64,000 bases of DNA, taken from contig JAUIJL010000017.1 in assembly GCA_030431255.1 (NCBI GenBank), positions 62,001 through 126,000 on the forward strand. The letters run 5' to 3'. Position numbers and translations under genes: made by a program. The DNA comes from Thermoanaerobaculia bacterium (GTDB lineage: Bacteria > Acidobacteriota > Thermoanaerobaculia > Multivoradales > J023). This document shows, in pieces, positions 1-64,000 of the stretch (the first letter of the stretch is position 1; every line of letters begins with the position of its first letter). The notes beneath the pieces were generated by a model. That model saw only the letters and a program-made list of their open reading frames with translations. It was not told the origin of the DNA and searched no databases.

Positions 1-153
1 CTCGTCGAAGGCACGATTGCGGTGTCGAGCCAGCCGGATGGTGGCTTGAATAACGGCGGGGGTGGCGAGGGCAAAGAAAGCTGCTTGCTCGGCCAGCAGA
101 GAGACCTTGTTGGCGAGGTGGGGCCGTTCGGCTGAGTGTGGTTTGGGAGTCAA
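1..153 (-). CDS. possible partial CDS running off the left edge
   Basis: On the minus strand an open frame reads in from a stop near 175. From a possible TTG at 153 it continues past the left edge. The visible residues include an alanine/leucine-rich helical stretch (LLAEQAAFFALATPAVIQ) followed by a basic segment (RLARHRNRAF), which looks more like protein than noise. No ATG or good ribosome binding site is visible and the function is unknown. The rest of 1-413 shows nothing convincing on either strand; it should hold the promoter of the acyltransferase operon. Confidence 0.25.
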   Translation of the reverse strand, partial: MTPKPHSAERPHLANKVSLLAEQAAFFALATPAVIQATIRLARHRNRAFDE

Positions 154-413
154 AGGATTCCTAGGTTACGGACTCCAGGGATTCGATCAGCTCGGCACGT
201 ATCGAGCGAACGCAGTGTCCGCCCTAGGATATCCGCTCTCAGCCCCGACGGGTATCGAGGTGTCTCGGCACACTTTTTCTTTCCGCTCCGGTTTCTTCAT
301 GTTCTTTATCTAACCGTTATTGGAGCTTGATCCCAGCTTCAATCCAGCTGCCTAATCTGGATCGGCGTCACGCCGACGCGGCAGATGCGTCCTGTCGACG
401 CGAAGGATTGAAT

Positions 414-1292
414 GTGTCTCCTCCCATCAGCTCTGTCACGACCCCCGAAGCACCGTCTACGAATCTTCACCTTGGACCTGCACTACCGCCGTCCCTAGGT
501 CGAGACCTGCGGTATTTCAATGACCGTCCGGTGACCCGGGCGGTGACCCGATTCGGGTTGGCTTTGGCACGGCGGGTCGTCCTTTCGGTCGAGGGAGTGG
601 AGCACATCTCCGGGGATCGGGACCCCTTCGTGGTGGCGGCCAATCACAGCCAGCGTTTGGAAGCGGTTTTGGTGCCGACGGTGCTGGTGGCGCTCCGGAA
701 CGGACGGCAAATCCACTTCATGGCGGATTGGCCGATGCTGATGGTGCCCGGTGTGGGTTTGATCTATCGCTGTGGCGAGGTGATTCCGGTGTTCGGCAAG
801 AGTGCCCGTCCGGCGTTCCTGAACCGCCTCAAACCGATCTATCGGCGCCGATTCCGTGGTTTGGTGGCCGTGGACGACGAAAGCCCAGGCAACGAAAGCC
901 CAGGTCACGAAAGCCCAGGTACCGAGCAGAACGCTTGGCAGGTGGCGGCGGGTTTGTTGCGTCGGGGCAAATCGGTGGGTGTGTTTCCCGAAGGCACCAT
1001 GAATCGAGATCCCAATCGACTCCTTCGCGGACGCACCACGGTCGCTCGCTTGGCGATCGAAAACGGTGTTTCCGTGGTGCCGGTCGGTATCCGCTTCCCG
1101 GCCGCGCAAGATCGGCCGATCCGCGATGTGGATGCGATGACCATTCACATCGGAGAGTCTTTGTCGCCACCGTCGCCCGGAGCTGATCGTTCTCGGATCC
1201 AGGCATTCCATGCCGAGATCATGGGGCGTATTTCGCAGCTGTCGGGCAAGTCTTGGAACCCCGAGAGTCCTCGAAGAACGAGCAGGAGTTGA
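414..1292 (+). CDS. PlsC-like 1-acyl-glycerol-3-phosphate acyltransferase family protein
   Basis: Likely membrane-associated acyltransferase that transfers an acyl chain from acyl-ACP or acyl-CoA to a hydroxyl group. The PlsC block is visible: NHSQRLE near residues 77-83 and FPEGTM near 191-196. The family's catalytic HX4D is HX4E here (H78...E83), so the acidic residue is substituted. Start GTG 414 is chosen because GAAGGA lies six bases upstream; a longer TTG start at 327 has no ribosome site and adds unconserved residues. A 15-bp tandem repeat (878-922) encodes three ESPG-x units near residues 156-170, between the conserved blocks. Four bases separate it from the next gene, a FeeM-like acyltransferase, and an MMPL exporter follows, so it probably acts in a specialised lipid pathway rather than core phospholipid synthesis (inference). 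Confidence 0.85.
   Translation: MSPPISSVTTPEAPSTNLHLGPALPPSLGRDLRYFNDRPVTRAVTRFGLALARRVVLSVEGVEHISGDRDPFVVAANHSQRLEAVLVPTVLVALRNGRQIHFMADWPMLMVPGVGLIYRCGEVIPVFGKSARPAFLNRLKPIYRRRFRGLVAVDDESPGNESPGHESPGTEQNAWQVAAGLLRRGKSVGVFPEGTMNRDPNRLLRGRTTVARLAIENGVSVVPVGIRFPAAQDRPIRDVDAMTIHIGESLSPPSPGADRSRIQAFHAEIMGRISQLSGKSWNPESPRRTSRS
878..922 (+). repeat. 15-bp in-frame tandem repeat, 3 copies
   Basis: Three copies of ACGAAAGCCCAGG plus two variable bases lie head to tail inside the PlsC-like gene. Being 15 bp long, they keep the frame and add ESPG-x units between the conserved blocks of the acyltransferase. Confidence 0.9.
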
Positions 1293-1296
1293 GATC

Positions 1297-1953
1297 ATGG
1301 CCCTTAGAAAAGAGCTGACGGTGCGAAAGTTGGAAGATGAGCCGACCCGGCAGAAGGCTTTGGCGGTGTTGGAAAGTGTGTATCGCACGGAAAAAGGGTG
1401 GGTGGCCGATCCCGACAGCCTGTTGCCGGCGTCTGACCTCAACAATCCGGCGGTGTCTTGGTTTGTGGCCGAGCGCAACGGCGAGGCGATCGGAGTCACC
1501 CGGGTGCTCTACGAGATTCCTTTCGAGCTCTACGGCAACTATGGGTTTCAGCTCGAGAATCCCGGTCTCGACGTCGAGGCCTTCGTGCGCAACAACCGCA
1601 TCGCCGAGGTCGGCAGATTCGCCGTCTTGCCCGAATACCGCAACAAAATCCTGGTCGCCGCCATTCTCATGCGCGCGGCCGCCACGGAAACCGTGGAGCG
1701 GCGATTCACCCACTTCATCACCGACGTCTTCGCCGCGGACCCCAACAGCCCCTACCAATTCCATCGCAGGATCCTGGGTTTCGAGACCGTTGCCACCCAC
1801 GACCACGGTGAGCTGGACATGGAATCGAAACGTATCACTATGTTGCTCGACCTTCAGGCTGCTTATCGGCGCTTGAAGCGGGGCAAGAATTGGATTTTCC
1901 GCTACATCACCCAGGGCTGGAACGAGCAAGTCCTAGAGCAGCTTTCCGCTTAG
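1297..1953 (+). CDS. FeeM-like / GNAT-fold N-acyltransferase
   Basis: A 218-residue protein of the acyl-homoserine-lactone-synthase/GNAT superfamily, most like FeeM N-acyl amino acid synthases, which join an acyl-ACP chain to an amine. Evidence: an alternating beta/alpha pattern, the acetyl-donor-binding type segment EVGRFAVLPEYRNK (about residues 98-111), and a closing segment with FHRRILGFE typical of GNAT folds. ATG 1297 follows GGAG about ten bases upstream and lies four bases after the PlsC-like gene. The pairing with an O-acyltransferase resembles OlsB/OlsA ornithine-lipid synthesis, which suggests an acylated amine or amino-acid lipid product. Substrate cannot be read from sequence; a general GNAT acetyltransferase is the alternative. 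Confidence 0.75.
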   Translation: MALRKELTVRKLEDEPTRQKALAVLESVYRTEKGWVADPDSLLPASDLNNPAVSWFVAERNGEAIGVTRVLYEIPFELYGNYGFQLENPGLDVEAFVRNNRIAEVGRFAVLPEYRNKILVAAILMRAAATETVERRFTHFITDVFAADPNSPYQFHRRILGFETVATHDHGELDMESKRITMLLDLQAAYRRLKRGKNWIFRYITQGWNEQVLEQLSA

Positions 1954-1963
1954 CTCCCAAATC

Positions 1964-4546
1964 ATGAGGCAGCAATGGATGGGTTTGGCCGGCCGTCGAC
2001 CCCTGGCGGTCTTGGCCGTCGCGTTGGTGGTGGCGGTGGGTGCCGGGTTTGCCGCCACGACCTTGCGGTTGGAAACGGATTTATTTTCCTTGGTGCCTCG
2101 AGACAATCCGATTGTTTCGGAATTCCGTCTGACCGTGCAGCGCTTCGGTTCCCTGGATCTGATGCTCTTGGCGGTGGAGCTCCCCAAACCGAGCGACGAC
2201 GGGGATCGCGCGGAGCTTGAACGGGAAGCGGTCTTTGTCTTCGCGGATCTGTTGGCCGCGGAGCTGAGGGCCCTGCCGCAAATCGATTGGCTCGAATACC
2301 GCTTGGAAGACGTCGTGCAAGCGGCCGGCGACCTGGTGTCCTGGGCGCCCATGGTCATGGACGACCAAGGCTTTGAGCGCTTTCTCAGCAGAATCGAGTC
2401 CCGGGAAGGCTTGGATCGGGCCGCGGCCGAGCTGGCGCAAGCCATGCGCTCTCCCGCGGATTTACCCCGCAAGCGGTTGCGATTGATGGACCCCTTGGAC
2501 ATGGTGCCGTCGGCATTGCGCCGTCTCGACATGGCCGAGCAGCGGTTCGACGTGGACACCGGTTATTTGATCGATCCAAAGAAAACCCTTCTTTTGATGG
2601 TCATGGGGCCGTCGGACGCGCCCGCCAACCTACCGTTTTCCAAGCAGCTGTTGGCGGATCTTCGGGCAGCGGGGGAGCGGGCGGAGCAGGCTTGGCGTGA
2701 GAGCGGTCAGGATCTCGAGCTGCCCACGCCGGCCCTCATGCCCGCGGGCGGTCACGTGATCGCCGCTGAGGATGGACGGTTGATCGGGCGAGACTTAGCC
2801 TTCGGCACCTTGCTGACCTTGGTGTCGGTGGTGGTGTTGTTCGCATGGGCGTTCGGCCGGGTGAGAGCCCTCAGCGTGGCCTTTGTGCCGCTGCTGCTCG
2901 GATTGGTGATCACCGCCGGCGCGGCGGCTCTGGTGTTGGGTCGGCTCAACGCAGTGACGGCGGCCTTTGGCGCGTTGCTTCTGGGTCTGGGCATCGACTT
3001 CGTGATCGTGCTCTACGGTCGATATCTCGAGCTCAGGAGCCAGGGAAACAATCACACTCACGCCCTGAGCCTTTGCGCTGAGCATACGGTGCCGAGCATC
3101 CTGCTGGGAGCGGCCACCACGGCGGTCACCTTCTTCGCATTCCTGGTGTCGGACTTCGCCGGCTTGTGGGAGCTGGGGGTTTTGACCGGCGGCGGTATTT
3201 TGATTGTCGCGGTGACGGTGCTCTGGGTGCTGCCGGCGTTTCTGACCCGGGTCGAAGGCCGAGCGGAACGACAGGGTTCAAAGAAACAAGAGCGATTCGA
3301 GCTGCGCGCCTTCGGCGCCCGTCGACTCTTCGAATGGAGCCTGCGGCACCCCCGCTCGGCCTTGGTGATGAATCTTGCGCTGTCCTTAGTGTTGGGCTTC
3401 TTTGCCTTTCAAATCAAATACGACTCGAATGTGCTGTCCATGCGCTCGTCGAAGAACTTCGGCGCCGTGAATCAACAGCGGATCGTCGACGCTTTCGGTC
3501 TGCGCTTCACCCCGTTCATGGTGCGCGTGGACGGCGCCGACGAAGAGGCGGTGTTGGCCAAGGGCTCGGAGATCTACTCGCGGTTGGCACCCTTGGCCGA
3601 TGGTCATGCCTTGGCCCGAGTCGACGGTGTCGTGCACCTGCTGCCGCCTTTCGAGCTGCAACGGGAACGACTGTCGGCCATCCGCGAAGCTTTGGATCGA
3701 CGATCCGCCGACGCCGCCACGATTCGACAAGAGCTCGAGCAAGCCCTCGCCGGCCAAGGTCTGAAACCAGCCGCCTTCTCCCGTGGCCTCGACCAGCTCG
3801 AAGCGGCCCTAGCCTTGGAGCAACCACGCGGGCCGTCGGCTTTGCTGGAGTCCGGCCTCGGACCCTGGGCACAGCGGTATTTCTCATTCCATGAGCACGG
3901 TGTGTCGACGGTGATCTACGGCTATCCCCCGAGCTCTCGCCGAGAGGTGCCGGCGGCCTTGGTCCAGGAGCTGGCGGACGTGGGGGCCGTGGTCACCGGA
4001 CCGGTGATGATTTCCGACGAGCTCAAACGGGTGGTTTGGAACGACGCCATGCTCGCCGGAGTCCTGGGCACTATCGTGGTGTTCTTATGCCTGGTTTGGG
4101 ATCTAAAAAGTTGGATCCGCGGTCTTCTGGCGCTGTTGCCCCTCGGGTTGGGACTGGTGTGGATGTTGGGGCTGATGGCCTGGATCGGCGTGCCGATGAA
4201 CTACCTCAACGTCTTCGTGCTGACCATGATCCTGGGCATCGGCGTGGACTACGGCATCCATCTTTTCCATCGTTTCGGTGAGTCCGGCGGGCTCGAATCC
4301 GCCGCGGGTCTAGCACCCGCCATCGCCGTCGCGGCCTTGACCACCCTCTGCGGATTCGGCTCACTCGTCTTCAGCCACGTGCCCGGATTGCGCTCCATGG
4401 GCTGGGCTGCCATGCTCGGGGTGGTGTCGGTAGCGTGGTTGACCCTCACCCTTTTGCCGGCTTGTTTGCAGTGGTGGGCGCAACGAGGGCGCCTCAAGAC
4501 CCAGGCGACGGCTGCGGCTGAGACGACGGTTCCGGCCGAGGGGTGA
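1964..4546 (+). CDS. MMPL/RND-family lipid exporter (HpnN-like)
   Basis: An 860-residue inner-membrane transporter with the duplicated MMPL architecture. One N-terminal helix (residues 14-34) is followed by a periplasmic domain, a helix bundle at about 275-425, then another single helix near 465, a second periplasmic domain and a bundle at about 695-840. Each bundle has the family's charged helix: GLGIDF in the first half and GIGVDYGIH in the second, matching the proton-relay aspartates of RND/MMPL pumps. Length fits hopanoid-type HpnN exporters (about 860-890). It begins ten bases after the FeeM-like gene, so it most likely exports the lipid made by the two upstream acyltransferases (inference). 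No membrane-fusion or outer-membrane partner is nearby. Confidence 0.9.
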   Translation: MRQQWMGLAGRRPLAVLAVALVVAVGAGFAATTLRLETDLFSLVPRDNPIVSEFRLTVQRFGSLDLMLLAVELPKPSDDGDRAELEREAVFVFADLLAAELRALPQIDWLEYRLEDVVQAAGDLVSWAPMVMDDQGFERFLSRIESREGLDRAAAELAQAMRSPADLPRKRLRLMDPLDMVPSALRRLDMAEQRFDVDTGYLIDPKKTLLLMVMGPSDAPANLPFSKQLLADLRAAGERAEQAWRESGQDLELPTPALMPAGGHVIAAEDGRLIGRDLAFGTLLTLVSVVVLFAWAFGRVRALSVAFVPLLLGLVITAGAAALVLGRLNAVTAAFGALLLGLGIDFVIVLYGRYLELRSQGNNHTHALSLCAEHTVPSILLGAATTAVTFFAFLVSDFAGLWELGVLTGGGILIVAVTVLWVLPAFLTRVEGRAERQGSKKQERFELRAFGARRLFEWSLRHPRSALVMNLALSLVLGFFAFQIKYDSNVLSMRSSKNFGAVNQQRIVDAFGLRFTPFMVRVDGADEEAVLAKGSEIYSRLAPLADGHALARVDGVVHLLPPFELQRERLSAIREALDRRSADAATIRQELEQALAGQGLKPAAFSRGLDQLEAALALEQPRGPSALLESGLGPWAQRYFSFHEHGVSTVIYGYPPSSRREVPAALVQELADVGAVVTGPVMISDELKRVVWNDAMLAGVLGTIVVFLCLVWDLKSWIRGLLALLPLGLGLVWMLGLMAWIGVPMNYLNVFVLTMILGIGVDYGIHLFHRFGESGGLESAAGLAPAIAVAALTTLCGFGSLVFSHVPGLRSMGWAAMLGVVSVAWLTLTLLPACLQWWAQRGRLKTQATAAAETTVPAEG

Positions 4547-4628
4547 CGCGGGGCTAGCGAAGCGGCTCAAAACGAGATAGTTGGTCGAGCCCTTCAGACT
4601 TGGGTAGAGTATCTGCGGAGGCCTGCCA

Positions 4629-5390
4629 ATGACCCGACACCTATTCCACAGCTCCCCGAATCGCGAAATTCTGTCCCGAGCGTCCAGTTTTCACGTCATC
4701 CTCACGTTTCTGCTGACCCTGTTTTGCCCCGGAGCTATGCTCGCCCAAGACGCTTCCGAGTCGCGGGTCGACGGTATCGATGTCTCCCATCACAATCACG
4801 GGGTGGATTGGCACGCGGTGAAGGCGGCTGGATTCAGCTTTGCGTACATCAAGGCGACCGAAGGCGTCGACTCCCTCGATCCGAGATTTGCCGAGCATTG
4901 GCAGAATACCGCCGACGCGGAGCTGCCCCGTGGCGCCTATCACTTCTACGTCACCGAAGACGATCCCAACGAGCAGGCGGACTTTTTCCTGAGCACCGTG
5001 CCCGCCGACGATTCGGGGGATCTCATCCCCGTGGTCGACGTGGAGCTCATCGGCCACGGCACGACCGGCGATTGGGTGGACGACCTCAAGGTCTTCCTCA
5101 ATCGGCTCGAGAGCCACTTCGGGCTCAAGCCGATGATCTACACCAGCCCCAATTTTTGGAACGCCGATGTGGACGCGGACTTCAGCGAATACCCCCTCTG
5201 GATTGCCGAATACGAAGTCGACTCACCGACCCTGGCAGAGGGCTGGAGCGCCTGGCATGTGTGGCAGTGGGCTGAGGATCAAACGGTGGACGGGGTCGAA
5301 AAAGGCGTGGACATCAACACGTTGCCGAACGGCTCCACGCTCGACACTCTCCGATTGCCCCGGCCCGAGCCGACGGCCTCAGATCCCTAG
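4629..5390 (+). CDS. secreted GH25 lysozyme (muramidase)
   Basis: A 253-residue glycoside hydrolase family 25 enzyme that cleaves the MurNAc-GlcNAc bond of peptidoglycan. Conserved blocks appear in order: GIDVSHHN near 49-56, FAYIKATEG near 71-79, GAYHFY near 102-107, and the catalytic D-x-E in VVDVEL near 136-141. The N-terminus has a basic region and a hydrophobic core ending in MLAQ before the mature domain, consistent with export. The gene stands alone between the MMPL operon and the convergent acetyl-CoA hydrolase gene. It is full length for the catalytic domain, with no added cell-wall binding repeats. Confidence 0.92.
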   Translation: MTRHLFHSSPNREILSRASSFHVILTFLLTLFCPGAMLAQDASESRVDGIDVSHHNHGVDWHAVKAAGFSFAYIKATEGVDSLDPRFAEHWQNTADAELPRGAYHFYVTEDDPNEQADFFLSTVPADDSGDLIPVVDVELIGHGTTGDWVDDLKVFLNRLESHFGLKPMIYTSPNFWNADVDADFSEYPLWIAEYEVDSPTLAEGWSAWHVWQWAEDQTVDGVEKGVDINTLPNGSTLDTLRLPRPEPTASDP

Positions 5391-5421
5391 CCCGTCACCT
5401 TGCTCCGAGGCGGCGGGGCGC

Positions 5422-7311
5422 TCAGGGCTGATCGACGACCTCGTCGAGGGCGAATTCCACCACCGCGACCCCGCGCTCGAAGCGGATGGTTTTGCCGACG
5501 CCCAGGTCTTCCAGCAGGGAGAACATGCGGTTGTTCTCCGCCAACATCTCGGCGGTGAAACCATGGACGCCGCGTTCCCGGGCCACTCGCACTAGCTTCT
5601 TCATCAGGGCCGTGCCGATGCCCTGACCTTGGTCGCGCTCGTTGACCAACACGGTGAATTCGGCTTTGTCGGAGCGGGGATCCCGAAAGTAGCGCACCGC
5701 ACCGACAATCCGTTCCCGGGCTTGGGAGTCGTCCACCGCGCAGATAGCCATGGCGGAGTCATAGTCGATGTGGGCCAGGCCTTGCATCATTTGGCGGGGC
5801 GGAAAATTCGCCGTCGACAGAAAGCGGAAGTAGCTCGACTGGTCGGAGTGGGCGTAGAAGAATTCCCGCAGCAGGTCTTCGTCGGTTTCTTTGAACGGGC
5901 GCATCAACAGCTTCCGGCCCGTGTGGGTTTGAAACCGCTCTTCCAGGTCGATGGGGTAAGCCTGGGCCGTGCTGGTGACGAGGAGTTGCTGATTCTCGAT
6001 GTAACCGCAAGCTTTGGCGTCGAGCAGCAGCTGCTCGCGGAATTTGGGGTGGGCAATGCTGATCAACGCCAGCGCTCGATGTCGGATGCTCTTGCCGTGC
6101 AGGTGAGCGATGCCGTATTCGGTGACCACGTAGTGCACGTCGCCGCGGGTGGTGACGACCCCGGCGCCCTCGGACAGCCGGGTGACGATGCGCGAGACCT
6201 TACCGCCGCAGGCGGTGGACGGCAGGGCGATCACCGGCTTGCCACCCTCGGAACGAGCAGCTCCCCGAATGAAATCCACTTGGCCGCCGATGCCGCTGTA
6301 AAACTTATGACCGATGGAATCCGCGCAGACCTGGCCCGTGAGGTCGACCTCGAGGGCTGAGTTCACCGCCACCATCTTCCGGTTCTGGGCCACCAGGAAT
6401 GGATCGTTGGTGTATTGAGAGGGACGGAACTCAATCAACGGGTTGTCGTCCACAAAGTCGTAAAGGGAGCGGCTGCCCATAACGAAGCTGGTGACGATTT
6501 TCTTGCGATGCAGGGTTTTGCGGCGGTTGTTGACGACCCCTTTTTGAATCAACGCCAGAAGCCCGTCGGAGAACATCTCCGTGTGCACGCCGAGGTCTTC
6601 TTTGTCCTCAAGATTCGCCAAGACGGCATCGGGAATCGCGCCGATCCCCAATTGTAGGGTGGAGCCGTCCTCGATCAACGAAGCCGTGTAACGGCCGATG
6701 GCGGCATTGACAGAGTTGATCTCGGGCCTCGGTAGCTCCGGAAGGGCTTCGTCGAGCAATAGGATTCGATCGATCTCGTCCAGGTGGATCAAGCCGTCGC
6801 CGTGAATCCGGGGCATCTGGGGGTTGATCTGAGCCACCACCAGATTGGCCGCCTCCGTCGCTGACTTGACGATGTCTACCGACACTCCATAGCTACAAAA
6901 ACCGTGGCGATCCGGGGGAGAAAGGTGGACCAAAGCCACGTCCACGGGCACGGCTCCGGACTTGAAAAGCGCCGGGATCTCCGACAAAAAAATCGGTGTG
7001 TAGTCGGCGCGACATTCCTGAACCGCCTTCCGAGCGTTGGCACCGATGAAAAAATTCGAGTGGCGAATGCGGTCGACCAACCGCTCCTCGGTGGTCGGGT
7101 CGAGCCCTAGGGTCAGCAAGTGCATCAGCTCGACGTCGTGGAGCTCGGGAGCGTAGTCCGCCAGGGCCCGCAGTAGCTCCGAAGGCACCGCGGCGCCGGA
7201 GCCCACGAAGACTCGATGTCCGGGTCGAATCACACGGACCGCTTCGTCCGCCGAGCAAATCTTGGCGCGATGTTGCTCGTTCCAATGTGGGTCCAGATTA
7301 TCGATATCCAT
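5422..7311 (-). CDS. acetyl-CoA hydrolase/CoA-transferase fused to GNAT acetyltransferase
   Basis: A 629-residue two-domain protein. Residues 1-450 are an acetyl-CoA hydrolase/4-hydroxybutyrate CoA-transferase-type domain, with the glycine-rich CoA loop GIGGQVDFIRGA and the VTEYGIAHL segment typical of the C-terminal half, where a glutamate forms the acyl-enzyme. Residues from about 455 (RKLLMRPFKETDED) to the end are a GNAT domain with the acetyl-CoA loop DQGQGIGTALMKKL. This domain order is known in other bacteria, where protein acetylation and acyl-CoA metabolism may be linked. ATG 7311 is the first start in frame. A terminator-like hairpin upstream separates it from the next minus-strand gene. 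Confidence 0.9.
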   Translation of the reverse strand: MDIDNLDPHWNEQHRAKICSADEAVRVIRPGHRVFVGSGAAVPSELLRALADYAPELHDVELMHLLTLGLDPTTEERLVDRIRHSNFFIGANARKAVQECRADYTPIFLSEIPALFKSGAVPVDVALVHLSPPDRHGFCSYGVSVDIVKSATEAANLVVAQINPQMPRIHGDGLIHLDEIDRILLLDEALPELPRPEINSVNAAIGRYTASLIEDGSTLQLGIGAIPDAVLANLEDKEDLGVHTEMFSDGLLALIQKGVVNNRRKTLHRKKIVTSFVMGSRSLYDFVDDNPLIEFRPSQYTNDPFLVAQNRKMVAVNSALEVDLTGQVCADSIGHKFYSGIGGQVDFIRGAARSEGGKPVIALPSTACGGKVSRIVTRLSEGAGVVTTRGDVHYVVTEYGIAHLHGKSIRHRALALISIAHPKFREQLLLDAKACGYIENQQLLVTSTAQAYPIDLEERFQTHTGRKLLMRPFKETDEDLLREFFYAHSDQSSYFRFLSTANFPPRQMMQGLAHIDYDSAMAICAVDDSQARERIVGAVRYFRDPRSDKAEFTVLVNERDQGQGIGTALMKKLVRVARERGVHGFTAEMLAENNRMFSLLEDLGVGKTIRFERGVAVVEFALDEVVDQP

Positions 7312-7404
7312 CTCGTAGCCTCGGGAAAGTCAGAGATCAATCAGGCGTGGGCGAGCTTGTCATGCCTCATGGGGCTTTGTGTGAAGAGGAGCGAAACATG
7401 GACG

Positions 7405-7438
7405 AAAAAACGCGCCGCCGACGAATCGGCGACGCGTT
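7405..7438 (-). terminator. Rho-independent terminator of the FG-GAP/DUF11 gene
   Basis: On the minus strand a 13-bp stem with one G-U-type mismatch (7409-7421 with 7426-7438) closes a UUCG loop and is followed by a run of six T. It lies 32 bases past the stop of the giant secreted protein. Confidence 0.85.
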
Positions 7439-7469
7439 GAGCTTCGATCCAGCTATTGGATACGGACCG

Positions 7470-10400
7470 CTATTCGATGAGGGTCGACGACCAATGCGAG
7501 GTATCGCCGGTCTCGAAACCGTTCTTGAATATCTTGTCCGATAGCCGCAGATCGTCGATCAACACGGTCATCTCCGCGTCCGGGTCCGACAGGAGCAGGT
7601 CCACGCTACACAAAGCCGACATCGTCCCGGCGGGAGCTTTGAGGGACGCCGGGGCGAGGGCTGTCCAACCGGCCGTGGGCGCGGTGAAGAGCTCGTCCGA
7701 GGTGTCCATTCCCAGGGCCGCGCCGAGACAATTCTTTTGGTCGAAGAGCTCGCAGGTTTTCGAGACGGTGACGTCGGCCTCGAGATCCCGCAGCCAGACC
7801 ATGCCCGACATCTGGAAGCTTCCGGTGCCGGAGGCGGGCACGCATTGTCCGATGGAGAAGTCGGTGGTCGACAGGTTGTTGTACAGGATCGCGGCGCCGG
7901 AAATGCGTGCGGAATCCACGTCAAAGGCGGTGTAGGTGATTTCCGTGTCGGCGGTCGCCACCTCTTCCCACTCGTCCAAATCGCAATCGAAGTGTCCTTC
8001 GGTGAAGAGATTCTCCATGTCGATCCGGAAGTAACGCGCGAAATCGATGCCCGAGGAACCGTCCTCGTCTCCGTCCAGGCCGTTGCCCGCGGCATCGCTC
8101 ACCGCCTCGCAGACGAGCAGGCGATAGGGCGAATCCGCCAGCGGACCGGACAGTTGGAGGGTGGAGGTCAGGGAGGCGTCGTCATAGGTCACCGCGTCGA
8201 TCGTGATCGCCTCATCGTCACCCTGGAGGGCATCGCATTGCTCTGTTTCCAGATCGTGATCTGCCCCGGCCGAAATCAGCTGATAAACCGCCGGGTTGGT
8301 GACGTCGGACGCTTCGATATCCCCGGAAGGATCGTTCATCGCCTCGCTGAACGTCACCAGCAGCTGGTCGATGGCGACCGTGGTTTGCTCGCACTCGTCC
8401 AGGCTGCCGTCGCCCGTATCGCCCAGGGAGCCCACCAGTGTGACGGTCGGCGGTGTGGTTTCGATATCCGTGGTGGCGGTGGCGGTGTTGTTGGTCATGT
8501 CCGTGTCGTCGACCGTCGACGAAGCGGTCATGGTCACTTCCACGGTTCCGGTCGCGTCGGCCGGCAGTGGCACCTCGATGGTGAACGAGGTCGAAGCCAA
8601 GGCCGACAGCGCATGGATGGTGCCCAGGGTGCACGTGGGCACACCGGACGGATCCTCGCCACAGCCTACGGTCGTTGCCGTGCCCACCGCGCCGGTGATC
8701 GCCGTCTCCACGGACACGTTCTCCGCCGGGTCCGGGCCGAGGTTTTCCACCGTCACCGCGTAGAGGGCCGTGCCCATTGGAGCGGCGGTGGCGGCGGCTT
8801 CGCTGAACGTGATCTTTAGATCGGCGAGGCCGACCGATTCGATGGTGGTGGATTCGACGTCCGAGTTGTTGTTGGTGTCCGGGTCGTCGGTCGTGGATTG
8901 GACCGAGACTTGCTGCTGGATGACGCCACTTGCGGTCAGATCCACGGACGCCTCGAAGGTCACCGTCACCGGCAGGCCGGGCTCGAGATTGCCCAGGCTA
9001 CAGCTTGGCCAGCCCGCGGGATCGCCTTGGCATCCGGTCGAGGTCACGCCGGTAAATTCCGGGGTCGGCGCCGCCGAGATCACCACGGATTCCGCCAGAT
9101 TGGGGCCCAAGTTGAGCACGGTGACCCGGTAGATCACCGAATCGCCGGCGGCGACCGGGTCGGCCGCTTCCTCGATGGAAAGCACCAGATCCGCCATGCC
9201 CGGCGTGCCGATGACCGTGGTGGTCTCCAGGCCCCCGTTGTCGGCGGGTGCCAGCTCCGGGTTGGCGGAGTCGACCGAGGCCGCCAGCTCGACGGTGCCG
9301 GAAAGGGTCGACGGCAGCTCACCGGTGAAGGAAACGACCTTGGTGGACCCCGGCTCCACCGTGCCCAAAGTGCAAACCGGTGCTCCGCCGGGATCCTCGC
9401 TGCAACCCGTCGTGGAGGTGTTGAGGAAGTCGTTCGACACCGGCAGGGTGAGAACCGTTCCTTCGGCGGTTCCCGGCCCGCGATTGCCGACGTAGAAGGT
9501 GTAGGTCAGGGGCATGCCGGCGTCCACCGGATCCGCGGAGTCGGTGATGAATAGGAAGAGATCCACATCACCGACCACCTCGACCGTGGTCGCCTCGGTG
9601 CTGCTGTTGTTGTCGGGCAGGCTGTCGTTGGCGTCGGAGGTTACCGACGTGGTGGCGACCAAGGGATCGAGGGTGCCCGGATCCGTCTGCACGGTGATGG
9701 TGAATTGCGCGGACGAGCCGGCGGGGATCTCCCCCAGGCTACAGGATGCCGAGCCGTTCGGATCCTCAGCACAGCCTGCGGTCATGGGCGAGGTGACGCT
9801 CGGTGGCAGAGTGGTGGTGACGACCACGCCCGGAGCGGCATCGGGACCGTTGTTGAGCACGTCGACGGTGTAGGTCAAGGTGTCTCCGGCGGTGATTGGA
9901 TCGACGTCATCGTCGATGAAAATCAGCAGGTCGGCGCTGCCGGCGCCCACGTCGGTGGCCTCGTTCGCTTGGTTGTTGGCGACGTTGGGGTCGTCGGTGT
10001 CGGCGCTGACGGTGGCGGTATTGAGCAGCGTCGCGCCGGCTGCCGCGTTCACGGTGACGGTCACGGTGACGTTCTTGGAAGTGCCGGGCAAGATGTTGCC
10101 GATGTTGCAGGTCGGAATGCCGGCGGGATCCTCATTGCATCCGGAGGTCACCGCACCGCTGACGCCGGCGGGCAACGCCTCGGTGATGACCACGTTCTCC
10201 GCTTCGTCCGGACCGTTGTTCAACACCTGGAGGGTGTAGGTCAGAGTGGCTCCCGGGGCTACCGGATCATCGGAGTCTTGTTTCAGAATCAACAAATCCG
10301 CGGAGCCGCCACCACCACCCCCGACGACGATCACGTCGGTGACCTCGTTGTTGGCGGGATCCGGATCGCCGGTCGAGGCGGCTGCCGTGGCGGTGAAGCT

Positions 10401-12581
10401 CACCGTGCCCGACGCGCCGCCGGGTACCGGACGGGTGAGGGTGTATTGCACCGTGGAGCCGGCGGGCACCGTGCCGAGGGTGCAGGAAGTCGCGCCGTTC
10501 GGGTCTTCGGCACAGCCGGAGGTGGTGCTTCCGGTGCCGGAATCCGGTGCGAAGAGGTGAGACACCACCACGTCCGCGGCGTCGGAGCTTCCCAAATTTT
10601 CCACCGCCACCGTGTAGGTCACGGTTCCGCCGGGTGCCACCGGATTCGGCGTGCTCACGACGGAGATGGTCAGGTCGGTGGAGTCGGCGGTTTCGAAGAT
10701 ATAAGCGGCGCCGGAATCGATAAGAGCCCCGGTCAAGCGGGCGCCGGCGAGGATGGTGCCTCCCGAGATGTCGAGAGCGATCCCGAAGTCGTCTGCCACG
10801 GCGACGCCCGCGGGCAGGAATTTCTCCACCTGGGTCCAGCCGCCGGGCTGGCGGCGATAAAGATAGGCCGAGCCTGCGTTGAAGAGCGGGGAGTCGTCGA
10901 AGTGGGAGCCCACCACCACTTGATCGCCTTCCACCGCCACGGCCCAGCCGAAGAAATCCCCGGGTTCTTGGTCGGATGCGGTCAAACGGGCGGTTTGGCC
11001 CCAGGCGTTGGTGCCGCCTTCGTTACGCTCGTAGACATAGGCTTTGCCGGATTCGAGGCCGGTGCCGTCGGCGAAGTCGGCTCCGACCACGATCACATCG
11101 CCGTCGATCGCCACCGCGTCGCCGTAGCGGTCGTGCAGGGCGCCGTCGTCCGCTTCGAGCAGGGTCACGCCACCCCAGGCATTGGCGCCCCCTTGGTTGC
11201 GCTCAAAGACCCAGGCACGGCCGGTGCCGGTGAAGATCAAATCGGTAAAGGGCGAGCCGACCACCAGGGTGTCGCCGTCGAGCGCCACGTCGTGGCCGAA
11301 GTTGGCCCAGCCCATGGGAGTCGGCGTGGTGATGGTGGTCACGATGCCCCATTGGTCCGGGCCGCCGACGTCCCGTTGGAAAATGGAGACCTCACCGTTT
11401 TCCAGGGTGAGTGAAGGCAACGGCTCGGCAAGCCAGGTGCCGACGGCCACGGTGTCGCCGTCGATGGCCACGGAAAAGCCGAAGTTGTCGAAAATTCCAG
11501 GGGTCGGATTTTCGAGCTCGCGAATTTGCGACCAAGTGCCTCCGCTCCGTTTGAAGATGTAGACCCGGCCGGAGTCCCCCACCAGGCGATCGTTGGGCAA
11601 GATGAGGTCGTCGTCCTTCTGGTGAGCGCCGATGGCGATGTAATCACCGCTGACCGACACGTTGTAGCCGAAGCTGGCGCCCGGCTCGGCATCGCTGGCG
11701 GTGAGCGTTTGCAGCAGACCCCAATTCTCGGCACCGCCCTCGTTGCGCTCAAAGACGTAGACCTTTCCCGCCGCTCCGGCGAAACCGACATCGGCGAGGA
11801 AGGCGCCGACCACCGCGGTGTCGCCGTCGAGGGACACGGACCAGCCCGCGTGCTCGACGGTCGTCGCGAGGGGTTGGAAGAGCTTCTTTACCTCGGTGAC
11901 GAAGCTGGTGAGCATCAAGGGGTAAGCGGCCCCGGTGTCGTCGACCCGCAGGCGAAGGCCGGTCTCGGTGGGCTCGATGCGGGTGGGTAGGACCTGACCG
12001 CCGGCATCGACGGCGGTGAATTCGCCGTAGCTCAGAGACCGACTGCCTCGCCTCAGCTCGACGGCCGATCCGGAATGCTTGAAGGATGCTTCGAGATCAC
12101 CGTCCAGGTCTAGGAGCAGCAGAAGATCGCCGGATCCAGCCTCTGCTCCCCGGCCGAGCTGAGCATAGGGCGGCTGTTGTAGGGTGAATCCGTGGGTGAG
12201 CCGCGATCCGGAGCCCGTCACCCATTGGCGCAGATGACCGTGGTCGAGCTCCGCACGGACGCCGGATGCGCGCAAGGTGCCGTCCGATGCCTCGACCATC
12301 GCGCCGCTGCGACCGAAGGACCTGAGGTGCAAAGCGAGCTGCCAAGGCTCGCCGTCGTCATGGCCCGCAAGGCGCAAACCGCCGTCGCCAAAGGCACCCA
12401 CGGTGCCTTTGGAGAGGGTGGTGAGCCAAGCACTGGAGACGTCGAGGCCGGCTTCCGCGGCCCGAATTCGGGCCTCGAGGGTTTGGGGTAAGTCGGTCTG
12501 GTTGGATTCAGCTGTCGTCGGCCCGGCGAATAACCCGAGGCAGACGAGAAGAAGTAGACAAGTCGAGATCTTGCGAAACAT
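7470..12581 (-). CDS. giant secreted FG-GAP propeller / DUF11 repeat protein with GFE-x-G C-terminus
   Basis: A 1703-residue surface or secreted protein. ATG 12581 is chosen because AAGGAG lies eight bases upstream and a clean signal peptide follows (MFRKISTCLLLLVCLGLFAG). After a linker of about 200 residues come seven FG-GAP-like blades, each with a DGDxxxVG...G.aYvFeR core, enough for a complete seven-bladed propeller (about residues 235-640). Six DUF11 modules follow (about 650-1330), each with a DPVAPG-like entry and the cysteine pair of GCxEDPxGxxxCxLG. A last domain with further cysteines ends in GFETGDTSHWSS. DUF11 chains are usually stalks of cell-surface proteins. The role is probably adhesion or structure; ligand unknown. 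A second protein at 43.1 kb ends in the same motif. Confidence 0.88.
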   Translation of the reverse strand: MFRKISTCLLLLVCLGLFAGPTTAESNQTDLPQTLEARIRAAEAGLDVSSAWLTTLSKGTVGAFGDGGLRLAGHDDGEPWQLALHLRSFGRSGAMVEASDGTLRASGVRAELDHGHLRQWVTGSGSRLTHGFTLQQPPYAQLGRGAEAGSGDLLLLLDLDGDLEASFKHSGSAVELRRGSRSLSYGEFTAVDAGGQVLPTRIEPTETGLRLRVDDTGAAYPLMLTSFVTEVKKLFQPLATTVEHAGWSVSLDGDTAVVGAFLADVGFAGAAGKVYVFERNEGGAENWGLLQTLTASDAEPGASFGYNVSVSGDYIAIGAHQKDDDLILPNDRLVGDSGRVYIFKRSGGTWSQIRELENPTPGIFDNFGFSVAIDGDTVAVGTWLAEPLPSLTLENGEVSIFQRDVGGPDQWGIVTTITTPTPMGWANFGHDVALDGDTLVVGSPFTDLIFTGTGRAWVFERNQGGANAWGGVTLLEADDGALHDRYGDAVAIDGDVIVVGADFADGTGLESGKAYVYERNEGGTNAWGQTARLTASDQEPGDFFGWAVAVEGDQVVVGSHFDDSPLFNAGSAYLYRRQPGGWTQVEKFLPAGVAVADDFGIALDISGGTILAGARLTGALIDSGAAYIFETADSTDLTISVVSTPNPVAPGGTVTYTVAVENLGSSDAADVVVSHLFAPDSGTGSTTSGCAEDPNGATSCTLGTVPAGSTVQYTLTRPVPGGASGTVSFTATAAASTGDPDPANNEVTDVIVVGGGGGGSADLLILKQDSDDPVAPGATLTYTLQVLNNGPDEAENVVITEALPAGVSGAVTSGCNEDPAGIPTCNIGNILPGTSKNVTVTVTVNAAAGATLLNTATVSADTDDPNVANNQANEATDVGAGSADLLIFIDDDVDPITAGDTLTYTVDVLNNGPDAAPGVVVTTTLPPSVTSPMTAGCAEDPNGSASCSLGEIPAGSSAQFTITVQTDPGTLDPLVATTSVTSDANDSLPDNNSSTEATTVEVVGDVDLFLFITDSADPVDAGMPLTYTFYVGNRGPGTAEGTVLTLPVSNDFLNTSTTGCSEDPGGAPVCTLGTVEPGSTKVVSFTGELPSTLSGTVELAASVDSANPELAPADNGGLETTTVIGTPGMADLVLSIEEAADPVAAGDSVIYRVTVLNLGPNLAESVVISAAPTPEFTGVTSTGCQGDPAGWPSCSLGNLEPGLPVTVTFEASVDLTASGVIQQQVSVQSTTDDPDTNNNSDVESTTIESVGLADLKITFSEAAATAAPMGTALYAVTVENLGPDPAENVSVETAITGAVGTATTVGCGEDPSGVPTCTLGTIHALSALASTSFTIEVPLPADATGTVEVTMTASSTVDDTDMTNNTATATTDIETTPPTVTLVGSLGDTGDGSLDECEQTTVAIDQLLVTFSEAMNDPSGDIEASDVTNPAVYQLISAGADHDLETEQCDALQGDDEAITIDAVTYDDASLTSTLQLSGPLADSPYRLLVCEAVSDAAGNGLDGDEDGSSGIDFARYFRIDMENLFTEGHFDCDLDEWEEVATADTEITYTAFDVDSARISGAAILYNNLSTTDFSIGQCVPASGTGSFQMSGMVWLRDLEADVTVSKTCELFDQKNCLGAALGMDTSDELFTAPTAGWTALAPASLKAPAGTMSALCSVDLLLSDPDAEMTVLIDDLRLSDKIFKNGFETGDTSHWSSTLIE

Positions 12582-12737
12582 GGGAACAGCTCCTTGAGAT
12601 GATGATCGAAGCGGGACGGGGGGCCGAGCATGGTCGTGTCGTTCGATCAAGAGCTGTCGCCGGACGGTCAGGTATCTCACCTGACTTGGCAAATCATCCT
12701 ACTTAGTCCATGTTGCTGTATCTCGAAAGCCGTCTCG

Positions 12738-13775
12738 TCAACGGCTCAGGGAGAGACCGCGCAGCAGATCCGCGGCCTCGAGGGTCACCCTGCGCCCCTC
12801 GGCGAGGGTCTCTTCTGCTCGGTAGACTTCGAGCATGGCGATGCCGCCGAGCTCGGGGCAGAGCTCCACATCGGGAGCGTCTTGCTCGAGGCGGGATCGC
12901 GCGACTCGATCTTGGAGGATGTGCAGGGCACCCACCAAGGAATCGTAGAGGCCCGGCGGGGTCGGTCCCGGATCCTCGTTTGACAAGTCATCTCCGGACC
13001 ATCGGCTGCTCCACTCGGAATCCTCCCAAGCCGCGGAAACCCTTCTCTTGAGCTGGTCCAAGCGGTCACCCATTGCTTCCCAGGCGTCTGCCAGGGCTCG
13101 CGGAGCCGAGTCGGGCAGGCCTGGTTCGTGATCTGCGGGGAGAGGGTCGGTGTCGCTCGAATCGGAGTCGCTCGAGGATTTGGGCTCCGATTCCGCCAGC
13201 CTGCGCGAGGCTCTCGATTGCACGATGCCGCGATTGAGATTCACGGCAATCACCCGGGTGGCACCGAGCTCCCGGCAGAGTCGAACGGGAATCGGGTCGG
13301 ATAGGCCACCGTCCATGAGCAAGCGACCGTCTACCAGCGCCGGCGGCAGCAAACCCGGCATGGACATGGACGCGCGGACCGCGTCGATCAGCGAGCCGGA
13401 TTTGAAGGTGTGGGCCTCACCGGTTTCGAAATCCGTGGCCACGGCGGCAAACGTTCGTGGCAAAGACTCGATGCGCAGGTCGGCATAGCGGTCGAAGAGG
13501 CGGTAAAGGCGCTCGCCCTTGATCAGACTATTTCGAAGGTTGAGATCCAAAAAAGCGAGCACGTCTCGGCGACGCAGGGAGAGGGCCCATCGCTCCAACA
13601 ACTGAAGCCGCCTGGATGCCCAGGCGGCCCCCACCAACGCTCCCACCGAGGCTCCGCAGACCACCCGCGGCTCAATGCCCAGCTCGTCGAGGGCCCGAAA
13701 GACCCCCAGATGGGCCCATCCCCGGGCGGAGCCGCTGCCCAATGCCAGGCCCCAAATCGGTGCTTCCTCGTCCAT
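12738..13775 (-). CDS. patatin-like phospholipase (RssA/NTE family)
   Basis: A 345-residue serine esterase of the patatin family, acting on phospholipid or lysophospholipid acyl chains through a Ser-Asp dyad. The oxyanion segment GSGSARGWAHLG is at residues 13-24, the nucleophile elbow GASVG near 41-45, and the catalytic aspartate in MDGGLSDPIPV near 153-163. The catalytic domain takes up about 300 residues. An acidic/serine-rich insertion (SEPKSSSDSDSSDTDP) precedes a C-terminal helical region of unknown role. No signal peptide, so probably cytoplasmic or peripheral. It is followed by the giant secreted gene on the same strand after about 150 bases. Confidence 0.9.
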   Translation of the reverse strand: MDEEAPIWGLALGSGSARGWAHLGVFRALDELGIEPRVVCGASVGALVGAAWASRRLQLLERWALSLRRRDVLAFLDLNLRNSLIKGERLYRLFDRYADLRIESLPRTFAAVATDFETGEAHTFKSGSLIDAVRASMSMPGLLPPALVDGRLLMDGGLSDPIPVRLCRELGATRVIAVNLNRGIVQSRASRRLAESEPKSSSDSDSSDTDPLPADHEPGLPDSAPRALADAWEAMGDRLDQLKRRVSAAWEDSEWSSRWSGDDLSNEDPGPTPPGLYDSLVGALHILQDRVARSRLEQDAPDVELCPELGGIAMLEVYRAEETLAEGRRVTLEAADLLRGLSLSR

Positions 13776-13836
13776 GGAGGAAGCCTATCCCATGGGAGCC
13801 GGAACGGCACTGGGCGGCTGGTCTATGGCGTCTTAC

Positions 13837-15324
13837 TTAGGTGGTAGTGCCGTCACCGCCGTCACCGCCACCGCCGCCACCGCCGCCACCTCCGTCACCG
13901 CCACCTCCGTCACCGCCACCTCCGTCACCGGCCGCGGTCCTGGCGGAGAGTTCCTCACATTCGGCTTCTGCAACTTTCTTGGCTGCTTCAGCCTTCTTGA
14001 TGCAGGATTGCGCTTTCGTTTTGGCGATTTCCAGACAGCTGGCTTTCACGGTTTCTTCACCGGCGTTGCAGGCTCTATCGTCGGTGATTCGAGTGGTGAG
14101 GCATGTTTCTTCTGCAACAAAAAATGTTTGTTCAGCTTCGAGCTTGCACTTCTTCTCAGTCGCTTCCGTCAGCTCCTCTTTCAGTCTTTTAGCTTCTGCT
14201 TCTTCAGCCTCTGTTTTCGCATCGTCTTTGGCTTTCTTTGCGGCTGCCGCAGCTGCTTTTGCAGCGTCTGCCCGAGCTGCGTCCCGTTGACGGAAGATAT
14301 TCGATCCGAAACGGAACGACAGGCCGATGTAGAGGTTTGGGACAAAGGTTTTTTCCACCAGCTGATCTGAATCGATGTTCTCTTTGATCACATCGCCGGC
14401 GTTGTATCTGCCCACCAAGTCCGTGCGCTCATGGATGGCAATGCCCCCGGTTACCGTCACATTTTCATTGAACGTGTAGCCAATGCCACCAAGCACCGAG
14501 ATGTTTTCGAGGTCGTAGCCCAGGCCGAAGATCGGTCCGAAATTTTTGCCGGGGCGGGAGTATCGGAAGAGGATGGAAGCCAGGAAGTCACCTTCTTCTC
14601 GATCCTCTTCCTCGGTGATCACGAAGGTGCCTTCTTCTTCCCCAACTTTAGAAACAAACTTGCGGTCCCGATTGGGAACAAAAGTAAAGCCGTAGGTGGT
14701 TTGCCAGCCGGAGCAGCTGGAGGGAATCTTCCAGGTTTTCTCATCCAAGCTAATGGCTTTTGCTCGTTTCACGCTTACCGTCAGGGTCTCGTCTGCTCCA
14801 AGCACCAATGAGGTGCCGTCCTGCTTTCGCGTCGACGCGACGGCGTTGTCCCCAGAAGTGCAACCGGTCAAGCTCTTTGCCTTGTAGGCGTCGACGGCTT
14901 TTTCAACGTCCGATTCCGACTTGGCTTGTCCCAGTGCGCTGGTCAGCTCAGAGGTAGCGGTTCCGCATGCGTCTTGGGCCAGCCTTTCCGACGAAGGAAG
15001 GCCACTTCCACTGAAGCTGAAAGCACTTGTAGACAGGGGAGCGATGCAAGACACCCTTCCCAGCTCCACCTCATAGGTCGCCGCGGGAATGGCGTTGATC
15101 AGCTGAACACAGGAGACGGTTCCGGCGATGGAGGCGTCGAAGCCCAGATCTCCGCGGGAAAGATCCAGGGTGACCTCGCATTCCGCCGCCCCTGCCGCTG
15201 ACGGCAAGGTCGCCATGGTGCAGGCGATGATCAGAAACCAGGGCCAGACGTTTCCAGCCCTGAAGCGTTTCGCCCGGGCATCCTTCGGCTCGGCGGTGCC
15301 CGATACGATTTTCGATGGGAACAT
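13837..15324 (-). CDS. exported envelope protein with barrel-like region, coiled coil and Gly/Asp tail
   Basis: A 495-residue protein not recognised as a named family. ATG 15324 has AGGAG about six bases upstream. A long N-terminal region with a hydrophobic core ending in SAAGAAE indicates export. The next section to about residue 345 has alternating polar and apolar beta strands, including GPIFGLGYDLENISVLGG and FVPNLYIGLSFRFGSN, which suggest an outer-membrane barrel. Residues about 350-465 are alanine-, lysine- and glutamate-rich and strongly coiled-coil-like, with paired cysteines. The tail is almost pure glycine and aspartate with regular GGGGD spacing. Possible role: outer-membrane protein that reaches peptidoglycan or the outside through its helical arm (inference). 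Confidence 0.75.
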   Translation of the reverse strand: MFPSKIVSGTAEPKDARAKRFRAGNVWPWFLIIACTMATLPSAAGAAECEVTLDLSRGDLGFDASIAGTVSCVQLINAIPAATYEVELGRVSCIAPLSTSAFSFSGSGLPSSERLAQDACGTATSELTSALGQAKSESDVEKAVDAYKAKSLTGCTSGDNAVASTRKQDGTSLVLGADETLTVSVKRAKAISLDEKTWKIPSSCSGWQTTYGFTFVPNRDRKFVSKVGEEEGTFVITEEEDREEGDFLASILFRYSRPGKNFGPIFGLGYDLENISVLGGIGYTFNENVTVTGGIAIHERTDLVGRYNAGDVIKENIDSDQLVEKTFVPNLYIGLSFRFGSNIFRQRDAARADAAKAAAAAAKKAKDDAKTEAEEAEAKRLKEELTEATEKKCKLEAEQTFFVAEETCLTTRITDDRACNAGEETVKASCLEIAKTKAQSCIKKAEAAKKVAEAECEELSARTAAGDGGGGDGGGGDGGGGGGGGGGDGGDGTTT

Positions 15325-15478
15325 GCTCTTCTCCTAAAGTCCTTGGCGCCGCGAAACCCTCCGCGGCCTTTTATCTGTTTGCCTTTACAGCGCAGAGCCC
15401 TGGAGAAATGACCCATCGGTTTTGCCGATGGTTGGTAGGAATTTGGAGGATTAGCTGTGGTGGGTATTCCTCAAACGA

Positions 15479-15503
15479 CGGACGGCCGCCATTGGCGGCC
15501 GTC
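15479..15503. other. perfect inverted repeat, possible terminator
   Basis: An 11-bp perfect stem (GGACGGCCGCC) with a three-base loop, lying between the stop of the FG-GAP fragment and the start of the envelope protein gene. No clear T-run follows on either strand, so termination is uncertain. Confidence 0.45.
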
Positions 15504-15598
15504 CTCACGATCAGGAGGGCGATATTCTTTTTCTGAGAGTCGACTTCTTTTTCTGCTCGGATTCCCGGCGGCGGAGCCCCGAGATCCTCTGTGAGAGA

Positions 15599-16132
15599 TC
15601 AGAATTTGAAGGTGGCGACCTCGTCTTGACCGTCGCCGTCATAGTCCAGGCCGGTGATTCTCACGAAGTTTTGGGTGGCGGGGATCATCCAGTGATCGGA
15701 AGCTACCCAGGTGATGGGTGCGGCGTTCGTGCTTTGCAGCTCGCCGACCACGCCGATACCCATTTGGGAAACGATCATGATCTCGTCGTCACCGTCGCCG
15801 TCGAAGTCGCCGCCGGCGATGCTGATCGAGCCGCCGAAATTGAGGAAGTTGTGAGCCAGGAGCTGGGTCGCTTCAGCGTTCCAAATCAGCAGGCTGGTAC
15901 CGTTGTAGGTCACCAGCTCGTCGATGCCGTCACCGTTGTAGTTCATGGAAGTGATGGATTGGGTGACCCCAACGAGGGCCAGGCCGTTTTGGCGCGCCAG
16001 GGTATCCGGTGTCGTGCTTCCTGGGGCGGTGTAGAGGCTGTAGGAAAAGACGGGATACATGGCTTCCACGGCATCGATATCGCCGTCGGAGAGTTTCCGG
16101 GGCGGAGCCTGAGGAGTGGCGCCCGAATTCAT
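15599..16132 (-). pseudogene. FG-GAP/VCBS fragment with the tail of a metalloprotease domain
   Basis: The 177-residue reading frame begins with LSDGDIDAVEAMYP (about residues 14-27), which matches the end of astacin/matrixin-like zinc protease domains (LSxxDIxAIxxLYP). Three FG-GAP/VCBS-like calcium-loop units follow (NGDGIDE, DGDGDDE, DGDGQDE). No signal peptide and no HExxH zinc site are present. The frame stays open only about 50 bases upstream of the ATG before a TAG at 16181-16183, and the upstream DNA is AT-rich and non-coding. It is best read as the 3' remnant of a secreted protease whose catalytic part has been lost. It could be expressed as a short protein, but no ribosome site supports this. 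Confidence 0.6.
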
Positions 16133-16380
16133 GGCTAAGCTATTGATAATGAGCAGGTAGAGATATAGATAAGATGAGTGCTAAAGCGCTGATGGACGTA
16201 GCTGTCGCGTTTTTATAGAACATGAGAAATTCCCTGGGGTAAAGTTTATTTAGTAGTGCTTTCATTTATTACTTGCGCATGAAAAACAGAATCGCCCTCA
16301 TCAATTTCTAGATTTGTTGGATCTTCTGACTGATCAGCGCAAGCCAATCACTACCTCGTTGCGAGGGATTAGGAGATGTT

Positions 16381-16398
16381 GGAAGCCGGCCGGCTTCC
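16381..16398. repeat. 18-bp perfect palindrome in a gene-free stretch
   Basis: GGAAGCCGGCCGGCTTCC is a perfect palindrome about 75 bases past the stop of the PIN-domain gene and may act as its terminator or as a protein site. The rest of 16133-16472 is AT-rich near 16140-16310 and shows no gene. Confidence 0.5.
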
Positions 16399-16472
16399 AG
16401 GTCAGGGAGCCGGCTCAGAGGGCTTGGTGGGCTCTGAGGGTTAGAGGACCCGGTGGGCCGGGAAGCTCAGGC

Positions 16473-16802
16473 TCAGCTCCAGAGGCGCTGAGTGGGGTAG
16501 AGGTCGAACGTGGTGTCTTTGCCCAGCACGGGAATGCCTTCAGCCAGGCTTTGGGAGATGATGAGCCGGTCGAACGGGTCTCTATGGTGAAACGGCAGTC
16601 GAGCCAAAGCATCCAGATGGTTCGCCTTAATGCCCAAAACGTCGATGGCATTGCCTTCGACCTGGTTACGGACAAGCTCCGTGACAGACATTCTCAGTCG
16701 AAGCTTACCCAAGCTGGCTATCCGTCGACGGGCTTCCTTGTGGAGTCGTGAATCACCGCCTATGAACCAGAGGAACGTATGGGTGTCTAACAGAATCCTC
16801 AC
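16473..16802 (-). CDS. VapC-like PIN-domain toxin with internal deletion
   Basis: A 109-residue PIN-domain protein, the RNase toxin partner of the antitoxin encoded just upstream (four-base ATGA overlap). It starts with the metal-binding MRILLDTHTFLW and ends with HHRDPFDRLIISQSL and a VLGKD strand, as in VapC-type toxins. Compared with the intact relative at 35211-35597 (128 residues), about 19 residues are missing between ARRRIA and LGKLRL, exactly where the WEI segment with the second catalytic acidic residue should be. The reading frame is kept, so a stable but probably inactive protein may be made. This loss is read directly from the sequence; inactivity is inference. Confidence 0.75.
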   Translation of the reverse strand: MRILLDTHTFLWFIGGDSRLHKEARRRIASLGKLRLRMSVTELVRNQVEGNAIDVLGIKANHLDALARLPFHHRDPFDRLIISQSLAEGIPVLGKDTTFDLYPTQRLWS

Positions 16803-17026
16803 GACTCATAGGTCTCGAAGTCGTCGAGGGGCTCCTCGAAGTCGTCGCTGATTTCAATGGCATCCCTTGCGCTTCCGTACCGCGGCCGACGCGGAGGATC
16901 CTCCATTAGCACTAGGCGGAAGACCACTCCGTCCGTGTGTCGAATGCCTACTTCTTTTCCGACCGCCGCTTCACGGAGTAGCTCGGACAGGCGGGACTGG
17001 GCTTCTTTCAACTCCAGCACGTGCAT
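16799..17026 (-). CDS. Phd/YefM-type antitoxin
   Basis: A 75-residue antitoxin. The N-terminal half (MHVLELKEAQSRLSELLREA) matches the DNA-binding Phd/YefM fold, and the C-terminal half is acidic (ISDDFEEPLDDFETYES), fitting the disordered tail that wraps around a PIN toxin. It comes first in the pair and overlaps the toxin start by four bases, the usual arrangement for autoregulated type II modules. It would bind its own promoter, probably in the region 17027-17060. The toxin it should neutralise looks damaged. Confidence 0.85.
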   Translation of the reverse strand: MHVLELKEAQSRLSELLREAAVGKEVGIRHTDGVVFRLVLMEDPPRRPRYGSARDAIEISDDFEEPLDDFETYES

Positions 17027-17179
17027 TTCGGATCCCTTTGCGCTCGCGGTTCGGCCGTTGTACCTAAGGCGTTCTGCATTCTTCGCCTTCGACCCCGTAG
17101 AACTTTAGCACGCCGGCAGAGAAGCTCGTTCGGGTCCGAAAGGCATCGAGATCCCTGGAGCTGGGTTTGCGCGAGATTC

Positions 17180-17326
17180 CTAGTGGAAGTCGGCGAGCAG
17201 GATGGAGAGATCGTCGGCGAATTGATCTCGGTCTTGGATTTCTCGGAGCGTCTTTTCGATGCGGTCGAGCTCGGCTTCCGGCGAGAGCTTGCCGGCTCGG
17301 CCGAGCCTCTTGGGTTCGGGCCGAAA
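17180..17326 (-). pseudogene. possible relic of a PP2C/SpoIIE-type phosphatase C-terminus
   Basis: A short open stretch between a TGA near 17327 and the TAG at 17180-17182 encodes LSPEAELDRIEKTLREIQ followed by DRDQFADDLSILLADFH. The pattern of a helix followed by DDLSILLA resembles the end of PP2C-like phosphatase domains (DDITLLV). There is no start codon and no upstream domain, so this would be a gene remnant. The assignment is a weak pattern match. Confidence 0.3.
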
Positions 17327-17460
17327 GCTTCACTGGATTGCCGACCTTCTTCAGATCCGGCCCGCGTAGGCCCTAAACCCGCGTGCATGATACCCGATCG
17401 CTGAGAGTCAATCTGGACACGGTGAAGACCTGGACATCCCGTCGCGAACGAGCCGTCCCA

Positions 17461-17597
17461 ATGCGGTTCTTGAGGTTCTGGACGAAGCTTCTGTTTGATA
17501 CCAACTCCAGCGTTCAACGCTCGTCACACGGAATGTGAAGGACTTCGAAGGCTGCAGGATTCCGATTCTGAATCCTTTTCAGGAGCAGACGGGCTGA
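17461..17597 (+). pseudogene. relic of a VapC/PIN toxin (N- and C-termini joined)
   Basis: From ATG 17461 one frame reads MRFLRFWTKLLFDTNSS, matching a PIN N-terminus with its first aspartate. After a frame change near 17515 a second frame reads STLVTRNVKDFEG...PILNPF to the stop at 17595-17597, matching a PIN C-terminus. The whole middle of a roughly 130-residue toxin is absent, so the gene is dead. No antitoxin frame is evident upstream. The rest of 17027-18146 contains only short open stretches, one of them (about 17610-17690, plus strand) with protein-like composition (SADEALERLEWFDLVEVY) but no recognised family. Confidence 0.5.
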
Positions 17598-18063
17598 CCG
17601 TCTAGGTCAAACGTCTGCGGATGAGGCCTTGGAAAGGTTGGAGTGGTTCGATTTGGTTGAGGTCTACAGGATGACGCAGCAGGTAGGCGGCTCGTCCGTC
17701 TCCCGGAAGGAACGAACGAGCCGTCTTTCAGCTTGACCGCGGGTTGCTCATTCCAGGCGGTCGATTTTGAAGACTTGGTTGCTGGTTTCCCATCAGCTCC
17801 AAGATCGGATCAAGCCCAGCGGATCCGGATTGCCGTAAATGCACTGACCCCGTTCGGCGTTTTGCAAACGGAATCCACCTCCCATCAATCCTCTTTGAGG
17901 GGTAAACATGGAGCCGGAGACACGTCCTGTCGTTCGGACGCACCGGCAGCCGACTCCTGAAACGGGGATCCCTCTCGAAATGGTCCCGCGCGGAGTCGGC
18001 CTCGAGAGCTTGATTCGCCACTTTGAGGATGGATCTGACTGGCGCTTTCGTCGTTTTTCTTTA

Positions 18064-18093
18064 CTTACAAAAATGTGGGTACTTGTTAATACT
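18064..18093 (+). promoter_or_regulatory. promoter overlapping a putative HxlR operator (copy 1)
   Basis: A 30-bp element that matches the element at 27337-27366 at 26 of 30 positions. It contains a promoter-like TTACAA at 18065-18070 and TAATAC at 18087-18092 with 16 bases between them. It ends 53 bases before the start of the DUF1330 gene. The second copy lies just upstream of an HxlR-type regulator gene, so this is probably where that regulator binds and blocks the promoter (inference). Confidence 0.65.
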
Positions 18094-18146
18094 GTGATTA
18101 GTGCGTAAGGTGCTCCCGAACGAAGCCAACACACTAGGAGAAACCC

Positions 18147-18449
18147 ATGACCTACTACTCCGTGCTCGCCGTGACGCCCACTTCCGAAGATTGGATTCCC
18201 GGCTATATCGGTTCCGCGAATGCCCTGGTCGCCAAACACGGTGGCAAATACTTGGCTCGGACCGCCAACCATGAACGCCTCGAAGGCGAAGGTGAGGACG
18301 CCGCCCTGCGCATCGTCATCGAATGGCCGTCGAAGGAAGCGGCCGTCGCTTTCATGAGCGACCCGGACTATGTGCCGCACCTTAAGGCTCGCACCGCCGG
18401 CTCCAAGAGCCATCATTTCCTAATCGAAGGCAAAGACGATCTGGCTTGA
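18147..18449 (+). CDS. DUF1330 domain protein
   Basis: A 100-residue protein of the DUF1330 family, a small ferredoxin-like (dimeric alpha-beta barrel) fold of unknown chemistry. Typical features are the repeating beta strands, HGGKYLART near residues 31-39, and VIEWPSKEAAVAFMSDPDY near 57-75. AGGAG sits seven bases before the ATG. It is the first gene of a two-gene operon with a quinone-oxidoreductase-like enzyme; such small proteins often accompany redox or detoxification enzymes. Transcription is probably controlled by the HxlR-type element at 18064-18093. Confidence 0.9.
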   Translation: MTYYSVLAVTPTSEDWIPGYIGSANALVAKHGGKYLARTANHERLEGEGEDAALRIVIEWPSKEAAVAFMSDPDYVPHLKARTAGSKSHHFLIEGKDDLA

Positions 18450-18460
18450 GGAGGCCGACC

Positions 18461-19486
18461 ATGAAAGCTGTAGGACTTACCCGCTACCTGCCGATCTCGG
18501 ATCCGGATTCTCTGCTCGACGTCGAGATCGACAAGCCGATCGCGGAGGGTCGGGATCTGTTGGTCCGCATCGAAGCCATCGCCGTCAACCCCGTGGACAC
18601 TAAGGTCCGCAAGCCCCGAGGTGATTCCGACGACCGGGTGGAAGCATCACCTAAGATCCTGGGCTGGGATGCCGCCGGCGTGGTGGAAGCCGTGGGCGAC
18701 GAGGTGACGCTTTTCGCGCCCGGTGATGAGGTCTATTACGCGGGCGACCTCACCCGTCCCGGCGCGTACGCCGAATACCAATTGGTGGACGAGCGCATCG
18801 TCGGACGCAAGCCGTCGTCGTTGTCCTTCGCCGAAGCCGCCGGCTTGCCCTTGACCACGATCACCGCCTATGAGGCCTTCTTCGATCGCCTCGATCTGGA
18901 TCGCGCCGGCGGCAATCGGGGTGAGTCGTTGCTGATCATCGGCGGTGCCGGTGGCGTCGGCTCCATGGGCATCCAGCTCGCTAAGGCCGCCGGTCTGACC
19001 GTCATCGCGACCGCCTCGCGACCGGAGACCATCGATTGGGTGAAGGATCTCGGCGCCGAACACGTGATCAATCATCGCGAGCCCTTGCGACCGCAAGTCG
19101 AGGCCCTCGGCCTGCAATATGTCGATCACATCGCGATCTTCAACGACACCGACGGTCATTGGGACGCCGTCAGCGATCTGATTCGACCCCAAGGGCGGAT
19201 CGTGACCATCGTCGAGAATGCCCGGCCCTTGGACATGTCCCAGCTCAAGGTCAAGGCCGCCGGCCTCATCTGGGAGCTGATGTTCACGCGTTCGATGTTC
19301 CAAACGCCGGACATGATCGAGCAACACAAGTTGTTGTCCTTCGTGGCGGATGAGATCGACGCCGGACGCCTGCGCTCGACGGTGAGCGAAACGCTGACAC
19401 CGATCCATGCGCAGAACCTGCGCAAGGCCCACGCCTTGATCGAAAGCGGCAAAGCCAAGGGCAAAATTACCCTCAGCCGCGGATGA
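18461..19486 (+). CDS. zinc-type alcohol dehydrogenase-like / quinone oxidoreductase
   Basis: A 341-residue medium-chain dehydrogenase/reductase of the quinone oxidoreductase (ZADH/zeta-crystallin) branch, predicted to reduce quinones or alpha,beta-unsaturated carbonyls with NADPH. The N-terminal GroES-like domain includes GWDAAGVVEAVGDEV and AYAEYQLVDE. The Rossmann nucleotide loop is GGAGGVGSMGIQLAKAAGL at about residues 162-180. The zinc-binding cysteines of true alcohol dehydrogenases are absent. ATG 18461 is chosen over TTG 18446 because GAGGAGG lies five bases upstream. The gene follows DUF1330 after 11 bases. Control by an HxlR repressor fits the family's known use for quinone or electrophile response. 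Confidence 0.9.
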   Translation: MKAVGLTRYLPISDPDSLLDVEIDKPIAEGRDLLVRIEAIAVNPVDTKVRKPRGDSDDRVEASPKILGWDAAGVVEAVGDEVTLFAPGDEVYYAGDLTRPGAYAEYQLVDERIVGRKPSSLSFAEAAGLPLTTITAYEAFFDRLDLDRAGGNRGESLLIIGGAGGVGSMGIQLAKAAGLTVIATASRPETIDWVKDLGAEHVINHREPLRPQVEALGLQYVDHIAIFNDTDGHWDAVSDLIRPQGRIVTIVENARPLDMSQLKVKAAGLIWELMFTRSMFQTPDMIEQHKLLSFVADEIDAGRLRSTVSETLTPIHAQNLRKAHALIESGKAKGKITLSRG

Positions 19487-19568
19487 CCCGATCTAATGGG
19501 ATGTGATTTCGGCGATTCCCGATGAAAAGGCCCACCAGAACGGTAATTATTGAGCCGGCGGCCCGAGG

Positions 19569-19591
19569 CGCGGCCTTGAGGTAGGGCCGCG
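19569..19591 (+). terminator. weak hairpin after the oxidoreductase gene
   Basis: A 7-bp stem (CGCGGCC with GGCCGCG) with a nine-base loop, 80 bases past the oxidoreductase stop, followed by TCGGTTTGG rather than a T-run. It may end the DUF1330 operon. The rest of 19487-19789 shows no gene. Confidence 0.3.
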
Positions 19592-19789
19592 TCGGTTTGG
19601 AGGCATGACGGAGGCGGTGTCTTAACGGGCATCTCCTCCTTTTTCTTTCTAAAGGCATGGGTTTCTTAGGAGCGACACCGGCCGAAGCCTCTGGATGATT
19701 TTACTGGTGCCGATCCATGGAGCGGATGGGGATTGCTGTAGAATCGATGAAGCCTGCTGCTCGATCCTCGCTCAGAAGGTGGGGAAACA

Positions 19790-21316
19790 ATGGACAGGGA
19801 AGGAGAGATGATCTTGTTCCGGCTTGTCGCGTGGTGCCTCTTCAGTAGCCTTATTTGCTTCTTACCGGTCCACGCCGGGGAGCAGCCCCTGCGTATCGTG
19901 TTTCCGGTCAAGCTCGAGCCACCGGATCCCCATCATCGTTTCTGGATGGTTTCCGAATCCCTGAATCTTTCCCTCTACGGTCGGCTGGCTCGCCTCGACG
20001 GAGGAGGCCGGATCGAGCCGGATCTGGCGGTCTCCTGGAAGAGGACCGACGACACGACCTATCGCTTCCAGCTCCGGGAAGGCGTCAAATTTCACGATGG
20101 TCGCCCTTGCACTGCGGAAGATGTGGTGTTCAGCCTGAAACGGGCGAAGTCCTATCCGGAGGGTGTGCATCAAGCTCGACTCAAGAGCATGGCCGACGTC
20201 CGACGGATCAGCGATCTCGAAGTGGAGATTAAGGTCGATGGCATTGATCCGCTGCTGCTTCAGAAGCTGGCTCTGATTGCGGTCGTTCCTTCGAAATCGC
20301 CGATGCCCATCACCCGACACGTCGGAACCGGCCCATACCGTTGGGCGGAACGGCCCGAGCCGGAGAGAATCCAATTCGAGGCGTTTCCCGACTATTGGGG
20401 AGCTCCGCCGGAAGTGAAATCCGTCGAGATGATCTTCGGAATGAATCGAAAAACCGCGCTTCAGAGGCTGAAGCAAGGCTCGGTCGATTTGGTGGAAATC
20501 GCCCACGAGGACGCCGACGAGGTGGATCAGCTCGAGGATTTTTGGATCTTTTCGAGCTTGAGCCCAGGGGTCACCTATTTGGACTTTCAGATCCACTTGG
20601 CCCCGTTCGACAATCCCCATGTGCGACGGGCGGTGCATCTGGCTTTGGACCGCGAGAGCTTGGCGAAAACCGTGTTCTCCGATTATGCGCGGCCTGCGGC
20701 ACAGCTTGCCGGTCCGCCGAGCTTCGGCTTCGATGCCTCCAGACCACCCCGAGCTCGCGACCTGGCGGCCGCCCGTGAGGCCCTGAAAAAAGCGGAATGT
20801 CCGCCAGAGGCGCTGACCTTCGAGCTCTTTGGCACCGAATCCCGACAAAAGCTCTTGCAGGCCGTTAAAGATCAGCTCTCAGAGGTCGGTTTTCGGGTCC
20901 AGCTTCGAATCGTCGAGTGGGAGGAGCTGATTCAAGTCCTCGATGGGCACAAGGCCCAGGCCTATGTGATGGGCTGGGGAAATATCTTGCACGACCTGGG
21001 TGACGCCTACGAGCACCTCCTCCACAGCCAAGACAAGGAAAAGCGGCTCGGCTTGGCGAATACGACCGGCATTTCGGATCCCGAGATCGACCGATGGATC
21101 GACGCGGCCGGCAATACGTTCGATTTGGAAGCGCGCTACGCCGCCATCCAGCGGGTGACCCAAGCGGCCGAGAAGCGAGCGGTATTGTTGCCTCTGGTCT
21201 ATGAAATGACCCTATGGGCCGGCCCCGCGGATCTCGAGTGGGAGCCGCGAAGCGACGGTTTGGTCTATCCCTACACGATCCGTCGCAAGAAGAGGGGCGA
21301 TGAGGCATCTGAGTGA
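19790..21316 (+). CDS. family 5 ABC-transporter solute-binding protein (oligopeptide type)
   Basis: A 508-residue exported solute-binding protein of the DppA/OppA family. It has a hydrophobic signal segment (FRLVAWCLFSSLICFLPVHA), the entry motif LYGRLARLD, and the signature LREGVKFHDGRPCTAEDVVFS near residues 94-114 that marks SBP_bac_5 proteins. A cysteine in the signal region (ICFLP) is not a clear lipobox. The gene has no permease or ATPase partner nearby, so it is an orphan that may use a distant transporter or act as a receptor. ATG 19790 has AGGTGGGG upstream; ATG 19808 is an alternative with a closer AAGGAG. Confidence 0.9.
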   Translation: MDREGEMILFRLVAWCLFSSLICFLPVHAGEQPLRIVFPVKLEPPDPHHRFWMVSESLNLSLYGRLARLDGGGRIEPDLAVSWKRTDDTTYRFQLREGVKFHDGRPCTAEDVVFSLKRAKSYPEGVHQARLKSMADVRRISDLEVEIKVDGIDPLLLQKLALIAVVPSKSPMPITRHVGTGPYRWAERPEPERIQFEAFPDYWGAPPEVKSVEMIFGMNRKTALQRLKQGSVDLVEIAHEDADEVDQLEDFWIFSSLSPGVTYLDFQIHLAPFDNPHVRRAVHLALDRESLAKTVFSDYARPAAQLAGPPSFGFDASRPPRARDLAAAREALKKAECPPEALTFELFGTESRQKLLQAVKDQLSEVGFRVQLRIVEWEELIQVLDGHKAQAYVMGWGNILHDLGDAYEHLLHSQDKEKRLGLANTTGISDPEIDRWIDAAGNTFDLEARYAAIQRVTQAAEKRAVLLPLVYEMTLWAGPADLEWEPRSDGLVYPYTIRRKKRGDEASE

Positions 21317-21387
21317 TGGATCAGCAGTCGGATGGCATGTAAGCTCCGGTCGGAGCTTTAGAGACGGACCCGGCCTTGGAGAGCACT

Positions 21388-21603
21388 ATGCCGCTTTACG
21401 AATACAGCTGTCGATCGTGTGGAGAACGCTTCGAGATCTTGCAGCGCCTGGGTGAGAACGGTGACCACCTCGCCTGCCCAGCCTGCGACCATTCTGAGGT
21501 CGAGAAGGTGTTCTCCACGTTTGCCGCCGGTGCCCAAAGCGCGGGAGCCGGCCCAGGGCCGGCCGCCCAGGCTGCGGGTTGTTGCCGCGGCACCCCCACG
21601 TGA
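21388..21603 (+). CDS. FmdB family zinc-ribbon protein
   Basis: A 71-residue protein with the FmdB-type zinc ribbon: MPLYEYSCRSCGERFE followed by CPACDHSEVEKVFS, giving CxxC pairs at residues 8-11 and 30-33. After the ribbon comes an alanine/glycine-rich tail ending in CC. Such proteins are common single-domain regulators or structural zinc proteins without a settled function. ATG 21388 gives the standard N-terminus; a TTG at 21376 would add four unconserved residues. It stands alone about 70 bases downstream of the binding-protein gene. Confidence 0.9.
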   Translation: MPLYEYSCRSCGERFEILQRLGENGDHLACPACDHSEVEKVFSTFAAGAQSAGAGPGPAAQAAGCCRGTPT

Positions 21604-21698
21604 CCCGTCTGACTTGACGCCCGGTCGGGCGTCACGACCCACCCTCTACAGCCGCAAAGATCGGAAATCCGTCGACCCGCCCCTTCAGCGTCGACACC

Positions 21699-21770
21699 CT
21701 GCCCGCACCCGACCCCACGGTGCTGCCCGCACCCGACCCCACGGTGCTGCCCGCACCCGACCCCACGGTG
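21699..21770. repeat. 24-bp tandem repeat, 3 copies
   Basis: Three exact or near-exact copies of a 24-bp unit beginning CTGCCCGCACCCGACCCC. The region is open in several frames (LPAPDPTV repeats on plus, TVGSGAGS repeats on minus), but no start, ribosome site or recognisable domain supports a gene. The surrounding stretch 21604-22100 shows no other feature that I can support. Confidence 0.85.
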
Positions 21771-22116
21771 CCTGGACGGCCTACGGCTACCGCAAATCTT
21801 CTTGGTCCAGACACCTGGCTCCTGAATCTGAGGATTGGAGCGATTCTGTGCTGGAGAACCGAGCTCCTACACCTCCGCCGGCCGTTCGTTAGATTCTCCG
21901 TTATGTCTTTTAAGGGGCTTGGGGTGATACGTTAAGAGTCCACCCCCCTTGTGCTCAGTTATTTAGCCGTATGCCTATGCTGACCGTATGTCCGGGCCTG
22001 ATGCCGGATCCTCACCGGGTCAGTCGAGGGTAGTGGTGAGGTGTGCCGCTCCCGGCCGATCAAGCATTGTCGGTGAATGGGAGAAGATTTGTAGCCTGCC
22101 CATGAATGAGGACTGA

Positions 22117-22164
22117 ATGTCTAGAGGACTGAATGTCTAGAGGACTGTATGTCTAGAGGACCCT
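22117..22164 (+). repeat. 16-bp start-site ladder: three mini-ORFs before the ParA gene
   Basis: Units of ATGTCTAGAGGACTGA/T follow each other with exactly 16-base spacing. ATGs fall at 22117, 22133, 22149 and 22165, each preceded by AGAGGA about four to five bases away. Because 16 is not a multiple of three, each ATG opens a different frame. The first three encode seven-residue peptides (MSRGLNV, MSRGLYV, MSRGPYV), each ending at the TAG inside the following unit; the fourth continues as the ParA-like gene. An earlier ATG at 22102 gives a four-residue ORF. This arrangement suggests translational control by re-initiation. Confidence 0.85.
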
Positions 22165-22992
22165 ATGTCTAGAGGAATGAACGATCCTAAAGGTGTCGTT
22201 TTGGTCGTGGCCGGACTGAAGGGGGGCATCGGCAAAACAACCCTCTCCCTCAATCTGTCGTTGGCCGTTGCCCAGAGGCGATGGAGAGTTTTGTTGGTCG
22301 ACGCGGATCCCCAAGGCAGCATCGGTTTTTCGATCCACGGAGATTTGCACCAGAAGTCCGGTCTGGCGGAGGTGTTGGCGGGCGAGGTCGATCTGGACCA
22401 AGCGGTGGTCAAGTCCCGTTTGGCGGAGCTCGATCTCCTACCGGTGGGACAAATACCGTCGGTTGCCGCTTCCCGATGGTCGACGGATTTGGAAGACGGT
22501 GAAGCCATCGGAAGTTTCTTCGCCGGCGCCCAGAAAGCCTACGACTTGATCATCGTCGATACGCCGCCGAGCTTGGGGGGCGTCACCTTGGGAGCGATGT
22601 CGCGGGCGAGCTTTGTGATCAGCCCCTTGCAGGCGGAGCCCCTGGCGGCCCGCTCGGTGAGCAAATTCCTCGAGGTGCTCGCCCACCTCAAGGCCGAGGG
22701 CTCGTCGGTCGAAATGATCGGTGTGGTGCTCAACATGCTGCAATCGCGTCATGACTCTTCTTTGGCCGTGGCCCAGGAAAGTTGGAATCTCTTCCCGGAA
22801 GATCTCGTCTTCGAGGCGACCATCCCCCGGGATCCTGCTTTTTTGCACGCCAGTGCCGCCGGCACGCCGGTCGGATTGCTACAACGCCGCCCGCCCGCCG
22901 TCGCCGCGGTCTTCGACCAAATCGCAGCCGAGCTGGAAACCAAAATAGGATTTGATGTCGATGACGACCAAGCCATCTCTCTTCTGGGTTGA
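22165..22992 (+). CDS. ParA/MinD-like ATPase
   Basis: A 275-residue ParA/Soj-type P-loop ATPase. The deviant Walker A motif KGGIGKTT is at residues 19-26, with the second signature VLLVDADPQGS near 46-56 and the DTPPS switch near 132-136. Such ATPases form ATP-dependent dimers and position DNA, chemoreceptor arrays or other cargo. No parB or centromere-like repeat lies nearby and roadblock genes follow, so cargo or polarity control is likelier than chromosome segregation (inference). Start ATG 22165 is the fourth rung of the upstream 16-bp ladder. The end overlaps the next gene by 38 bases, implying coupled translation. Confidence 0.9.
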   Translation: MSRGMNDPKGVVLVVAGLKGGIGKTTLSLNLSLAVAQRRWRVLLVDADPQGSIGFSIHGDLHQKSGLAEVLAGEVDLDQAVVKSRLAELDLLPVGQIPSVAASRWSTDLEDGEAIGSFFAGAQKAYDLIIVDTPPSLGGVTLGAMSRASFVISPLQAEPLAARSVSKFLEVLAHLKAEGSSVEMIGVVLNMLQSRHDSSLAVAQESWNLFPEDLVFEATIPRDPAFLHASAAGTPVGLLQRRPPAVAAVFDQIAAELETKIGFDVDDDQAISLLG

Positions 22993-23674
22993 TCCGGAAG
23001 CCTTTTCCGACCTGATTCGCCGGACGAAGAGAGCCGGGGAGTCACCGGGCCGCGGGGCCGCCCTCCGTCGTGCTTTGGTCCGTGATGCTCCGGTCGGTGA
23101 GAAAGCCGATCGTGGGGCTGCGGTGCGCGACGCGGCGATTCGGGCCGTGGCGGTCCGCGATGCGGCGGTCAAAGCTGCCGCCGCCGCGGACTCGGAATCC
23201 CACGGCGTTCGGTCGGCGGAAGTGGGTCCAGAGCGGCCGGCGGCGCCTCAGGGATCCGCCAGGGCCCTCAGCCCTTTGCCGAAAAACCTTGATGAAGGGA
23301 GCTTAGAAGACCGCTTGAGAGCATTGTTGTCGTGGATTCATCCCGAGCTGGATCTCGCCCACACGTTCGTCGTCGGCGACGACGGCTTGGCCCTCGTCGA
23401 GCAAGGTGAGCCGGAGGCGGAGCTGATCGCCGCCGCCGCCGAGCTGGCCCATGCCTGGGACCAGCTCCACGATCAATTTGCCCTTTCCTCGAAGAATTTT
23501 CTCGTCGCCGATCTGGTGGCTCAAAACCGGCTCCACATCCTCTCCGTTCGGACAGGGTGGGGTCTCATGAGCCTCGGACTCGTGACGAGCCGTCCCGTCT
23601 CAGAACCTCATGCCGACCTGATCGCCGAGGGTTTTCGGCTAGCCCTTATTGAAAAGGAGCCTCACACCTCATGA
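22955..23674 (+). CDS. roadblock/LC7-like protein with Ala/Arg-rich N-terminal region
   Basis: A 239-residue protein. The C-terminal part (about 115-235) has the alternating helix/strand pattern of roadblock/LC7 domains, with HTFVVGDDGLALVEQG and the FLVADLVAQNRLHILSV and WGLMSLGLV strands. The first 110 residues are alanine- and arginine-rich with imperfect repeats (VRDAAI, AVRDAAV), probably a flexible or helical linker. Roadblock proteins bind small GTPases or ParA/MinD-type NTPases, fitting the ATPase just upstream. ATG 22955 has AGGA five bases upstream and lies inside the end of the ParA gene; ATG 22961 is an alternative. Its stop overlaps the next start by four bases. Confidence 0.75.
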   Translation: MSMTTKPSLFWVDPEAFSDLIRRTKRAGESPGRGAALRRALVRDAPVGEKADRGAAVRDAAIRAVAVRDAAVKAAAAADSESHGVRSAEVGPERPAAPQGSARALSPLPKNLDEGSLEDRLRALLSWIHPELDLAHTFVVGDDGLALVEQGEPEAELIAAAAELAHAWDQLHDQFALSSKNFLVADLVAQNRLHILSVRTGWGLMSLGLVTSRPVSEPHADLIAEGFRLALIEKEPHTS

Positions 23675-24249
23675 ACTCAGATTTTCTCAAACAAGCTGTG
23701 GAAGATGTGCCGTCGATCAAGGCGGTATTCATTACAGCGATGCCCGATTGCTTGCTTTTCGGATCGTGGCTTCGGGCCGACTCTTCTTGGAGTGAGGATC
23801 AAGTCGCCACCTATTTCGGCGATCTCTTCCGGGCCAATCGCGAGGGCCTAAAGGCTTTGGGGTCTTGGTCGTCCGAGATGCAGGTGACGATCGAGTCGCC
23901 CGACAATCTGGTGATCTTGCACGAGCTCAGCTCAGACTTCGTTTGTGCCTGTGTGTTCGAGCGCTCCGCCGCCCTGGGCATGGTGCGGCTTCACACCCAG
24001 CGTTTGCTCGAACGGATTCGGGGTAGCCTGCCGACTTTCGAGGCGGAAGAGCGGCCTCGGGGAGTTCGGGTTCTGGAGTTCCTCAACCGCTATGCCCCGG
24101 ATCCACACGCGGTATTGCTTCGTGTTTCGCTCCGTACCAAGTTGCCGATGGAGCTCATCAGCTCCCCCGAGCAGCTCTCCCCGAGCCAGGTGTCCCAGGT
24201 CGAGGAGACGGCTTGCGGCATTTTGGGCCTTCCTTCCCTCAATATCTGA
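23671..24249 (+). CDS. second roadblock/LC7-like protein
   Basis: A 192-residue protein starting with a four-base ATGA overlap. Residues 1-115 have a roadblock/LC7-like pattern: an initial helix, SIKAVFITAMPDCLLFGSW, a helix, then strands MQVTIESPDNLVILHEL and FVCACVFE, and a closing helix. The rest (about 125-192) is helical and not recognised. MglB-type roadblock proteins act on a small GTPase partner, but none is encoded here; the ParA-like ATPase is the only nucleotide switch in the operon. Two different roadblock proteins side by side may form a heterodimer (inference). Confidence 0.7.
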   Translation: MNSDFLKQAVEDVPSIKAVFITAMPDCLLFGSWLRADSSWSEDQVATYFGDLFRANREGLKALGSWSSEMQVTIESPDNLVILHELSSDFVCACVFERSAALGMVRLHTQRLLERIRGSLPTFEAEERPRGVRVLEFLNRYAPDPHAVLLRVSLRTKLPMELISSPEQLSPSQVSQVEETACGILGLPSLNI

Positions 24250-24263
24250 TCCGGAGCTGAGAC

Positions 24264-25529
24264 ATGAGCAACTTCAAAGACCATTCCAAAGAGCTGATCG
24301 AGCAAAATCTCAAGACTCTGGGAGGGACTCCCTACGTCTACCACTGCCACCACTTCAACCTCTTCCACGATCAGACGGTGGAAGATGCCCTGGGTCAGGC
24401 CGAAGCGTTCACGGTCCGCAGCCGTGCGGCCCAGAAAATGGCGACTCAGCTCATCGGGAATCTGATCCAAAGCAGCGGCGCTTCCAATCCGGTAGAGCGC
24501 CTGCAGCTGGCCAAGGCCCTTTTTGCGTGGATGGGTCAAGGCGGCCTCGATCTTCTAGTGGACGGCAGCGGCGGCAAAGTTCGAGGCGACGCCCTGCACT
24601 ACAGCTTTGCCTGGCGTGAAAAATACGGCTCGAAGGTGAAGCGCAGCGCGCCGATCGACGCCTTTGCCGCCGGTTTCGCCGCCGCCGCCACGGAGCTCGC
24701 CTTCGACTTGCCGAGCGGCTCACTGGCCGCCTCGGAGTCCGCTTGCTATGCCTGTCGTGAGCCGTTCTGTGACTTGGACGTAGCCACGGCTTCCGGCGAC
24801 GCACCGGCGCTGGATGCCGTGTCGGTCGACGAAGACGTGATCATGAAACACGTGGTGCAGCCGGGCACGGGATTGGAAGAGAGCCGTATCGCCCAGATCA
24901 CCCAAGGCCTCAATGAGTTCCTGCTCGGCGTGGACGGCGATCAGCGGGGGCTCGTCCAAGGCTTCGGTATCTTCATCACCCGTCACCTCTCCGGCTATTA
25001 CGACCAAACCGCCTACGACACGATCCACATGATCGAGAAAACCGCGCCACAAGCGACGGCGGCGGTTGAGGAGCTGTTCGGAGAGTCGGGCCACGTCTGT
25101 GTTTTCAACACCTTCGGCAATCTGCTCTTGTCTCCGGAATGGGAAGGCATGGTGGGGCCGGTGAAGGGCGAGGTGGAGGAAATCGTGACCTCCTGTGCGG
25201 CCATCGCTCGCGCTCTGGGTTTCGGCCATTGGACGGTGGAGGAGCTCAAACCCGGCGAGCGATTGGTGATGCGCAGCACGAGCAATTATGAATTTCCGTT
25301 CTACCTGGAAAACTACGGCCGGTCGGATAAGTCGCGTTGTTATTTCTTTGCCAATGCCAGCCGTGCGTTCATGCAGCTGGCCCATCGGGTTGACTGGCCT
25401 TCGAAGCCTGAATTGACACAAGATCTGTATCAGGAGCTGTTCAAGGGTGATGTGGGATGGCAAACTGAGGAGACACTTTGCCGTTGCAAGGGAGACGACT
25501 GCTGCGAGGTCGTGGTCACCAAGAAGTAG
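24264..25529 (+). CDS. V4R-like double-domain protein
   Basis: A 421-residue cytoplasmic protein that appears to consist of two related halves. The first starts with YVYHCHHFNLFHDQTVEDAL and ends with CYACREPFCDLDV near residue 175. The second ends with CRCKGDDCCEVVVTKK at the C-terminus. This helical domain closed by a cysteine-rich hairpin is typical of V4R and related ligand-binding domains, which sense small hydrophobic molecules and can bind zinc. It follows the roadblock gene by 14 bases. It could supply an input signal to the ParA/roadblock switch (inference). The exact family should be checked by profile search. Confidence 0.65.
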   Translation: MSNFKDHSKELIEQNLKTLGGTPYVYHCHHFNLFHDQTVEDALGQAEAFTVRSRAAQKMATQLIGNLIQSSGASNPVERLQLAKALFAWMGQGGLDLLVDGSGGKVRGDALHYSFAWREKYGSKVKRSAPIDAFAAGFAAAATELAFDLPSGSLAASESACYACREPFCDLDVATASGDAPALDAVSVDEDVIMKHVVQPGTGLEESRIAQITQGLNEFLLGVDGDQRGLVQGFGIFITRHLSGYYDQTAYDTIHMIEKTAPQATAAVEELFGESGHVCVFNTFGNLLLSPEWEGMVGPVKGEVEEIVTSCAAIARALGFGHWTVEELKPGERLVMRSTSNYEFPFYLENYGRSDKSRCYFFANASRAFMQLAHRVDWPSKPELTQDLYQELFKGDVGWQTEETLCRCKGDDCCEVVVTKK

Positions 25530-25534
25530 GATGC

Positions 25535-25921
25535 ATGGAAAAGGAAATGACCGATTCGCGGCCTGAGGCCCCGGTCTGCGGATCGGACCCGTCGGTGCTC
25601 TTGTCGGATCTCGCCAGGGATTCCGCCTGCTGTCGTGATTTGAATTGGCGTTGCGATTTGACGTCTGAGGCAGAGCCGGATGCTCTGGCCGAAGCCTTGG
25701 TCGAGCAAGGTTGGACCGTCCGGTGCCGACATATGAATTTGATGGTGTTTCGTCATCCCCACGGGCATGAGATCGCTTGGGTGACGAGCACAGGAAGAGT
25801 CCAGATCCGGGTCGCTCTGGAGATAGACAGAGAGGCGCGACCCCATCGGGCTGTGGAGATTTTTGAAATGTTGTCACTCGCTCTTCGGCAAGCATGTCTT
25901 CGGAATTCGAAACGATCATGA
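25535..25921 (+). CDS. small conserved-looking protein of unknown function
   Basis: A 128-residue protein with no family I recognise. It has cysteine pairs near the N-terminus (SACCRDLNWRC) and a beta-rich core (WTVRCRHMNLMVFRHP, HEIAWVTSTGRVQIRVALE) followed by a helix (VEIFEMLSLALRQA). There is no signal peptide or membrane helix. ATG 25535 has TAGGA upstream and follows the V4R-like gene after five bases. Its stop overlaps ATG 25918 of the next gene by four bases. The dense coupling on both sides is the main reason to treat it as a real member of the operon. Confidence 0.65.
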   Translation: MEKEMTDSRPEAPVCGSDPSVLLSDLARDSACCRDLNWRCDLTSEAEPDALAEALVEQGWTVRCRHMNLMVFRHPHGHEIAWVTSTGRVQIRVALEIDREARPHRAVEIFEMLSLALRQACLRNSKRS

Positions 25922-26892
25922 ATCACCGACTTCTCGTGGTGTCGGAAGACGACTCTGCGGTAAAGCAGATTCTTGCCAAGCTCAACGGCATGGACCTCTC
26001 CATCGAGCAATCGTCTTCCTTCGGCTCGGCGATCCGAAACCTCGACGCTTCCAGTCGTCCGGACAGCGTGATGATCGCGAAATCACTCTCAACGCCGGGG
26101 GTATTGGAGCTGGTCGCAGCCCTCGACGAGGAGCCGCCGACGATTCCCGTCATCGTGCTCGACGATGATCCGTTGGAGGTGCCGGTGAAGCTGAGCCCAG
26201 AGCTTATTTGGCATCACAATCGGAGCTCGGGCACCCTGCCCGGAAACATTGCTTCAGCTTTCGGTAGCCCGGCCAATATTCGCTCGGTTCGTCGCCCCGT
26301 GGACTACTTGGTGTGCGCGATGGCGTGTCTGCGTTCGGTGGGTCTGCAAATCAGCTTGAAGAACGGCGCGGATTGCCTCTTCGAATTTGTCGGTGGGGAT
26401 TTGTGGAACGTCTACTCGGACGGTGCGGAAGGTTTGGGAGCGCTCGCCGAAGTGGTCTATGAGCCGGTCCTCAACGCCGAGGTGCGCAAGCTGCAGATGA
26501 TTCCGGGCGAGCGTCAGATCTACCAGACGGGCGTCCGTCCCCTGGCACCGGACTCGATGAACGGCGTTGCGGCCGGGGACGAAGAGTTTTCCACCAACGA
26601 ATTCCCGGTCAAAGTCGTGATCGAGGAGCTCAAGGCGGCGGGAGAATGGCCGGCGATTCCAGGTAAGGGCGGCGACGCCGCTCCATCCGCAGCCGAGAAA
26701 CCGAAAGCTGTCGAGCTCCCCGTCGCCGATTCCACCGATCCGTTCGACGAGATTTTGACCCGAGGCATCAAGGCGTCGTTATCTCGGAATTACGCCTTGG
26801 CCGCCGATCTGTTCCGACAAGCCCTCGAGCTCCGTCCCGGCGATCCCAAGGCAAAATTCAACCTAGAGCAAGTTCAAAAACGCATGAGCTGA
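25918..26892 (+). CDS. receiver-like / DUF4388-like / TPR protein
   Basis: A 324-residue protein ending the operon. The N-terminal 110 residues (HRLLVVSEDDSAVKQIL...IPVIVLDDDP) resemble a response-regulator receiver with the DD pair, but the phospho-acceptor position (SVMIAKSL) lacks aspartate, so it is probably not phosphorylated. Residues about 130-215 have a DUF4388-like pattern (DCLFEFVGGDLWNVYSDGAEGLGALAEVVYE), known from myxobacterial and Acidobacteria-type signalling proteins. After a proline/alanine linker the last 45 residues form one tetratricopeptide unit (YALAADLFRQALELRPGDPKAKFNL). It is a likely scaffold or output protein for the ParA/roadblock system. ATG 25894 is an alternative start. 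Confidence 0.7.
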   Translation: MNHRLLVVSEDDSAVKQILAKLNGMDLSIEQSSSFGSAIRNLDASSRPDSVMIAKSLSTPGVLELVAALDEEPPTIPVIVLDDDPLEVPVKLSPELIWHHNRSSGTLPGNIASAFGSPANIRSVRRPVDYLVCAMACLRSVGLQISLKNGADCLFEFVGGDLWNVYSDGAEGLGALAEVVYEPVLNAEVRKLQMIPGERQIYQTGVRPLAPDSMNGVAAGDEEFSTNEFPVKVVIEELKAAGEWPAIPGKGGDAAPSAAEKPKAVELPVADSTDPFDEILTRGIKASLSRNYALAADLFRQALELRPGDPKAKFNLEQVQKRMS

Positions 26893-26933
26893 CCGGGAAT
26901 CGGGCCCGCCTGCTGACGACAGGGCTCGCGGCC

Positions 26934-27302
26934 TCAACCGGTGCTCGCGATCGGTGCCTCTTCAGGCTCCTCCGCCAACCGACGGGCTTTGAAGGCCTTG
27001 CCCCACTCTTGCATGCCGGCGAGGATCGTCTCGAGGGATCGTCCGTATTCGGTGATTTCGTATTCGACTCGGGGCGGCACCTCGGCAAAGACGTGTCGTG
27101 AGATGACACCGTCCGCTTCCAGCTCCCGAAGCTGAAGAGTGATCATGCGCTCGGTGGCGTTCGGAGTCAGGCGCCGGATTTCCCCGAAGCGCTTGCGGCC
27201 GTCCAGCAGGTGGCAGACGAGCACCGCCTTCCATCGCCCTCCGATCACACTCAACGTGGCTTCCACGTCGCAACCGGTCTTCCAACAGTATTTTCGTGCC
27301 AT
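26934..27302 (-). CDS. HxlR family winged-helix regulator
   Basis: A 122-residue MarR-like repressor of the HxlR family. The conserved block CDVEATLSVIGGRWKAVLV is at residues 11-29 and ELEADGVISRHVFAEVPPRVE marks the recognition helix/wing. The cysteine before the VEATL segment is at the position used for thiol or quinone sensing in YodB-like members. It lies divergently from the metalloprotease gene and convergently to the ParA operon. A 30-bp element 35 bases upstream of its ATG also occurs in front of the DUF1330/quinone oxidoreductase operon, so it probably represses itself and that operon (inference). Confidence 0.92.
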   Translation of the reverse strand: MARKYCWKTGCDVEATLSVIGGRWKAVLVCHLLDGRKRFGEIRRLTPNATERMITLQLRELEADGVISRHVFAEVPPRVEYEITEYGRSLETILAGMQEWGKAFKARRLAEEPEEAPIASTG

Positions 27303-27336
27303 GTGGGATCCTCTGCGGGTTTGCGAAGCCTCAATG

Positions 27337-27366
27337 CTTACAAAAAAGAGGGTACTTGTCGATACT
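27337..27366. promoter_or_regulatory. putative HxlR operator (copy 2)
   Basis: A 30-bp sequence shared with 18064-18093 (26 of 30 identical), including the block GGGTACTTGT and the flanks CTTACAAAAA and ATACT. It begins 35 bases before the HxlR gene start, where a repressor would control its own promoter. Confidence 0.65.
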
Positions 27367-27552
27367 AAGCCGGGTGACGTTTTTTGGAGTGACCCGAACC
27401 GGCCGGGCCGTTCGTCGAAGACCTCGCTCGGGCGATCCAGCTCTCAGCAACTCGGCCACTAGGTGGAAAGACCGTGGAAGAAAGGGTCCGCCTGGGAGAT
27501 CCCTGGTGTTACGATTTGAGCAACCTTTGTTTGGAGACTCGACGGGAGGACT

Positions 27553-29175
27553 ATGATCTTCAGCCTTTGGGGACGCATCGTGCTCCCTCGATTCGCTCGT
27601 CTTGCGTGTGGGCCGACACTGACGACGGCACTGATCACAGCAGTGGGTTTCGCCTCGGTGTTGGCGGCGGATCCGGCCTCGGCTCAATCGTTGTTTCGAA
27701 ACGTGAAAGCTTCCACGGACGCCGGACGAAACCTTGAGGTGGAGGTCGACTTCGCGCTCTGGGACGCTCGACCGTCCGAGCTGACTCTGGACCTGCCCGG
27801 TGGTGAACGCCTGGACCTCGCGCGCGGACGCATGGAGTCGAGCTCGGGTCGGGACGTATGGCGAGGCGAGTCGAGGCAGGGATCGGTGGGCTATGGAGTC
27901 GCCACCCTGACGCGGGTCGAGAATCGACTGTGGGGCCAGATCGCGATCCCGAACGGGCTCTTCGAGATTCGCCCTGGAGAGGGCGGAACGCATCGGGTCG
28001 CGGCCGTACATCTCGACGGCTTTTGCGGCGAGCCGGAGCTTTCCCGAGCCGAGCCCAGGCCGATCAGGCCGGAGCCTGACGTCGACGGCAAGATGGGCGA
28101 GGACAAGATGGACCAGGACGAGATCACGATCATGATCCTCCTGGTGCGTCCGGAGCTGGGTGAGCTCGGTCCGGAGACTTTGGCCATGGCCCACAACGCC
28201 GTGGACTTCACGAACACCGTCTGGCTCAACAGCGAGGTGGAAGCCCGGCTGAAGTTGCGAAATATCTTTCAGATCAGCATCGAGGATCTCCGACAAGACT
28301 TCCCCGACTCCGATAATTTCCGAGACCTGACCGGAATTCTCTATCTCGTCCGGCGTCACCCCCGCGTGCAGGAATGGCGCGAGGCGTGGGGGGCGGACTT
28401 GGTAGCGGTGCTCGGTGAGGCGTCCGTGGTCGACGATCCCACGGCGTGTGGTCGGGGTTCCGTGCCGACGACGGGTCTGAGCCGAAACTCAGGCTTTTCG
28501 GCGACGGATCTCGGCTGCGTGGGCACCTCGTTCATCGTCGCCCACGAAATCGGCCACAACATGGGCGGGCATCACGATCCGGAGAGCTTCGACGAGCTTC
28601 CCCAAAGCCTGTACCCGTGGACGTTCGGCCACAAGGCGCCCGGCCGTTTCTCGACCCTGATGTCCACGCGCTGCGCCGGCTGCACACGCCTGCCTCAATT
28701 TTCCCACCCGGGAATCGACTACAGCGGCACGCCCACGGGCATCGAGGATCAGCGGGACAACCACAGAACCGTCAACCGGACGAGCTTCGGGGTCAGCCAA
28801 TATTTTCCCGATCTGGAACCCGTGGTCTTGTGCGAGCAATCCACGGTGCTCTGCCTGAACGACAACCGTTTCGCCGTGGAGGTGGGCTGGCGAGACTTCG
28901 AAGATCGCCGAGGCTCGGCCCGCAAGCTGTCCCTGCGCTCCGACGACACGGGAATGCTCTGGTTCTTCGACTCCCAGAATTGGGAGCTGATGCTCAAGGT
29001 GCTCGACGGTTGCGCGGTCAACGGCTCCTATTGGTTCTTCGGCACTTCCATTTCCAATCTCGAATTCGCGATCACCGTGACCGACCTGGAAACTGGGCTC
29101 CAGCGGCGTTATTTCAACCCCTTGGGCTCGGTCCCCCCGGCGATCACCGACACCACGGCGTTCCCATGCTCGTGA
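27553..29175 (+). CDS. secreted reprolysin-like zinc metalloprotease
   Basis: A 540-residue exported protease. GGAGGA precedes ATG 27553 and a signal region ends near VLAADPASAQS. The zinc site HEIGHNMGGHHD is at about residues 331-342, the metzincin pattern HExxHNxGxxHD of reprolysin (M12B) enzymes. The methionine of a Met-turn is probably FSTLMSTRCAG near 374-384. A prodomain precedes it. The last 110 residues form a separate domain (LCLNDNRFAVEVGWRDF ... NWELMLKVLDGC) that recurs at the end of the next gene. The gene overlaps the next one by ten bases, so both are probably co-expressed and exported. Confidence 0.9.
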   Translation: MIFSLWGRIVLPRFARLACGPTLTTALITAVGFASVLAADPASAQSLFRNVKASTDAGRNLEVEVDFALWDARPSELTLDLPGGERLDLARGRMESSSGRDVWRGESRQGSVGYGVATLTRVENRLWGQIAIPNGLFEIRPGEGGTHRVAAVHLDGFCGEPELSRAEPRPIRPEPDVDGKMGEDKMDQDEITIMILLVRPELGELGPETLAMAHNAVDFTNTVWLNSEVEARLKLRNIFQISIEDLRQDFPDSDNFRDLTGILYLVRRHPRVQEWREAWGADLVAVLGEASVVDDPTACGRGSVPTTGLSRNSGFSATDLGCVGTSFIVAHEIGHNMGGHHDPESFDELPQSLYPWTFGHKAPGRFSTLMSTRCAGCTRLPQFSHPGIDYSGTPTGIEDQRDNHRTVNRTSFGVSQYFPDLEPVVLCEQSTVLCLNDNRFAVEVGWRDFEDRRGSARKLSLRSDDTGMLWFFDSQNWELMLKVLDGCAVNGSYWFFGTSISNLEFAITVTDLETGLQRRYFNPLGSVPPAITDTTAFPCS

Positions 29176-31919
29176 GGCGATCTTCCTGGATCCGAATCGC
29201 CTGGATCCGAATCGCTGTAGGGCTCGTGCTTGGGGGCATGGCCGGGTCGGCATTCGGTTTCGAGATTGCGATTCATCGCGGCATCACCCGCGAGGCTCTC
29301 GTTTCCGGCGGCGTGTCGGAGCCGTATCGGGTCGTGGTCGACGGTGTGACCTTGGGATTCACGGAGCGAGCCCTCGAGCAGATCCAGGACGCCAACGAAG
29401 CCATGGACCTGGGTCCGTCCATGGGGCTCTTCCGTCCGGAGCGTCATTTCCTGAGCGGGAGCCATCAGCAGGCGTCGGAGCGGTTGATCTCCCTGCGCCA
29501 GGAGATCGTCGAAGCCCTGGCGGCGGGCAGGGGGCATGAAGCACGAAAGAAGCTCGGCTGGGCGCTGCACGCGGTGCAGGATTTCTACTCCCACAGCAAC
29601 TGGATCGAGTCCGGTCATTCCACCCCACGGCTCACGCTTTACGGCGCCGACGCCCAGAGCCCGCCGGCGCTGAACGAGTCGCCCTGCCCAATGGATCCCA
29701 GTCGGCTGGGGCCTTCCGGTGGCGGTGAGCTCACCCTGGCCTACTTCGTGGGAGACTCCCTCTTCGGTTGTCCGGTTCTCGGCGCGGGGCTGTGCCAGCA
29801 CGGCAATTGGCAGATCTCCGGGTGTCCCGGCATCAACAAAGATCTAAACGCGGAGCTCGCCGCCGAGTGGCCCGATGTGGAAGCCTCGCCCTATCATCTC
29901 AAGGCGCGCCAGGTGGCCCTCGATGCGACCATCGATTTCGTGAGCACCCTGGTGGAAGAGATCCGCGAGCAGACGGACGAGGATCTCGAAACCCTGGCGC
30001 TTTTCTTCGGCGCCGCCGCCTTGGGATTCGTGGTCGACGCCACGGGCAGCATGACAGCCGACATCCTGCGCGTGGCTGAGGTGGTTCGCGAGGCCGTCGA
30101 GGGATCCCTCTCCGGCCGGGTCGGTCCGGGCACGGACTTCCCGCTTTATTACCTGAAGACCTACCAAGATCCGTTCCGGTCGAGCCCGGGCCTGCTCACG
30201 GGGTCCCTCGACGAATTTCTCGACGCCCTGACCTCGGTGGAGGTAGGCAGCGGTGAAGACTGCCCCGAGCCCGTGCTCTCGGCTCTGCTCGAGGCCCTCG
30301 ACCAGGTGCCACAGGGCTCGGAGCTCGGCGTTCTGACCGACGCCCGGGCATCGGACTGGAATCGCCAGGAGGTGGTGGGTTCAGCCGCCTTTTTCCACGG
30401 CGCGAAGATCACGTTCTTTGTCTTCGATCCGTCGCCTTGCCCGGAGTCGAGCCTCGGAGGCACGATTCCCCGGGAATATCGCGAGCTGGCCGACGCCACC
30501 GGGGGAAGCGCCTTCCGGATTCCCGATCCTGCCAACGCCACGGACTCCAATGCAACGGACTTCAACGGTCCGGCCAAGGCGGACGGCTCACTTTCAGATC
30601 TGATCACGGCCGCTCGCGGTGGCTTGCTGACGGTACGAAGCGGCGCCGCCGGGTCCGAGCCGCTGGTGGCGGAGGTGCCCGTGGACTCCACGATTCACGA
30701 GCTGACGATCACCTCGTCGTCGGATCTCGGCGCGCCCGCCCTCGCGATCTTCGATCCCTCGGGGCAGCCGGTCGCTTCAGGATTCCCGGGATACCGGCAG
30801 ATCGTGACCGCTACCGCCGCGGTGGCCCTGATCGAGAACCCACGGGTCGGTGCCTGGCGCGTCGAGGCCCGGGGCGGAGACGGTCCACGACGCCTGCGGG
30901 TGGAAAGCGACAGCCCGATCGAGCTCCTACGCTTCGACTTGGTGGAGGAGAGCGATGGCCTGCACGGGGGCTACGAGGCCCTCCACGGCGCTCCACCGGC
31001 CGGGCGCTCGGTGATCGGCGATGCCCGGCTTTTGGGCGGCCCGGTGTCGGACCTGGTGTTTTCCGCGGTGGACGAGACCGGTGGCTCCCTCGGGGCGATT
31101 CCCCTGGAGCCCCCGGCCGGCTCCGGAAGCGTCGGCGCTCGTCACGTGGGCTCGTTCCCCATGCCCGATCGACCGTTCCGGCTCGCGGTCCGCGGCAAGA
31201 CCGGATCCGGAGAGATCTTTGAGCGCATGGTGGGTCGCACGCTCGAGCCGTCGACCCTGGAGATCGTTCCCGATCCGGAGATCCTGCGGGTGTCACCCGG
31301 CGAAAGCTACCCGATCTCTTTCCTGTTGATCCCTCACGGCGAAGGGGGCACCTTCCGCTTGCGTTTTGGCGGCACCGGCGGTCTGCGGTCGGACTTGTTT
31401 TACTACGACGTCGAGCTTGAGCCGAATTGTCCCGAGCGTTTCGAATACACCCTGCGGGTGCCGAGGGACGTCGTGCCCGGCACCGAGGCCCGGCTCTGGC
31501 TGAACGCCTCCACCGAAGCGGACGAGCCCGCGGGCATCGGTCGGGTAGACGTTTCGATCGAGCAGCCGGGAACCCTTTTCTGCGGCGATCCCGCCCAGCT
31601 CTGCCTCCACGGCGGTGCTTTTCGGGTGGGCGTGAGCTGGCGCGATTTCGAGGGCCGCACCGGGCGGGCGACCGCCGCGGTGCAGTCGGAGGACAGTGGC
31701 GCTTTCTCCTTCTTCGATCCGGCCAACTGGGAGCTGATGATCAAAGTGCTCGACGGCTGCGGCATCAACGGCCACTTCTGGGTCTTTGCCGGGGCGGCGA
31801 CCAACATCGAATACACGATCGAGGTCACCCCCTCCGATGGCGCGTCGAAGATTTACACCAACCCCCTCGGCAGCTCCGCTGTGCCGACCCTCGATACCGA
31901 AGCAATCGCCTGCCCGTAG
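29166..31919 (+). CDS. exported Het-C/VWA protein, VWA7-like
   Basis: A 917-residue exported protein. The N-terminus reads IAIHRGITREALVSGG and has the motif LHAVQDFYSHSNWIESG near residues 136-152, characteristic of Het-C-type and zinc-dependent phospholipase-C-like helical domains. A von Willebrand A domain follows, with FVVDATGSM (near 288-296) as MIDAS. This order of domains is known from animal VWA7. Beta-rich regions of unknown type fill about 480-800. The C-terminal 110 residues match the end of the preceding protease. ATG 29166 overlaps that gene; GTG 29172 is possible. A 15-bp repeat in the signal region gives WIRIAWIRIA. Confidence 0.85.
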   Translation: MLVRRSSWIRIAWIRIAVGLVLGGMAGSAFGFEIAIHRGITREALVSGGVSEPYRVVVDGVTLGFTERALEQIQDANEAMDLGPSMGLFRPERHFLSGSHQQASERLISLRQEIVEALAAGRGHEARKKLGWALHAVQDFYSHSNWIESGHSTPRLTLYGADAQSPPALNESPCPMDPSRLGPSGGGELTLAYFVGDSLFGCPVLGAGLCQHGNWQISGCPGINKDLNAELAAEWPDVEASPYHLKARQVALDATIDFVSTLVEEIREQTDEDLETLALFFGAAALGFVVDATGSMTADILRVAEVVREAVEGSLSGRVGPGTDFPLYYLKTYQDPFRSSPGLLTGSLDEFLDALTSVEVGSGEDCPEPVLSALLEALDQVPQGSELGVLTDARASDWNRQEVVGSAAFFHGAKITFFVFDPSPCPESSLGGTIPREYRELADATGGSAFRIPDPANATDSNATDFNGPAKADGSLSDLITAARGGLLTVRSGAAGSEPLVAEVPVDSTIHELTITSSSDLGAPALAIFDPSGQPVASGFPGYRQIVTATAAVALIENPRVGAWRVEARGGDGPRRLRVESDSPIELLRFDLVEESDGLHGGYEALHGAPPAGRSVIGDARLLGGPVSDLVFSAVDETGGSLGAIPLEPPAGSGSVGARHVGSFPMPDRPFRLAVRGKTGSGEIFERMVGRTLEPSTLEIVPDPEILRVSPGESYPISFLLIPHGEGGTFRLRFGGTGGLRSDLFYYDVELEPNCPERFEYTLRVPRDVVPGTEARLWLNASTEADEPAGIGRVDVSIEQPGTLFCGDPAQLCLHGGAFRVGVSWRDFEGRTGRATAAVQSEDSGAFSFFDPANWELMIKVLDGCGINGHFWVFAGAATNIEYTIEVTPSDGASKIYTNPLGSSAVPTLDTEAIACP
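29186..29215 (+). repeat. 15-bp in-frame tandem repeat, 2 perfect copies
   Basis: Two perfect copies of CTGGATCCGAATCGC inside the signal-peptide coding region of the Het-C/VWA gene, repeating WIRIA in the hydrophobic leader. Confidence 0.9.
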
Positions 31920-31952
31920 GATCAGACCCCGATGGGCTGGTAAAATAGCGCT

Positions 31953-32162
31953 ATGGAAGAACGCATCATCGAGCTTGAAACCCGAGTGGCCTATCAAGAC
32001 AAATTACTCTCCGATCTCGACGAGGTCGTACAGGTCTTTGCCAAGCGGGTCGAGACACTGGAGAAGAAGGTTCGGCTTCTCGAAGAGAGTCAGAAGGAGC
32101 AGCCCAACGACATGGAGCCGCATCATTCGCCGCCGCCCCACTACGGACCTGGCAAGCACTGA
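31953..32162 (+). CDS. slyX: SlyX family protein
   Basis: A 69-residue coiled-coil protein of the SlyX family. The leading part MEERIIELETRVAYQDKLLS and the heptads of VVQVFAKRVETLEKKVRLLE are typical, and the end HHSPPPHYGPGKH matches the proline/histidine-rich SlyX tail. Function is unknown in the family. Its stop codon lies in the first copy of an 18-bp tandem repeat that continues to 32253, so the last residues (PGKH) come from the repeat unit. It lies 33 bases after the Het-C/VWA gene and converges with the serine ammonia-lyase gene. Confidence 0.9.
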   Translation: MEERIIELETRVAYQDKLLSDLDEVVQVFAKRVETLEKKVRLLEESQKEQPNDMEPHHSPPPHYGPGKH

Positions 32163-32253
32163 GGACCTGGCAAGCACTGAGGACCTGGCAGGCTCCGAGG
32201 ATCCGGCAGACCTTGAGGACCCGGCAGGCATTGAGGACCCGGCAGGCACTGGC
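32146..32253. repeat. 18-bp tandem repeat, 6 copies
   Basis: Six units of GACCTGGCAAGCACTGAG with increasing divergence to the right. They start in the last codons of slyX and stop 12 bases before the stop of the convergent L-serine ammonia-lyase gene, filling the gap between the two genes. Confidence 0.95.
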
Positions 32254-32264
32254 TCGTTGAGTGC

Positions 32265-34019
32265 TTACCCGGGCGCGCGAGTGCCTGGGTTCAGGCGATA
32301 GCTCGTCTGCTCACGGACTTCGTGGCTGGTCGGCAGCAGGCTACCCGGCGGTCTGGCGCTCACCGGTAGCTCCACCATCTGCCGATGCAAATGCCTGCCC
32401 GTGCAGGTCGCGCAGAGACCCTCGCCGCCGGTGCAGCAGACGCTGTCCGGCATCAACCGGCCCACCCGATCCATGGCTTGGATGGCTTCGTCGATGGGGA
32501 TGACCGCGCGGAAATCCATCAACGCGGTGAGCGCGGCGCCGTGGGCTCTCATGACGCCGGCGATATTTTTTGCCAGGCAAGGAGCTTCGACCCGATCGGC
32601 TACCATGTCGCAAATGAGCCCCAGACCCGTTTCGATGGTGACCCCCGAGGCGGTCAGAGCTTGGTGCAGGTTGCCCCCTTGCAGGGTCACCAAGCCGGCG
32701 GCGGCCATGGCGCCGCTGGCACCGGTTTCGGCCATGCAGCCCGCCAGCTCGGCGGAGAAAGTGGATCCGGACGCGATGAAAACGCCGATCAAACCCGCCG
32801 CCAGCAGAGCCCGCACGATCTGATTCTCCGCGAGCCCGTGGAAATCGGCGAGGCCGAAGATCGCGCCCGGGGTGGTGCCGCAAGATCCGGCGGTCGGCGC
32901 GGCCACAAAGACACCCATGGCGCTCTTCGAATCCATGATCGCGGTGGTGTAGAGAATCATGTGCGTGACCGCGTCGTTCGGCACCACGCCCCGCTCGATG
33001 GCCGACTGCGCCAGCGGAGCGTGGGCGGGCAGCAGCCGATCCGCGTAGTCCGTGCCCGCGAGCCCGTGCTCGATCGACCGTCGCATCAGCCGAGCCACGT
33101 CTTCCATGCGTTTCCAAACCTCGGCTTCGGACGCCCCGCCGCGGGCGCTCTCGTAGCGCAATGCCAGCTGCCAGAGCTCGAGATCCTCGCCGGTCTCTCG
33201 AAGATATTTCAGCATCCCACTGGCGGTGAGAAACGGCAGCTGGAGATGGTGCCGCGAGAGGGTCGGTAACACCGGCTCGAGAACCTTGATCGAGCGTACG
33301 TCCGATCGTCTTCGAAGGGTTTCTAGAACACTCGGATCCAATGCCGTCTCCGATTGAATCCTGAGGAACACGGCACGGTCGGATCGGCAGAGCGTGACTC
33401 GATCGCCTTCGAAAGTCCGGTGGAGATGTGCTTCGAGGGTCTCTCCGGGAGGCGTTGTGTTCTCGGCGCAAGTGTCGCTGGCGCAAGTGTCGTCGGCGCA
33501 AAAGACAAGCGTTTCAAACATATCGCCTTCGATCACCACCGGTGCTTCGTCGATGCGCAGGATCTTGAACATGCCACCGCCCGTGGACACGGCCTCGACC
33601 CGATGCTCTTCAAGACCGTTGCCCACGGTCAGATCGTAGAAGCTGGCGTGGGTCTCGCCGAGGTCGGGATACAACACCTCGACCTCAATGCCCGCATTTA
33701 CCAGCTCCTGCCTGATTTCCTCATCGAGCTTTTCCATCCGCGGATCGACGATGTCCCAGCCGAGGATGGCGCCGTAAAGACCCCGATCGGTGCCCTGGCC
33801 GACGTGGGTTTCGGCGAGAGCGGTCCCCCGGTTGTAACGCGCCGTCAACCCGGTGATTCGGCCGTCCAGCAAATCCAAGCACAACCGACCGATGCGGTAG
33901 GCGGCACCCGTGTGGGAGCTCGAAGGCCCGATCATGGTCGGACCGAAGACATCGTTCAGAATGCTCGGTGGTGTCGTCGTTTCGAGGGCGTCGGATTGCA
34001 GGCTGAAATGGCGGCTCAT
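32265..34019 (-). CDS. L-serine ammonia-lyase, iron-sulfur-dependent, single chain
   Basis: A 584-residue enzyme that deaminates L-serine to pyruvate and ammonia with a [4Fe-4S] cluster. The N-terminal SDH-beta part has FGPTMIGPSSSHTGA near residues 19-33. The SDH-alpha part has GSCGTTPGAIFGLADFHGL and the cysteine motif CCTGGEGLCATCTGRH near the end, which supplies cluster ligands. An ACT-like segment lies between them. A cysteine-rich insertion (CADDTCASDTCAEN) is encoded by 15-bp repeats at 33466-33510. ATG 34019 is used because the longer start at 34052 adds residues before the conserved region. Confidence 0.92.
   Translation of the reverse strand: MSRHFSLQSDALETTTPPSILNDVFGPTMIGPSSSHTGAAYRIGRLCLDLLDGRITGLTARYNRGTALAETHVGQGTDRGLYGAILGWDIVDPRMEKLDEEIRQELVNAGIEVEVLYPDLGETHASFYDLTVGNGLEEHRVEAVSTGGGMFKILRIDEAPVVIEGDMFETLVFCADDTCASDTCAENTTPPGETLEAHLHRTFEGDRVTLCRSDRAVFLRIQSETALDPSVLETLRRRSDVRSIKVLEPVLPTLSRHHLQLPFLTASGMLKYLRETGEDLELWQLALRYESARGGASEAEVWKRMEDVARLMRRSIEHGLAGTDYADRLLPAHAPLAQSAIERGVVPNDAVTHMILYTTAIMDSKSAMGVFVAAPTAGSCGTTPGAIFGLADFHGLAENQIVRALLAAGLIGVFIASGSTFSAELAGCMAETGASGAMAAAGLVTLQGGNLHQALTASGVTIETGLGLICDMVADRVEAPCLAKNIAGVMRAHGAALTALMDFRAVIPIDEAIQAMDRVGRLMPDSVCCTGGEGLCATCTGRHLHRQMVELPVSARPPGSLLPTSHEVREQTSYRLNPGTRAPG
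33466..33510 (-). repeat. 15-bp in-frame repeat, about 3 copies
   Basis: Units beginning GCGCAAGTGTCG (plus strand) repeat every 15 bp inside the serine ammonia-lyase gene, giving the cysteine-rich insertion DTCASDTCAEN. The third copy is degenerate. Confidence 0.8.
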
Positions 34020-34060
34020 CGCAGGTCCCCGTGGACCCATGCTCCACGGCATGTGGACAG

Positions 34061-34301
34061 GGCGGTGTGAGGCATTCTACCGACTCACCAAAGCACTTGG
34101 ATGTCGAAGCTTTGGAAAGCCGGATCCCGGGTGACGAGAGGTAGATGCTCAAGGAGGCTTTGAGCGGCAAGCATTCGATTGGCAGACAGAGCCGGGCATG
34201 GGCGACCGGTCTTGGTGATGATGACTTCCTCGCCGCTGTGGGCTAGATCCAGGAGCCGCGAGAGATGGGCTTTCGCTACATGGACGTTGAAGGACTTCAT
34301 A
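34061..34301. repeat. direct repeat of the 35.2-35.8 kb toxin-antitoxin locus, internally deleted
   Basis: Positions 34061-34178 match 35187-35304 almost base for base, and about 34195-34301 match about 35713-35820. Roughly 400 bp present in the right-hand copy are missing between the two matching parts. Confidence 0.9.
34085..34300 (-). pseudogene. fused antitoxin-toxin remnant (Phd N-terminus joined to PIN C-terminus)
   Basis: The 71-residue frame begins as a Phd antitoxin (MKSFNVHVAKAHLSRLLDLA ... VIITKTGRP) and, after PALSA, continues as the last 31 residues of a PIN toxin (NRMLAAQSLLEHLPLVTRDP ... VLW). Both halves are nearly identical to the intact pair at 35211-35818 (MKTFNVHEAKTHLSRLLDRA and MLAAQSLLEHLPLVTRDPAL). 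A single internal deletion joining the antitoxin start to the toxin end explains it, and the fusion happens to be in frame. It probably has no toxin activity, but the retained DNA-binding half could still bind the operator (inference). Confidence 0.85.
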
Positions 34302-34353
34302 GATCGACGGGCCTGGACGGGAAAAGTTTTGTCGGCAGACGAGCTGAAAGTGT

Positions 34354-34749
34354 TCAGGTCAGGATCATGGCGGCGACTCTAGGGATAAGCTGAAAGTGCC
34401 GGTCGAAGGTGAGGACCGTCGCCCCGGCGCGAACGGTTTGGGCGGCGATCCAGGCGTCGTTCAAGGGTACGGGGGTGCCGGCTCGGCGCAGCTCGGCGGT
34501 GAGCTCGCCGAAGATCTTCGCTACGGATTCCTCCACGGGCAGTACCGTGACCACCGGATGCTCGAGAAAGCTCGCGAGGGTCTCTTCGTTTTGTGGACGC
34601 TTTCGGCCCTGGGCAAAACCGGCATAAAGCTCGCCGAGGGTTACGGCCGGCATGCCGATCCACTCGGCCCGGTCGATCAGCTCCGTGACCTGGGCCTCGC
34701 CGCGCCGCAGCATACTGTAGGCCGAGGTGTCGAGGCAGTAGCGGCTCAA
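34354..34749 (-). CDS. VapC family PIN-domain toxin
   Basis: A 131-residue PIN RNase toxin. Key acidic residues are visible: the first in YCLDTSAYS (residues 4-12), the second in VTLGELYAGF (36-45), and the third in PLNDAWIAAQ (about 94-103), with DRHF near the end. Its closest pattern is the VapC/FitB type. The start overlaps the antitoxin stop by four bases. It is the most intact toxin of the 34-36 kb cluster together with the one at 35211, and would cleave RNA when its antitoxin is lost. Confidence 0.9.
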   Translation of the reverse strand: MSRYCLDTSAYSMLRRGEAQVTELIDRAEWIGMPAVTLGELYAGFAQGRKRPQNEETLASFLEHPVVTVLPVEESVAKIFGELTAELRRAGTPVPLNDAWIAAQTVRAGATVLTFDRHFQLIPRVAAMILT

Positions 34750-34997
34750 CGCCAGAATTCCTCGTCGATGACCTCAAACCGACGCGTGGCCTGGTGAAAT
34801 TCTTGGAGATCGTCTTCCGACCAGCCGCCGGAGAATCTCGCCAGGCCGTTGCTGCGCCGTTGCTTCGAGTCGAAGCCGAGGCCCCGTTCCAGCACATCGA
34901 TTACCGTTTGATTAAGGCTATGGCCCCGATTTTCCTTCTCGGTGCGCAAAGCCAGCGCAATGTGTTCGGGAAGGTTGCGAACCGTCAAATGACGCAT
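34746..34997 (-). CDS. FitA/Arc-type antitoxin
   Basis: An 83-residue ribbon-helix-helix antitoxin. The strand-helix start MRHLTVRNLPEHIALALR and LNQTVIDVLERGL match FitA/VapB antitoxins, followed by a toxin-binding tail (SGGWSEDDLQEFHQATRRFE). ATG 34997 is preferred over the ATG at 35024 because the family begins at this strand. It is followed directly by the toxin gene with an ATGA overlap. The 213 bases upstream to 35210 hold its promoter and no gene. Confidence 0.88.
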   Translation of the reverse strand: MRHLTVRNLPEHIALALRTEKENRGHSLNQTVIDVLERGLGFDSKQRRSNGLARFSGGWSEDDLQEFHQATRRFEVIDEEFWR

Positions 34998-35210
34998 CAG
35001 GGTCTCCTCTTGAGCGCAATGCAATCAGAAAGGGCGCATGCGATTGCATTCGCCACATCCTAGCATGAATGCAGGGCCGGTGGAGCCGGCGAGCACCGGT
35101 TCGAGCCAGACGGCCCGCCGGTCCGTCCTCATCAAGGGGGAAGCTTGCACCAAGCCCTGACCGCCGCGGGGGTCACCATCGAACCTGGCGGTGTGATGCA
35201 TTCTACCGAC

Positions 35211-35597
35211 TCACCAAAGCACTTCGATGTCGAAGCTTTTTAAAGCCGGATCCCGGGTGACGAGAGGTAGATGCTCAAGAAGGCTTTGAGCGGCAAGCAT
35301 TCGGTCGAAAGGATCCCGATGATCCTGTGGAAAGCCGCCGGCGAGTCGGCCGTGCTCAAGAGTGACGGTTAGCTCCTGGAATCCGGCCCGTCTCACCCAG
35401 CCTTCAAAGTCCTGTAGTAGCTCTTCGGCCGCGGGCAGCTTGCCCAGTCGATGTTTGGTGGAGATTTCCCAGGCGCTGGCAGCCGAGATCAGAATCAGGT
35501 GATCCGGCTCCACGATGAGGTCGCGGGCGGTGAGCGAGAGCTTCGGGTCGTCGAAAAGCCACCAAAGCAGAACGTGAGTGTCGAGCAGAAACCTCAC
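35211..35597 (-). CDS. VapC-like PIN-domain toxin
   Basis: A 128-residue PIN toxin with a full set of motifs: MRFLLDTHVLLWWL, SAASAWEISTKHRLGKLP with the second acidic residue, QDHRDPFDRMLAAQSL, and LVTRDPALKSFDIEVLW. It serves as the intact reference for the damaged copies at 16473-16802 and 34085-34300. The start overlaps the antitoxin stop by four bases (ATGA). Expected to cleave specific RNAs; target unknown. Confidence 0.9.
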   Translation of the reverse strand: MRFLLDTHVLLWWLFDDPKLSLTARDLIVEPDHLILISAASAWEISTKHRLGKLPAAEELLQDFEGWVRRAGFQELTVTLEHGRLAGGFPQDHRDPFDRMLAAQSLLEHLPLVTRDPALKSFDIEVLW

Positions 35598-35818
35598 TGT
35601 TCCCAGGCTTCCAACTCATCTTCGGGTAGAGGCTCAAAAAAAGCATCGCCGACTTCCCCTTGCAGCAAGCCGGGAGATCGGCGTGGAGGCGATTCGAGAG
35701 GACACAGCCGAGCATAGGGGCGACCGTTCTTGGCGATGATGACTTCCTCGCCGCTGTGGGCTCGATCCAGGAGCCGTGAAAGATGGGTTTTCGCTTCATG
35801 GACGTTGAAGGTCTTCAT
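35594..35818 (-). CDS. Phd/YefM-type antitoxin
   Basis: A 74-residue antitoxin with the Phd N-terminus (MKTFNVHEAKTHLSRLLDRA, then SGEEVIIAKNGRPYARL) and an acidic C-terminus (FFEPLPEDELEAWEQ). First gene of the pair, overlapping the PIN toxin by four bases. The duplicate at 34085-34300 carries the same N-terminus fused to the toxin end. The pair would be autoregulated from a promoter just right of 35820. Confidence 0.9.
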   Translation of the reverse strand: MKTFNVHEAKTHLSRLLDRAHSGEEVIIAKNGRPYARLCPLESPPRRSPGLLQGEVGDAFFEPLPEDELEAWEQ

Positions 35819-35903
35819 AGGTTTAGCTTAGTCTAGTCTGATGACTAAGTCTATGAGTTGGCTCTGGAGCCCGCCGGGTTCATGGTCAGCCCTCATCAAA
35901 AAG

Positions 35904-35928
35904 CCCCGCTTCCGAATGGGAAGCGGGG
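35904..35928 (-). terminator. terminator of the Notum/pectin-acetylesterase-like gene
   Basis: On the minus strand a 10-bp perfect stem (CCCCGCTTCC with GGAAGCGGGG) and a five-base loop are followed by five T. It lies about 40 bases past the stop of the gene at 35970. Confidence 0.88.
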
Positions 35929-35969
35929 TTGAGGGCTTGTCCGAGTTGCGGCTCAAACCGCAGAGACGG

Positions 35970-37511
35970 TCAGTATTGGCAGGCCGGTCCGGCGCTGAAT
36001 TGGGTCACCGGATCGAAGATCGGGTGATTCTGCAGGGTCGGATCGCCGACGTCGCCGGTGTCTAGGGTGCGGTGCACGCCCAATGGGTTGGTGTACCAAT
36101 CCCAGATCGCGTCGTGGGCGTTCTGGGCGGCGCTGACCGCGACCCAAGCGGGCATGGTGTCGGGGGTGGTGTGGAGGCCGAAGGGAATGTTGGCTTCCAG
36201 ACCGACGTGCTGGCCGCAGCGGGGTCCGAAGATACCCGTGACGCTGTTCAGAGGATCGGTGTAGAGCTGCTCGAGGCTCTCCCGGGCGAGGACCGTAAAG
36301 TCGTCCTCGGTGGTGACCCGTCCGAATTGACCGACCATCAAACGCTCACCGGTGGGCCAGCCGCCATCCCATTTCTTATCGACCACACCGTCTTCGAGAT
36401 CGAGGCGGATGAAGGTCTCGGTTTCGAGCAGGGGCACGCCGCCGTAGCGCAGGGTGAGCAGCGGACCGAAGTAGGAGCAGCGATCGAGGCGTCCCATGGG
36501 CTCGTAGACCGCGCGGCAGCTTTCGTCGACGAAGGCGTCGACATCGAAGTTCCAGCCCGTGCTCCAGGAGTCGAGGGACATGGTGATGCGCTTCGAGTAG
36601 TAGAGCTGATCGCCGATCAGATCGCCGTCCTCATCGATCCAGATGTTGTTGTTCACCAAAGCGCTGTCGGTCATGTCGAGGTTGGCGTCGAGCACCAGCG
36701 ACTTATTGGCTGCGGGCAATGGGGCCATAAACCAATCGACGTTTTGTAGCGCGCCCTTGGCGCCGGCGGAGGTGCCGGTGAACATCACGTCGGTGGCGGT
36801 ATCGAGGTTCGCCACCGTCGTGCCGCAGTCGGTGGTCCAGGCGGGATTCGGATTGGTTTTGCGCAACATGCTGCGCATCGCTTCTAGGATGTTGTGACCC
36901 TGCTGGTGGATGGAAAAGTTATTTGCGCCGAGATAGCTGACGTTATTGGCTCTTCCCATCCAACTGTCGGAGCTGCAGTAGTTGGCCCAGACGTGGGTCC
37001 AATCGCTGAAGTCGTTGCTCGGGCTGATGTTGAATTGACCACCGGCGTCGGCAAACATCGGCAAATCGATCACCCCGTCGGCATTCCAATCCGTGCTCAT
37101 TTTATTGGCCTGGTAGGGCAAAGCACCCTGCTGACCACACCAGCGTTCCTGACAGCTCTGGTTGTCGGCGCAGCGGCCACCGCCCTGGGTGTGCACGATC
37201 CATTTATCGGCATCGGCTCCGACGCCGGGGCGGACGTAGAAGACGCCCGGGGTGCCGTCGTTACAGACCGCGTTTGGAAAGTCGGCGGTGGGGATGGTGA
37301 CCCGGAGCAAGCAATTGCTGGTGGCTGGATTGCAGGCGGAGAGCTGGGACGCGCCGCCGGGAACGCTCGCACCGGCCCCGCACATAGCGCCCCATCCGGC
37401 GGTGCCCGGCGGGCCGAATACCGTGGAAATATTCGGTTGGGCCTGGGCGGCCAAGGCCGAGAAAAGAAGCATCGTCGTGATCGAGAAAATCTTGAAGAAG
37501 TCGGAAGTCAT
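35970..37511 (-). CDS. secreted pectin acetylesterase / Notum-like hydrolase
   Basis: A 513-residue exported serine hydrolase of the pectin acetylesterase/Notum family, which removes acetyl groups from polysaccharides or acyl groups from protein. A signal peptide (ITTMLLFSALAAQAQ) is followed by GGGRCADNQSCQERW, the WANYCSSDSWMG block and the nucleophile elbow FTGTSAGAKGAL near residues 249-260. Multiple cysteines suggest disulfides, consistent with an extracytoplasmic location. A strong terminator follows it. The 427-base gap to the divergent alkylsulfatase gene (37512-37938) contains no gene and probably both promoters; it has a small hairpin at 37544-37561. Confidence 0.87.
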   Translation of the reverse strand: MTSDFFKIFSITTMLLFSALAAQAQPNISTVFGPPGTAGWGAMCGAGASVPGGASQLSACNPATSNCLLRVTIPTADFPNAVCNDGTPGVFYVRPGVGADADKWIVHTQGGGRCADNQSCQERWCGQQGALPYQANKMSTDWNADGVIDLPMFADAGGQFNISPSNDFSDWTHVWANYCSSDSWMGRANNVSYLGANNFSIHQQGHNILEAMRSMLRKTNPNPAWTTDCGTTVANLDTATDVMFTGTSAGAKGALQNVDWFMAPLPAANKSLVLDANLDMTDSALVNNNIWIDEDGDLIGDQLYYSKRITMSLDSWSTGWNFDVDAFVDESCRAVYEPMGRLDRCSYFGPLLTLRYGGVPLLETETFIRLDLEDGVVDKKWDGGWPTGERLMVGQFGRVTTEDDFTVLARESLEQLYTDPLNSVTGIFGPRCGQHVGLEANIPFGLHTTPDTMPAWVAVSAAQNAHDAIWDWYTNPLGVHRTLDTGDVGDPTLQNHPIFDPVTQFSAGPACQY

Positions 37512-37938
37512 GATCTATCTCCAGGTTGTCATTCTTGGTAGTGAGCCGGTCATCACCGGCTGTCGGGAGGTAGGGCGCGGCAGATGATCGAATCCCGCCG
37601 GCCGATTTAAAAAAATTCTTCGCAGCCGCTGATCCCAGCTCTATTCCGCTAAAGCTCGACCTAGCTCGACGAAGCCCCGACAAAGCTCGGCATGGCGGCG
37701 TTCGGCTGGAGGTGACCCAGTGGGTCTTGTTCGAAAAGGCTTGTTTCTAAGGGTTATCGGTCTTGGATGCCCGGGTTTGGCGCTGTCCGAGGCATGCTAA
37801 GGAGGGCAGCAAGATCGCTAATACGAGGGGAAAAGGCTTGGCACATGGCTTGCTCTATGAGCTTCTCGAAGCCGACAGCCTGACCACGCCCCCCCCAGGG
37901 TGTCAATGAAAAGCCCTCGATGTTTTTTGGAGAAGATA

Positions 37939-40341
37939 ATGAAGTGTTGGACAAGAGTTTTCAGCGTTGCCTTCTTGTGCTTGGGACTTTTGCCTGTTTC
38001 TGCTTTGGGACAGGGAGATGTTGGAATAACAATTGAGGATCGGCTGGATCAGCGTGCCGACCCTTCAGGGTGGACGAAGCGCGTCAATGCCGGGTATCAG
38101 CGCTACTTGTGGAATAGCAAAGGCGCCCAAGACGAGACCCGAGATTTCCTCGACGCCCAGCGGGGGCGTATCGCCAAGCTGGATCCACTAGTGATCACCG
38201 AGGGCGACTGCAAAAAAGGGCAGGCCGAGCTTTGCAAAACCATTTGGGATCTGACCGCCTATGAATTTCTAAACCCTCATATTGCCGACACTGAAATTCC
38301 CGAGGTGCCCTATGGCCCTCATGATTTTTCGGAGGTTCCCGACTCTGCAAATCCCAGCCTATGGCGGAATGCGGTGCTCAATACGATCCATGGTGTGTTC
38401 GAAGTGGTGGAGGGAGAAATCTACCAGGTTCGAGGATACGATCTTTCTAATATGTCGGCGATCAAGGGCGACCACGGGTGGATCATCATCGACCCGCTGA
38501 CCACTGAGGAAACCGCCAAGGCGGCGCTCGACAACCTGAATGCCGCCTACGCGGCCGACACTGAGCTCGAGCCTCTTCCGGTCTCGGCCGTGATCTTCAC
38601 CCACAGTCATGTCGACCACTTCGGTGGAGTTGGTGGGCTCGCTAAGAGTCAGGCGGGTGTGTTGGAGGGAGCTCGGATCTATGCCCCAGTGGGATTTGTA
38701 GAGGAGTCGGTCAGCGAGAACGTGATCGTCGGCAATGCGATGGGTCGTCGGGCCACGTATATGTACGGCCCCTTGCTGCGGCGCGGCCCGAAGGGACAGA
38801 TCGACGGAGGTTTGGGCAAGAGCACTCCGGCCGGCACCACCGGGCTCGCCGCGCCCGATTGTCTCATTGGAACCGGCACGTTCTCCGGTGATTGCGGGGA
38901 TTCTGCCGACTGGCACACCGGCGAAGCAGGCTGGGATCCCACTGCGGGCTGGGGACCCAATGAAGCTTTTCAGAAAGTCCTCAACGGGTTGATCGACGGT
39001 GTCGAGATTCAATTCCAAAACGTTCCCGGCTCCGAGGCACCGGCGGAGATGTTGTTCTACTTTCCCGAGCTGCAAGCCCTGTGCGCGTCCGAGGACGTCA
39101 CCCACACTTTCCACAACGTGTTGACGTTGCGCGGTGCCAACGTTCGCGACTCCCTGATGTGGGCCAAATATCTCCATGAGACCTTGAAGTATTTCGCCGA
39201 CGCCGAGGTGATTTTCGCCTCCCACCATTGGCCCACCTGGAATAAGAAGCCGAACAGCACCGAGCCGGTGGACCCCGAGGTGCCCAATCGAGTGGCCGAG
39301 ATCATCGAGCAGCAGCGGGATCTCTACCGATATATCCATGATCAAAGCGTCCGTCTGACCAATAAGGGTTACACCATCCAAGAGGTGGGTGAAATGGTGA
39401 AGCTCCCACCTGAGCTTGGAAAGCAATGGTTCAACCGCAGCTACTACGGCACGGTCAACCACAACGCCAAAGCGGTCTACCAACGCTACATCGGATGGTT
39501 CGACGGCAATCCGGCGTCCCTGCATCAGCTGCCGCCGGTGCTGGCGGCCCAGGAATACGTGCGCTACATGGGTGGTGTTGGAGCAATTCTCGATCTGGCC
39601 AAAGACGACTACGACAACGGCAAATACCGGTGGGTCGCCATGGTCTTGAACCACGTGGTGTTCAGCGCTCCGAGAGACCTAGCATCCATCGGCGACTCGC
39701 CGGGGCCCATTGAGCAAGCTCGCCTGCTGCTAGCCGACACCTACGACCAGCTCGCCTATCAGGCGGAATCCGGTCCCTGGCGCAACTTCTACCTCACCGG
39801 TGCCATGGAGCTGCGCAACGGGGTCTTGCCCTTGCCGGCGGTGAAGACCTTCACCCGAGAGACCGTGGAAGCCATGAACCTGGAAATGGTTTTCGATTTC
39901 ATGGCCGTGCACATCAACGGATTAGACGCGGGATCCATGGACCACTTGCTGGGCATCGAATTTTGGCAGTCGGGCACCGCCGATGCTCAGGGGATCGGCG
40001 CCGACCCGATGACCGCACCCTCGACCCTTCACTTGAAGAACGGCGTGCTCAATTACGACATCGGCAAGGTGGAGTCCGGGGTGGCGGCGACCATGAAAAT
40101 GACCCGCAGCTTCCTCAACAACTTGGTGATGGGCGAGGACGCCGACGGCAATCCTCTGGACCCGAGCACTCTTTTCTGTGCCGGCGGCGTGCAGACCGGA
40201 TCGCCCGAGGCGGAAAACTGCATTGTGGTGGAAGGAAGCCAATCGGCGGTCGACGACCTCTTCAGCGTCCTCGACTCCTTCGACTTCTGGTTCGAGATCG
40301 TGGGTCCGGGCACGCCGATACAGACCGTGCCGTTGCATTGA
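37939..40341 (+). CDS. secreted alkylsulfatase, metallo-beta-lactamase fold (SdsA1-like)
   Basis: An 800-residue exported enzyme predicted to hydrolyse alkyl sulfates to alcohol and sulfate. ATG 37939 has GGAG upstream and starts a clean signal peptide (VFSVAFLCLGLLPVSALGQ). The zinc motif THSHVDHFGG lies near residues 220-229, with further histidines in ASHHWPTW. The middle region has the alkylsulfatase dimerisation pattern (NHNAKAVYQRYIGWFDGNP), and the last 130 residues resemble the SCP2-like lipid-binding domain of the family. It is longer than typical SdsA1 (about 650). An insertion after residue 295 is rich in glycine and cysteine (APDCLIGTGTFSGDCGDS). A perfect hairpin follows the stop. 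Confidence 0.9.
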   Translation: MKCWTRVFSVAFLCLGLLPVSALGQGDVGITIEDRLDQRADPSGWTKRVNAGYQRYLWNSKGAQDETRDFLDAQRGRIAKLDPLVITEGDCKKGQAELCKTIWDLTAYEFLNPHIADTEIPEVPYGPHDFSEVPDSANPSLWRNAVLNTIHGVFEVVEGEIYQVRGYDLSNMSAIKGDHGWIIIDPLTTEETAKAALDNLNAAYAADTELEPLPVSAVIFTHSHVDHFGGVGGLAKSQAGVLEGARIYAPVGFVEESVSENVIVGNAMGRRATYMYGPLLRRGPKGQIDGGLGKSTPAGTTGLAAPDCLIGTGTFSGDCGDSADWHTGEAGWDPTAGWGPNEAFQKVLNGLIDGVEIQFQNVPGSEAPAEMLFYFPELQALCASEDVTHTFHNVLTLRGANVRDSLMWAKYLHETLKYFADAEVIFASHHWPTWNKKPNSTEPVDPEVPNRVAEIIEQQRDLYRYIHDQSVRLTNKGYTIQEVGEMVKLPPELGKQWFNRSYYGTVNHNAKAVYQRYIGWFDGNPASLHQLPPVLAAQEYVRYMGGVGAILDLAKDDYDNGKYRWVAMVLNHVVFSAPRDLASIGDSPGPIEQARLLLADTYDQLAYQAESGPWRNFYLTGAMELRNGVLPLPAVKTFTRETVEAMNLEMVFDFMAVHINGLDAGSMDHLLGIEFWQSGTADAQGIGADPMTAPSTLHLKNGVLNYDIGKVESGVAATMKMTRSFLNNLVMGEDADGNPLDPSTLFCAGGVQTGSPEAENCIVVEGSQSAVDDLFSVLDSFDFWFEIVGPGTPIQTVPLH

Positions 40342-40370
40342 TCTGATTGGATAGAGGGAGATGCCTTGAA

Positions 40371-40410
40371 AGAGAGCCGTGTCGCGGACGAATCCGCGAC
40401 ACGGCTCTCT
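40371..40410. terminator. bidirectional terminator, 18-bp perfect stem
   Basis: A perfect 18-bp stem (40371-40388 with 40393-40410) with a four-base loop, TTT on the plus side and TTTC on the minus side. It lies between two convergent genes, the alkylsulfatase and the PKD-containing hydrolase, and probably ends both. Confidence 0.9.
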
Positions 40411-40463
40411 TTTATTGGCGCTGTCGATCACCCGGCTTCCTGGGTCGGACTGACCGGGGCGGC

Positions 40464-42941
40464 TCAGAGGGGATCGCCGGGATCCGTTAGGAAAACGAAT
40501 CGCGTGGCGGTGTCGGTCAAGGTCGGTCCGGTGGAGGTGATGGTGAGGGTAATGTGGTAGATGCCGGCAGCGGTGAAGGTGGTGCTGATGTTTTGTCCAT
40601 AGAGGGTCAAATCGCTACCCACCGGGCGGTCGATGTCCCATCGATATTGCACGATAGAGCCACTTTGCACGGTGCTGCACGAGGCGTCGAGCAGCGTCAA
40701 CGCCGGCACGTAGGGCCGCGTAGGCGTGACGGTCGCGCATGCCTCGATGGGGTCCGGGATCCAAATTCGAGCGTTGGCCGCCATTTGCACGTTGCGGTTG
40801 GCGTCGGACAGCTGGAACGGATGGAACATGTCGGGGGTGTGGCATTGAGCAGTCTCGATTCCCAGGTCATGCCCGCCCGCCAGCTCGCCTTCTTGCAGCG
40901 ACACCACGCCGTCGTCCCGACCGGGGATGAGCGCCGAGGTGAGCGCGTTGCAGGGCAGCAGGGTGCCGCGGGTGCGGTAGTAGTAGGCCTTGTCGCGTGC
41001 CGCCGAAGGGATGCCGGCCAGCCACACCGCGGCCCCAATATGGGTCAGATCGGCGACCACGGGGCAGAAACGGTCCTCGAGATTCAGCAAGTCGATGATC
41101 GTGTCGAGGGCGGCCCGATCGTTCATCAGGGCCGAGCCGTTGAACGGTGTGCCCACCGACTGCATCGGTCGGGGCGCCAGGCTGGTGTCGAGCCCGCTCC
41201 AATAGTAGTTGTAGAGGTGCAGCGACGCCATGCCGCCTTGGCTGTGGGAGACGGTGCTGAAATGGTCGATATTGAAAGTTTGCCACCACAGCTCCACGGC
41301 GAATTGATGGTTGCTGCGGGCCTGGCCGAAGTCGGAGAAAATTCGCCGCGGCTGAGCGAACGGGTTTTGGTAGGCGCTCCACACGTTGCCGGAGCAATAA
41401 CCGTGCACCAGCACGATGGTCTCTCGCGGGGTCGACTTGGCCGCCGCGGCCGGTGGTTCATCCAAGTCGAGAGGTCGAGGGCCGAACAACATGGCTTCGT
41501 CGGGCTCCAGATCCAGCCGCTTGGCCGGGTAGACCCACGACGTCGGAGCGATGGTCTCGAGCGGCAGCTCGGCCGTGCCGGCAAACGGCACCGACGAGTC
41601 CACGTCCACGAGACGCAGATTCTGCAGTCGATAAGGTGGGCGGGCACCGGCTTTGGCCAACCAGCGGCTGTCGAGTCGTATGGGCAGCACGGGTCCTTCG
41701 GCGGTGTCTTCGACGTGTTTGATGCCACCGACCCAAGCCACCGGCAGCGGTAAGCCGTCGGCGTCGTGGCCCCAAAGCTCGGCGTAAACCATCGCCTGCT
41801 CGGATCCGCCGCGGCTGAAATCCAGACGGCTCACCGGCAGATCGATTTGAAGCCGCTGGGTCTCACCGGCCATCTTTGAAGGATCTGGGTCGGCGGTCCG
41901 CAGGAATACAGCTCTGTCTTCAGCGGCAAGAGCTAGGGACGGCTGGATCACCTGCACCAAAACCGATGTGGATCGTTCGATCACCCGCCCTTGATCGTCG
42001 AATGCTCTCAGCCGTAGGTCGAAGCGGTGCAGGCCCGCCATCTCCGGCATCACCTGAAAGCTCAGACCAGCGGATTCGGCGGATTTGGCGCTGCCCGCCG
42101 AAGCGGTGAGCACGGTGTCGAGAGTGCCGTCGGCGCGGCTCCAGCTGCGACGGGAGCCGTCGGCCGCGGTCGCCGTCAGCTGAAGCTGATCGACAAAGAA
42201 GTCAAAACCCTTCTGGTCCTGGCCCGGCAGGTCCTGGCTTGTTTCGGTGCCGTCTCCGAGATCGCGCTGTAGAGCGGCTTGCAGGGTGATCGGTTGGCCC
42301 ACAAGGGTGTCCAGCTTGCTGCTCCAAAGACTCAGAGACCAAGGGCTTTGATCGGTCACCACCACGAAACCGGCGGTTTGGCTCACTCTTTCTGTGCCTT
42401 CGGATGACTGCACCTGCAAGCGCCAAGAGCCGCCTTCACTCGGGCCGCTGAACGACCAAGTTTTGAGTGGCTCGACGGGTGTCAAGTCGGCGTCGTGAGC
42501 CGATTTGTTTTCGGCAGGGCTGAGACCCAAGCCTTCCAAACCGGCTTCCTGCCATGCCGCGGATTTTCCGAGCCATCGGCCCTCGGGGTTTTGTAGATCC
42601 AGCTGCCAGCCGGCCCGACCTACCACGGTCAGCTTGAAGTCGCCGGCCGGATCCACGTGGAATTCTCGGCTCCAGCTGCCGTCGGCGGCGAGCTCCACGG
42701 GAATGAGATCGGTTTTTGAGCCGACCGCATGATCGGCGGGGTCCGGCAGCCCCATCCAACCGAAATCCGAAGGAGGACCCACGAGCTCTTTCACCAGAGG
42801 GCCATCGGCGGCCAGCGAGGCGCCGGTGCCGAGGGTGATGAGAGCACAGCCGAGCAGAGCGGCGTGGCGGGCGAGCCAAGAGAGAGCTCTTCTGCCACGT
42901 GGTTGATGGGGTCGTGACCGTTGAAAGTGTTTGTTGAGCAT
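40464..42941 (-). CDS. secreted alpha/beta hydrolase with PKD-like C-terminus
   Basis: An 825-residue exported protein. ATG 42941 has GGAGA about six bases upstream; the signal peptide lies around ARHAALLGCALITLGTG. Residues about 40-500 are beta-rich, perhaps binding modules. A lipase-like alpha/beta hydrolase domain follows: the oxyanion region ETIVLVHGYCSGN and the nucleophile elbow VSHSQGGMASLHLYNYY. The C-terminus has a PKD-like module (LLDASCSTVQSGSIVQYRWD ... AGIYHITLTIT). Probably an extracellular lipase or esterase. Cysteines near the elbow suggest disulfides. Confidence 0.82.
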   Translation of the reverse strand: MLNKHFQRSRPHQPRGRRALSWLARHAALLGCALITLGTGASLAADGPLVKELVGPPSDFGWMGLPDPADHAVGSKTDLIPVELAADGSWSREFHVDPAGDFKLTVVGRAGWQLDLQNPEGRWLGKSAAWQEAGLEGLGLSPAENKSAHDADLTPVEPLKTWSFSGPSEGGSWRLQVQSSEGTERVSQTAGFVVVTDQSPWSLSLWSSKLDTLVGQPITLQAALQRDLGDGTETSQDLPGQDQKGFDFFVDQLQLTATAADGSRRSWSRADGTLDTVLTASAGSAKSAESAGLSFQVMPEMAGLHRFDLRLRAFDDQGRVIERSTSVLVQVIQPSLALAAEDRAVFLRTADPDPSKMAGETQRLQIDLPVSRLDFSRGGSEQAMVYAELWGHDADGLPLPVAWVGGIKHVEDTAEGPVLPIRLDSRWLAKAGARPPYRLQNLRLVDVDSSVPFAGTAELPLETIAPTSWVYPAKRLDLEPDEAMLFGPRPLDLDEPPAAAAKSTPRETIVLVHGYCSGNVWSAYQNPFAQPRRIFSDFGQARSNHQFAVELWWQTFNIDHFSTVSHSQGGMASLHLYNYYWSGLDTSLAPRPMQSVGTPFNGSALMNDRAALDTIIDLLNLEDRFCPVVADLTHIGAAVWLAGIPSAARDKAYYYRTRGTLLPCNALTSALIPGRDDGVVSLQEGELAGGHDLGIETAQCHTPDMFHPFQLSDANRNVQMAANARIWIPDPIEACATVTPTRPYVPALTLLDASCSTVQSGSIVQYRWDIDRPVGSDLTLYGQNISTTFTAAGIYHITLTITSTGPTLTDTATRFVFLTDPGDPL

Positions 42942-43032
42942 GGGTGTCTCCGTCCAGGGGTTGTTGTGACCTGTCAACCCTCACGCGGAATCGGTGGATT
43001 TTTTGGCTCACGTCTTTCACCGATGAGCGGGC

Positions 43033-43070
43033 AAAAAAAAGCCGTGACGCGGAATTACCCGCGACACGGC
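43033..43070 (-). terminator. terminator of the thrombospondin-repeat gene
   Basis: On the minus strand a 12-bp stem with one mismatch (GCCGTGTCGCGG with CCGCGTCACGGC) is followed by eight T. It sits just past the stop of the gene at 43093. Confidence 0.92.
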
Positions 43071-43092
43071 CCGTTTGGTTGCGCGGCCGAGA

Positions 43093-46000
43093 TCAGCTTT
43101 GATCCCAGGCCGAGGTATTGCCGGACTCGAAGCCATCGGCGAAGACCTCACAGGCGTTGGTCGCATCGTCGTCGTTGCAATCCAGGTCGGCGCAGATGTC
43201 GTCGCCATCGACGTCACCGGTGCTGTCGTTGCCCGTGCAATCGTCACAGCCATCGGGCACACCATCGTTGTCGGAATCGACAGTGTCGTCGGACCCTTGG
43301 CAGATGTCACAGCCGTCGGGCACACCGTCGAAGTCGGAATCGACGCTGTCGTCAGACCCTTGGCAGATGTCACAGCCATCGGGCACACCGTCGAAGTCGG
43401 AATCGACGCTGTCGTCAGACCCTTGGCAGATGTCACAGCCATCGGGCACACCGTCGAAGTCGGAGTCGATGGTGTCGTTGGATCCTTGGCAGATGTCACA
43501 GCCGTCGGGCACACCGTCGAAGTCGGAGTCGACGGCATCGTCGGATCCTTCGCAGATATCGCACCCGTCCGGCACACCGTCGCTGTCGGAGTCGACGGCA
43601 TCGTCGGATCCTTGGCAGATATCGCACCCATCAGGCACACCGTCGCTGTCGGAGTCGACGGTATCGTCGGATCCTTGGCAGATATCGCACCCGTCAGGCA
43701 CACCGTCGCTGTCGGAGTCGACAGTGTCGTCGGACCCTTGGCAGATGTCGCATCCATCGGGCACTCCGTCGCTGTCGGAGTCGACGCTGTCGTCGGATCC
43801 TTCACAGATGTCGCATCCATCGGGCACTCCGTCGCTGTCGGAGTCGACGGAGTCGTCGGACCCTGCACAGACATCGCATCCGTTGGGCACGTCGTCGCCG
43901 TCTGCATCGGCTGAGTCGTCAGATCCTTCACAGATGTCGCATCCATCGGGCACACCGTCGCTGTCGGAGTCGACGCTGTCGTCGGACCCTTGGCAGATGT
44001 CGCATCCATCGGGCACACCGTCGTTGTCGGTATCGACGGAGTCGTCGGACCCTGCACAGACATCGCATCCGTTGGGCACGCCGTCGCCGTCTGCATCGGC
44101 TGAGTCGTCAGATCCTTCACAGATGTCGCATCCATCGGGCACACCATCGCTGTCGGTATCGATGGAGTCGTCGGACCCTTCGCAGACGTCACATCCGTCG
44201 GGCACGTCATCGTTGTCGGTATCGATGGAGTCGTCGGATCCTTCACAGACGTCGCACCCGTCCGGCACGTCATCGCTGTCGGTGTCAACCGAGTCGTCGG
44301 ATCCGGCACAGACGTCGCAACCGTCGGGCACGTCGTCACCGTCTGCATCGGCTGAGTCGTCGGATCCCTCGCATAGGTCGATGTCGTTGCAGACGCCGTC
44401 GTTGTCACTGTCCTCCGAGTCGTCGTCGCCTTCGCACTCGTCGCATCCGTCGGGCACCCCATCGTTGTCCGCATCCGCGGAATCGTCGGATCCGGCACAA
44501 GTGTCACAGCCGTTGGGCACGCCGTCACCGTCGGAATCGCTGGCGTCGTTGGAGCCGGGGCAGGCGTCGCAGCTGTCCGGGACGTCGTCATTATCCGAGT
44601 CGGGGAACTCGTAATGGGCCATGCGGGTGACCCAATTCTTGCTGCCGCTGACGACGCCGGAATACTCACCCAGGTACCACAGGCCGAGACCGTCGGGGGC
44701 GATGGTGGCGCCCGTGTAGTCACCCCAGCGCAGGGGGTCGCCGTCGAAGGATCGGTAGGTGATGACGCCGGCTTGCATGGTGGTCAGGTTGCTGAGCTCG
44801 CCGGCGGTGTCGTCGCTTTCGCGCCCGGCCACATAGGCGCCGGGAAATTGGCTGCTGCTGGAGATGGAGAAGCCCACCATCATGTCGTTGCAGCGGTTGA
44901 CCGCGAGGTCAGGGTGCAAGGTATAGAGCGAGTTTCCCGGTGAGTAGACCCCGGCGTCGACGATGGAGTTGGCGGCGGGGTCGAGCTGAGCCCAGCGGAT
45001 GCAATTGACCGTGCCTGAGCCCGGATTGCACGAGAGGTTCTGCACCACCCAGCCGTAACCGTTGCGGTATTCGAAATCGAGGGGTCGCCAGTCGCCGCCG
45101 TCGATGGAATCCGTGCTTCCCGATTGGGGAGGATCGACGGGGGTGCCCACGGAGACGCCGGTGTAGTTGGTGAGATGGAGCTCGTCTTGCTGCACCAACG
45201 TGCCGCTGCCGAAGGGGTCGTCGATCGACCAGATATTGACCTTGTTGACGTTGCCTTGGCCGGTCAGGAAATAATCGGGCCCGGACGTCGGCCAGCTGCC
45301 GTCGCTGTCGCCGTGCAAGCTCAGGGGCTGCGGGGTGAAGGCGAAGTCGGTAAAGCCGTCGAGGGACCAAGACACAGCGGTCGTCGGCTGCTGCAAATAA
45401 ACGGCGACCCTGTCGATCGCGAAGAGGCGCGACTCCTCGAAGCTGCCGTTGACGAATTGGTTCGAGCCCATGTAGAGGGCCTGCCGGCCGACCCCGAGAT
45501 GGGGATAGTCGAAGAAAGCGCCGCCGATATCCGTCGGGAACGAGTAGACCACCCAGGTCAGCAGTGGGTTGTTGGATGTGGAGACGCCGAGGCAATAATC
45601 CGTGCCGTTGGCGTCGGCCCCCATCAGGAAGCGATCGGCCTCTTCGTCGTAAACGATGTTGGGGTCGAAGAGCCCGGAGTCGCAATCCGAGTTGGAGCCC
45701 AGCAGGTCGGTCAAATTGAAGACGCTTGTGACGGCGCCGCCGTTACCTGATAGGTAGATCTGATAGTCGGTGTTGACCACCGCGATGGCAAAGGCATCGC
45801 TGACCGCAAGCTCCGGGTCGGGCGGCACGGAATTGGAATTACTGGCGTCGATGGCGTTGACGTTGACGATCGACGATAGTGACTTTTGCAGGGCCTCGGT
45901 GGGGTCGGCGACGTCGATCCGGTCGCTCGGCGGCAGGGCATAGGCCTGCAGCTGCATCAGATCCACGATGTGCGCCGGTAGGATTCCGGGAATTCGGCCC

Positions 46001-46272
46001 TTTCGCTTGTCGGGCGGGGTCTCAGATTGGGCTGCCAGAGCCTCGGCGGCCAAGCGCTGCTCGGCGCGGGCCAACACATCGTCCATGGTGACCATGACCG
46101 GCGCGCTCGTCCAGGTTTGGGTCCGCTCCGCCCACGGCACACGGACGTCGGTCCGTTGGGTGATCTCGACACCGGCCGGTGCCTGTGGAGCAGAGCTCAG
46201 GTGGCTCAGCCAGAGCTGGTCGGGATCGACGGAGAGTAGAAGGGTCAAAACGAGCACAGGTAAATCAAACAT
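43093..46272 (-). CDS. secreted protein with 22 thrombospondin type-3 repeats and GFE-x-G C-terminus
   Basis: A 1059-residue exported protein. ATG 46272 has GAGGAAA seven bases upstream and starts the signal sequence FDLPVLVLTLLLSV. Residues about 100-550 form a beta-rich domain I cannot name, with FDPNIVYDEEADRFLMGA and DYPHLGVGRQALYMGSN. From about 557 to 1019, 22 repeats of 21 residues follow (DSDxDGVPDGCDICxGSDDS), typical calcium-binding thrombospondin type-3 units with one disulfide each. The C-terminus is VFADGFESGNTSAWDQS, the same motif as in the DUF11 protein at 7470-12581. Probably a calcium-stabilised surface protein. A terminator with an eight-T run follows. Confidence 0.88.
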   Translation of the reverse strand: MFDLPVLVLTLLLSVDPDQLWLSHLSSAPQAPAGVEITQRTDVRVPWAERTQTWTSAPVMVTMDDVLARAEQRLAAEALAAQSETPPDKRKGRIPGILPAHIVDLMQLQAYALPPSDRIDVADPTEALQKSLSSIVNVNAIDASNSNSVPPDPELAVSDAFAIAVVNTDYQIYLSGNGGAVTSVFNLTDLLGSNSDCDSGLFDPNIVYDEEADRFLMGADANGTDYCLGVSTSNNPLLTWVVYSFPTDIGGAFFDYPHLGVGRQALYMGSNQFVNGSFEESRLFAIDRVAVYLQQPTTAVSWSLDGFTDFAFTPQPLSLHGDSDGSWPTSGPDYFLTGQGNVNKVNIWSIDDPFGSGTLVQQDELHLTNYTGVSVGTPVDPPQSGSTDSIDGGDWRPLDFEYRNGYGWVVQNLSCNPGSGTVNCIRWAQLDPAANSIVDAGVYSPGNSLYTLHPDLAVNRCNDMMVGFSISSSSQFPGAYVAGRESDDTAGELSNLTTMQAGVITYRSFDGDPLRWGDYTGATIAPDGLGLWYLGEYSGVVSGSKNWVTRMAHYEFPDSDNDDVPDSCDACPGSNDASDSDGDGVPNGCDTCAGSDDSADADNDGVPDGCDECEGDDDSEDSDNDGVCNDIDLCEGSDDSADADGDDVPDGCDVCAGSDDSVDTDSDDVPDGCDVCEGSDDSIDTDNDDVPDGCDVCEGSDDSIDTDSDGVPDGCDICEGSDDSADADGDGVPNGCDVCAGSDDSVDTDNDGVPDGCDICQGSDDSVDSDSDGVPDGCDICEGSDDSADADGDDVPNGCDVCAGSDDSVDSDSDGVPDGCDICEGSDDSVDSDSDGVPDGCDICQGSDDTVDSDSDGVPDGCDICQGSDDTVDSDSDGVPDGCDICQGSDDAVDSDSDGVPDGCDICEGSDDAVDSDFDGVPDGCDICQGSNDTIDSDFDGVPDGCDICQGSDDSVDSDFDGVPDGCDICQGSDDSVDSDFDGVPDGCDICQGSDDTVDSDNDGVPDGCDDCTGNDSTGDVDGDDICADLDCNDDDATNACEVFADGFESGNTSAWDQS
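43215..44602 (-). repeat. 63-bp tandem repeat array, about 22 copies
   Basis: Each 63-bp unit encodes one 21-residue thrombospondin type-3 unit. The central copies are very similar, while the first and last are more divergent, as expected from repeated unequal exchange. All six frames are open through much of the array because of its restricted codon content. Confidence 0.95.
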
Positions 46273-46519
46273 GGCGGTTTCCTCGATCTCTTCAAGGTCA
46301 GAGCGTGGCTCTAGGCTTCCTACCAAGGACCTGCGGAAAATCGCCGTGGAGGGCTCCATAATTCTTTGCGGTCGCCTTGGACATCCTGTCTAGCGCCGAT
46401 CTGATCTAGCTTTCTGCCAATGCTTGTGGCTTCACAGATGAGCTGGGTTTTGCGGTTGTTCACCCGTGATCGCGGCAGACTTGGTGCAGGGGCGGAGCTT
46501 GTCCCCGCCCGTGAGGCGG

Positions 46520-47791
46520 CTATGCCGAGCCTCTCCAGGCCGCCACGGGAGGCAGCTGCCAAACGAAGGGGGCGATTTCTTCATCCGGTTGCCCACCCGT
46601 CAGCTCGCGGAAAACCTCTTCGAGGGCGCCCGGCCCGGCTTCAATCTCAAGAACGGCGCCGCCGTCTTCGTCGAGTCGATATGAGAAGGGGCGGTCATTC
46701 AGGGGATTGCGCCGGCTCGGGATTTCGCTGAGGTCTTCGGGGTATCGGCCGGCTTGAAGGGCGTGAAGCCGCAGGGCCAGCGCTATTTCGCGAGCATGGG
46801 CCCGAGCTTCCGCGGCTAGGGATTTCATGAGCACGTTCGGCATGGCCAAGGACATGGCCTCCAACCAAGGCCAATCGTAGGGAGAGATCAATTGCGTCGG
46901 CTTTTTCAGGCCTGACGCGGTACCTTCCGCGGCTTTCAGGAGGTCTCTGTAGTGTTGGATTCCCTTGCCGACTGAGACATTTCGGAAACCCCTGAGCAGG
47001 GCGAAGCGAAAGGAGCCGGCGAGACCGGGTTGGAAGAGCCGGAAGGTCTCCGGATCGATCACCAGCGTGGATTCGAAGTGGATCATGCGTCCGAATTGTC
47101 GGCGATGATCGGGTTGAATCGGCCGTGCGTGCCGTTCGAGGACCGCGATGTCGTCAAATCCGGTCGCAACCAAAGCTTTGAGGCCGGCGCTGTACAACGC
47201 CTCGATTCGGTAGCTGATCAGCTGGGTGATGACCCACCTTTCGTTGGCCAAGGAGACCAGCAGGGTCCGCAGCCCATCGACCGCCCTGACGGCGTCGTCG
47301 ATTCTGCCGTCCGCAGCGCTCAGCTGGGCGTCCGCCAGCAGGAGCCGGCCGGTGCTCAGGAAGGGCATCATGTCCGGGATCTGAGCGTGGAAACCGAGCT
47401 CATAGAAAATGCCGAGGGACGCGTTCTGCCGATCCACCCCTCGAGCGACCAGACTCAAAGGTAGTCGTTGCTTTTCGAGGTGAGCCCGAAGCTGATCTTG
47501 GATCGGTGAAGGCAGGGAGGTCGCTGGCTGGGTGTCCAACGTGCCGATGGCCGTTCCGAATGGTTCCACCAACCCCGTGCCGGCTTGAGCCCAGCGGGCC
47601 GCGTTTTCCGGGCCCGGCGGAATGTCCGCCATGGGGTCGGGCACCATGTCGTGGCTCTCCAGGTATTGGTGCAGAGCATGGATATCCGCTTGAAGACGGG
47701 ATTCCGTGTGCCGGATCCACAGGAGATTGGCGATGCCGAGCAGCAGCGGAATCAGGGCGCAAATCCAGAGAAGCTTTCGTTTTGTGCTCAT
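46520..47791 (-). CDS. membrane-anchored protein of unknown function
   Basis: A 423-residue protein. ATG 47791 has AGGAGG about seven bases upstream. It begins with one membrane segment (KLLWICALIPLLLGIANLLWI) followed by a large, mainly helical soluble part, probably periplasmic. A tract near the end contains HARAHAREIALALRLHALQA, and GRYPEDLSEIPSRRNPLNDRPFSYRLDEDG resembles the ends of general-secretion pseudopilin-like or repeat proteins, but I cannot assign a family. It overlaps the previous gene by four bases and forms a trio with an ECF sigma factor, so it may act in the same envelope response. Confidence 0.75.
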   Translation of the reverse strand: MSTKRKLLWICALIPLLLGIANLLWIRHTESRLQADIHALHQYLESHDMVPDPMADIPPGPENAARWAQAGTGLVEPFGTAIGTLDTQPATSLPSPIQDQLRAHLEKQRLPLSLVARGVDRQNASLGIFYELGFHAQIPDMMPFLSTGRLLLADAQLSAADGRIDDAVRAVDGLRTLLVSLANERWVITQLISYRIEALYSAGLKALVATGFDDIAVLERHARPIQPDHRRQFGRMIHFESTLVIDPETFRLFQPGLAGSFRFALLRGFRNVSVGKGIQHYRDLLKAAEGTASGLKKPTQLISPYDWPWLEAMSLAMPNVLMKSLAAEARAHAREIALALRLHALQAGRYPEDLSEIPSRRNPLNDRPFSYRLDEDGGAVLEIEAGPGALEEVFRELTGGQPDEEIAPFVWQLPPVAAWRGSA

Positions 47792-48195
47792 GGTGACTCC
47801 TCCTGGGCTGAACGGGTTTGGTGCCTCCGGATGTCGCTCGCCCGGATCGGAACCAGACTCTGATCGAAGCTCCGCAGCCGTTGGCAGGCTTCTTCCGCCG
47901 GTAGGTAGGCGAAGGGGCTGGAGCCTTGCCGCATGACCACGGGAGAAGCCGGTGCCCAGCCGGAGCTCAAATTGGCGGCGGTCAGCGCGATCATCGCCGC
48001 CAGCCACAACCAACGCATGGGTAGGGTCGACCCCGCTTCGCGAGAGGGGGCATCGGTCTCCGCCGCATGCAGGGCACGTTTCGCGGCGGCTAGGGTCGGT
48101 GCCCGAAGTCGTTCCGGCGCCCCGGGAGGGCGTACGCCGGTGGTTGGAAAGCGCTCCGGGGAGTCGCGCTTTCGACGAGGATCTTGACGTTTCAT
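47788..48195 (-). CDS. single-pass membrane protein, possible anti-sigma factor
   Basis: A 135-residue protein with a basic N-terminal cytoplasmic part (about 55 residues, including an ALAAAKRALHAA-type helix) and one membrane helix (RWLWLAAMIALTAANLSS), then a short outer part. It lies ten bases after an ECF sigma factor gene and overlaps the next membrane protein gene by four bases. The position and topology fit an anti-sigma factor, but no zinc-finger HC2 motif is visible. A structural role beside the downstream membrane protein is equally possible. Confidence 0.65.
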   Translation of the reverse strand: MKRQDPRRKRDSPERFPTTGVRPPGAPERLRAPTLAAAKRALHAAETDAPSREAGSTLPMRWLWLAAMIALTAANLSSGWAPASPVVMRQGSSPFAYLPAEEACQRLRSFDQSLVPIRASDIRRHQTRSAQEESP

Positions 48196-48205
48196 TCGCT
48201 TACTC

Positions 48206-48796
48206 TCATGGGTTCACTTTCAGGAGTCGGCGCAATTTCTGAATCCCCAAGCGGAATCGTCCGGCTGCCGTGAAGGTCGGCACCGAGCAGACTTTTCCGA
48301 TTTCTTGGAAGGTCAGACCTTCGAAACAGCGCAGGTAGACCGCTTCCCGCTGGACGCCGGGTAGGTCGGCCAGTCTCCGGCAAGCCAGCGCGGCATCGAC
48401 GGAAATCGAGGGATCGTCGCCGGCCTGCGGCAGGAGCAGATCGGCGCTCGAAAGCGCTTCGAGGGACTCGTGTTTCGGTCGTCGTCGGATTTGGTCCACC
48501 GTCGCCCGTCGCGTCATGGTCAACAAATAGGCCCGAGCGTTGCGAATCCGGTCCAGCTTGCCCTTGCGGGCCGCTTGGGCCAGCCGGATGAAGGTTTCCT
48601 GAACCGCATCCGCGGCTTCTTGGGCCGATCCCGAACGCCACAACGCCAACCCGTACATCGCGTCGGACATGAGGTCGTAGATCTCGTCCAGCGCCGACTC
48701 GTCGCCCCGTCCGAGGGCCGGTAGCAGGTCGTCCAAGCCCGGATTGGGCTCGTCGGTCGGGGTGGTGGGGTACGGGTCGGGCATCATCAATCCCAT
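48206..48796 (-). CDS. ECF-type RNA polymerase sigma factor
   Basis: A 196-residue extracytoplasmic-function sigma factor. Region 2 is visible as YDLMSDAMYGLALWRSGSAQ-EAADAVQETFIRLAQ with ARAYLLTMTRRATVDQIRRR, and region 4 as LPGVQREAVYLRCFEGLTFQEIG with a helix-turn-helix, followed by SVPTFTAAGRFRLGIQKLRR. It is the first gene of a three-gene operon with two membrane proteins and is divergent from the receiver-kinase gene; the 183-base gap probably holds both promoters. No ribosome site is obvious; the ATG at 48787 or 48784 is an alternative start. Confidence 0.9.
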   Translation of the reverse strand: MGLMMPDPYPTTPTDEPNPGLDDLLPALGRGDESALDEIYDLMSDAMYGLALWRSGSAQEAADAVQETFIRLAQAARKGKLDRIRNARAYLLTMTRRATVDQIRRRPKHESLEALSSADLLLPQAGDDPSISVDAALACRRLADLPGVQREAVYLRCFEGLTFQEIGKVCSVPTFTAAGRFRLGIQKLRRLLKVNP

Positions 48797-48979
48797 AGAC
48801 GTTACGAACGGAGTTTCTTGTCAAAAGAAGCTGAGCGAATCCTCGATTGAGAAACGATTCTGGCCCGCAGACCATCTATGGAAGGGAGCCATGTCGACGG
48901 CAGGTCGAAATTTCGAAATAATGGTCTCCCTGTTCTTGTCCGTTGCCCCCCTCTCTGACGATGAGAGTCTTTTTCTACG

Positions 48980-50311
48980 ATGTTTGAACAACTCCTTTCG
49001 CGCTTCAAGAGCGCTCCTCCAGATGCCGTCTTTCCGTCAACACCGCGCCGAGCTCTCCTTCTGGAGAACGATCCGATCATTTACCCCCTTTTGGCCGATG
49101 TGCTGAAGGCTGAGGGATTCCGGGTCCAGCAGGTCCGGACCACCGCCGAGGTGCCGGTCCAAATTCGTCGCGAGCGATTTGATCTGGTCTGCTTGGAAGG
49201 TGAAGGCAACCCCTCTATCGTCGAAGCGATCCAGGAGATCCGACATCTCTACGGGCCGGACGACATGACGATCGTGGCGATTCCCGATGCCGGGGCTCAG
49301 GGTGGCTCCACGGCCCTGATCGCCGCGGGGGCGGACGATTGCCTCCAAAAACCCCTTGTGCTGACGGAGGTTCGAGCTCGAATTCGGGCTCGGCTGAGCG
49401 GTCGCGGCAAGAGCGCTCGTCCGGAGCTCGCGCGCGCCGCTCCGGGCGTGGTGCTCGACGGCAAATTTCGACTCGAGGAAGAGCTCGGCAGCGGCAATTT
49501 CGGCACGGTGTACTCCGCCCGTCATCTGAGCCTGGAACGTCAGGTGGCGATCAAGATCTTGCACAATAAATTCCTCGACCAGGATGAGGTCGTCCATCGG
49601 CTTCGCCGGGAAGGGGTTTCCACTTGCCAAATCGACCACCCCAACGCGGTCAAGGTCTTCGATTTGAGCCTTTCCCGCGACGGCGAATCCTATTTGGTGA
49701 TGGAGCTCCTCCGGGGTCGCAACCTAGAGGCCGAGATCGCTCGAGCATCCGGGGGTAGGCTCAGGTTGTCCCGAGCCGCGGAAATCCTGGTTCCGGTTTG
49801 TCGTGTCTTGGCCGAAATCCATCGCCTGGGCATGCTGCACTTGGATGTGAAACCGGGAAATATTTTCCTCCACGAACGGACCGGGGGCGAGGTGGTGAAG
49901 GTCCTGGATTTCGGCATCGTGAAGATGATGACCACGACCAGCGAGCACCATGGATCCAGCCCCGAGATCAGCACCAGCTCCTTTGAGGGAACCCCCTCCT
50001 ACGCCTCGGTGGAGCGGCTTGTCGGAGAGCCTTTCGGACCCAAAGCCGACATGTACAGCGTCGGCGTGGTGCTCTATCAGATGCTCACCGGCCGTTTGCC
50101 CTATCAACACGCCAAGAGCCCGGTGCATCTCATTTCTCTGCTGATGTCCGACGATTATCCGTCCATCGACGAGCTGGTGCCCGATCTGCCGCGTGAGCTC
50201 GTCGAGCTGAGCGCTCGAAGCCTGAGCTCGGACTCCAAGGGGCGCCCGTCCGCCTCGGTCATGGCCGATGTGCTGGCGCGTTGGCTGCCGAGCGGGGAGC
50301 ACGGGTCTTGA
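48980..50311 (+). CDS. serine/threonine protein kinase with degenerate receiver domain
   Basis: A 443-residue cytoplasmic kinase. Residues about 23-140 form a CheY-like receiver (RALLLENDPIIYPLLADVLK, then a QKPL lysine), but the phospho-acceptor position reads LVCLEGEG, with glutamate where aspartate is expected. The kinase domain spans about 158-435: glycine loop LGSGNFGTVYSA, lysine in VAIKIL, catalytic loop LHLDVKPGN (HLD in place of HRD), DFGIVKMM, and a GTPSYASVE segment. No membrane helix or repeat domain follows. The gene overlaps the next one by four bases (TTGA), so both proteins are likely made together. The glutamate could mimic constant phosphorylation (inference). Confidence 0.92.
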   Translation: MFEQLLSRFKSAPPDAVFPSTPRRALLLENDPIIYPLLADVLKAEGFRVQQVRTTAEVPVQIRRERFDLVCLEGEGNPSIVEAIQEIRHLYGPDDMTIVAIPDAGAQGGSTALIAAGADDCLQKPLVLTEVRARIRARLSGRGKSARPELARAAPGVVLDGKFRLEEELGSGNFGTVYSARHLSLERQVAIKILHNKFLDQDEVVHRLRREGVSTCQIDHPNAVKVFDLSLSRDGESYLVMELLRGRNLEAEIARASGGRLRLSRAAEILVPVCRVLAEIHRLGMLHLDVKPGNIFLHERTGGEVVKVLDFGIVKMMTTTSEHHGSSPEISTSSFEGTPSYASVERLVGEPFGPKADMYSVGVVLYQMLTGRLPYQHAKSPVHLISLLMSDDYPSIDELVPDLPRELVELSARSLSSDSKGRPSASVMADVLARWLPSGEHGS

Positions 50312-51546
50312 GCGGCGGTGGGATCTCCGCCGAAAGCATCCAACAGATAGGTCTTCTCGCCTCGGAAACGGTCGCCGTCGCCCTATTGCTCGCGGCGTTG
50401 TTTCGAGCGCGTCGTCGATTCGGTCTGTCGCCGCTTTTCGCCACCCTCGGGGTGTTCCAATACCTACAGGTTCTGCTCGCTTTTTCGCTCTACGTGGAAG
50501 TGATTCCCGGGGCTTTCGTCAGCCCGGGCTCCGTGGTGCTTTTCAGCGGAAGCTTATTCGGGCTTTTCCTGGTCTTTCTCCGGGAAAGCCCCCAGGAAAC
50601 GAAAACCCTCGTCTACGGATTGTTGGCGGCCAATCTGGCGCTCAGCGCTTTGTCGTCAATGGTCTCCTTGCATTTCGAAAGCCCGTTGGTCCGGAATCCC
50701 CACCACTTGCCGGAGGACCTCTTCCGGCTCGATGCGAAGATCATGGTCATCGGCACCTTGGTGCTGGTCCTGGACATGTTGTTGATGATCTTTCTCTATC
50801 CGCTGGTCTGCCGGGTCCTGCGCTCGCCGTTCCTGCGTGCGGCGGTGACCCTCTGCTCCGTGCTGGTCTTCGATTCCCTGATCTTCATGACCGCCGCCTT
50901 TGGGCACGATCCGTTTTACATGTCCGCCTTGGGAGCTTCGGTGGTCGCGAAATCCGTCGCGGGCATCATCTATTCGGTGTTTCTGGCGGCATATGTGCGG
51001 TGGGTGGAGCCCAGCTCGGGTCCCGCGAGCTTCGCCACCGCCGGAGACGTCATCCGATGGGGCTTGGGCAAAGGGTCGACCACCCGGAGCACCAAACCCA
51101 TGCCTCGGGATCCCGATTTGGGGATCCTGCCGGCGGGCCATTTTCCAGAGATGCTCAACCGATTCCTCGCCCTCGGCGAGAGCCTGGAGTCCCAGGTGAC
51201 CGTGTGTGTCTTTCGGCTCGCCGGGCCGATTCCCGACTCGGAGCGGCGGGATGTCTTGAGATATCTGCTGGCGGTGCTGCGGGGACAGCTGAGCCAGAAG
51301 GCGGCCTTCGGTCGATACGTCCACGACGGCATTGCCGTCGTGCTTCCGAGCACCGGGCGCCCGGAGGCCGTCAAGGCTTGCCGCGGGGTACGGCGGGCTT
51401 TGGAAGACTCCTTGGCTCGGGTCCGGCCGACCCGGAGGATCGAAACGTTCGGGATCCAGATAGGGTTGGCCTGCTCTCCCGCCGACGGCCTCGAGCCCGA
51501 AGCGCTGCTGGCTCACGCCAACAACGCCCGGAGCTCTGGGGAGTAG
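50308..51546 (+). CDS. multi-pass membrane protein with GGDEF-like degenerate tail
   Basis: A 412-residue protein with about seven hydrophobic segments in the first 240 residues (for example VAVALLLAALF, LYVEVIPGAFV..VVLFSGSLFGLFLVF, LVLDMLLMIFLYPLVC) and a soluble C-terminal domain of about 150 residues (QVTVCVFRLAGPIP ... LAVLRGQLSQKAAFGRYVHDGIAVVLP) that has the fold pattern of GGDEF domains but no GGDEF motif, so it is probably a ligand-binding or inactive form. TTG 50308 is chosen because it overlaps the kinase stop and GGGGAG lies upstream. It may sense a signal and act on the kinase (inference). Confidence 0.75.
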   Translation: MSGGGISAESIQQIGLLASETVAVALLLAALFRARRRFGLSPLFATLGVFQYLQVLLAFSLYVEVIPGAFVSPGSVVLFSGSLFGLFLVFLRESPQETKTLVYGLLAANLALSALSSMVSLHFESPLVRNPHHLPEDLFRLDAKIMVIGTLVLVLDMLLMIFLYPLVCRVLRSPFLRAAVTLCSVLVFDSLIFMTAAFGHDPFYMSALGASVVAKSVAGIIYSVFLAAYVRWVEPSSGPASFATAGDVIRWGLGKGSTTRSTKPMPRDPDLGILPAGHFPEMLNRFLALGESLESQVTVCVFRLAGPIPDSERRDVLRYLLAVLRGQLSQKAAFGRYVHDGIAVVLPSTGRPEAVKACRGVRRALEDSLARVRPTRRIETFGIQIGLACSPADGLEPEALLAHANNARSSGE

Positions 51547-51547
51547 A

Positions 51548-53053
51548 TCAATGGTGGTGTCGCTGGATCACCTTTCGATCGCGCATCCGGCCCGTATTCG
51601 GGGTCCAAGGAGTGGCCGGAGCGGGATAGGGAGTGTTCAGAATACCGATCTGGTTGCCCATGCGCGTCTGCACGGCGGGGCTCACCATCTGCACGTCTTC
51701 GAGGCCTTCGATCGTTGAGAAGAGCAGGATATTTAAGGAGCCGCCGAAGAAGAAATTGCCGAAGGGGGTGACCCCTTTGGTCACGGTGTGTCCGTTCTCG
51801 ACCTGCGGGCTGAAGACCAAAGAGCCGACCGTGTCGAGCCCCACGGGGATGGAGGCGACATAACCCTTGAGCATGTCCGGTTTCTTGCCGGGCAGGTTCT
51901 TGTAGGTCACCTCAACGATGATCACGCCGCGCTGAAAACCCTGGAATTGACTGAAATCGGTGCCGGGCCGACCGACGTTGCCGTCCAGGGGCACCCAATT
52001 GGGCCAATCGTCGTCGCCGAAGGTCCCCCACGCGTCCTCGGTGCCGGCTTCGACGATCTCGTGGTACTGGATCACGCCGTCCACGGGGCTGTGGAAGTGG
52101 TGATACGTGTTGGGCATCAACACACACGCCAGCCCCGAGCCGCCGTTGAATTTCTTTTTGAGCGACTCGGGTGCGCCGGCCAGCATATCGTCCACCGAGA
52201 TCGGGATGCCCTTAACGTCCAACACGGTGTCTTTTTGCAAGGGATTGTCGATCAGACGTCGATGGTAGACCCCAGGGCTCGTCTCCAAGACTTGCACCAG
52301 CGGATTCATGATGCAGTCGGTGGGGGAGACGATCACGTAGTCGCGATCGGGCATGGTCACGGGGCGGGAAGGATAGGTGCCGTCGGGAGCTTGTTTGAGA
52401 TTGCGGGCGAAGAGCTCATTCCAGCTCCTGTACTCGTCGGCCCGGGTTTTGACGTAGTCTTGAATCTCGAGCCGGGGGTCGGCGATCCACTCGGCCACCA
52501 CTTTTTGGGATTCAGGGCTGTCCATATAACCTTTATAATCCGCGTTGAATAGGATCAAGAAATCCCTAACGGTATCGAGCGGTTTTGTCGGGTCATTGGG
52601 ATCGATGCCTTCGACCATCCGGCGGCCCGCTTGGTTGTGGTAGTACAGCCAGGCGAAGTATTGAATCGAGTCCAGGGCGTTGTCGTTGGTGCCCACGATC
52701 TGCGGCAACAGGGTGCACACCTGGCTGTAGAAACGTTTGACCGCCAGGTAGAGATCCTCACCGTTTTGATTGCCTTTTCTCCAAGGGTTGTCCGTGGAGC
52801 CGTGGTAGGTATAACCTGGGGGCAAAGGTTTTAATCTTTCAAAAGTCAATTGGAACGCAGCCCGGGTGGCCGGATCGTCACGGTAAGCGGCGGTCAGAAA
52901 ATCCAGGGATCCTCGGCAAGGCGAAGGCTCGTTGTCTTCGGCCCAAATCGTGTGGGGCACGCAAGCGAGCAACAACACGATGACAGCGAGCTTCCAAGGG
53001 TTTCGTCTGGAGAGAGAGTTTTGACGGCACGGGGCGTCGGCAGGTCGGACCAT
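51548..53053 (-). CDS. exported phosphatidylserine-decarboxylase-family protein
   Basis: A 501-residue protein. AAGGAG lies eight bases before ATG 53053 and a signal peptide follows (NPWKLAVIVLLLACVPHTIWAE). The C-terminal half matches phosphatidylserine decarboxylases: YHHFHSPVDG with the catalytic histidine near residues 325-334, VEVTYKNLPG, and the self-cleavage region FGNFFFGGSLNILLF near 450-464, where the serine after GG would form the pyruvoyl group. The first 200 residues are a helical domain of unknown type (YRDDPATRAAFQLTFE). An exported relative is unusual, since core enzymes are membrane-bound without signal peptide. Convergent with the receiver-kinase operon. Confidence 0.85.
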   Translation of the reverse strand: MVRPADAPCRQNSLSRRNPWKLAVIVLLLACVPHTIWAEDNEPSPCRGSLDFLTAAYRDDPATRAAFQLTFERLKPLPPGYTYHGSTDNPWRKGNQNGEDLYLAVKRFYSQVCTLLPQIVGTNDNALDSIQYFAWLYYHNQAGRRMVEGIDPNDPTKPLDTVRDFLILFNADYKGYMDSPESQKVVAEWIADPRLEIQDYVKTRADEYRSWNELFARNLKQAPDGTYPSRPVTMPDRDYVIVSPTDCIMNPLVQVLETSPGVYHRRLIDNPLQKDTVLDVKGIPISVDDMLAGAPESLKKKFNGGSGLACVLMPNTYHHFHSPVDGVIQYHEIVEAGTEDAWGTFGDDDWPNWVPLDGNVGRPGTDFSQFQGFQRGVIIVEVTYKNLPGKKPDMLKGYVASIPVGLDTVGSLVFSPQVENGHTVTKGVTPFGNFFFGGSLNILLFSTIEGLEDVQMVSPAVQTRMGNQIGILNTPYPAPATPWTPNTGRMRDRKVIQRHHH

Positions 53054-53271
53054 GGGAGATCTCCTTCGTGGGTGGGATTCGGCGGGCACACGGGACTGCC
53101 GGCAGCAGCCTGCGGGCTGCGTCCACCTCCTCAAATCAAGCTTCATGTTGTAACGCCCATTCAATCTAGCGCACTGAGATCTTAGGGTCCAGTAGCCCAT
53201 TCGGCTCCGGCTCGGAAATATTGCTCGTCTTTTGTTAGATTGGCGAGGAAGACACAACACAAGGGGAATCG

Positions 53272-54528
53272 ATGCGAAATTTGGTGATTGGGATCGTCGG
53301 CGTTTGCCTTGCCCTAAGCTCGACCGTAAGCCATGCCCAGGCAGGAAACTGGTTTCTGACGGTGAAACGAGCCTCGGAGCAGCCCAGCAAGCTCGAGCTA
53401 TTGTCGGAGGAGCAATTCTCGATTGCCCTCGAATACCGATTGTCCGCGTGGACGAGACCTTTCCACTCCTTCTCAACCCGCCCGAAAACCATCAACTATC
53501 ACCTGTTGACCGAGTGGGATGGGGTGAGCTTCGACTCAATCCTCGAAGGTGAGATCGTCGGCCGACGCACAGCACCCGGGCTCAAAGAAGATCCGCTCCT
53601 GGCCACAATCAACACCGTCACCCTTCGGGACAAACCCATATTGACCGCGCCGTTTGTCGCCGGGGACTATTGGGTGAGCGGTTGTTTGTCGAAACCCACC
53701 GGCGCGGGTGGGCTGGGCTCGAAAGCGGGAGGCCTAGCGGAAACTCGATGCTCGAATCCGGTCAAGCTCGAGGTGTCGGCTCGTCCCCGCCCGGATTTGG
53801 TGACGCGAAATGTGCGCGTTCGCTCCGCGGTCAAACGCATCAACGGGCCCGATGGCATTATCGTGGGGGACAAGCTCATTTTGAGCGCAGAAGCCTTCAA
53901 CGCCGGCGATGAGCGTGCCCGGTTCGACTCGATGCTCAGGTTCTTCCAGATACCTCCCAGCGCCAATCGGGATTTCGTCGATCCCGACAACGATCCCATG
54001 CTCGCGGAAGCGAGAGTGCCGAAGCTGCGTGAGGGGGGATCCAAGCGTCAATCGACCACCCTTGAGGGTCCGCCGAGCCCTGGAGATTTCCGCTATGCGG
54101 TGTGCGTGGATCCGATTCGAGGCATCGGCACTCGGGAGTCGAATCCCGACAACAACTGCAGCCGACCGGTCACCGCGAGGGTACAGAGGTCGCCCACTCC
54201 TTGCGTGGATCTGACCGTGGAAAGCGTGACCGGGCTCGGCACAAAGGCTCCGCTGGAACGTTACAACGTGAATTTTGTAGTGAAAAATATCGGTAATCGG
54301 GACATGGCTGCTCCGGGTATTGGAAAAATCCAACGCCCCGGAAGGGTGACCCAAAACTCCAATCCCACGGTGTTGCTCGCCGTCGACGACACTCAATCCT
54401 TCACTTTCGAGGCCGTGGCCCCGGAAGCATTAGGTCCAGCTTTCGGCAAGGTCTGTGCTCATACCAAGCAAGATTGCAATCCGCGCAATGATTGTTTGGA
54501 GATCGCCATCGAAGTGGACGGCAATTAA
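53272..54528 (+). CDS. exported CARDB-like repeat protein, copy A
   Basis: A 418-residue exported protein (signal peptide LVIGIVGVCLALSSTVSHAQ). Residues 25-175 are a beta-rich region with paired cysteines; about 180-300 and 315-415 form two CARDB-like immunoglobulin folds, each starting like RPDLVTRNVRVRSAVK or PCVDLTVESVTG and carrying NAG or NIGNRDMAAPG turns. CARDB modules occur in cell-surface adhesins of bacteria. It is one of two tandem paralogues with about 55-60 percent identity to the next gene by eye. Start ATG 53272 follows GGGGA. It is divergent from the phosphatidylserine-decarboxylase-like gene. Confidence 0.85.
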   Translation: MRNLVIGIVGVCLALSSTVSHAQAGNWFLTVKRASEQPSKLELLSEEQFSIALEYRLSAWTRPFHSFSTRPKTINYHLLTEWDGVSFDSILEGEIVGRRTAPGLKEDPLLATINTVTLRDKPILTAPFVAGDYWVSGCLSKPTGAGGLGSKAGGLAETRCSNPVKLEVSARPRPDLVTRNVRVRSAVKRINGPDGIIVGDKLILSAEAFNAGDERARFDSMLRFFQIPPSANRDFVDPDNDPMLAEARVPKLREGGSKRQSTTLEGPPSPGDFRYAVCVDPIRGIGTRESNPDNNCSRPVTARVQRSPTPCVDLTVESVTGLGTKAPLERYNVNFVVKNIGNRDMAAPGIGKIQRPGRVTQNSNPTVLLAVDDTQSFTFEAVAPEALGPAFGKVCAHTKQDCNPRNDCLEIAIEVDGN

Positions 54529-54749
54529 CCCGCCTGTCAGCAAAGCCTTCAGATCACCAGATGTCGGTCGGCGCCGGCAACCTTTGGGCTACTTCCGCCC
54601 CCTCAGATCAAGCTCCGTGTTGTAACGCACGGTCGAGCTAATGCACTGAAATCTTAGAACTAGCCAAGACTAGCTCGAAAAAGCCCAGTCCGGCTATGAG
54701 TCGGGCATCTATTGAGTTGTCGAGGCGACACACAACTGAAGGGGGATTG

Positions 54750-56015
54750 ATGCGAATTCTAGTGATCGGGATCGTGAGTATCTGTTTTGCCCTAGGGACG
54801 GCTTCGATGGGCCAAGCCCGAGCCGGCAACTGGTTTCTCGACGTAAAACAGGGGCCGAATCAAGAGCCCAAGCTCCAGCTGCAGTCGGAAGAGCTGTTTG
54901 TCATCGAGCTGCAATATAGATTATCCGCCTGGACGAAACCTTTTTACTCTTTTACGACGCGGCCGAAAAAGATCAACATCCATCTGCTGACCGAATGGGA
55001 TGGGGTCAGCTTCGACAGAATTCTGGGCGGGGAGATCATCGGTGAGCTGAGAGCTCCCGGGCTCACGACAGGTTCGATTTGGGCCACGGTCGACAGCACC
55101 TTGACCCTAAGAAGCTCCAATTTGACCGCACCGTTTTTGCCGGGAGACTATTTCGTCAGCGGATGCCTATCGAGAGCCACGGGAGGTGGAAAAATGGGCT
55201 CTGTACTGGGCGCGTCTGCGGCAGCCCGATGCTCTGCTCCGGTGAAGCTCGAGGTATCGCAACGCCCGCGTCCGGATTTGGTCATCTCGAAAGTCCAGGT
55301 CAAGTCCGCGGTGAAGCGCATCGGAGGGTCGGGCGGTATACAGCTCGGCGATAGGATCACCCTCAGCGCTGAAACGCTCAACGCCGGCAATGCTCGCTCT
55401 CAGTTCCCCTCAAGAGTACAATTCTTTCTGATCCTTCCCAGCGCCAATCGAAGCTTTGTCGACCCCGACAACGATTTGATGCTCGACGACGTGAGGTTGC
55501 CGAGACTGGATGCGGGAGAAGCGAAGCTGCAAACGATTACCATCGATGGGCCACCCAATCCCGGAGATTATCGTTTTGGAGTATGTGTGAATCCAATCAC
55601 GATAGCCCAAGACGGGGAGTTGGATGTCGACAACAATTGCAGCCATCTGGTCACCGCCAGGGTACAGCGGCCGTCCACCCCGTGCGTGGATCTGACGGTG
55701 GAATCCGTCAGCGGTCTCGAGACCACCAGGGCACCGCTCGAGCGCTACGACCTGAGCTTTGTGGTCAAGAATGTCGGCAATCGAGACATGACGGCTCCGG
55801 GAGTGGCCAAGATTCAACGTCCCGGTCGAGTGAATCAGGATTCCGATCCCACCGGCTTGATCGCAGTGGGTGAGACGGAGACTTTTTCGTTCGTTGGTGT
55901 GGCCCCTGAAACCTTGGGGATCTCCGTCGGCAAGGTGTGTGCCCACACCAAGCAGGACTGCAACCCGCGCAATGATTGCCTAGATATCGCCATGGAGGTT
56001 CAGGAAAACCCCTGA
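54750..56015 (+). CDS. exported CARDB-like repeat protein, copy B
   Basis: A 421-residue paralogue of the preceding protein with the same order: signal peptide (LVIGIVSICFALGTASMGQA), first beta-rich region with YRLSAWTKPFYSF, then two CARDB-like folds (RPDLVISKVQVKSAVKRI and PCVDLTVESVSGLE) and the conserved end CAHTKQDCNPRNDCLDIAM. ATG 54750 is preferred over 54696 because GGGGGA precedes it and the signal peptide begins there. The upstream sequences of both copies are also related, so the duplication included the promoter. Two expressed copies may allow different ligands or partners. Confidence 0.85.
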   Translation: MRILVIGIVSICFALGTASMGQARAGNWFLDVKQGPNQEPKLQLQSEELFVIELQYRLSAWTKPFYSFTTRPKKINIHLLTEWDGVSFDRILGGEIIGELRAPGLTTGSIWATVDSTLTLRSSNLTAPFLPGDYFVSGCLSRATGGGKMGSVLGASAAARCSAPVKLEVSQRPRPDLVISKVQVKSAVKRIGGSGGIQLGDRITLSAETLNAGNARSQFPSRVQFFLILPSANRSFVDPDNDLMLDDVRLPRLDAGEAKLQTITIDGPPNPGDYRFGVCVNPITIAQDGELDVDNNCSHLVTARVQRPSTPCVDLTVESVSGLETTRAPLERYDLSFVVKNVGNRDMTAPGVAKIQRPGRVNQDSDPTGLIAVGETETFSFVGVAPETLGISVGKVCAHTKQDCNPRNDCLDIAMEVQENP

Positions 56016-56033
56016 CCGCCTACCGCGGAGAGC

Positions 56034-56384
56034 CTATTCGGACCAAACCGCAAATTCGTTGCCGTTGGGGTCGGCGAAATGAAACCGTCGGCCCCCAGGA
56101 AACGAGAATATCGGTTTGACGATAGAGCCTCCGGCTGCTTCGATCTTCTTTAGGGTTTGCTCGAGATCTTTGCTGTAGAAGACCACGAGCGCGCTGCCCC
56201 GGACCGTGGAGGCGGAGAGGTCGGCACGATAAAAACCACCGTCCAGGCCTTCGTCGGCAAAGGAGGTGTACTCGGGGCCGTAGTCGGTGAACGACCAGCC
56301 GAACACCTGATGAAAGAAAGCTTTGACGGTTTCGAGGTCTCGGGCGGGGTATTCGACATAGTTGATCTTCTCGTGCTCAGGCAT
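56034..56384 (-). CDS. VOC (glyoxalase/dioxygenase-superfamily) protein
   Basis: A 116-residue single-domain protein of the vicinal oxygen chelate superfamily. Typical are the start INYVEYPARDLETVKAFFHQ, the VFGWSFTDYGPEYTSF segment, and the end FHFADPNGNEFAVWSE with a conserved metal-binding glutamate. One such domain usually dimerises to form the active site. Substrate cannot be read. It faces the CARDB-like genes and its 174-base upstream region leads to the DUF6265 gene. Confidence 0.92.
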   Translation of the reverse strand: MPEHEKINYVEYPARDLETVKAFFHQVFGWSFTDYGPEYTSFADEGLDGGFYRADLSASTVRGSALVVFYSKDLEQTLKKIEAAGGSIVKPIFSFPGGRRFHFADPNGNEFAVWSE

Positions 56385-56559
56385 TGGAGCCTCCCTGCTC
56401 AGTGATTGGCGTTTGCGATCAGACTGCAGTAGACAGTAAACGGTAGAGCCAAGCGGTGACAGAAGGTTGTCAGCAAAGCTTTCAGACCACCAGATGTCGA
56501 TCGACGGCGGCTTCGTTCGTCATAGGGATGAACGGCAACTGCTCTGAGAGGAATTAGAC

Positions 56560-57081
56560 ATGCGACGATCTTTGGCCCTGCTTCTGTGTGTGCTCGCTTT
56601 CGGCTGGACGACCCAGCTGACGGCCGAAACCCGAAATTCCGACCACACCCTCAAATTGGCCGATGGAGCGAAATCCCCCCCGGCGAAGATTGAGGATCTC
56701 GCTTGGTTGAAGGGATATTGGACCGGAGAAGGCTTGGGTGGTCAATGCGAGGAGGCGTGGGGGGCGCCGATCGGGGATCGAATGTTCGGTTGGTTCAGCA
56801 TGCGCAAAGAGGACAAGCTGGTGTTTTCCGAAGCCATGACGGTGGTAGAGGTGGACGGCAGCCTGGTGATGCGCATCAAACACTTTGATGCCGACTTCGT
56901 GGGTTGGGAGAAGAAAGAGCATTACGTCAGCTTTCCGCTGGTGAAATTAGAGGCAGACACTGCCTATTTCAGCGGCTTGACGTTCAAACGGGTCGAGGAT
57001 CGTTTGGAGATCTATCTGGTGCTCGCTAACAAAGGTCAACGCACGGAGCATAAATTCGAGATGAGCCGCACCGATTGGTAA
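56560..57081 (+). CDS. exported DUF6265 family protein
   Basis: A 173-residue exported protein with a signal peptide (LALLLCVLAFGWTTQLTAE) and the DUF6265 pattern: IEDLAWLKGYWTGEG, CEEAWGAPIGDRMFGWFSM, VFSEAMTVVEVDGSLVMRIKHF, then a beta-rich end. This looks like a small lipocalin-like barrel of unknown function. GAGAGGA lies upstream of the ATG. It converges with the DUF4846 gene; a 22-bp duplication lies in the short gap between the stops. Confidence 0.9.
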   Translation: MRRSLALLLCVLAFGWTTQLTAETRNSDHTLKLADGAKSPPAKIEDLAWLKGYWTGEGLGGQCEEAWGAPIGDRMFGWFSMRKEDKLVFSEAMTVVEVDGSLVMRIKHFDADFVGWEKKEHYVSFPLVKLEADTAYFSGLTFKRVEDRLEIYLVLANKGQRTEHKFEMSRTDW

Positions 57082-57090
57082 ACGCGCCGA

Positions 57091-57134
57091 TCTACGAAGT
57101 GCCCGGCACCGGTCTGCGAAGTGCCCGGCACCGA
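57091..57134. repeat. 22-bp tandem duplication between convergent genes
   Basis: Two units of TCTGCGAAGTGCCCGGCACC with one mismatch at the fourth base and one at the last. Each includes a near-palindromic GTGCCCGGCAC core, so it could form small hairpins at the end of both transcripts. Confidence 0.8.
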
Positions 57135-57146
57135 CCTGCAAGCGGC

Positions 57147-58019
57147 TCAAGGATCTGGGGCGTCGGCTTCGGTCGCAATACAGGTGCTGGACGGGAAACG
57201 TCGAAGATCTGTGGCGTTGAAGGTCCATTCCGGCGTAACGACTCGGCCCGTGCTTTGAGCAAGGTACCAGGCCGTCTGGGAGCGCGGGTTCTTGAGCACG
57301 TGCAGATCTTGGGCGGGCATATAGCTCTGGGCCAGCAATAGCAGGCGCTGAGTATCCGATTGGGCCACGTCGACTACGATCACCGCGTGGCCGGGGAACC
57401 CGCCTTGAATGAAGACATCCCCAGGCAGCGCCTGGGCTGGATCCGCGACGGGCTCGAGCTCTTGGGCCAGGGAATAGCTGCCGGCGTAGTTGAAGACCGA
57501 ATCCAAGTAGCGACGGAATTGCCCGTAGGAATCGTCGGGCTCGGCGTGCCGCGACCAGCGGACGGAATTTCCTCGGACCACGGGTCTCCGGCCGGCGGCC
57601 CAGGAGAGCCACGGCGAACGGTCACCGCTGGTGAAATTGAAAGCGATTTGGTCACCGCAGCCTCGGCCCCATAGGTATTCCGCACGAAGCCGCAAAACCG
57701 CGTCGGCGCACTGTTGTAAATCCCGGGTCCCGACGTCGATGTCGAAAACCGCCACGTGTACGTCGCGCGCTTTGGTTTTACCGTTGAAATAGCGGACTGG
57801 GGTCCCGGCGGGTTTCAAGGGCAAGGTTCTCAGCCACGCGCCGAAACTCGCCTCTTCAAGGAGGATTCGCTCGCTGCCCTCGGGTGCCGGGATATCGGTG
57901 AGCCGGCGTTTCGAGGTTGGATTCCATGGGAATTCCTGGGCCTGGACGGAGCTGCCGAGCAGCAGAGCCCCCGCCACGAGACCCATCTGAATCTTTCCGG
58001 CTCGACCTACAAACCCCAT
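57147..58019 (-). CDS. exported DUF4846 family protein
   Basis: A 290-residue exported protein of the DUF4846 family, whose function is unknown. ATG 58019 has GGAGG about five bases upstream and gives a signal peptide (KIQMGLVAGALLLGSSVQAQ). Recognisable blocks are SFGAWLRTLPLKPAGTPV, QCADAVLRLRAEYLWG and GDVFIQGGFPGHAVIVVDVA. A conserved cysteine is near CGDQIAFNFTSGD. The family is common in Bacteroidetes and Acidobacteria-type genomes. Its start lies close to a fragment of an unrelated gene on the other strand. Confidence 0.88.
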   Translation of the reverse strand: MGFVGRAGKIQMGLVAGALLLGSSVQAQEFPWNPTSKRRLTDIPAPEGSERILLEEASFGAWLRTLPLKPAGTPVRYFNGKTKARDVHVAVFDIDVGTRDLQQCADAVLRLRAEYLWGRGCGDQIAFNFTSGDRSPWLSWAAGRRPVVRGNSVRWSRHAEPDDSYGQFRRYLDSVFNYAGSYSLAQELEPVADPAQALPGDVFIQGGFPGHAVIVVDVAQSDTQRLLLLAQSYMPAQDLHVLKNPRSQTAWYLAQSTGRVVTPEWTFNATDLRRFPSSTCIATEADAPDP

Positions 58020-58106
58020 AGCCACCTCCAGGTGATTGGACTTCCTTCGTGCCAATGGGGTTCCTGGGACCCTGGGCCTGTTGCAATAGACGGCCCTGCG
58101 CATCTA

Positions 58107-58439
58107 ACGGTCGATACCTACCCGGATTATGTGTTCCGTGAAGGCTACGAGCTCATGCCGCTCGACGATCTTCAGATTTTCACCGGAAGATTTGGTCATC
58201 TGCCGAACGTGCCGTCAGAGGCAGACACGGACTACGGGCGCCGGATCGATGTGACCGAGCTGCAAATTCGGATGCTCGAAAAAATCGAGGAGCTGACCTT
58301 ATACACCCTGGAGCAGCACAGGACCATTCGGGAGCAGCAAAACCTGCTCGAGTCACAACAAGAGCTGTTGGAACGTCAGAGCGCCTCGATGCGAGCTCTT
58401 GAAGATCGATTGGCGTTGATAGAAGGCCGTCTCGACTGA
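58107..58439 (+). pseudogene. C-terminal fragment of a tail-fibre-domain-like protein
   Basis: The frame HLTVDTYPDYVFREGYEL ... IFTGRFGHLPNVPSEADTD ... ELQIRMLEKIEELTLYTLEQ matches the intramolecular-chaperone-like C-terminal end found in surface proteins of Acidobacteria-type bacteria, with a coiled coil at the end. The rest of such a protein should lie upstream, but the sequence there is the start of the DUF4846 gene on the other strand. No good start codon exists (a GTG at 58131 is possible), so this is a 3' remnant. Confidence 0.6.
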
Positions 58440-58465
58440 CTTTAGGCGAAACGCCACCTACGGAC

Positions 58466-58487
58466 GCCGCCCGGATATCCGGGCGGC
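58466..58487. other. 22-bp perfect palindrome between convergent genes
   Basis: GCCGCCCGGATATCCGGGCGGC is a perfect inverted repeat between the tail-fibre-like fragment and the stop of the thaumatin-like gene on the other strand. No T-run follows, so it may be a factor-assisted terminator or a protein site. Confidence 0.6.
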
Positions 58488-58499
58488 TCAAGGTAACGG

Positions 58500-64000: not shown

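Follow-up and report, generated by a model that had tools for sequence, protein, structure and literature searches.

Two described enzyme pairs, OlsB/OlsA and GlsB/GlsA, carry out N-acylation followed by O-acylation on the 3-hydroxyl (PMC11631085). OlsF contains a different O-acyltransferase domain, and OlsH/OlsI constitute a third route (PMC11631085, PMC12493201). FeeM makes single-chain N-acyl amino acids, and according to a 2024 review no further acylation of FeeM-type products has been reported (PMC11631085). LpxL and LpxM have a conserved His and Glu at the positions of an HX4E motif, and in Acinetobacter baumannii LpxM the glutamate, E127, is critical; both enzymes O-acylate the hydroxyl of 3-hydroxyacyl chains, in the case of LpxM from acyl-ACP (PMC6286764).

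The window analysed here is a 64,000-nucleotide stretch of DNA from a Thermoanaerobaculia bacterium (phylum Acidobacteriota), the source assembly of which comprises 10.2 Mb in 54 contigs. Three genes on the forward strand, to which all coordinates below refer, occupy positions 414–4546. The first (414–1292, GTG start) encodes a PlsC-family (LPLAT) O-acyltransferase matching PF01553 (E 6.7e-16; 58.7 bits, cut-off 23), the second (1297–1953) a FeeM-like N-acyltransferase of GNAT fold matching PF21926 (E 1.1e-7; 32.2 bits, cut-off 27), and the third (1964–4546) an MMPL/HpnN-like transporter with 12 predicted membrane segments matching PF03176 (E 4.2e-30; 105.3 bits, cut-off 20.5). The genes are separated by 4 and 10 bases, and their positions, spacing and families, all three above the Pfam cut-offs, are those given in the original prediction, which was made from the sequence alone. 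An in-frame TTG at 327, upstream of the GTG, is a possible alternative start for the PlsC-like gene. Direct reading of the sequence shows a likely ribosome-binding site for the FeeM-like gene, AGGAG at 1284–1288, which falls within the 3′ end of the PlsC-like gene and 8 bases 5′ of the FeeM-like ATG. A search for a promoter or terminator around the three-gene operon gave no convincing candidate. The next gene, starting at 4629 and 82 bases past the MMPL gene, is GH25 lysozyme-like.

An alignment of FeeM-like proteins was scanned against 84,980 species genomes, and 80 loci were kept. In 75 of these the FeeM-like gene is immediately preceded by a PlsC homologue, and the pairing is therefore not due to chance. 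The pair loci span Acidobacteriota, Verrucomicrobiota, Pseudomonadota, Chlorobiota and other phyla. Two of the five remaining loci are cut by a contig end, and the other three (L040, L095 and L096) lack an adjacent PlsC gene, which amounts to 3 of the 78 loci with usable upstream sequence. At three loci the PlsC and FeeM-like proteins are joined in one open frame of 553 (L092), 548 (L018) or 485 (L020) residues; both domains of the L018 and L020 fusions score above the Pfam thresholds, and L092 gives PF01553 together with a sub-threshold GNAT match.

The distribution of the two genes within the phylum was also determined. The FeeM-like gene is present in 13 of 297 genomes and the PlsC partner subfamily in 12, all of them among the 13 FeeM-like carriers. 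The partner subfamily is well separated on its profile, scoring at least 177 bits in these 12 genomes as against at most 78 bits for every other PlsC in the 297. The two genes are adjacent or fused in 11 of the 12 genomes that have both and lie on different contigs in the twelfth (G061); in the remaining carrier (G268) no PlsC partner was seen. Fisher's test on this co-occurrence gives p = 1.7e-20, a value that overstates the case because the test assumes independent genomes and these are related. A mirror-tree comparison of the two proteins gives r = 0.79 between their pairwise distances (maximum on shuffling 0.32), part of this correlation coming from shared species descent. Adjacency across phyla, the three fusions and co-occurrence thus bear out the enzyme pair as a real functional unit. 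The PlsC and FeeM-like genes are the core of what is conserved, and the MMPL gene is restricted to a small Acidobacteriota clade. Relative to the three-gene unit first proposed, the emphasis shifts to the pair, the MMPL gene being linked in only six loci.

These six are the window and loci L021–L025, the only scanned loci in which an MMPL gene lies 3′ of the pair. In L021–L025 the gap before the MMPL gene ranges from tens to several hundred bases. The six loci form one clade in the tree of FeeM-like proteins (support 95), and the MMPL proteins of L021–L025 are 42–48% identical to that of the window over their full length. It therefore appears, most simply, that the MMPL gene joined the pair once and was then kept. 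The window protein has 12 hydropathy clusters and an Asp in both halves, within the first (GLGIDF, 2984–3001) and second (GIGVDY, 4235–4252) membrane Asp motifs; none of the six linked MMPL proteins lacks either Asp. HpnN resembles it most, as both the closest solved MMPL structure (6wu0, 1.2e-34) and the strongest NCBIfam match, but the scores of 242.2 bits on TIGR03480 (cut-off 751.85) and 143.3 bits on NF052374 (cut-off 1100) are too low for an HpnN call.

We compared the FeeM-like protein with known families by sequence and by fold. Every one of the 66 aligned homologues matches PF21926 (E 0.01 or better). PF13444 gives weak matches to 45 of them, and no NCBIfam with a named function is matched above its cut-off. 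PF21926 cannot fix the function alone, since an OlsB-like protein (L160) also matches it with 30.1 bits; the match was accordingly set aside as proof of FeeM function. Assignment as a PEP-CTERM/exosortase acyltransferase was rejected as well, TIGR03694 giving 15.5 bits against a cut-off of 111.95. Searches of PDB sequences with the protein and its profile returned nothing useful, and only fold comparison was informative. With the AlphaFold2 model (pLDDT 87.5), Foldseek placed FeeM (2g0b) at ranks 1 to 6 of its PDB matches, with E 4.2e-10 to 1.9e-8, followed by SbzI (E 3.6e-8), whose structure was determined together with a carrier protein. VIA-align also ranked FeeM first (Z 16.2), in a tie with many ordinary acetyl-CoA GNATs.

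Residues E32, K33, W35, W55, R69, G106, R107 and F108 are invariant in the FeeM-like family. The EVGR motif of the window protein (EVGRFAVLPEYRN, 1606–1617) includes E104, conserved in 63 of 66 homologues, and R107, conserved in 66 of 66. It parallels ELGRSCVLPPYRN of a Rhodoplanes OlsB-like protein, the motif being shared with OlsB-type enzymes, and here hhalign found an alignment between the FeeM-like (A3) and OlsB-like (A6) families (E 7.4e-5, probability 62). The CoA pyrophosphate loop, R/QxxGxG/A, is absent in register from all 66 proteins, which have no G at the loop positions; by contrast, the GNAT domain of a neighbouring CoA-transferase gene contains it as RDQGQG. The missing loop is consistent with membership of the LuxI/OlsB/FeeM group and with use of acyl-ACP, which we infer to be the donor. 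The Foldseek ranking and the missing loop favour a FeeM-like enzyme over an acetyl-CoA GNAT, as had been proposed, and the clustering with acetyl-CoA-dependent GNATs that would have contradicted the proposal was not seen; the VIA-align scores, however, are tied.

The PlsC-like protein falls below the cut-off of TIGR00530 (PlsC, 1-acylglycerol-3-phosphate acyltransferase), with 41.1 bits against 102.95. The best PDB match of its AlphaFold2 model (pLDDT 88.7) is PlsC 5kym (Foldseek E 4.5e-9, Z 15.3), followed by GPATs, PatA and LpxM. Motif I reads NHSQRLE (642–662), with HX4E in place of HX4D as originally noted. In the alignment of 58 partners (A4), NH is found in all 58, E in 56 and D in two. 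The glutamate of the acyltransferase motif FPEGT (984–998) is invariant (58/58), as are F102, D105 and W106, which lie in HFMADW in the window protein. Other PF01553 proteins of the same genome have HX4D. Judging from the alignment, HX4E is a fixed subfamily trait of FeeM-linked PlsC proteins and not a local oddity. It had been suggested that this substitution might alter the chemistry; that is not implied, because HX4E is subfamily-wide and LpxL/LpxM use a His/Glu pair (PMC6286764). The window protein shares with LpxL/LpxM the HX4E pair and the LPLAT fold (LpxM 5kn7 and 5knk, Z about 10), but belongs to PF01553 and has PlsC, not LpxM, as its nearest structure.

The locus is like OlsB/OlsA in combining an N-acyltransferase of the LuxI/FeeM superfamily with a PF01553 O-acyltransferase, and OlsB-type proteins share the motif E-x-G-R-x-x-V-x-P-x-Y-R with the window FeeM-like protein. 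It differs in that the partner has HX4E rather than HX4D, that the PlsC gene comes first, and that the FeeM-like protein scores 19.5 bits on PF13444, under the cut-off of 22.4, whereas OlsB-like proteins score over 100. GlsB/GlsA is alike by published description, N-acylation being followed by O-acylation by a PlsC-family enzyme (PMC11631085, PMC12479983). FeeM is the best match of the window protein in both Pfam and Foldseek, although the two are only about 16–19% identical. Rhodoplanes and Chromatiaceae carry the pair as well as a separate OlsB-like gene, which suggests a product other than ornithine lipid.

The reading that we prefer, with a probability of roughly 55%, is that N-acylation followed by O-acylation yields a phosphorus-free diacyl aminolipid, which is moved by MMPL in one Acidobacteriota clade. 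The FeeM-like enzyme would N-acylate an amino acid or amine with a fatty acyl chain, probably a 3-hydroxyacyl chain donated by acyl-ACP. The PlsC-like HX4E enzyme would then esterify a second chain, most simply to the 3-hydroxyl of the first, to give an acyloxyacyl (diacyl) aminolipid. In this Acidobacteriota clade only, MMPL may extract this lipid from the inner membrane; that its cargo is the product of the enzyme pair is itself our inference. The observations on which this scheme builds are the three genes, the conserved coupling and fusion of the pair, the folds and family motifs of both enzymes, and an MMPL link with a single origin. Gene coupling and enzyme class lend the general idea good support, and the product is a prediction. 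More tentatively, and with somewhat less than an even chance of being right, the pair may represent a further aminolipid route besides OlsBA/GlsBA, OlsF and OlsHI, in which a FeeM-type N-acyltransferase works with a dedicated HX4E PlsC in several phyla and has its own MMPL in one clade.

The same two enzymes could build a diacyl product of another geometry, the FeeM-like enzyme N-acylating a hydroxyl-bearing amine or lipid head group and the PlsC-like enzyme acylating that hydroxyl. The distinctness of the HX4E PlsC subfamily is compatible with this, as is the presence in three genomes of an extra HX4E PlsC with no adjoining FeeM partner; since the characterised pairs OlsBA and GlsBA acylate the 3-hydroxyl (PMC11631085), we consider it unlikely. 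Another possibility is that the product of the FeeM-like enzyme is a single-chain N-acyl amino acid for secretion or signalling, exported by MMPL, and that the PlsC-like enzyme acts separately in phospholipid supply. FeeM does make single-chain products (PMC11631085) and 2g0b is the top structural match, but in the 297 genomes the dedicated PlsC never occurs without a FeeM-like gene, three loci show the two fused, and the window's own genome holds other PlsC-family proteins with HX4D. This makes such a reading decidedly unlikely.

The remaining alternative casts the FeeM-like protein as an acetyltransferase of small molecules, in a neighbourhood concerned with general lipid or envelope stress, and draws on the GNAT fold, on the tie with acetyl-CoA GNATs in VIA-align and on a match of the window protein to PF00583. 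It appears very improbable given that the R/QxxGxG/A loop is missing in register throughout the family, that FeeM leads the Foldseek matches and that the EVGR motif is OlsB-like.

If the diacyl aminolipid reading is correct, the FeeM family, so far associated with single-chain N-acyl amino acids, would be tied to membrane lipids, and the MMPL transporter would gain a candidate cargo. To our knowledge, the genes responsible for the amino lipids of many environmental bacteria have not been identified. The occurrence of the pair across many phyla points to a membrane-lipid route without a description in the literature searched, in which the pair itself was unreported (subscription papers fell mostly outside its coverage). 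The pair is a portable two-gene unit present in cultured Sulfidibacter, Acanthopleuribacter, Rhodoplanes, Lamprocystis, Imhoffiella and Thiococcus, and the prediction is thus directly testable. Sulfidibacter corallicola, which is cultured and carries the full set of genes, was described with five ninhydrin-positive lipids that were left unidentified (PMC8841776), and it gave no strong match to OlsB or OlsF. It does have a GH3 protein related to OlsH (OlsH: PMC12493201), and because this is another possible source, its aminolipids are a lead only.

In most cases the pair is not accompanied by other operon genes, as would be expected of enzymes drawing on common substrates. Two custom gene callers, which missed genes in GC-rich loci and produced some clusters that were antisense artefacts, were used to look for a third conserved partner in the pair loci; none emerged except MMPL in its one clade. 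PstB-like matches in 13 loci were considered as Pst context and rejected, most being other ABC ATPases, and real Pst/PhoU genes occur only in L086, L099 and L100. Phosphate genes accompany only about 3 of the 80 loci. L099 contains, in a row, PhoU, a pyruvoyl arginine decarboxylase, PlsC, the FeeM-like gene, a porin-like gene and PstS genes. The porin and Pst genes recur in L100, which lacks the decarboxylase, and the surroundings of the L086 pair include Pst genes, PhoU, a PAP2 phosphatase and a phosphoesterase. These few contexts hint at lipid replacement under phosphate limitation and, in one lineage, at an amine substrate. If the pair does represent a further aminolipid route, the head group could in certain lineages be a decarboxylated amine, for example agmatine. 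In two other loci (L078 and L081), GT2 and LAB_N genes are located upstream of the pair.

At one Chlorobiaceae locus, genes for PhoU, a pyruvoyl arginine decarboxylase, PlsC and the FeeM-like protein follow one another in that order (locus L099, 7694-10651). This order, found with the pair at that single locus only, raises the possibility that the amine is agmatine in this lineage. In the Rhizobiales/Hyphomicrobiaceae, a GT2 gene and a gene with the lipid A biosynthesis N-terminal domain (LAB_N) lie immediately 5′ of the pair at two loci (L078, 8030-9223, and L081), pointing to envelope lipid modification there.

PlsC-type genes also occur apart from a FeeM-like partner. The window's own genome carries a second PlsC gene, with an HX4D motif, and an adjoining second HpnN-like MMPL gene on the minus strand of contig G000:C38 (L158, 2273-6561); no FeeM-like gene was found at this locus. 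The second MMPL protein is 26% identical to that of the window, and the genome as a whole yields 42 MMPL-profile matches, a large RND/MMPL set. HX4E PlsC-type genes lacking an adjoining FeeM-like partner were observed at three loci of one Acidobacteriota family (L152, G061:C135; L153, G099:C53; L154, G233:C483), and at L152 a PLP-dependent decarboxylase gene (PF00282) lies nearby on the opposite strand. An OlsB-like gene (PF13444, 106 bits) is located in another part of the window's genome, at G000:C19:104772-105083 (L112), on a contig with no PF01553 match.

The window PlsC-like gene contains a private repeat at approximately 885-930, encoding SPGNESPGHESPG, a low-confidence loop missing in every aligned relative. 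Further downstream, both on the minus strand, are genes for an acetyl-CoA hydrolase/transferase with a fused C-terminal GNAT domain that has a normal CoA loop (5422-7311), and for a 1740-residue FG-GAP and DUF11 repeat protein (7470-12692).

Follow-up and report, generated by a model that had tools for sequence, protein, structure and literature searches.

Degenerate receiver and GGDEF domains between a VUPS membrane sensor and a Ser/Thr kinase suggest phosphate-free signalling in a Thermoanaerobaculia bacterium

A stretch of 64,000 nucleotides from a Thermoanaerobaculia bacterium (GCA_030431255.1, contig JAUIJL010000017.1, positions 62,001 to 126,000 of the forward strand), called here the window, contains two overlapping genes for a receiver-kinase and for a VUPS membrane sensor with a GGDEF-like tail. 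Judged by alignment, the sensor is ordinary, the kinase is somewhat eroded, and both domains that would link them appear dead, which suggests a signalling pair now working by touch or by another phosphate-free route. As the outer domains are largely preserved and the two inner ones dead, the simplest account is that the signal passes by contact and not as a phosphoryl group or nucleotide. The reading favoured here, put forward tentatively as quite possible, is a two-gene membrane-to-kinase signalling unit without its phosphotransfer step, in which the dead domains would couple by contact. Confidence is limited because 148 class genomes and phylum samples of 396 genomes yielded a single instance of the degenerate pair; it is absent from G001, which belongs to the same genus.

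The first gene (48980–50311, + strand) is an open frame for a pseudo-receiver and Ser/Thr kinase of 443 residues. The pseudo-receiver domain spans residues about 24–135 (49049–49384, +), as delimited by Pfam (residues 26–135) and by alignment with 29 receivers, and its Response_reg match (26.5 bits, E 7.7e-06) lies below the Pfam curated cut-off of 30.2. The kinase domain (residues 164–426; 49469–50257, +) has a Pkinase match of 148.5 bits and, with the catalytic Lys, Glu, Asp, Asn, and DFG all present, would class as a Hanks-type enzyme. NCBIfam gave no closer family for this protein, all matches listed being far under their own cut-offs. In the 10.2 Mb genome, 153 places match it, and among the matches listed most do so via the kinase domain only. 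Its single-sequence structure model (pLDDT 33.6) is too low in confidence for use.

The second gene (50308–51546, +) encodes a VUPS sensor with a pseudo-GGDEF tail, of 412 residues. Its TTG start at 50308 is placed from the gene overlap and an upstream GGGGAG; translation could also begin at an in-frame TTG at 50281. The overlap of four bases reported in the first-pass annotation is seen as TTGA at 50308–50311 (+). The VUPS domain (PF20973, “vitamin uptake-like sensor”; residues 26–230, 50383–50997, +) scores 184.6 bits against a cut-off of 27, covers profile positions 2–206 of 206, and is the sole VUPS match of the genome. About seven membrane helices had been proposed for this protein, and the low-confidence single-sequence model (pLDDT 50.2) agrees, having seven long helices before residue 240 and a GGDEF-like helix/strand order at 279–406. 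The tail (residues about 267–412, 51106–51543, +), delimited with the help of an alignment with seven intact relatives, gives a weak Pfam GGDEF match (26.8 bits, cut-off 23.8), and the NCBIfam GGDEF score of the protein (22.5) is under its cut-off of 37.4. Most of the matches of the tail to solved structures are GGDEF proteins, at weak scores (best E 0.0066).

VUPS domains are rare in the class, being present in 8/147 and 8/148 genomes in two overlapping searches, and in 10/396 phylum-sample genomes, one of them below cut-off; the genome of the window is counted each time. The phylum-sample genome G207 has a partial, sub-cut-off VUPS match. Eighteen other VUPS proteins were collected, 17 by Pfam and one by our own profiles, and eight of them have a GGDEF domain, in every case with the motif. 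No receiver-kinase was seen beside any of these eight VUPS-GGDEF genes, two of which (L033, L034) lie on short contigs. The L034 frame (177–2882, − strand, on a 3 kb contig) joins aminotransferase, VUPS, and GGDEF parts in 901 residues, and is either a true fusion or an assembly artefact. The putative vitamin uptake transporter profile Vut_1 is matched above cut-off by the VUPS relatives L036, L056, and L060, and below it by L035, L037, L038, L039, and L063; the window protein has no Vut_1 match at E up to 1. A small-molecule ligand for the VUPS part is a guess. No literature on the domain was found among the matches listed.

Several other genes lie near the pair. An ECF-type sigma factor gene (48206–48796, −), with a weak PF07638 match, is divergent from the kinase gene at a distance of 183 bases, and is weakly indicated as a candidate kinase substrate. 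PF07638 has 87 matches in the genome, 60 of them above 130 bits; six of the best 10 have a kinase match at a distance of 1 kb or less, among the matches listed and counted by eye. The sigma factor of the window belongs to the 27 matches below 45 bits, of which two, its own included, have a listed kinase match that close. A tie between this divergent sigma factor and the kinases of the genome was considered, and with two of 27 in its group near a listed kinase the link is weak. Convergent with the gene pair is a 642-residue frame (51548–53476, −) ending in a phosphatidylserine decarboxylase-like domain (59.4 bits). By eye, a tandem pair of similar, exported-looking proteins is encoded at 53272–54528 and 54696–56015 (+), and a long protein at 43093–46359 (−) has many DSDGDGVPDGCD-type repeats, which we take to be thrombospondin type 3-like.

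Among receiver-kinase homologues, a histidine kinase is a frequent neighbour, located within 1.5 kb in 18/29 cases and within 300 bases in 16; four of the other 11 (the second receiver-kinase of L092 and those of L098, L104, and L105) lie no more than 1 kb from the end of a contig. When the called genes of the window were scanned with profiles built for this analysis, neither a histidine kinase nor a further receiver was detected. Tandem receiver-kinase genes near a hybrid histidine kinase gene occur at L092 (5608–8582), L094 (5268–8040), and L099 (5672–8539). At L035 (5715–9496), L036 (6058–9776), and L039 (3951–7965), a VUPS-PAS histidine kinase and a canonical receiver-kinase are encoded by overlapping genes, the overlaps being 4, 4, and 17 bases, respectively. 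These operons are apparent phosphorelays from VUPS to a Ser/Thr kinase, and they indicate that the pairing of VUPS with receiver-kinases recurs. The earlier view of the window genes as a sensor-kinase pair is thus strengthened by the four-base overlap, the VUPS family of the partner, and the overlaps in these three relatives. At L115 (2251–6051), L116 (3089–6052), and L117 (3060–10431), Reg_prop propellers and a Y_Y_Y domain are joined to Ser/Thr kinases, an arrangement more typical of histidine kinases. These three kinases, which were all scanned, are 46–48% identical to the window kinase.

The trees use 29 receiver-kinase comparators, with L110 missing, and the propeller-kinase tree is without the receiver-less kinases of L106 and L108. 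The kinase-only trees put the window kinase beside 23 canonical receiver-kinases, with support of 95/90 in one and 94/87, not starred, in the other. The groups submitted to the AU test were named after a tree was seen, for which the test does not allow, and its p values have to be read with this limit: joining the window kinase to L035, L036, and L039 plus L045 gave 0.034 and 0.025 in the kinase-only trees and 0.43 in the full-length tree, which does not reject it; joining it to the same three without L045 was rejected in the full-length tree (8.8e-69); and grouping it with the receiver-less propeller kinases L115–L117 was not rejected (0.23). Orthology of the window pair with the operons of VUPS histidine kinases and receiver-kinases is disfavoured by the first two of these values. 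The VUPS tree leaves the placement of the window protein open. Since the kinases of L035, L036, and L039 apparently form another branch, VUPS probably joined receiver-kinases twice.

These results bear on the explanation that the two genes are co-transcribed but separate, the kinase answering to another partner and the VUPS protein having a different job. Gene overlap speaks for co-expression, not contact, the kinase and the VUPS protein seem to come from separate lineages, and the pairing is in one genome. However, a VUPS sensor overlaps receiver-kinase genes in three relatives too, and the parallel losses in the two proteins point to change that was linked; separate functions are, on balance, rather unlikely.

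Where conservation was lost was assessed by a retention count, in which the positions that are near-invariant in relatives were scored in the window protein; as a control, the other rows were scored by leave-one-out. The thresholds were 85% for VUPS (16 rows with the window) and 90% for kinase and receiver (24 rows each), and for GGDEF (8 rows) all identical; the VUPS count is without the distant L063 and L064, and L062 is absent from the VUPS tree and the retention counts. The window keeps 22/25 residues in VUPS (mean of the others 0.85, lowest 0.69) and 62/74 in the kinase (mean 0.95, lowest 0.89), a lower fraction than in any of the 23 kinase comparators. Only 16/35 are kept in the receiver (mean 0.96, lowest 0.86) and 8/38 in the GGDEF tail (mean 0.95, lowest 0.90). 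Identity follows the same course: the receiver of the window averages 22% against the 23 nearest receiver-kinases, vs 52% among those 23, and for the kinase the values are 43% and 51%. Within the class, matches to the first protein that span receiver and kinase have at most 42% identity; kinase-only matches reach 44% in the class and 48% in the phylum sample. Both reading frames are intact and full-length, and each of the four domains has the codon use of a coding sequence (G+C at third positions 0.69–0.81), the codon score being weakest in the tail (0.126 per codon vs 0.211–0.248). The low retention of the kinase and the weak codon score of the tail make relaxed selection possible.

An explanation by decay would go further, and see in the pair a receiver-kinase and a diguanylate cyclase without inputs or outputs, drifting and still read through, with no coupled function. 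Consistent with it are the simultaneous death of two domains, the 12 of 74 near-invariant residues lost from the kinase, the long end branch of the window (2.02 in the full-length tree, 1.23 in the kinase-only tree), and the restriction of the pair to one genome, with absence from G001. It is opposed by the full-length, coding-like frames, by the presence of all catalytic kinase residues, by a sensor as conserved as in its relatives, and by a loss that is confined to two domains and not evenly spread, all of which make decay unlikely.

The receiver pocket is changed at most of its key positions. In the alignment with 29 homologues, which comprise 25 of the 26 other receiver-kinase matches (all except L110) and L035, L036, L039, and L045, and with CheY, the acceptor position is Glu73 (codon GAA, 49196–49198, +). 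The acceptor Asp is present in 29/29 homologues and, by eye, in L110, so that the substitution proposed in the first-pass annotation is confirmed, and the window stands alone with Glu. Another acceptor Asp near Glu73 was looked for and rejected, as none lies alongside in the alignment. Further pocket changes go beyond those in the first-pass annotation. The acidic pair is Asp-Asp in 29/29 homologues and, by eye, in L110, and Glu29-Asn30 in the window; the switch Thr/Ser of 29/29 homologues is Pro102, and the switch aromatic is Cys121. The pocket Lys, found in 28/29 homologues (L043 has Glu), is kept as Lys124. Thus, from the residue set of a functional response regulator the window keeps only Lys124 and one acidic residue, Glu29; having receiver homology along its full length and no acceptor Asp, the domain is a pseudo-receiver. 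The pocket changes resemble usual pseudo-receiver substitutions: where these are surveyed, the acceptor Asp is replaced by Glu more often than by any other residue (26%; PMC4395418), and Asn is described as common at the second acidic position (PMC12632262).

The Glu could be phosphomimetic, Glu73 imitating phospho-Asp and keeping the kinase constitutively on, with the VUPS protein merely a co-expressed neighbour. Its frequency among replacements fits, as does the retained Lys124, and Glu at the acceptor position is reported to activate some response regulators (PMC4395418, PMC12632262). Such a mimic is, however, proposed to engage the conserved Thr and Lys (PMC12632262). In the window protein Pro102 has replaced that Thr and Asn30 the second acidic residue, which lowers the likelihood of this explanation; in addition, the whole receiver has diverged beyond the needs of a single mimic. 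A constitutively active kinase of this kind is therefore quite unlikely, and the earlier idea of a locked receiver is weakened in its simple phosphate-mimicking sense, while the Glu itself stands.

In the tail, VHDGI (residues 338–342, 51319–51333, +) occupies the position of GG(D/E)EF, which is intact in 8/8 other VUPS-GGDEF proteins (L033, L034, and L056–L060 aligned; L062 by eye, GGEEF), in accordance with the motif-less GGDEF-like domain described before. The residues of the metal-site stretch are also changed, leaving the tail without the residues of a diguanylate cyclase, and the I-site RxxD is lost by alignment (Arg to Ser, Asp to Ala), leaving it without those of a cyclic-di-GMP receptor. 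A surviving GGDEF-equivalent motif, which the first-pass annotation had named as a point to check, was rejected since the alignment contains none. Ligand binding through the tail is unsupported for GTP or cyclic-di-GMP, with its GG(D/E)EF, metal-site, and RxxD positions changed. In another explanation, kinase activity would be set by a new small molecule bound to one of the two degenerate domains. It is favoured by the ability of pseudo-receivers and degenerate GGDEF domains to acquire new inputs. CdgI, described as binding cyclic-di-GMP via an intact I-site (PMC5635695), is a precedent. Against it, the known nucleotide sites of the tail are changed and no other candidate pocket was found, and this explanation is improbable.

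The kinase also departs from its relatives. Its catalytic loop had been noted to read HLD rather than HRD, and it does so at H287-L288-D289 (49838–49846, +); HRD is found in all 29 aligned homologues and, by eye, in L110. The (A/S/P)PE of the activation segment is SVE. A non-RD kinase fits allosteric switching rather than activation-loop phosphorylation, and the HLD loop suggests that the window kinase is controlled by allostery.

In the favoured contact reading, VUPS would respond to a small molecule or to some state of the membrane by rearranging its pseudo-GGDEF domain. At the membrane, this domain could then bind either the pseudo-receiver or the kinase, which would be switched by contact. 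Degenerate GGDEF domains are described as able to act through protein contacts in Escherichia coli (PMC5635695). The fuller proposal, that a receptor of dead two-component and dead cyclase parts drives a Ser/Thr kinase by direct contact and that VUPS came to be paired with receiver-kinases on two or more occasions, is possible but doubtful when taken as a whole.

Each part of the pair has known counterparts. Canonical receiver-kinases of the class (L042, L043, L092, L093) have the same domain order and size, with kinase identity up to 47%; unlike the window protein, canonical receiver-kinases keep Asp, Asp-Asp, and HRD throughout (29/29) and often have a histidine kinase nearby (18/29 within 1.5 kb). 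The VUPS-PAS-HisKA-HATPase operons (L035, L036, L039) share the sensor family and the overlap with a receiver-kinase gene, but have a histidine kinase output, an intact receiver, and the reversed gene order. VUPS-GGDEF proteins (L033, L034, L056–L060, L062) have the domain order of the window protein, L034 being 43% identical to it in VUPS, and differ in the motif, GG(D/E)EF in 8/8 where the window has VHDGI. Pseudo-receivers, as described, share with the window a Glu in place of the acceptor Asp, an Asn in place of the second acidic residue, and the retained Lys, and in fungal Rim15p a pseudo-receiver, often with Glu, is likewise coupled to a protein kinase (PMC12632262, PMC4395418). In contrast to these, Rim15p included, the window protein is bacterial, has its receiver N-terminal to the kinase, and has a membrane-sensor partner with an apparently dead output domain.

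A 2025 review describes the switching of bacterial pseudo-receivers as a mystery (PMC12632262). The window offers such a domain joined to a readily assayed enzyme, the kinase, with its likely partner encoded directly after it, and the pair can be compared with canonical relatives that have histidine kinases. If the contact model is true, a phosphorelay-type pathway would have been rewired while its sensor and its output stayed in place.
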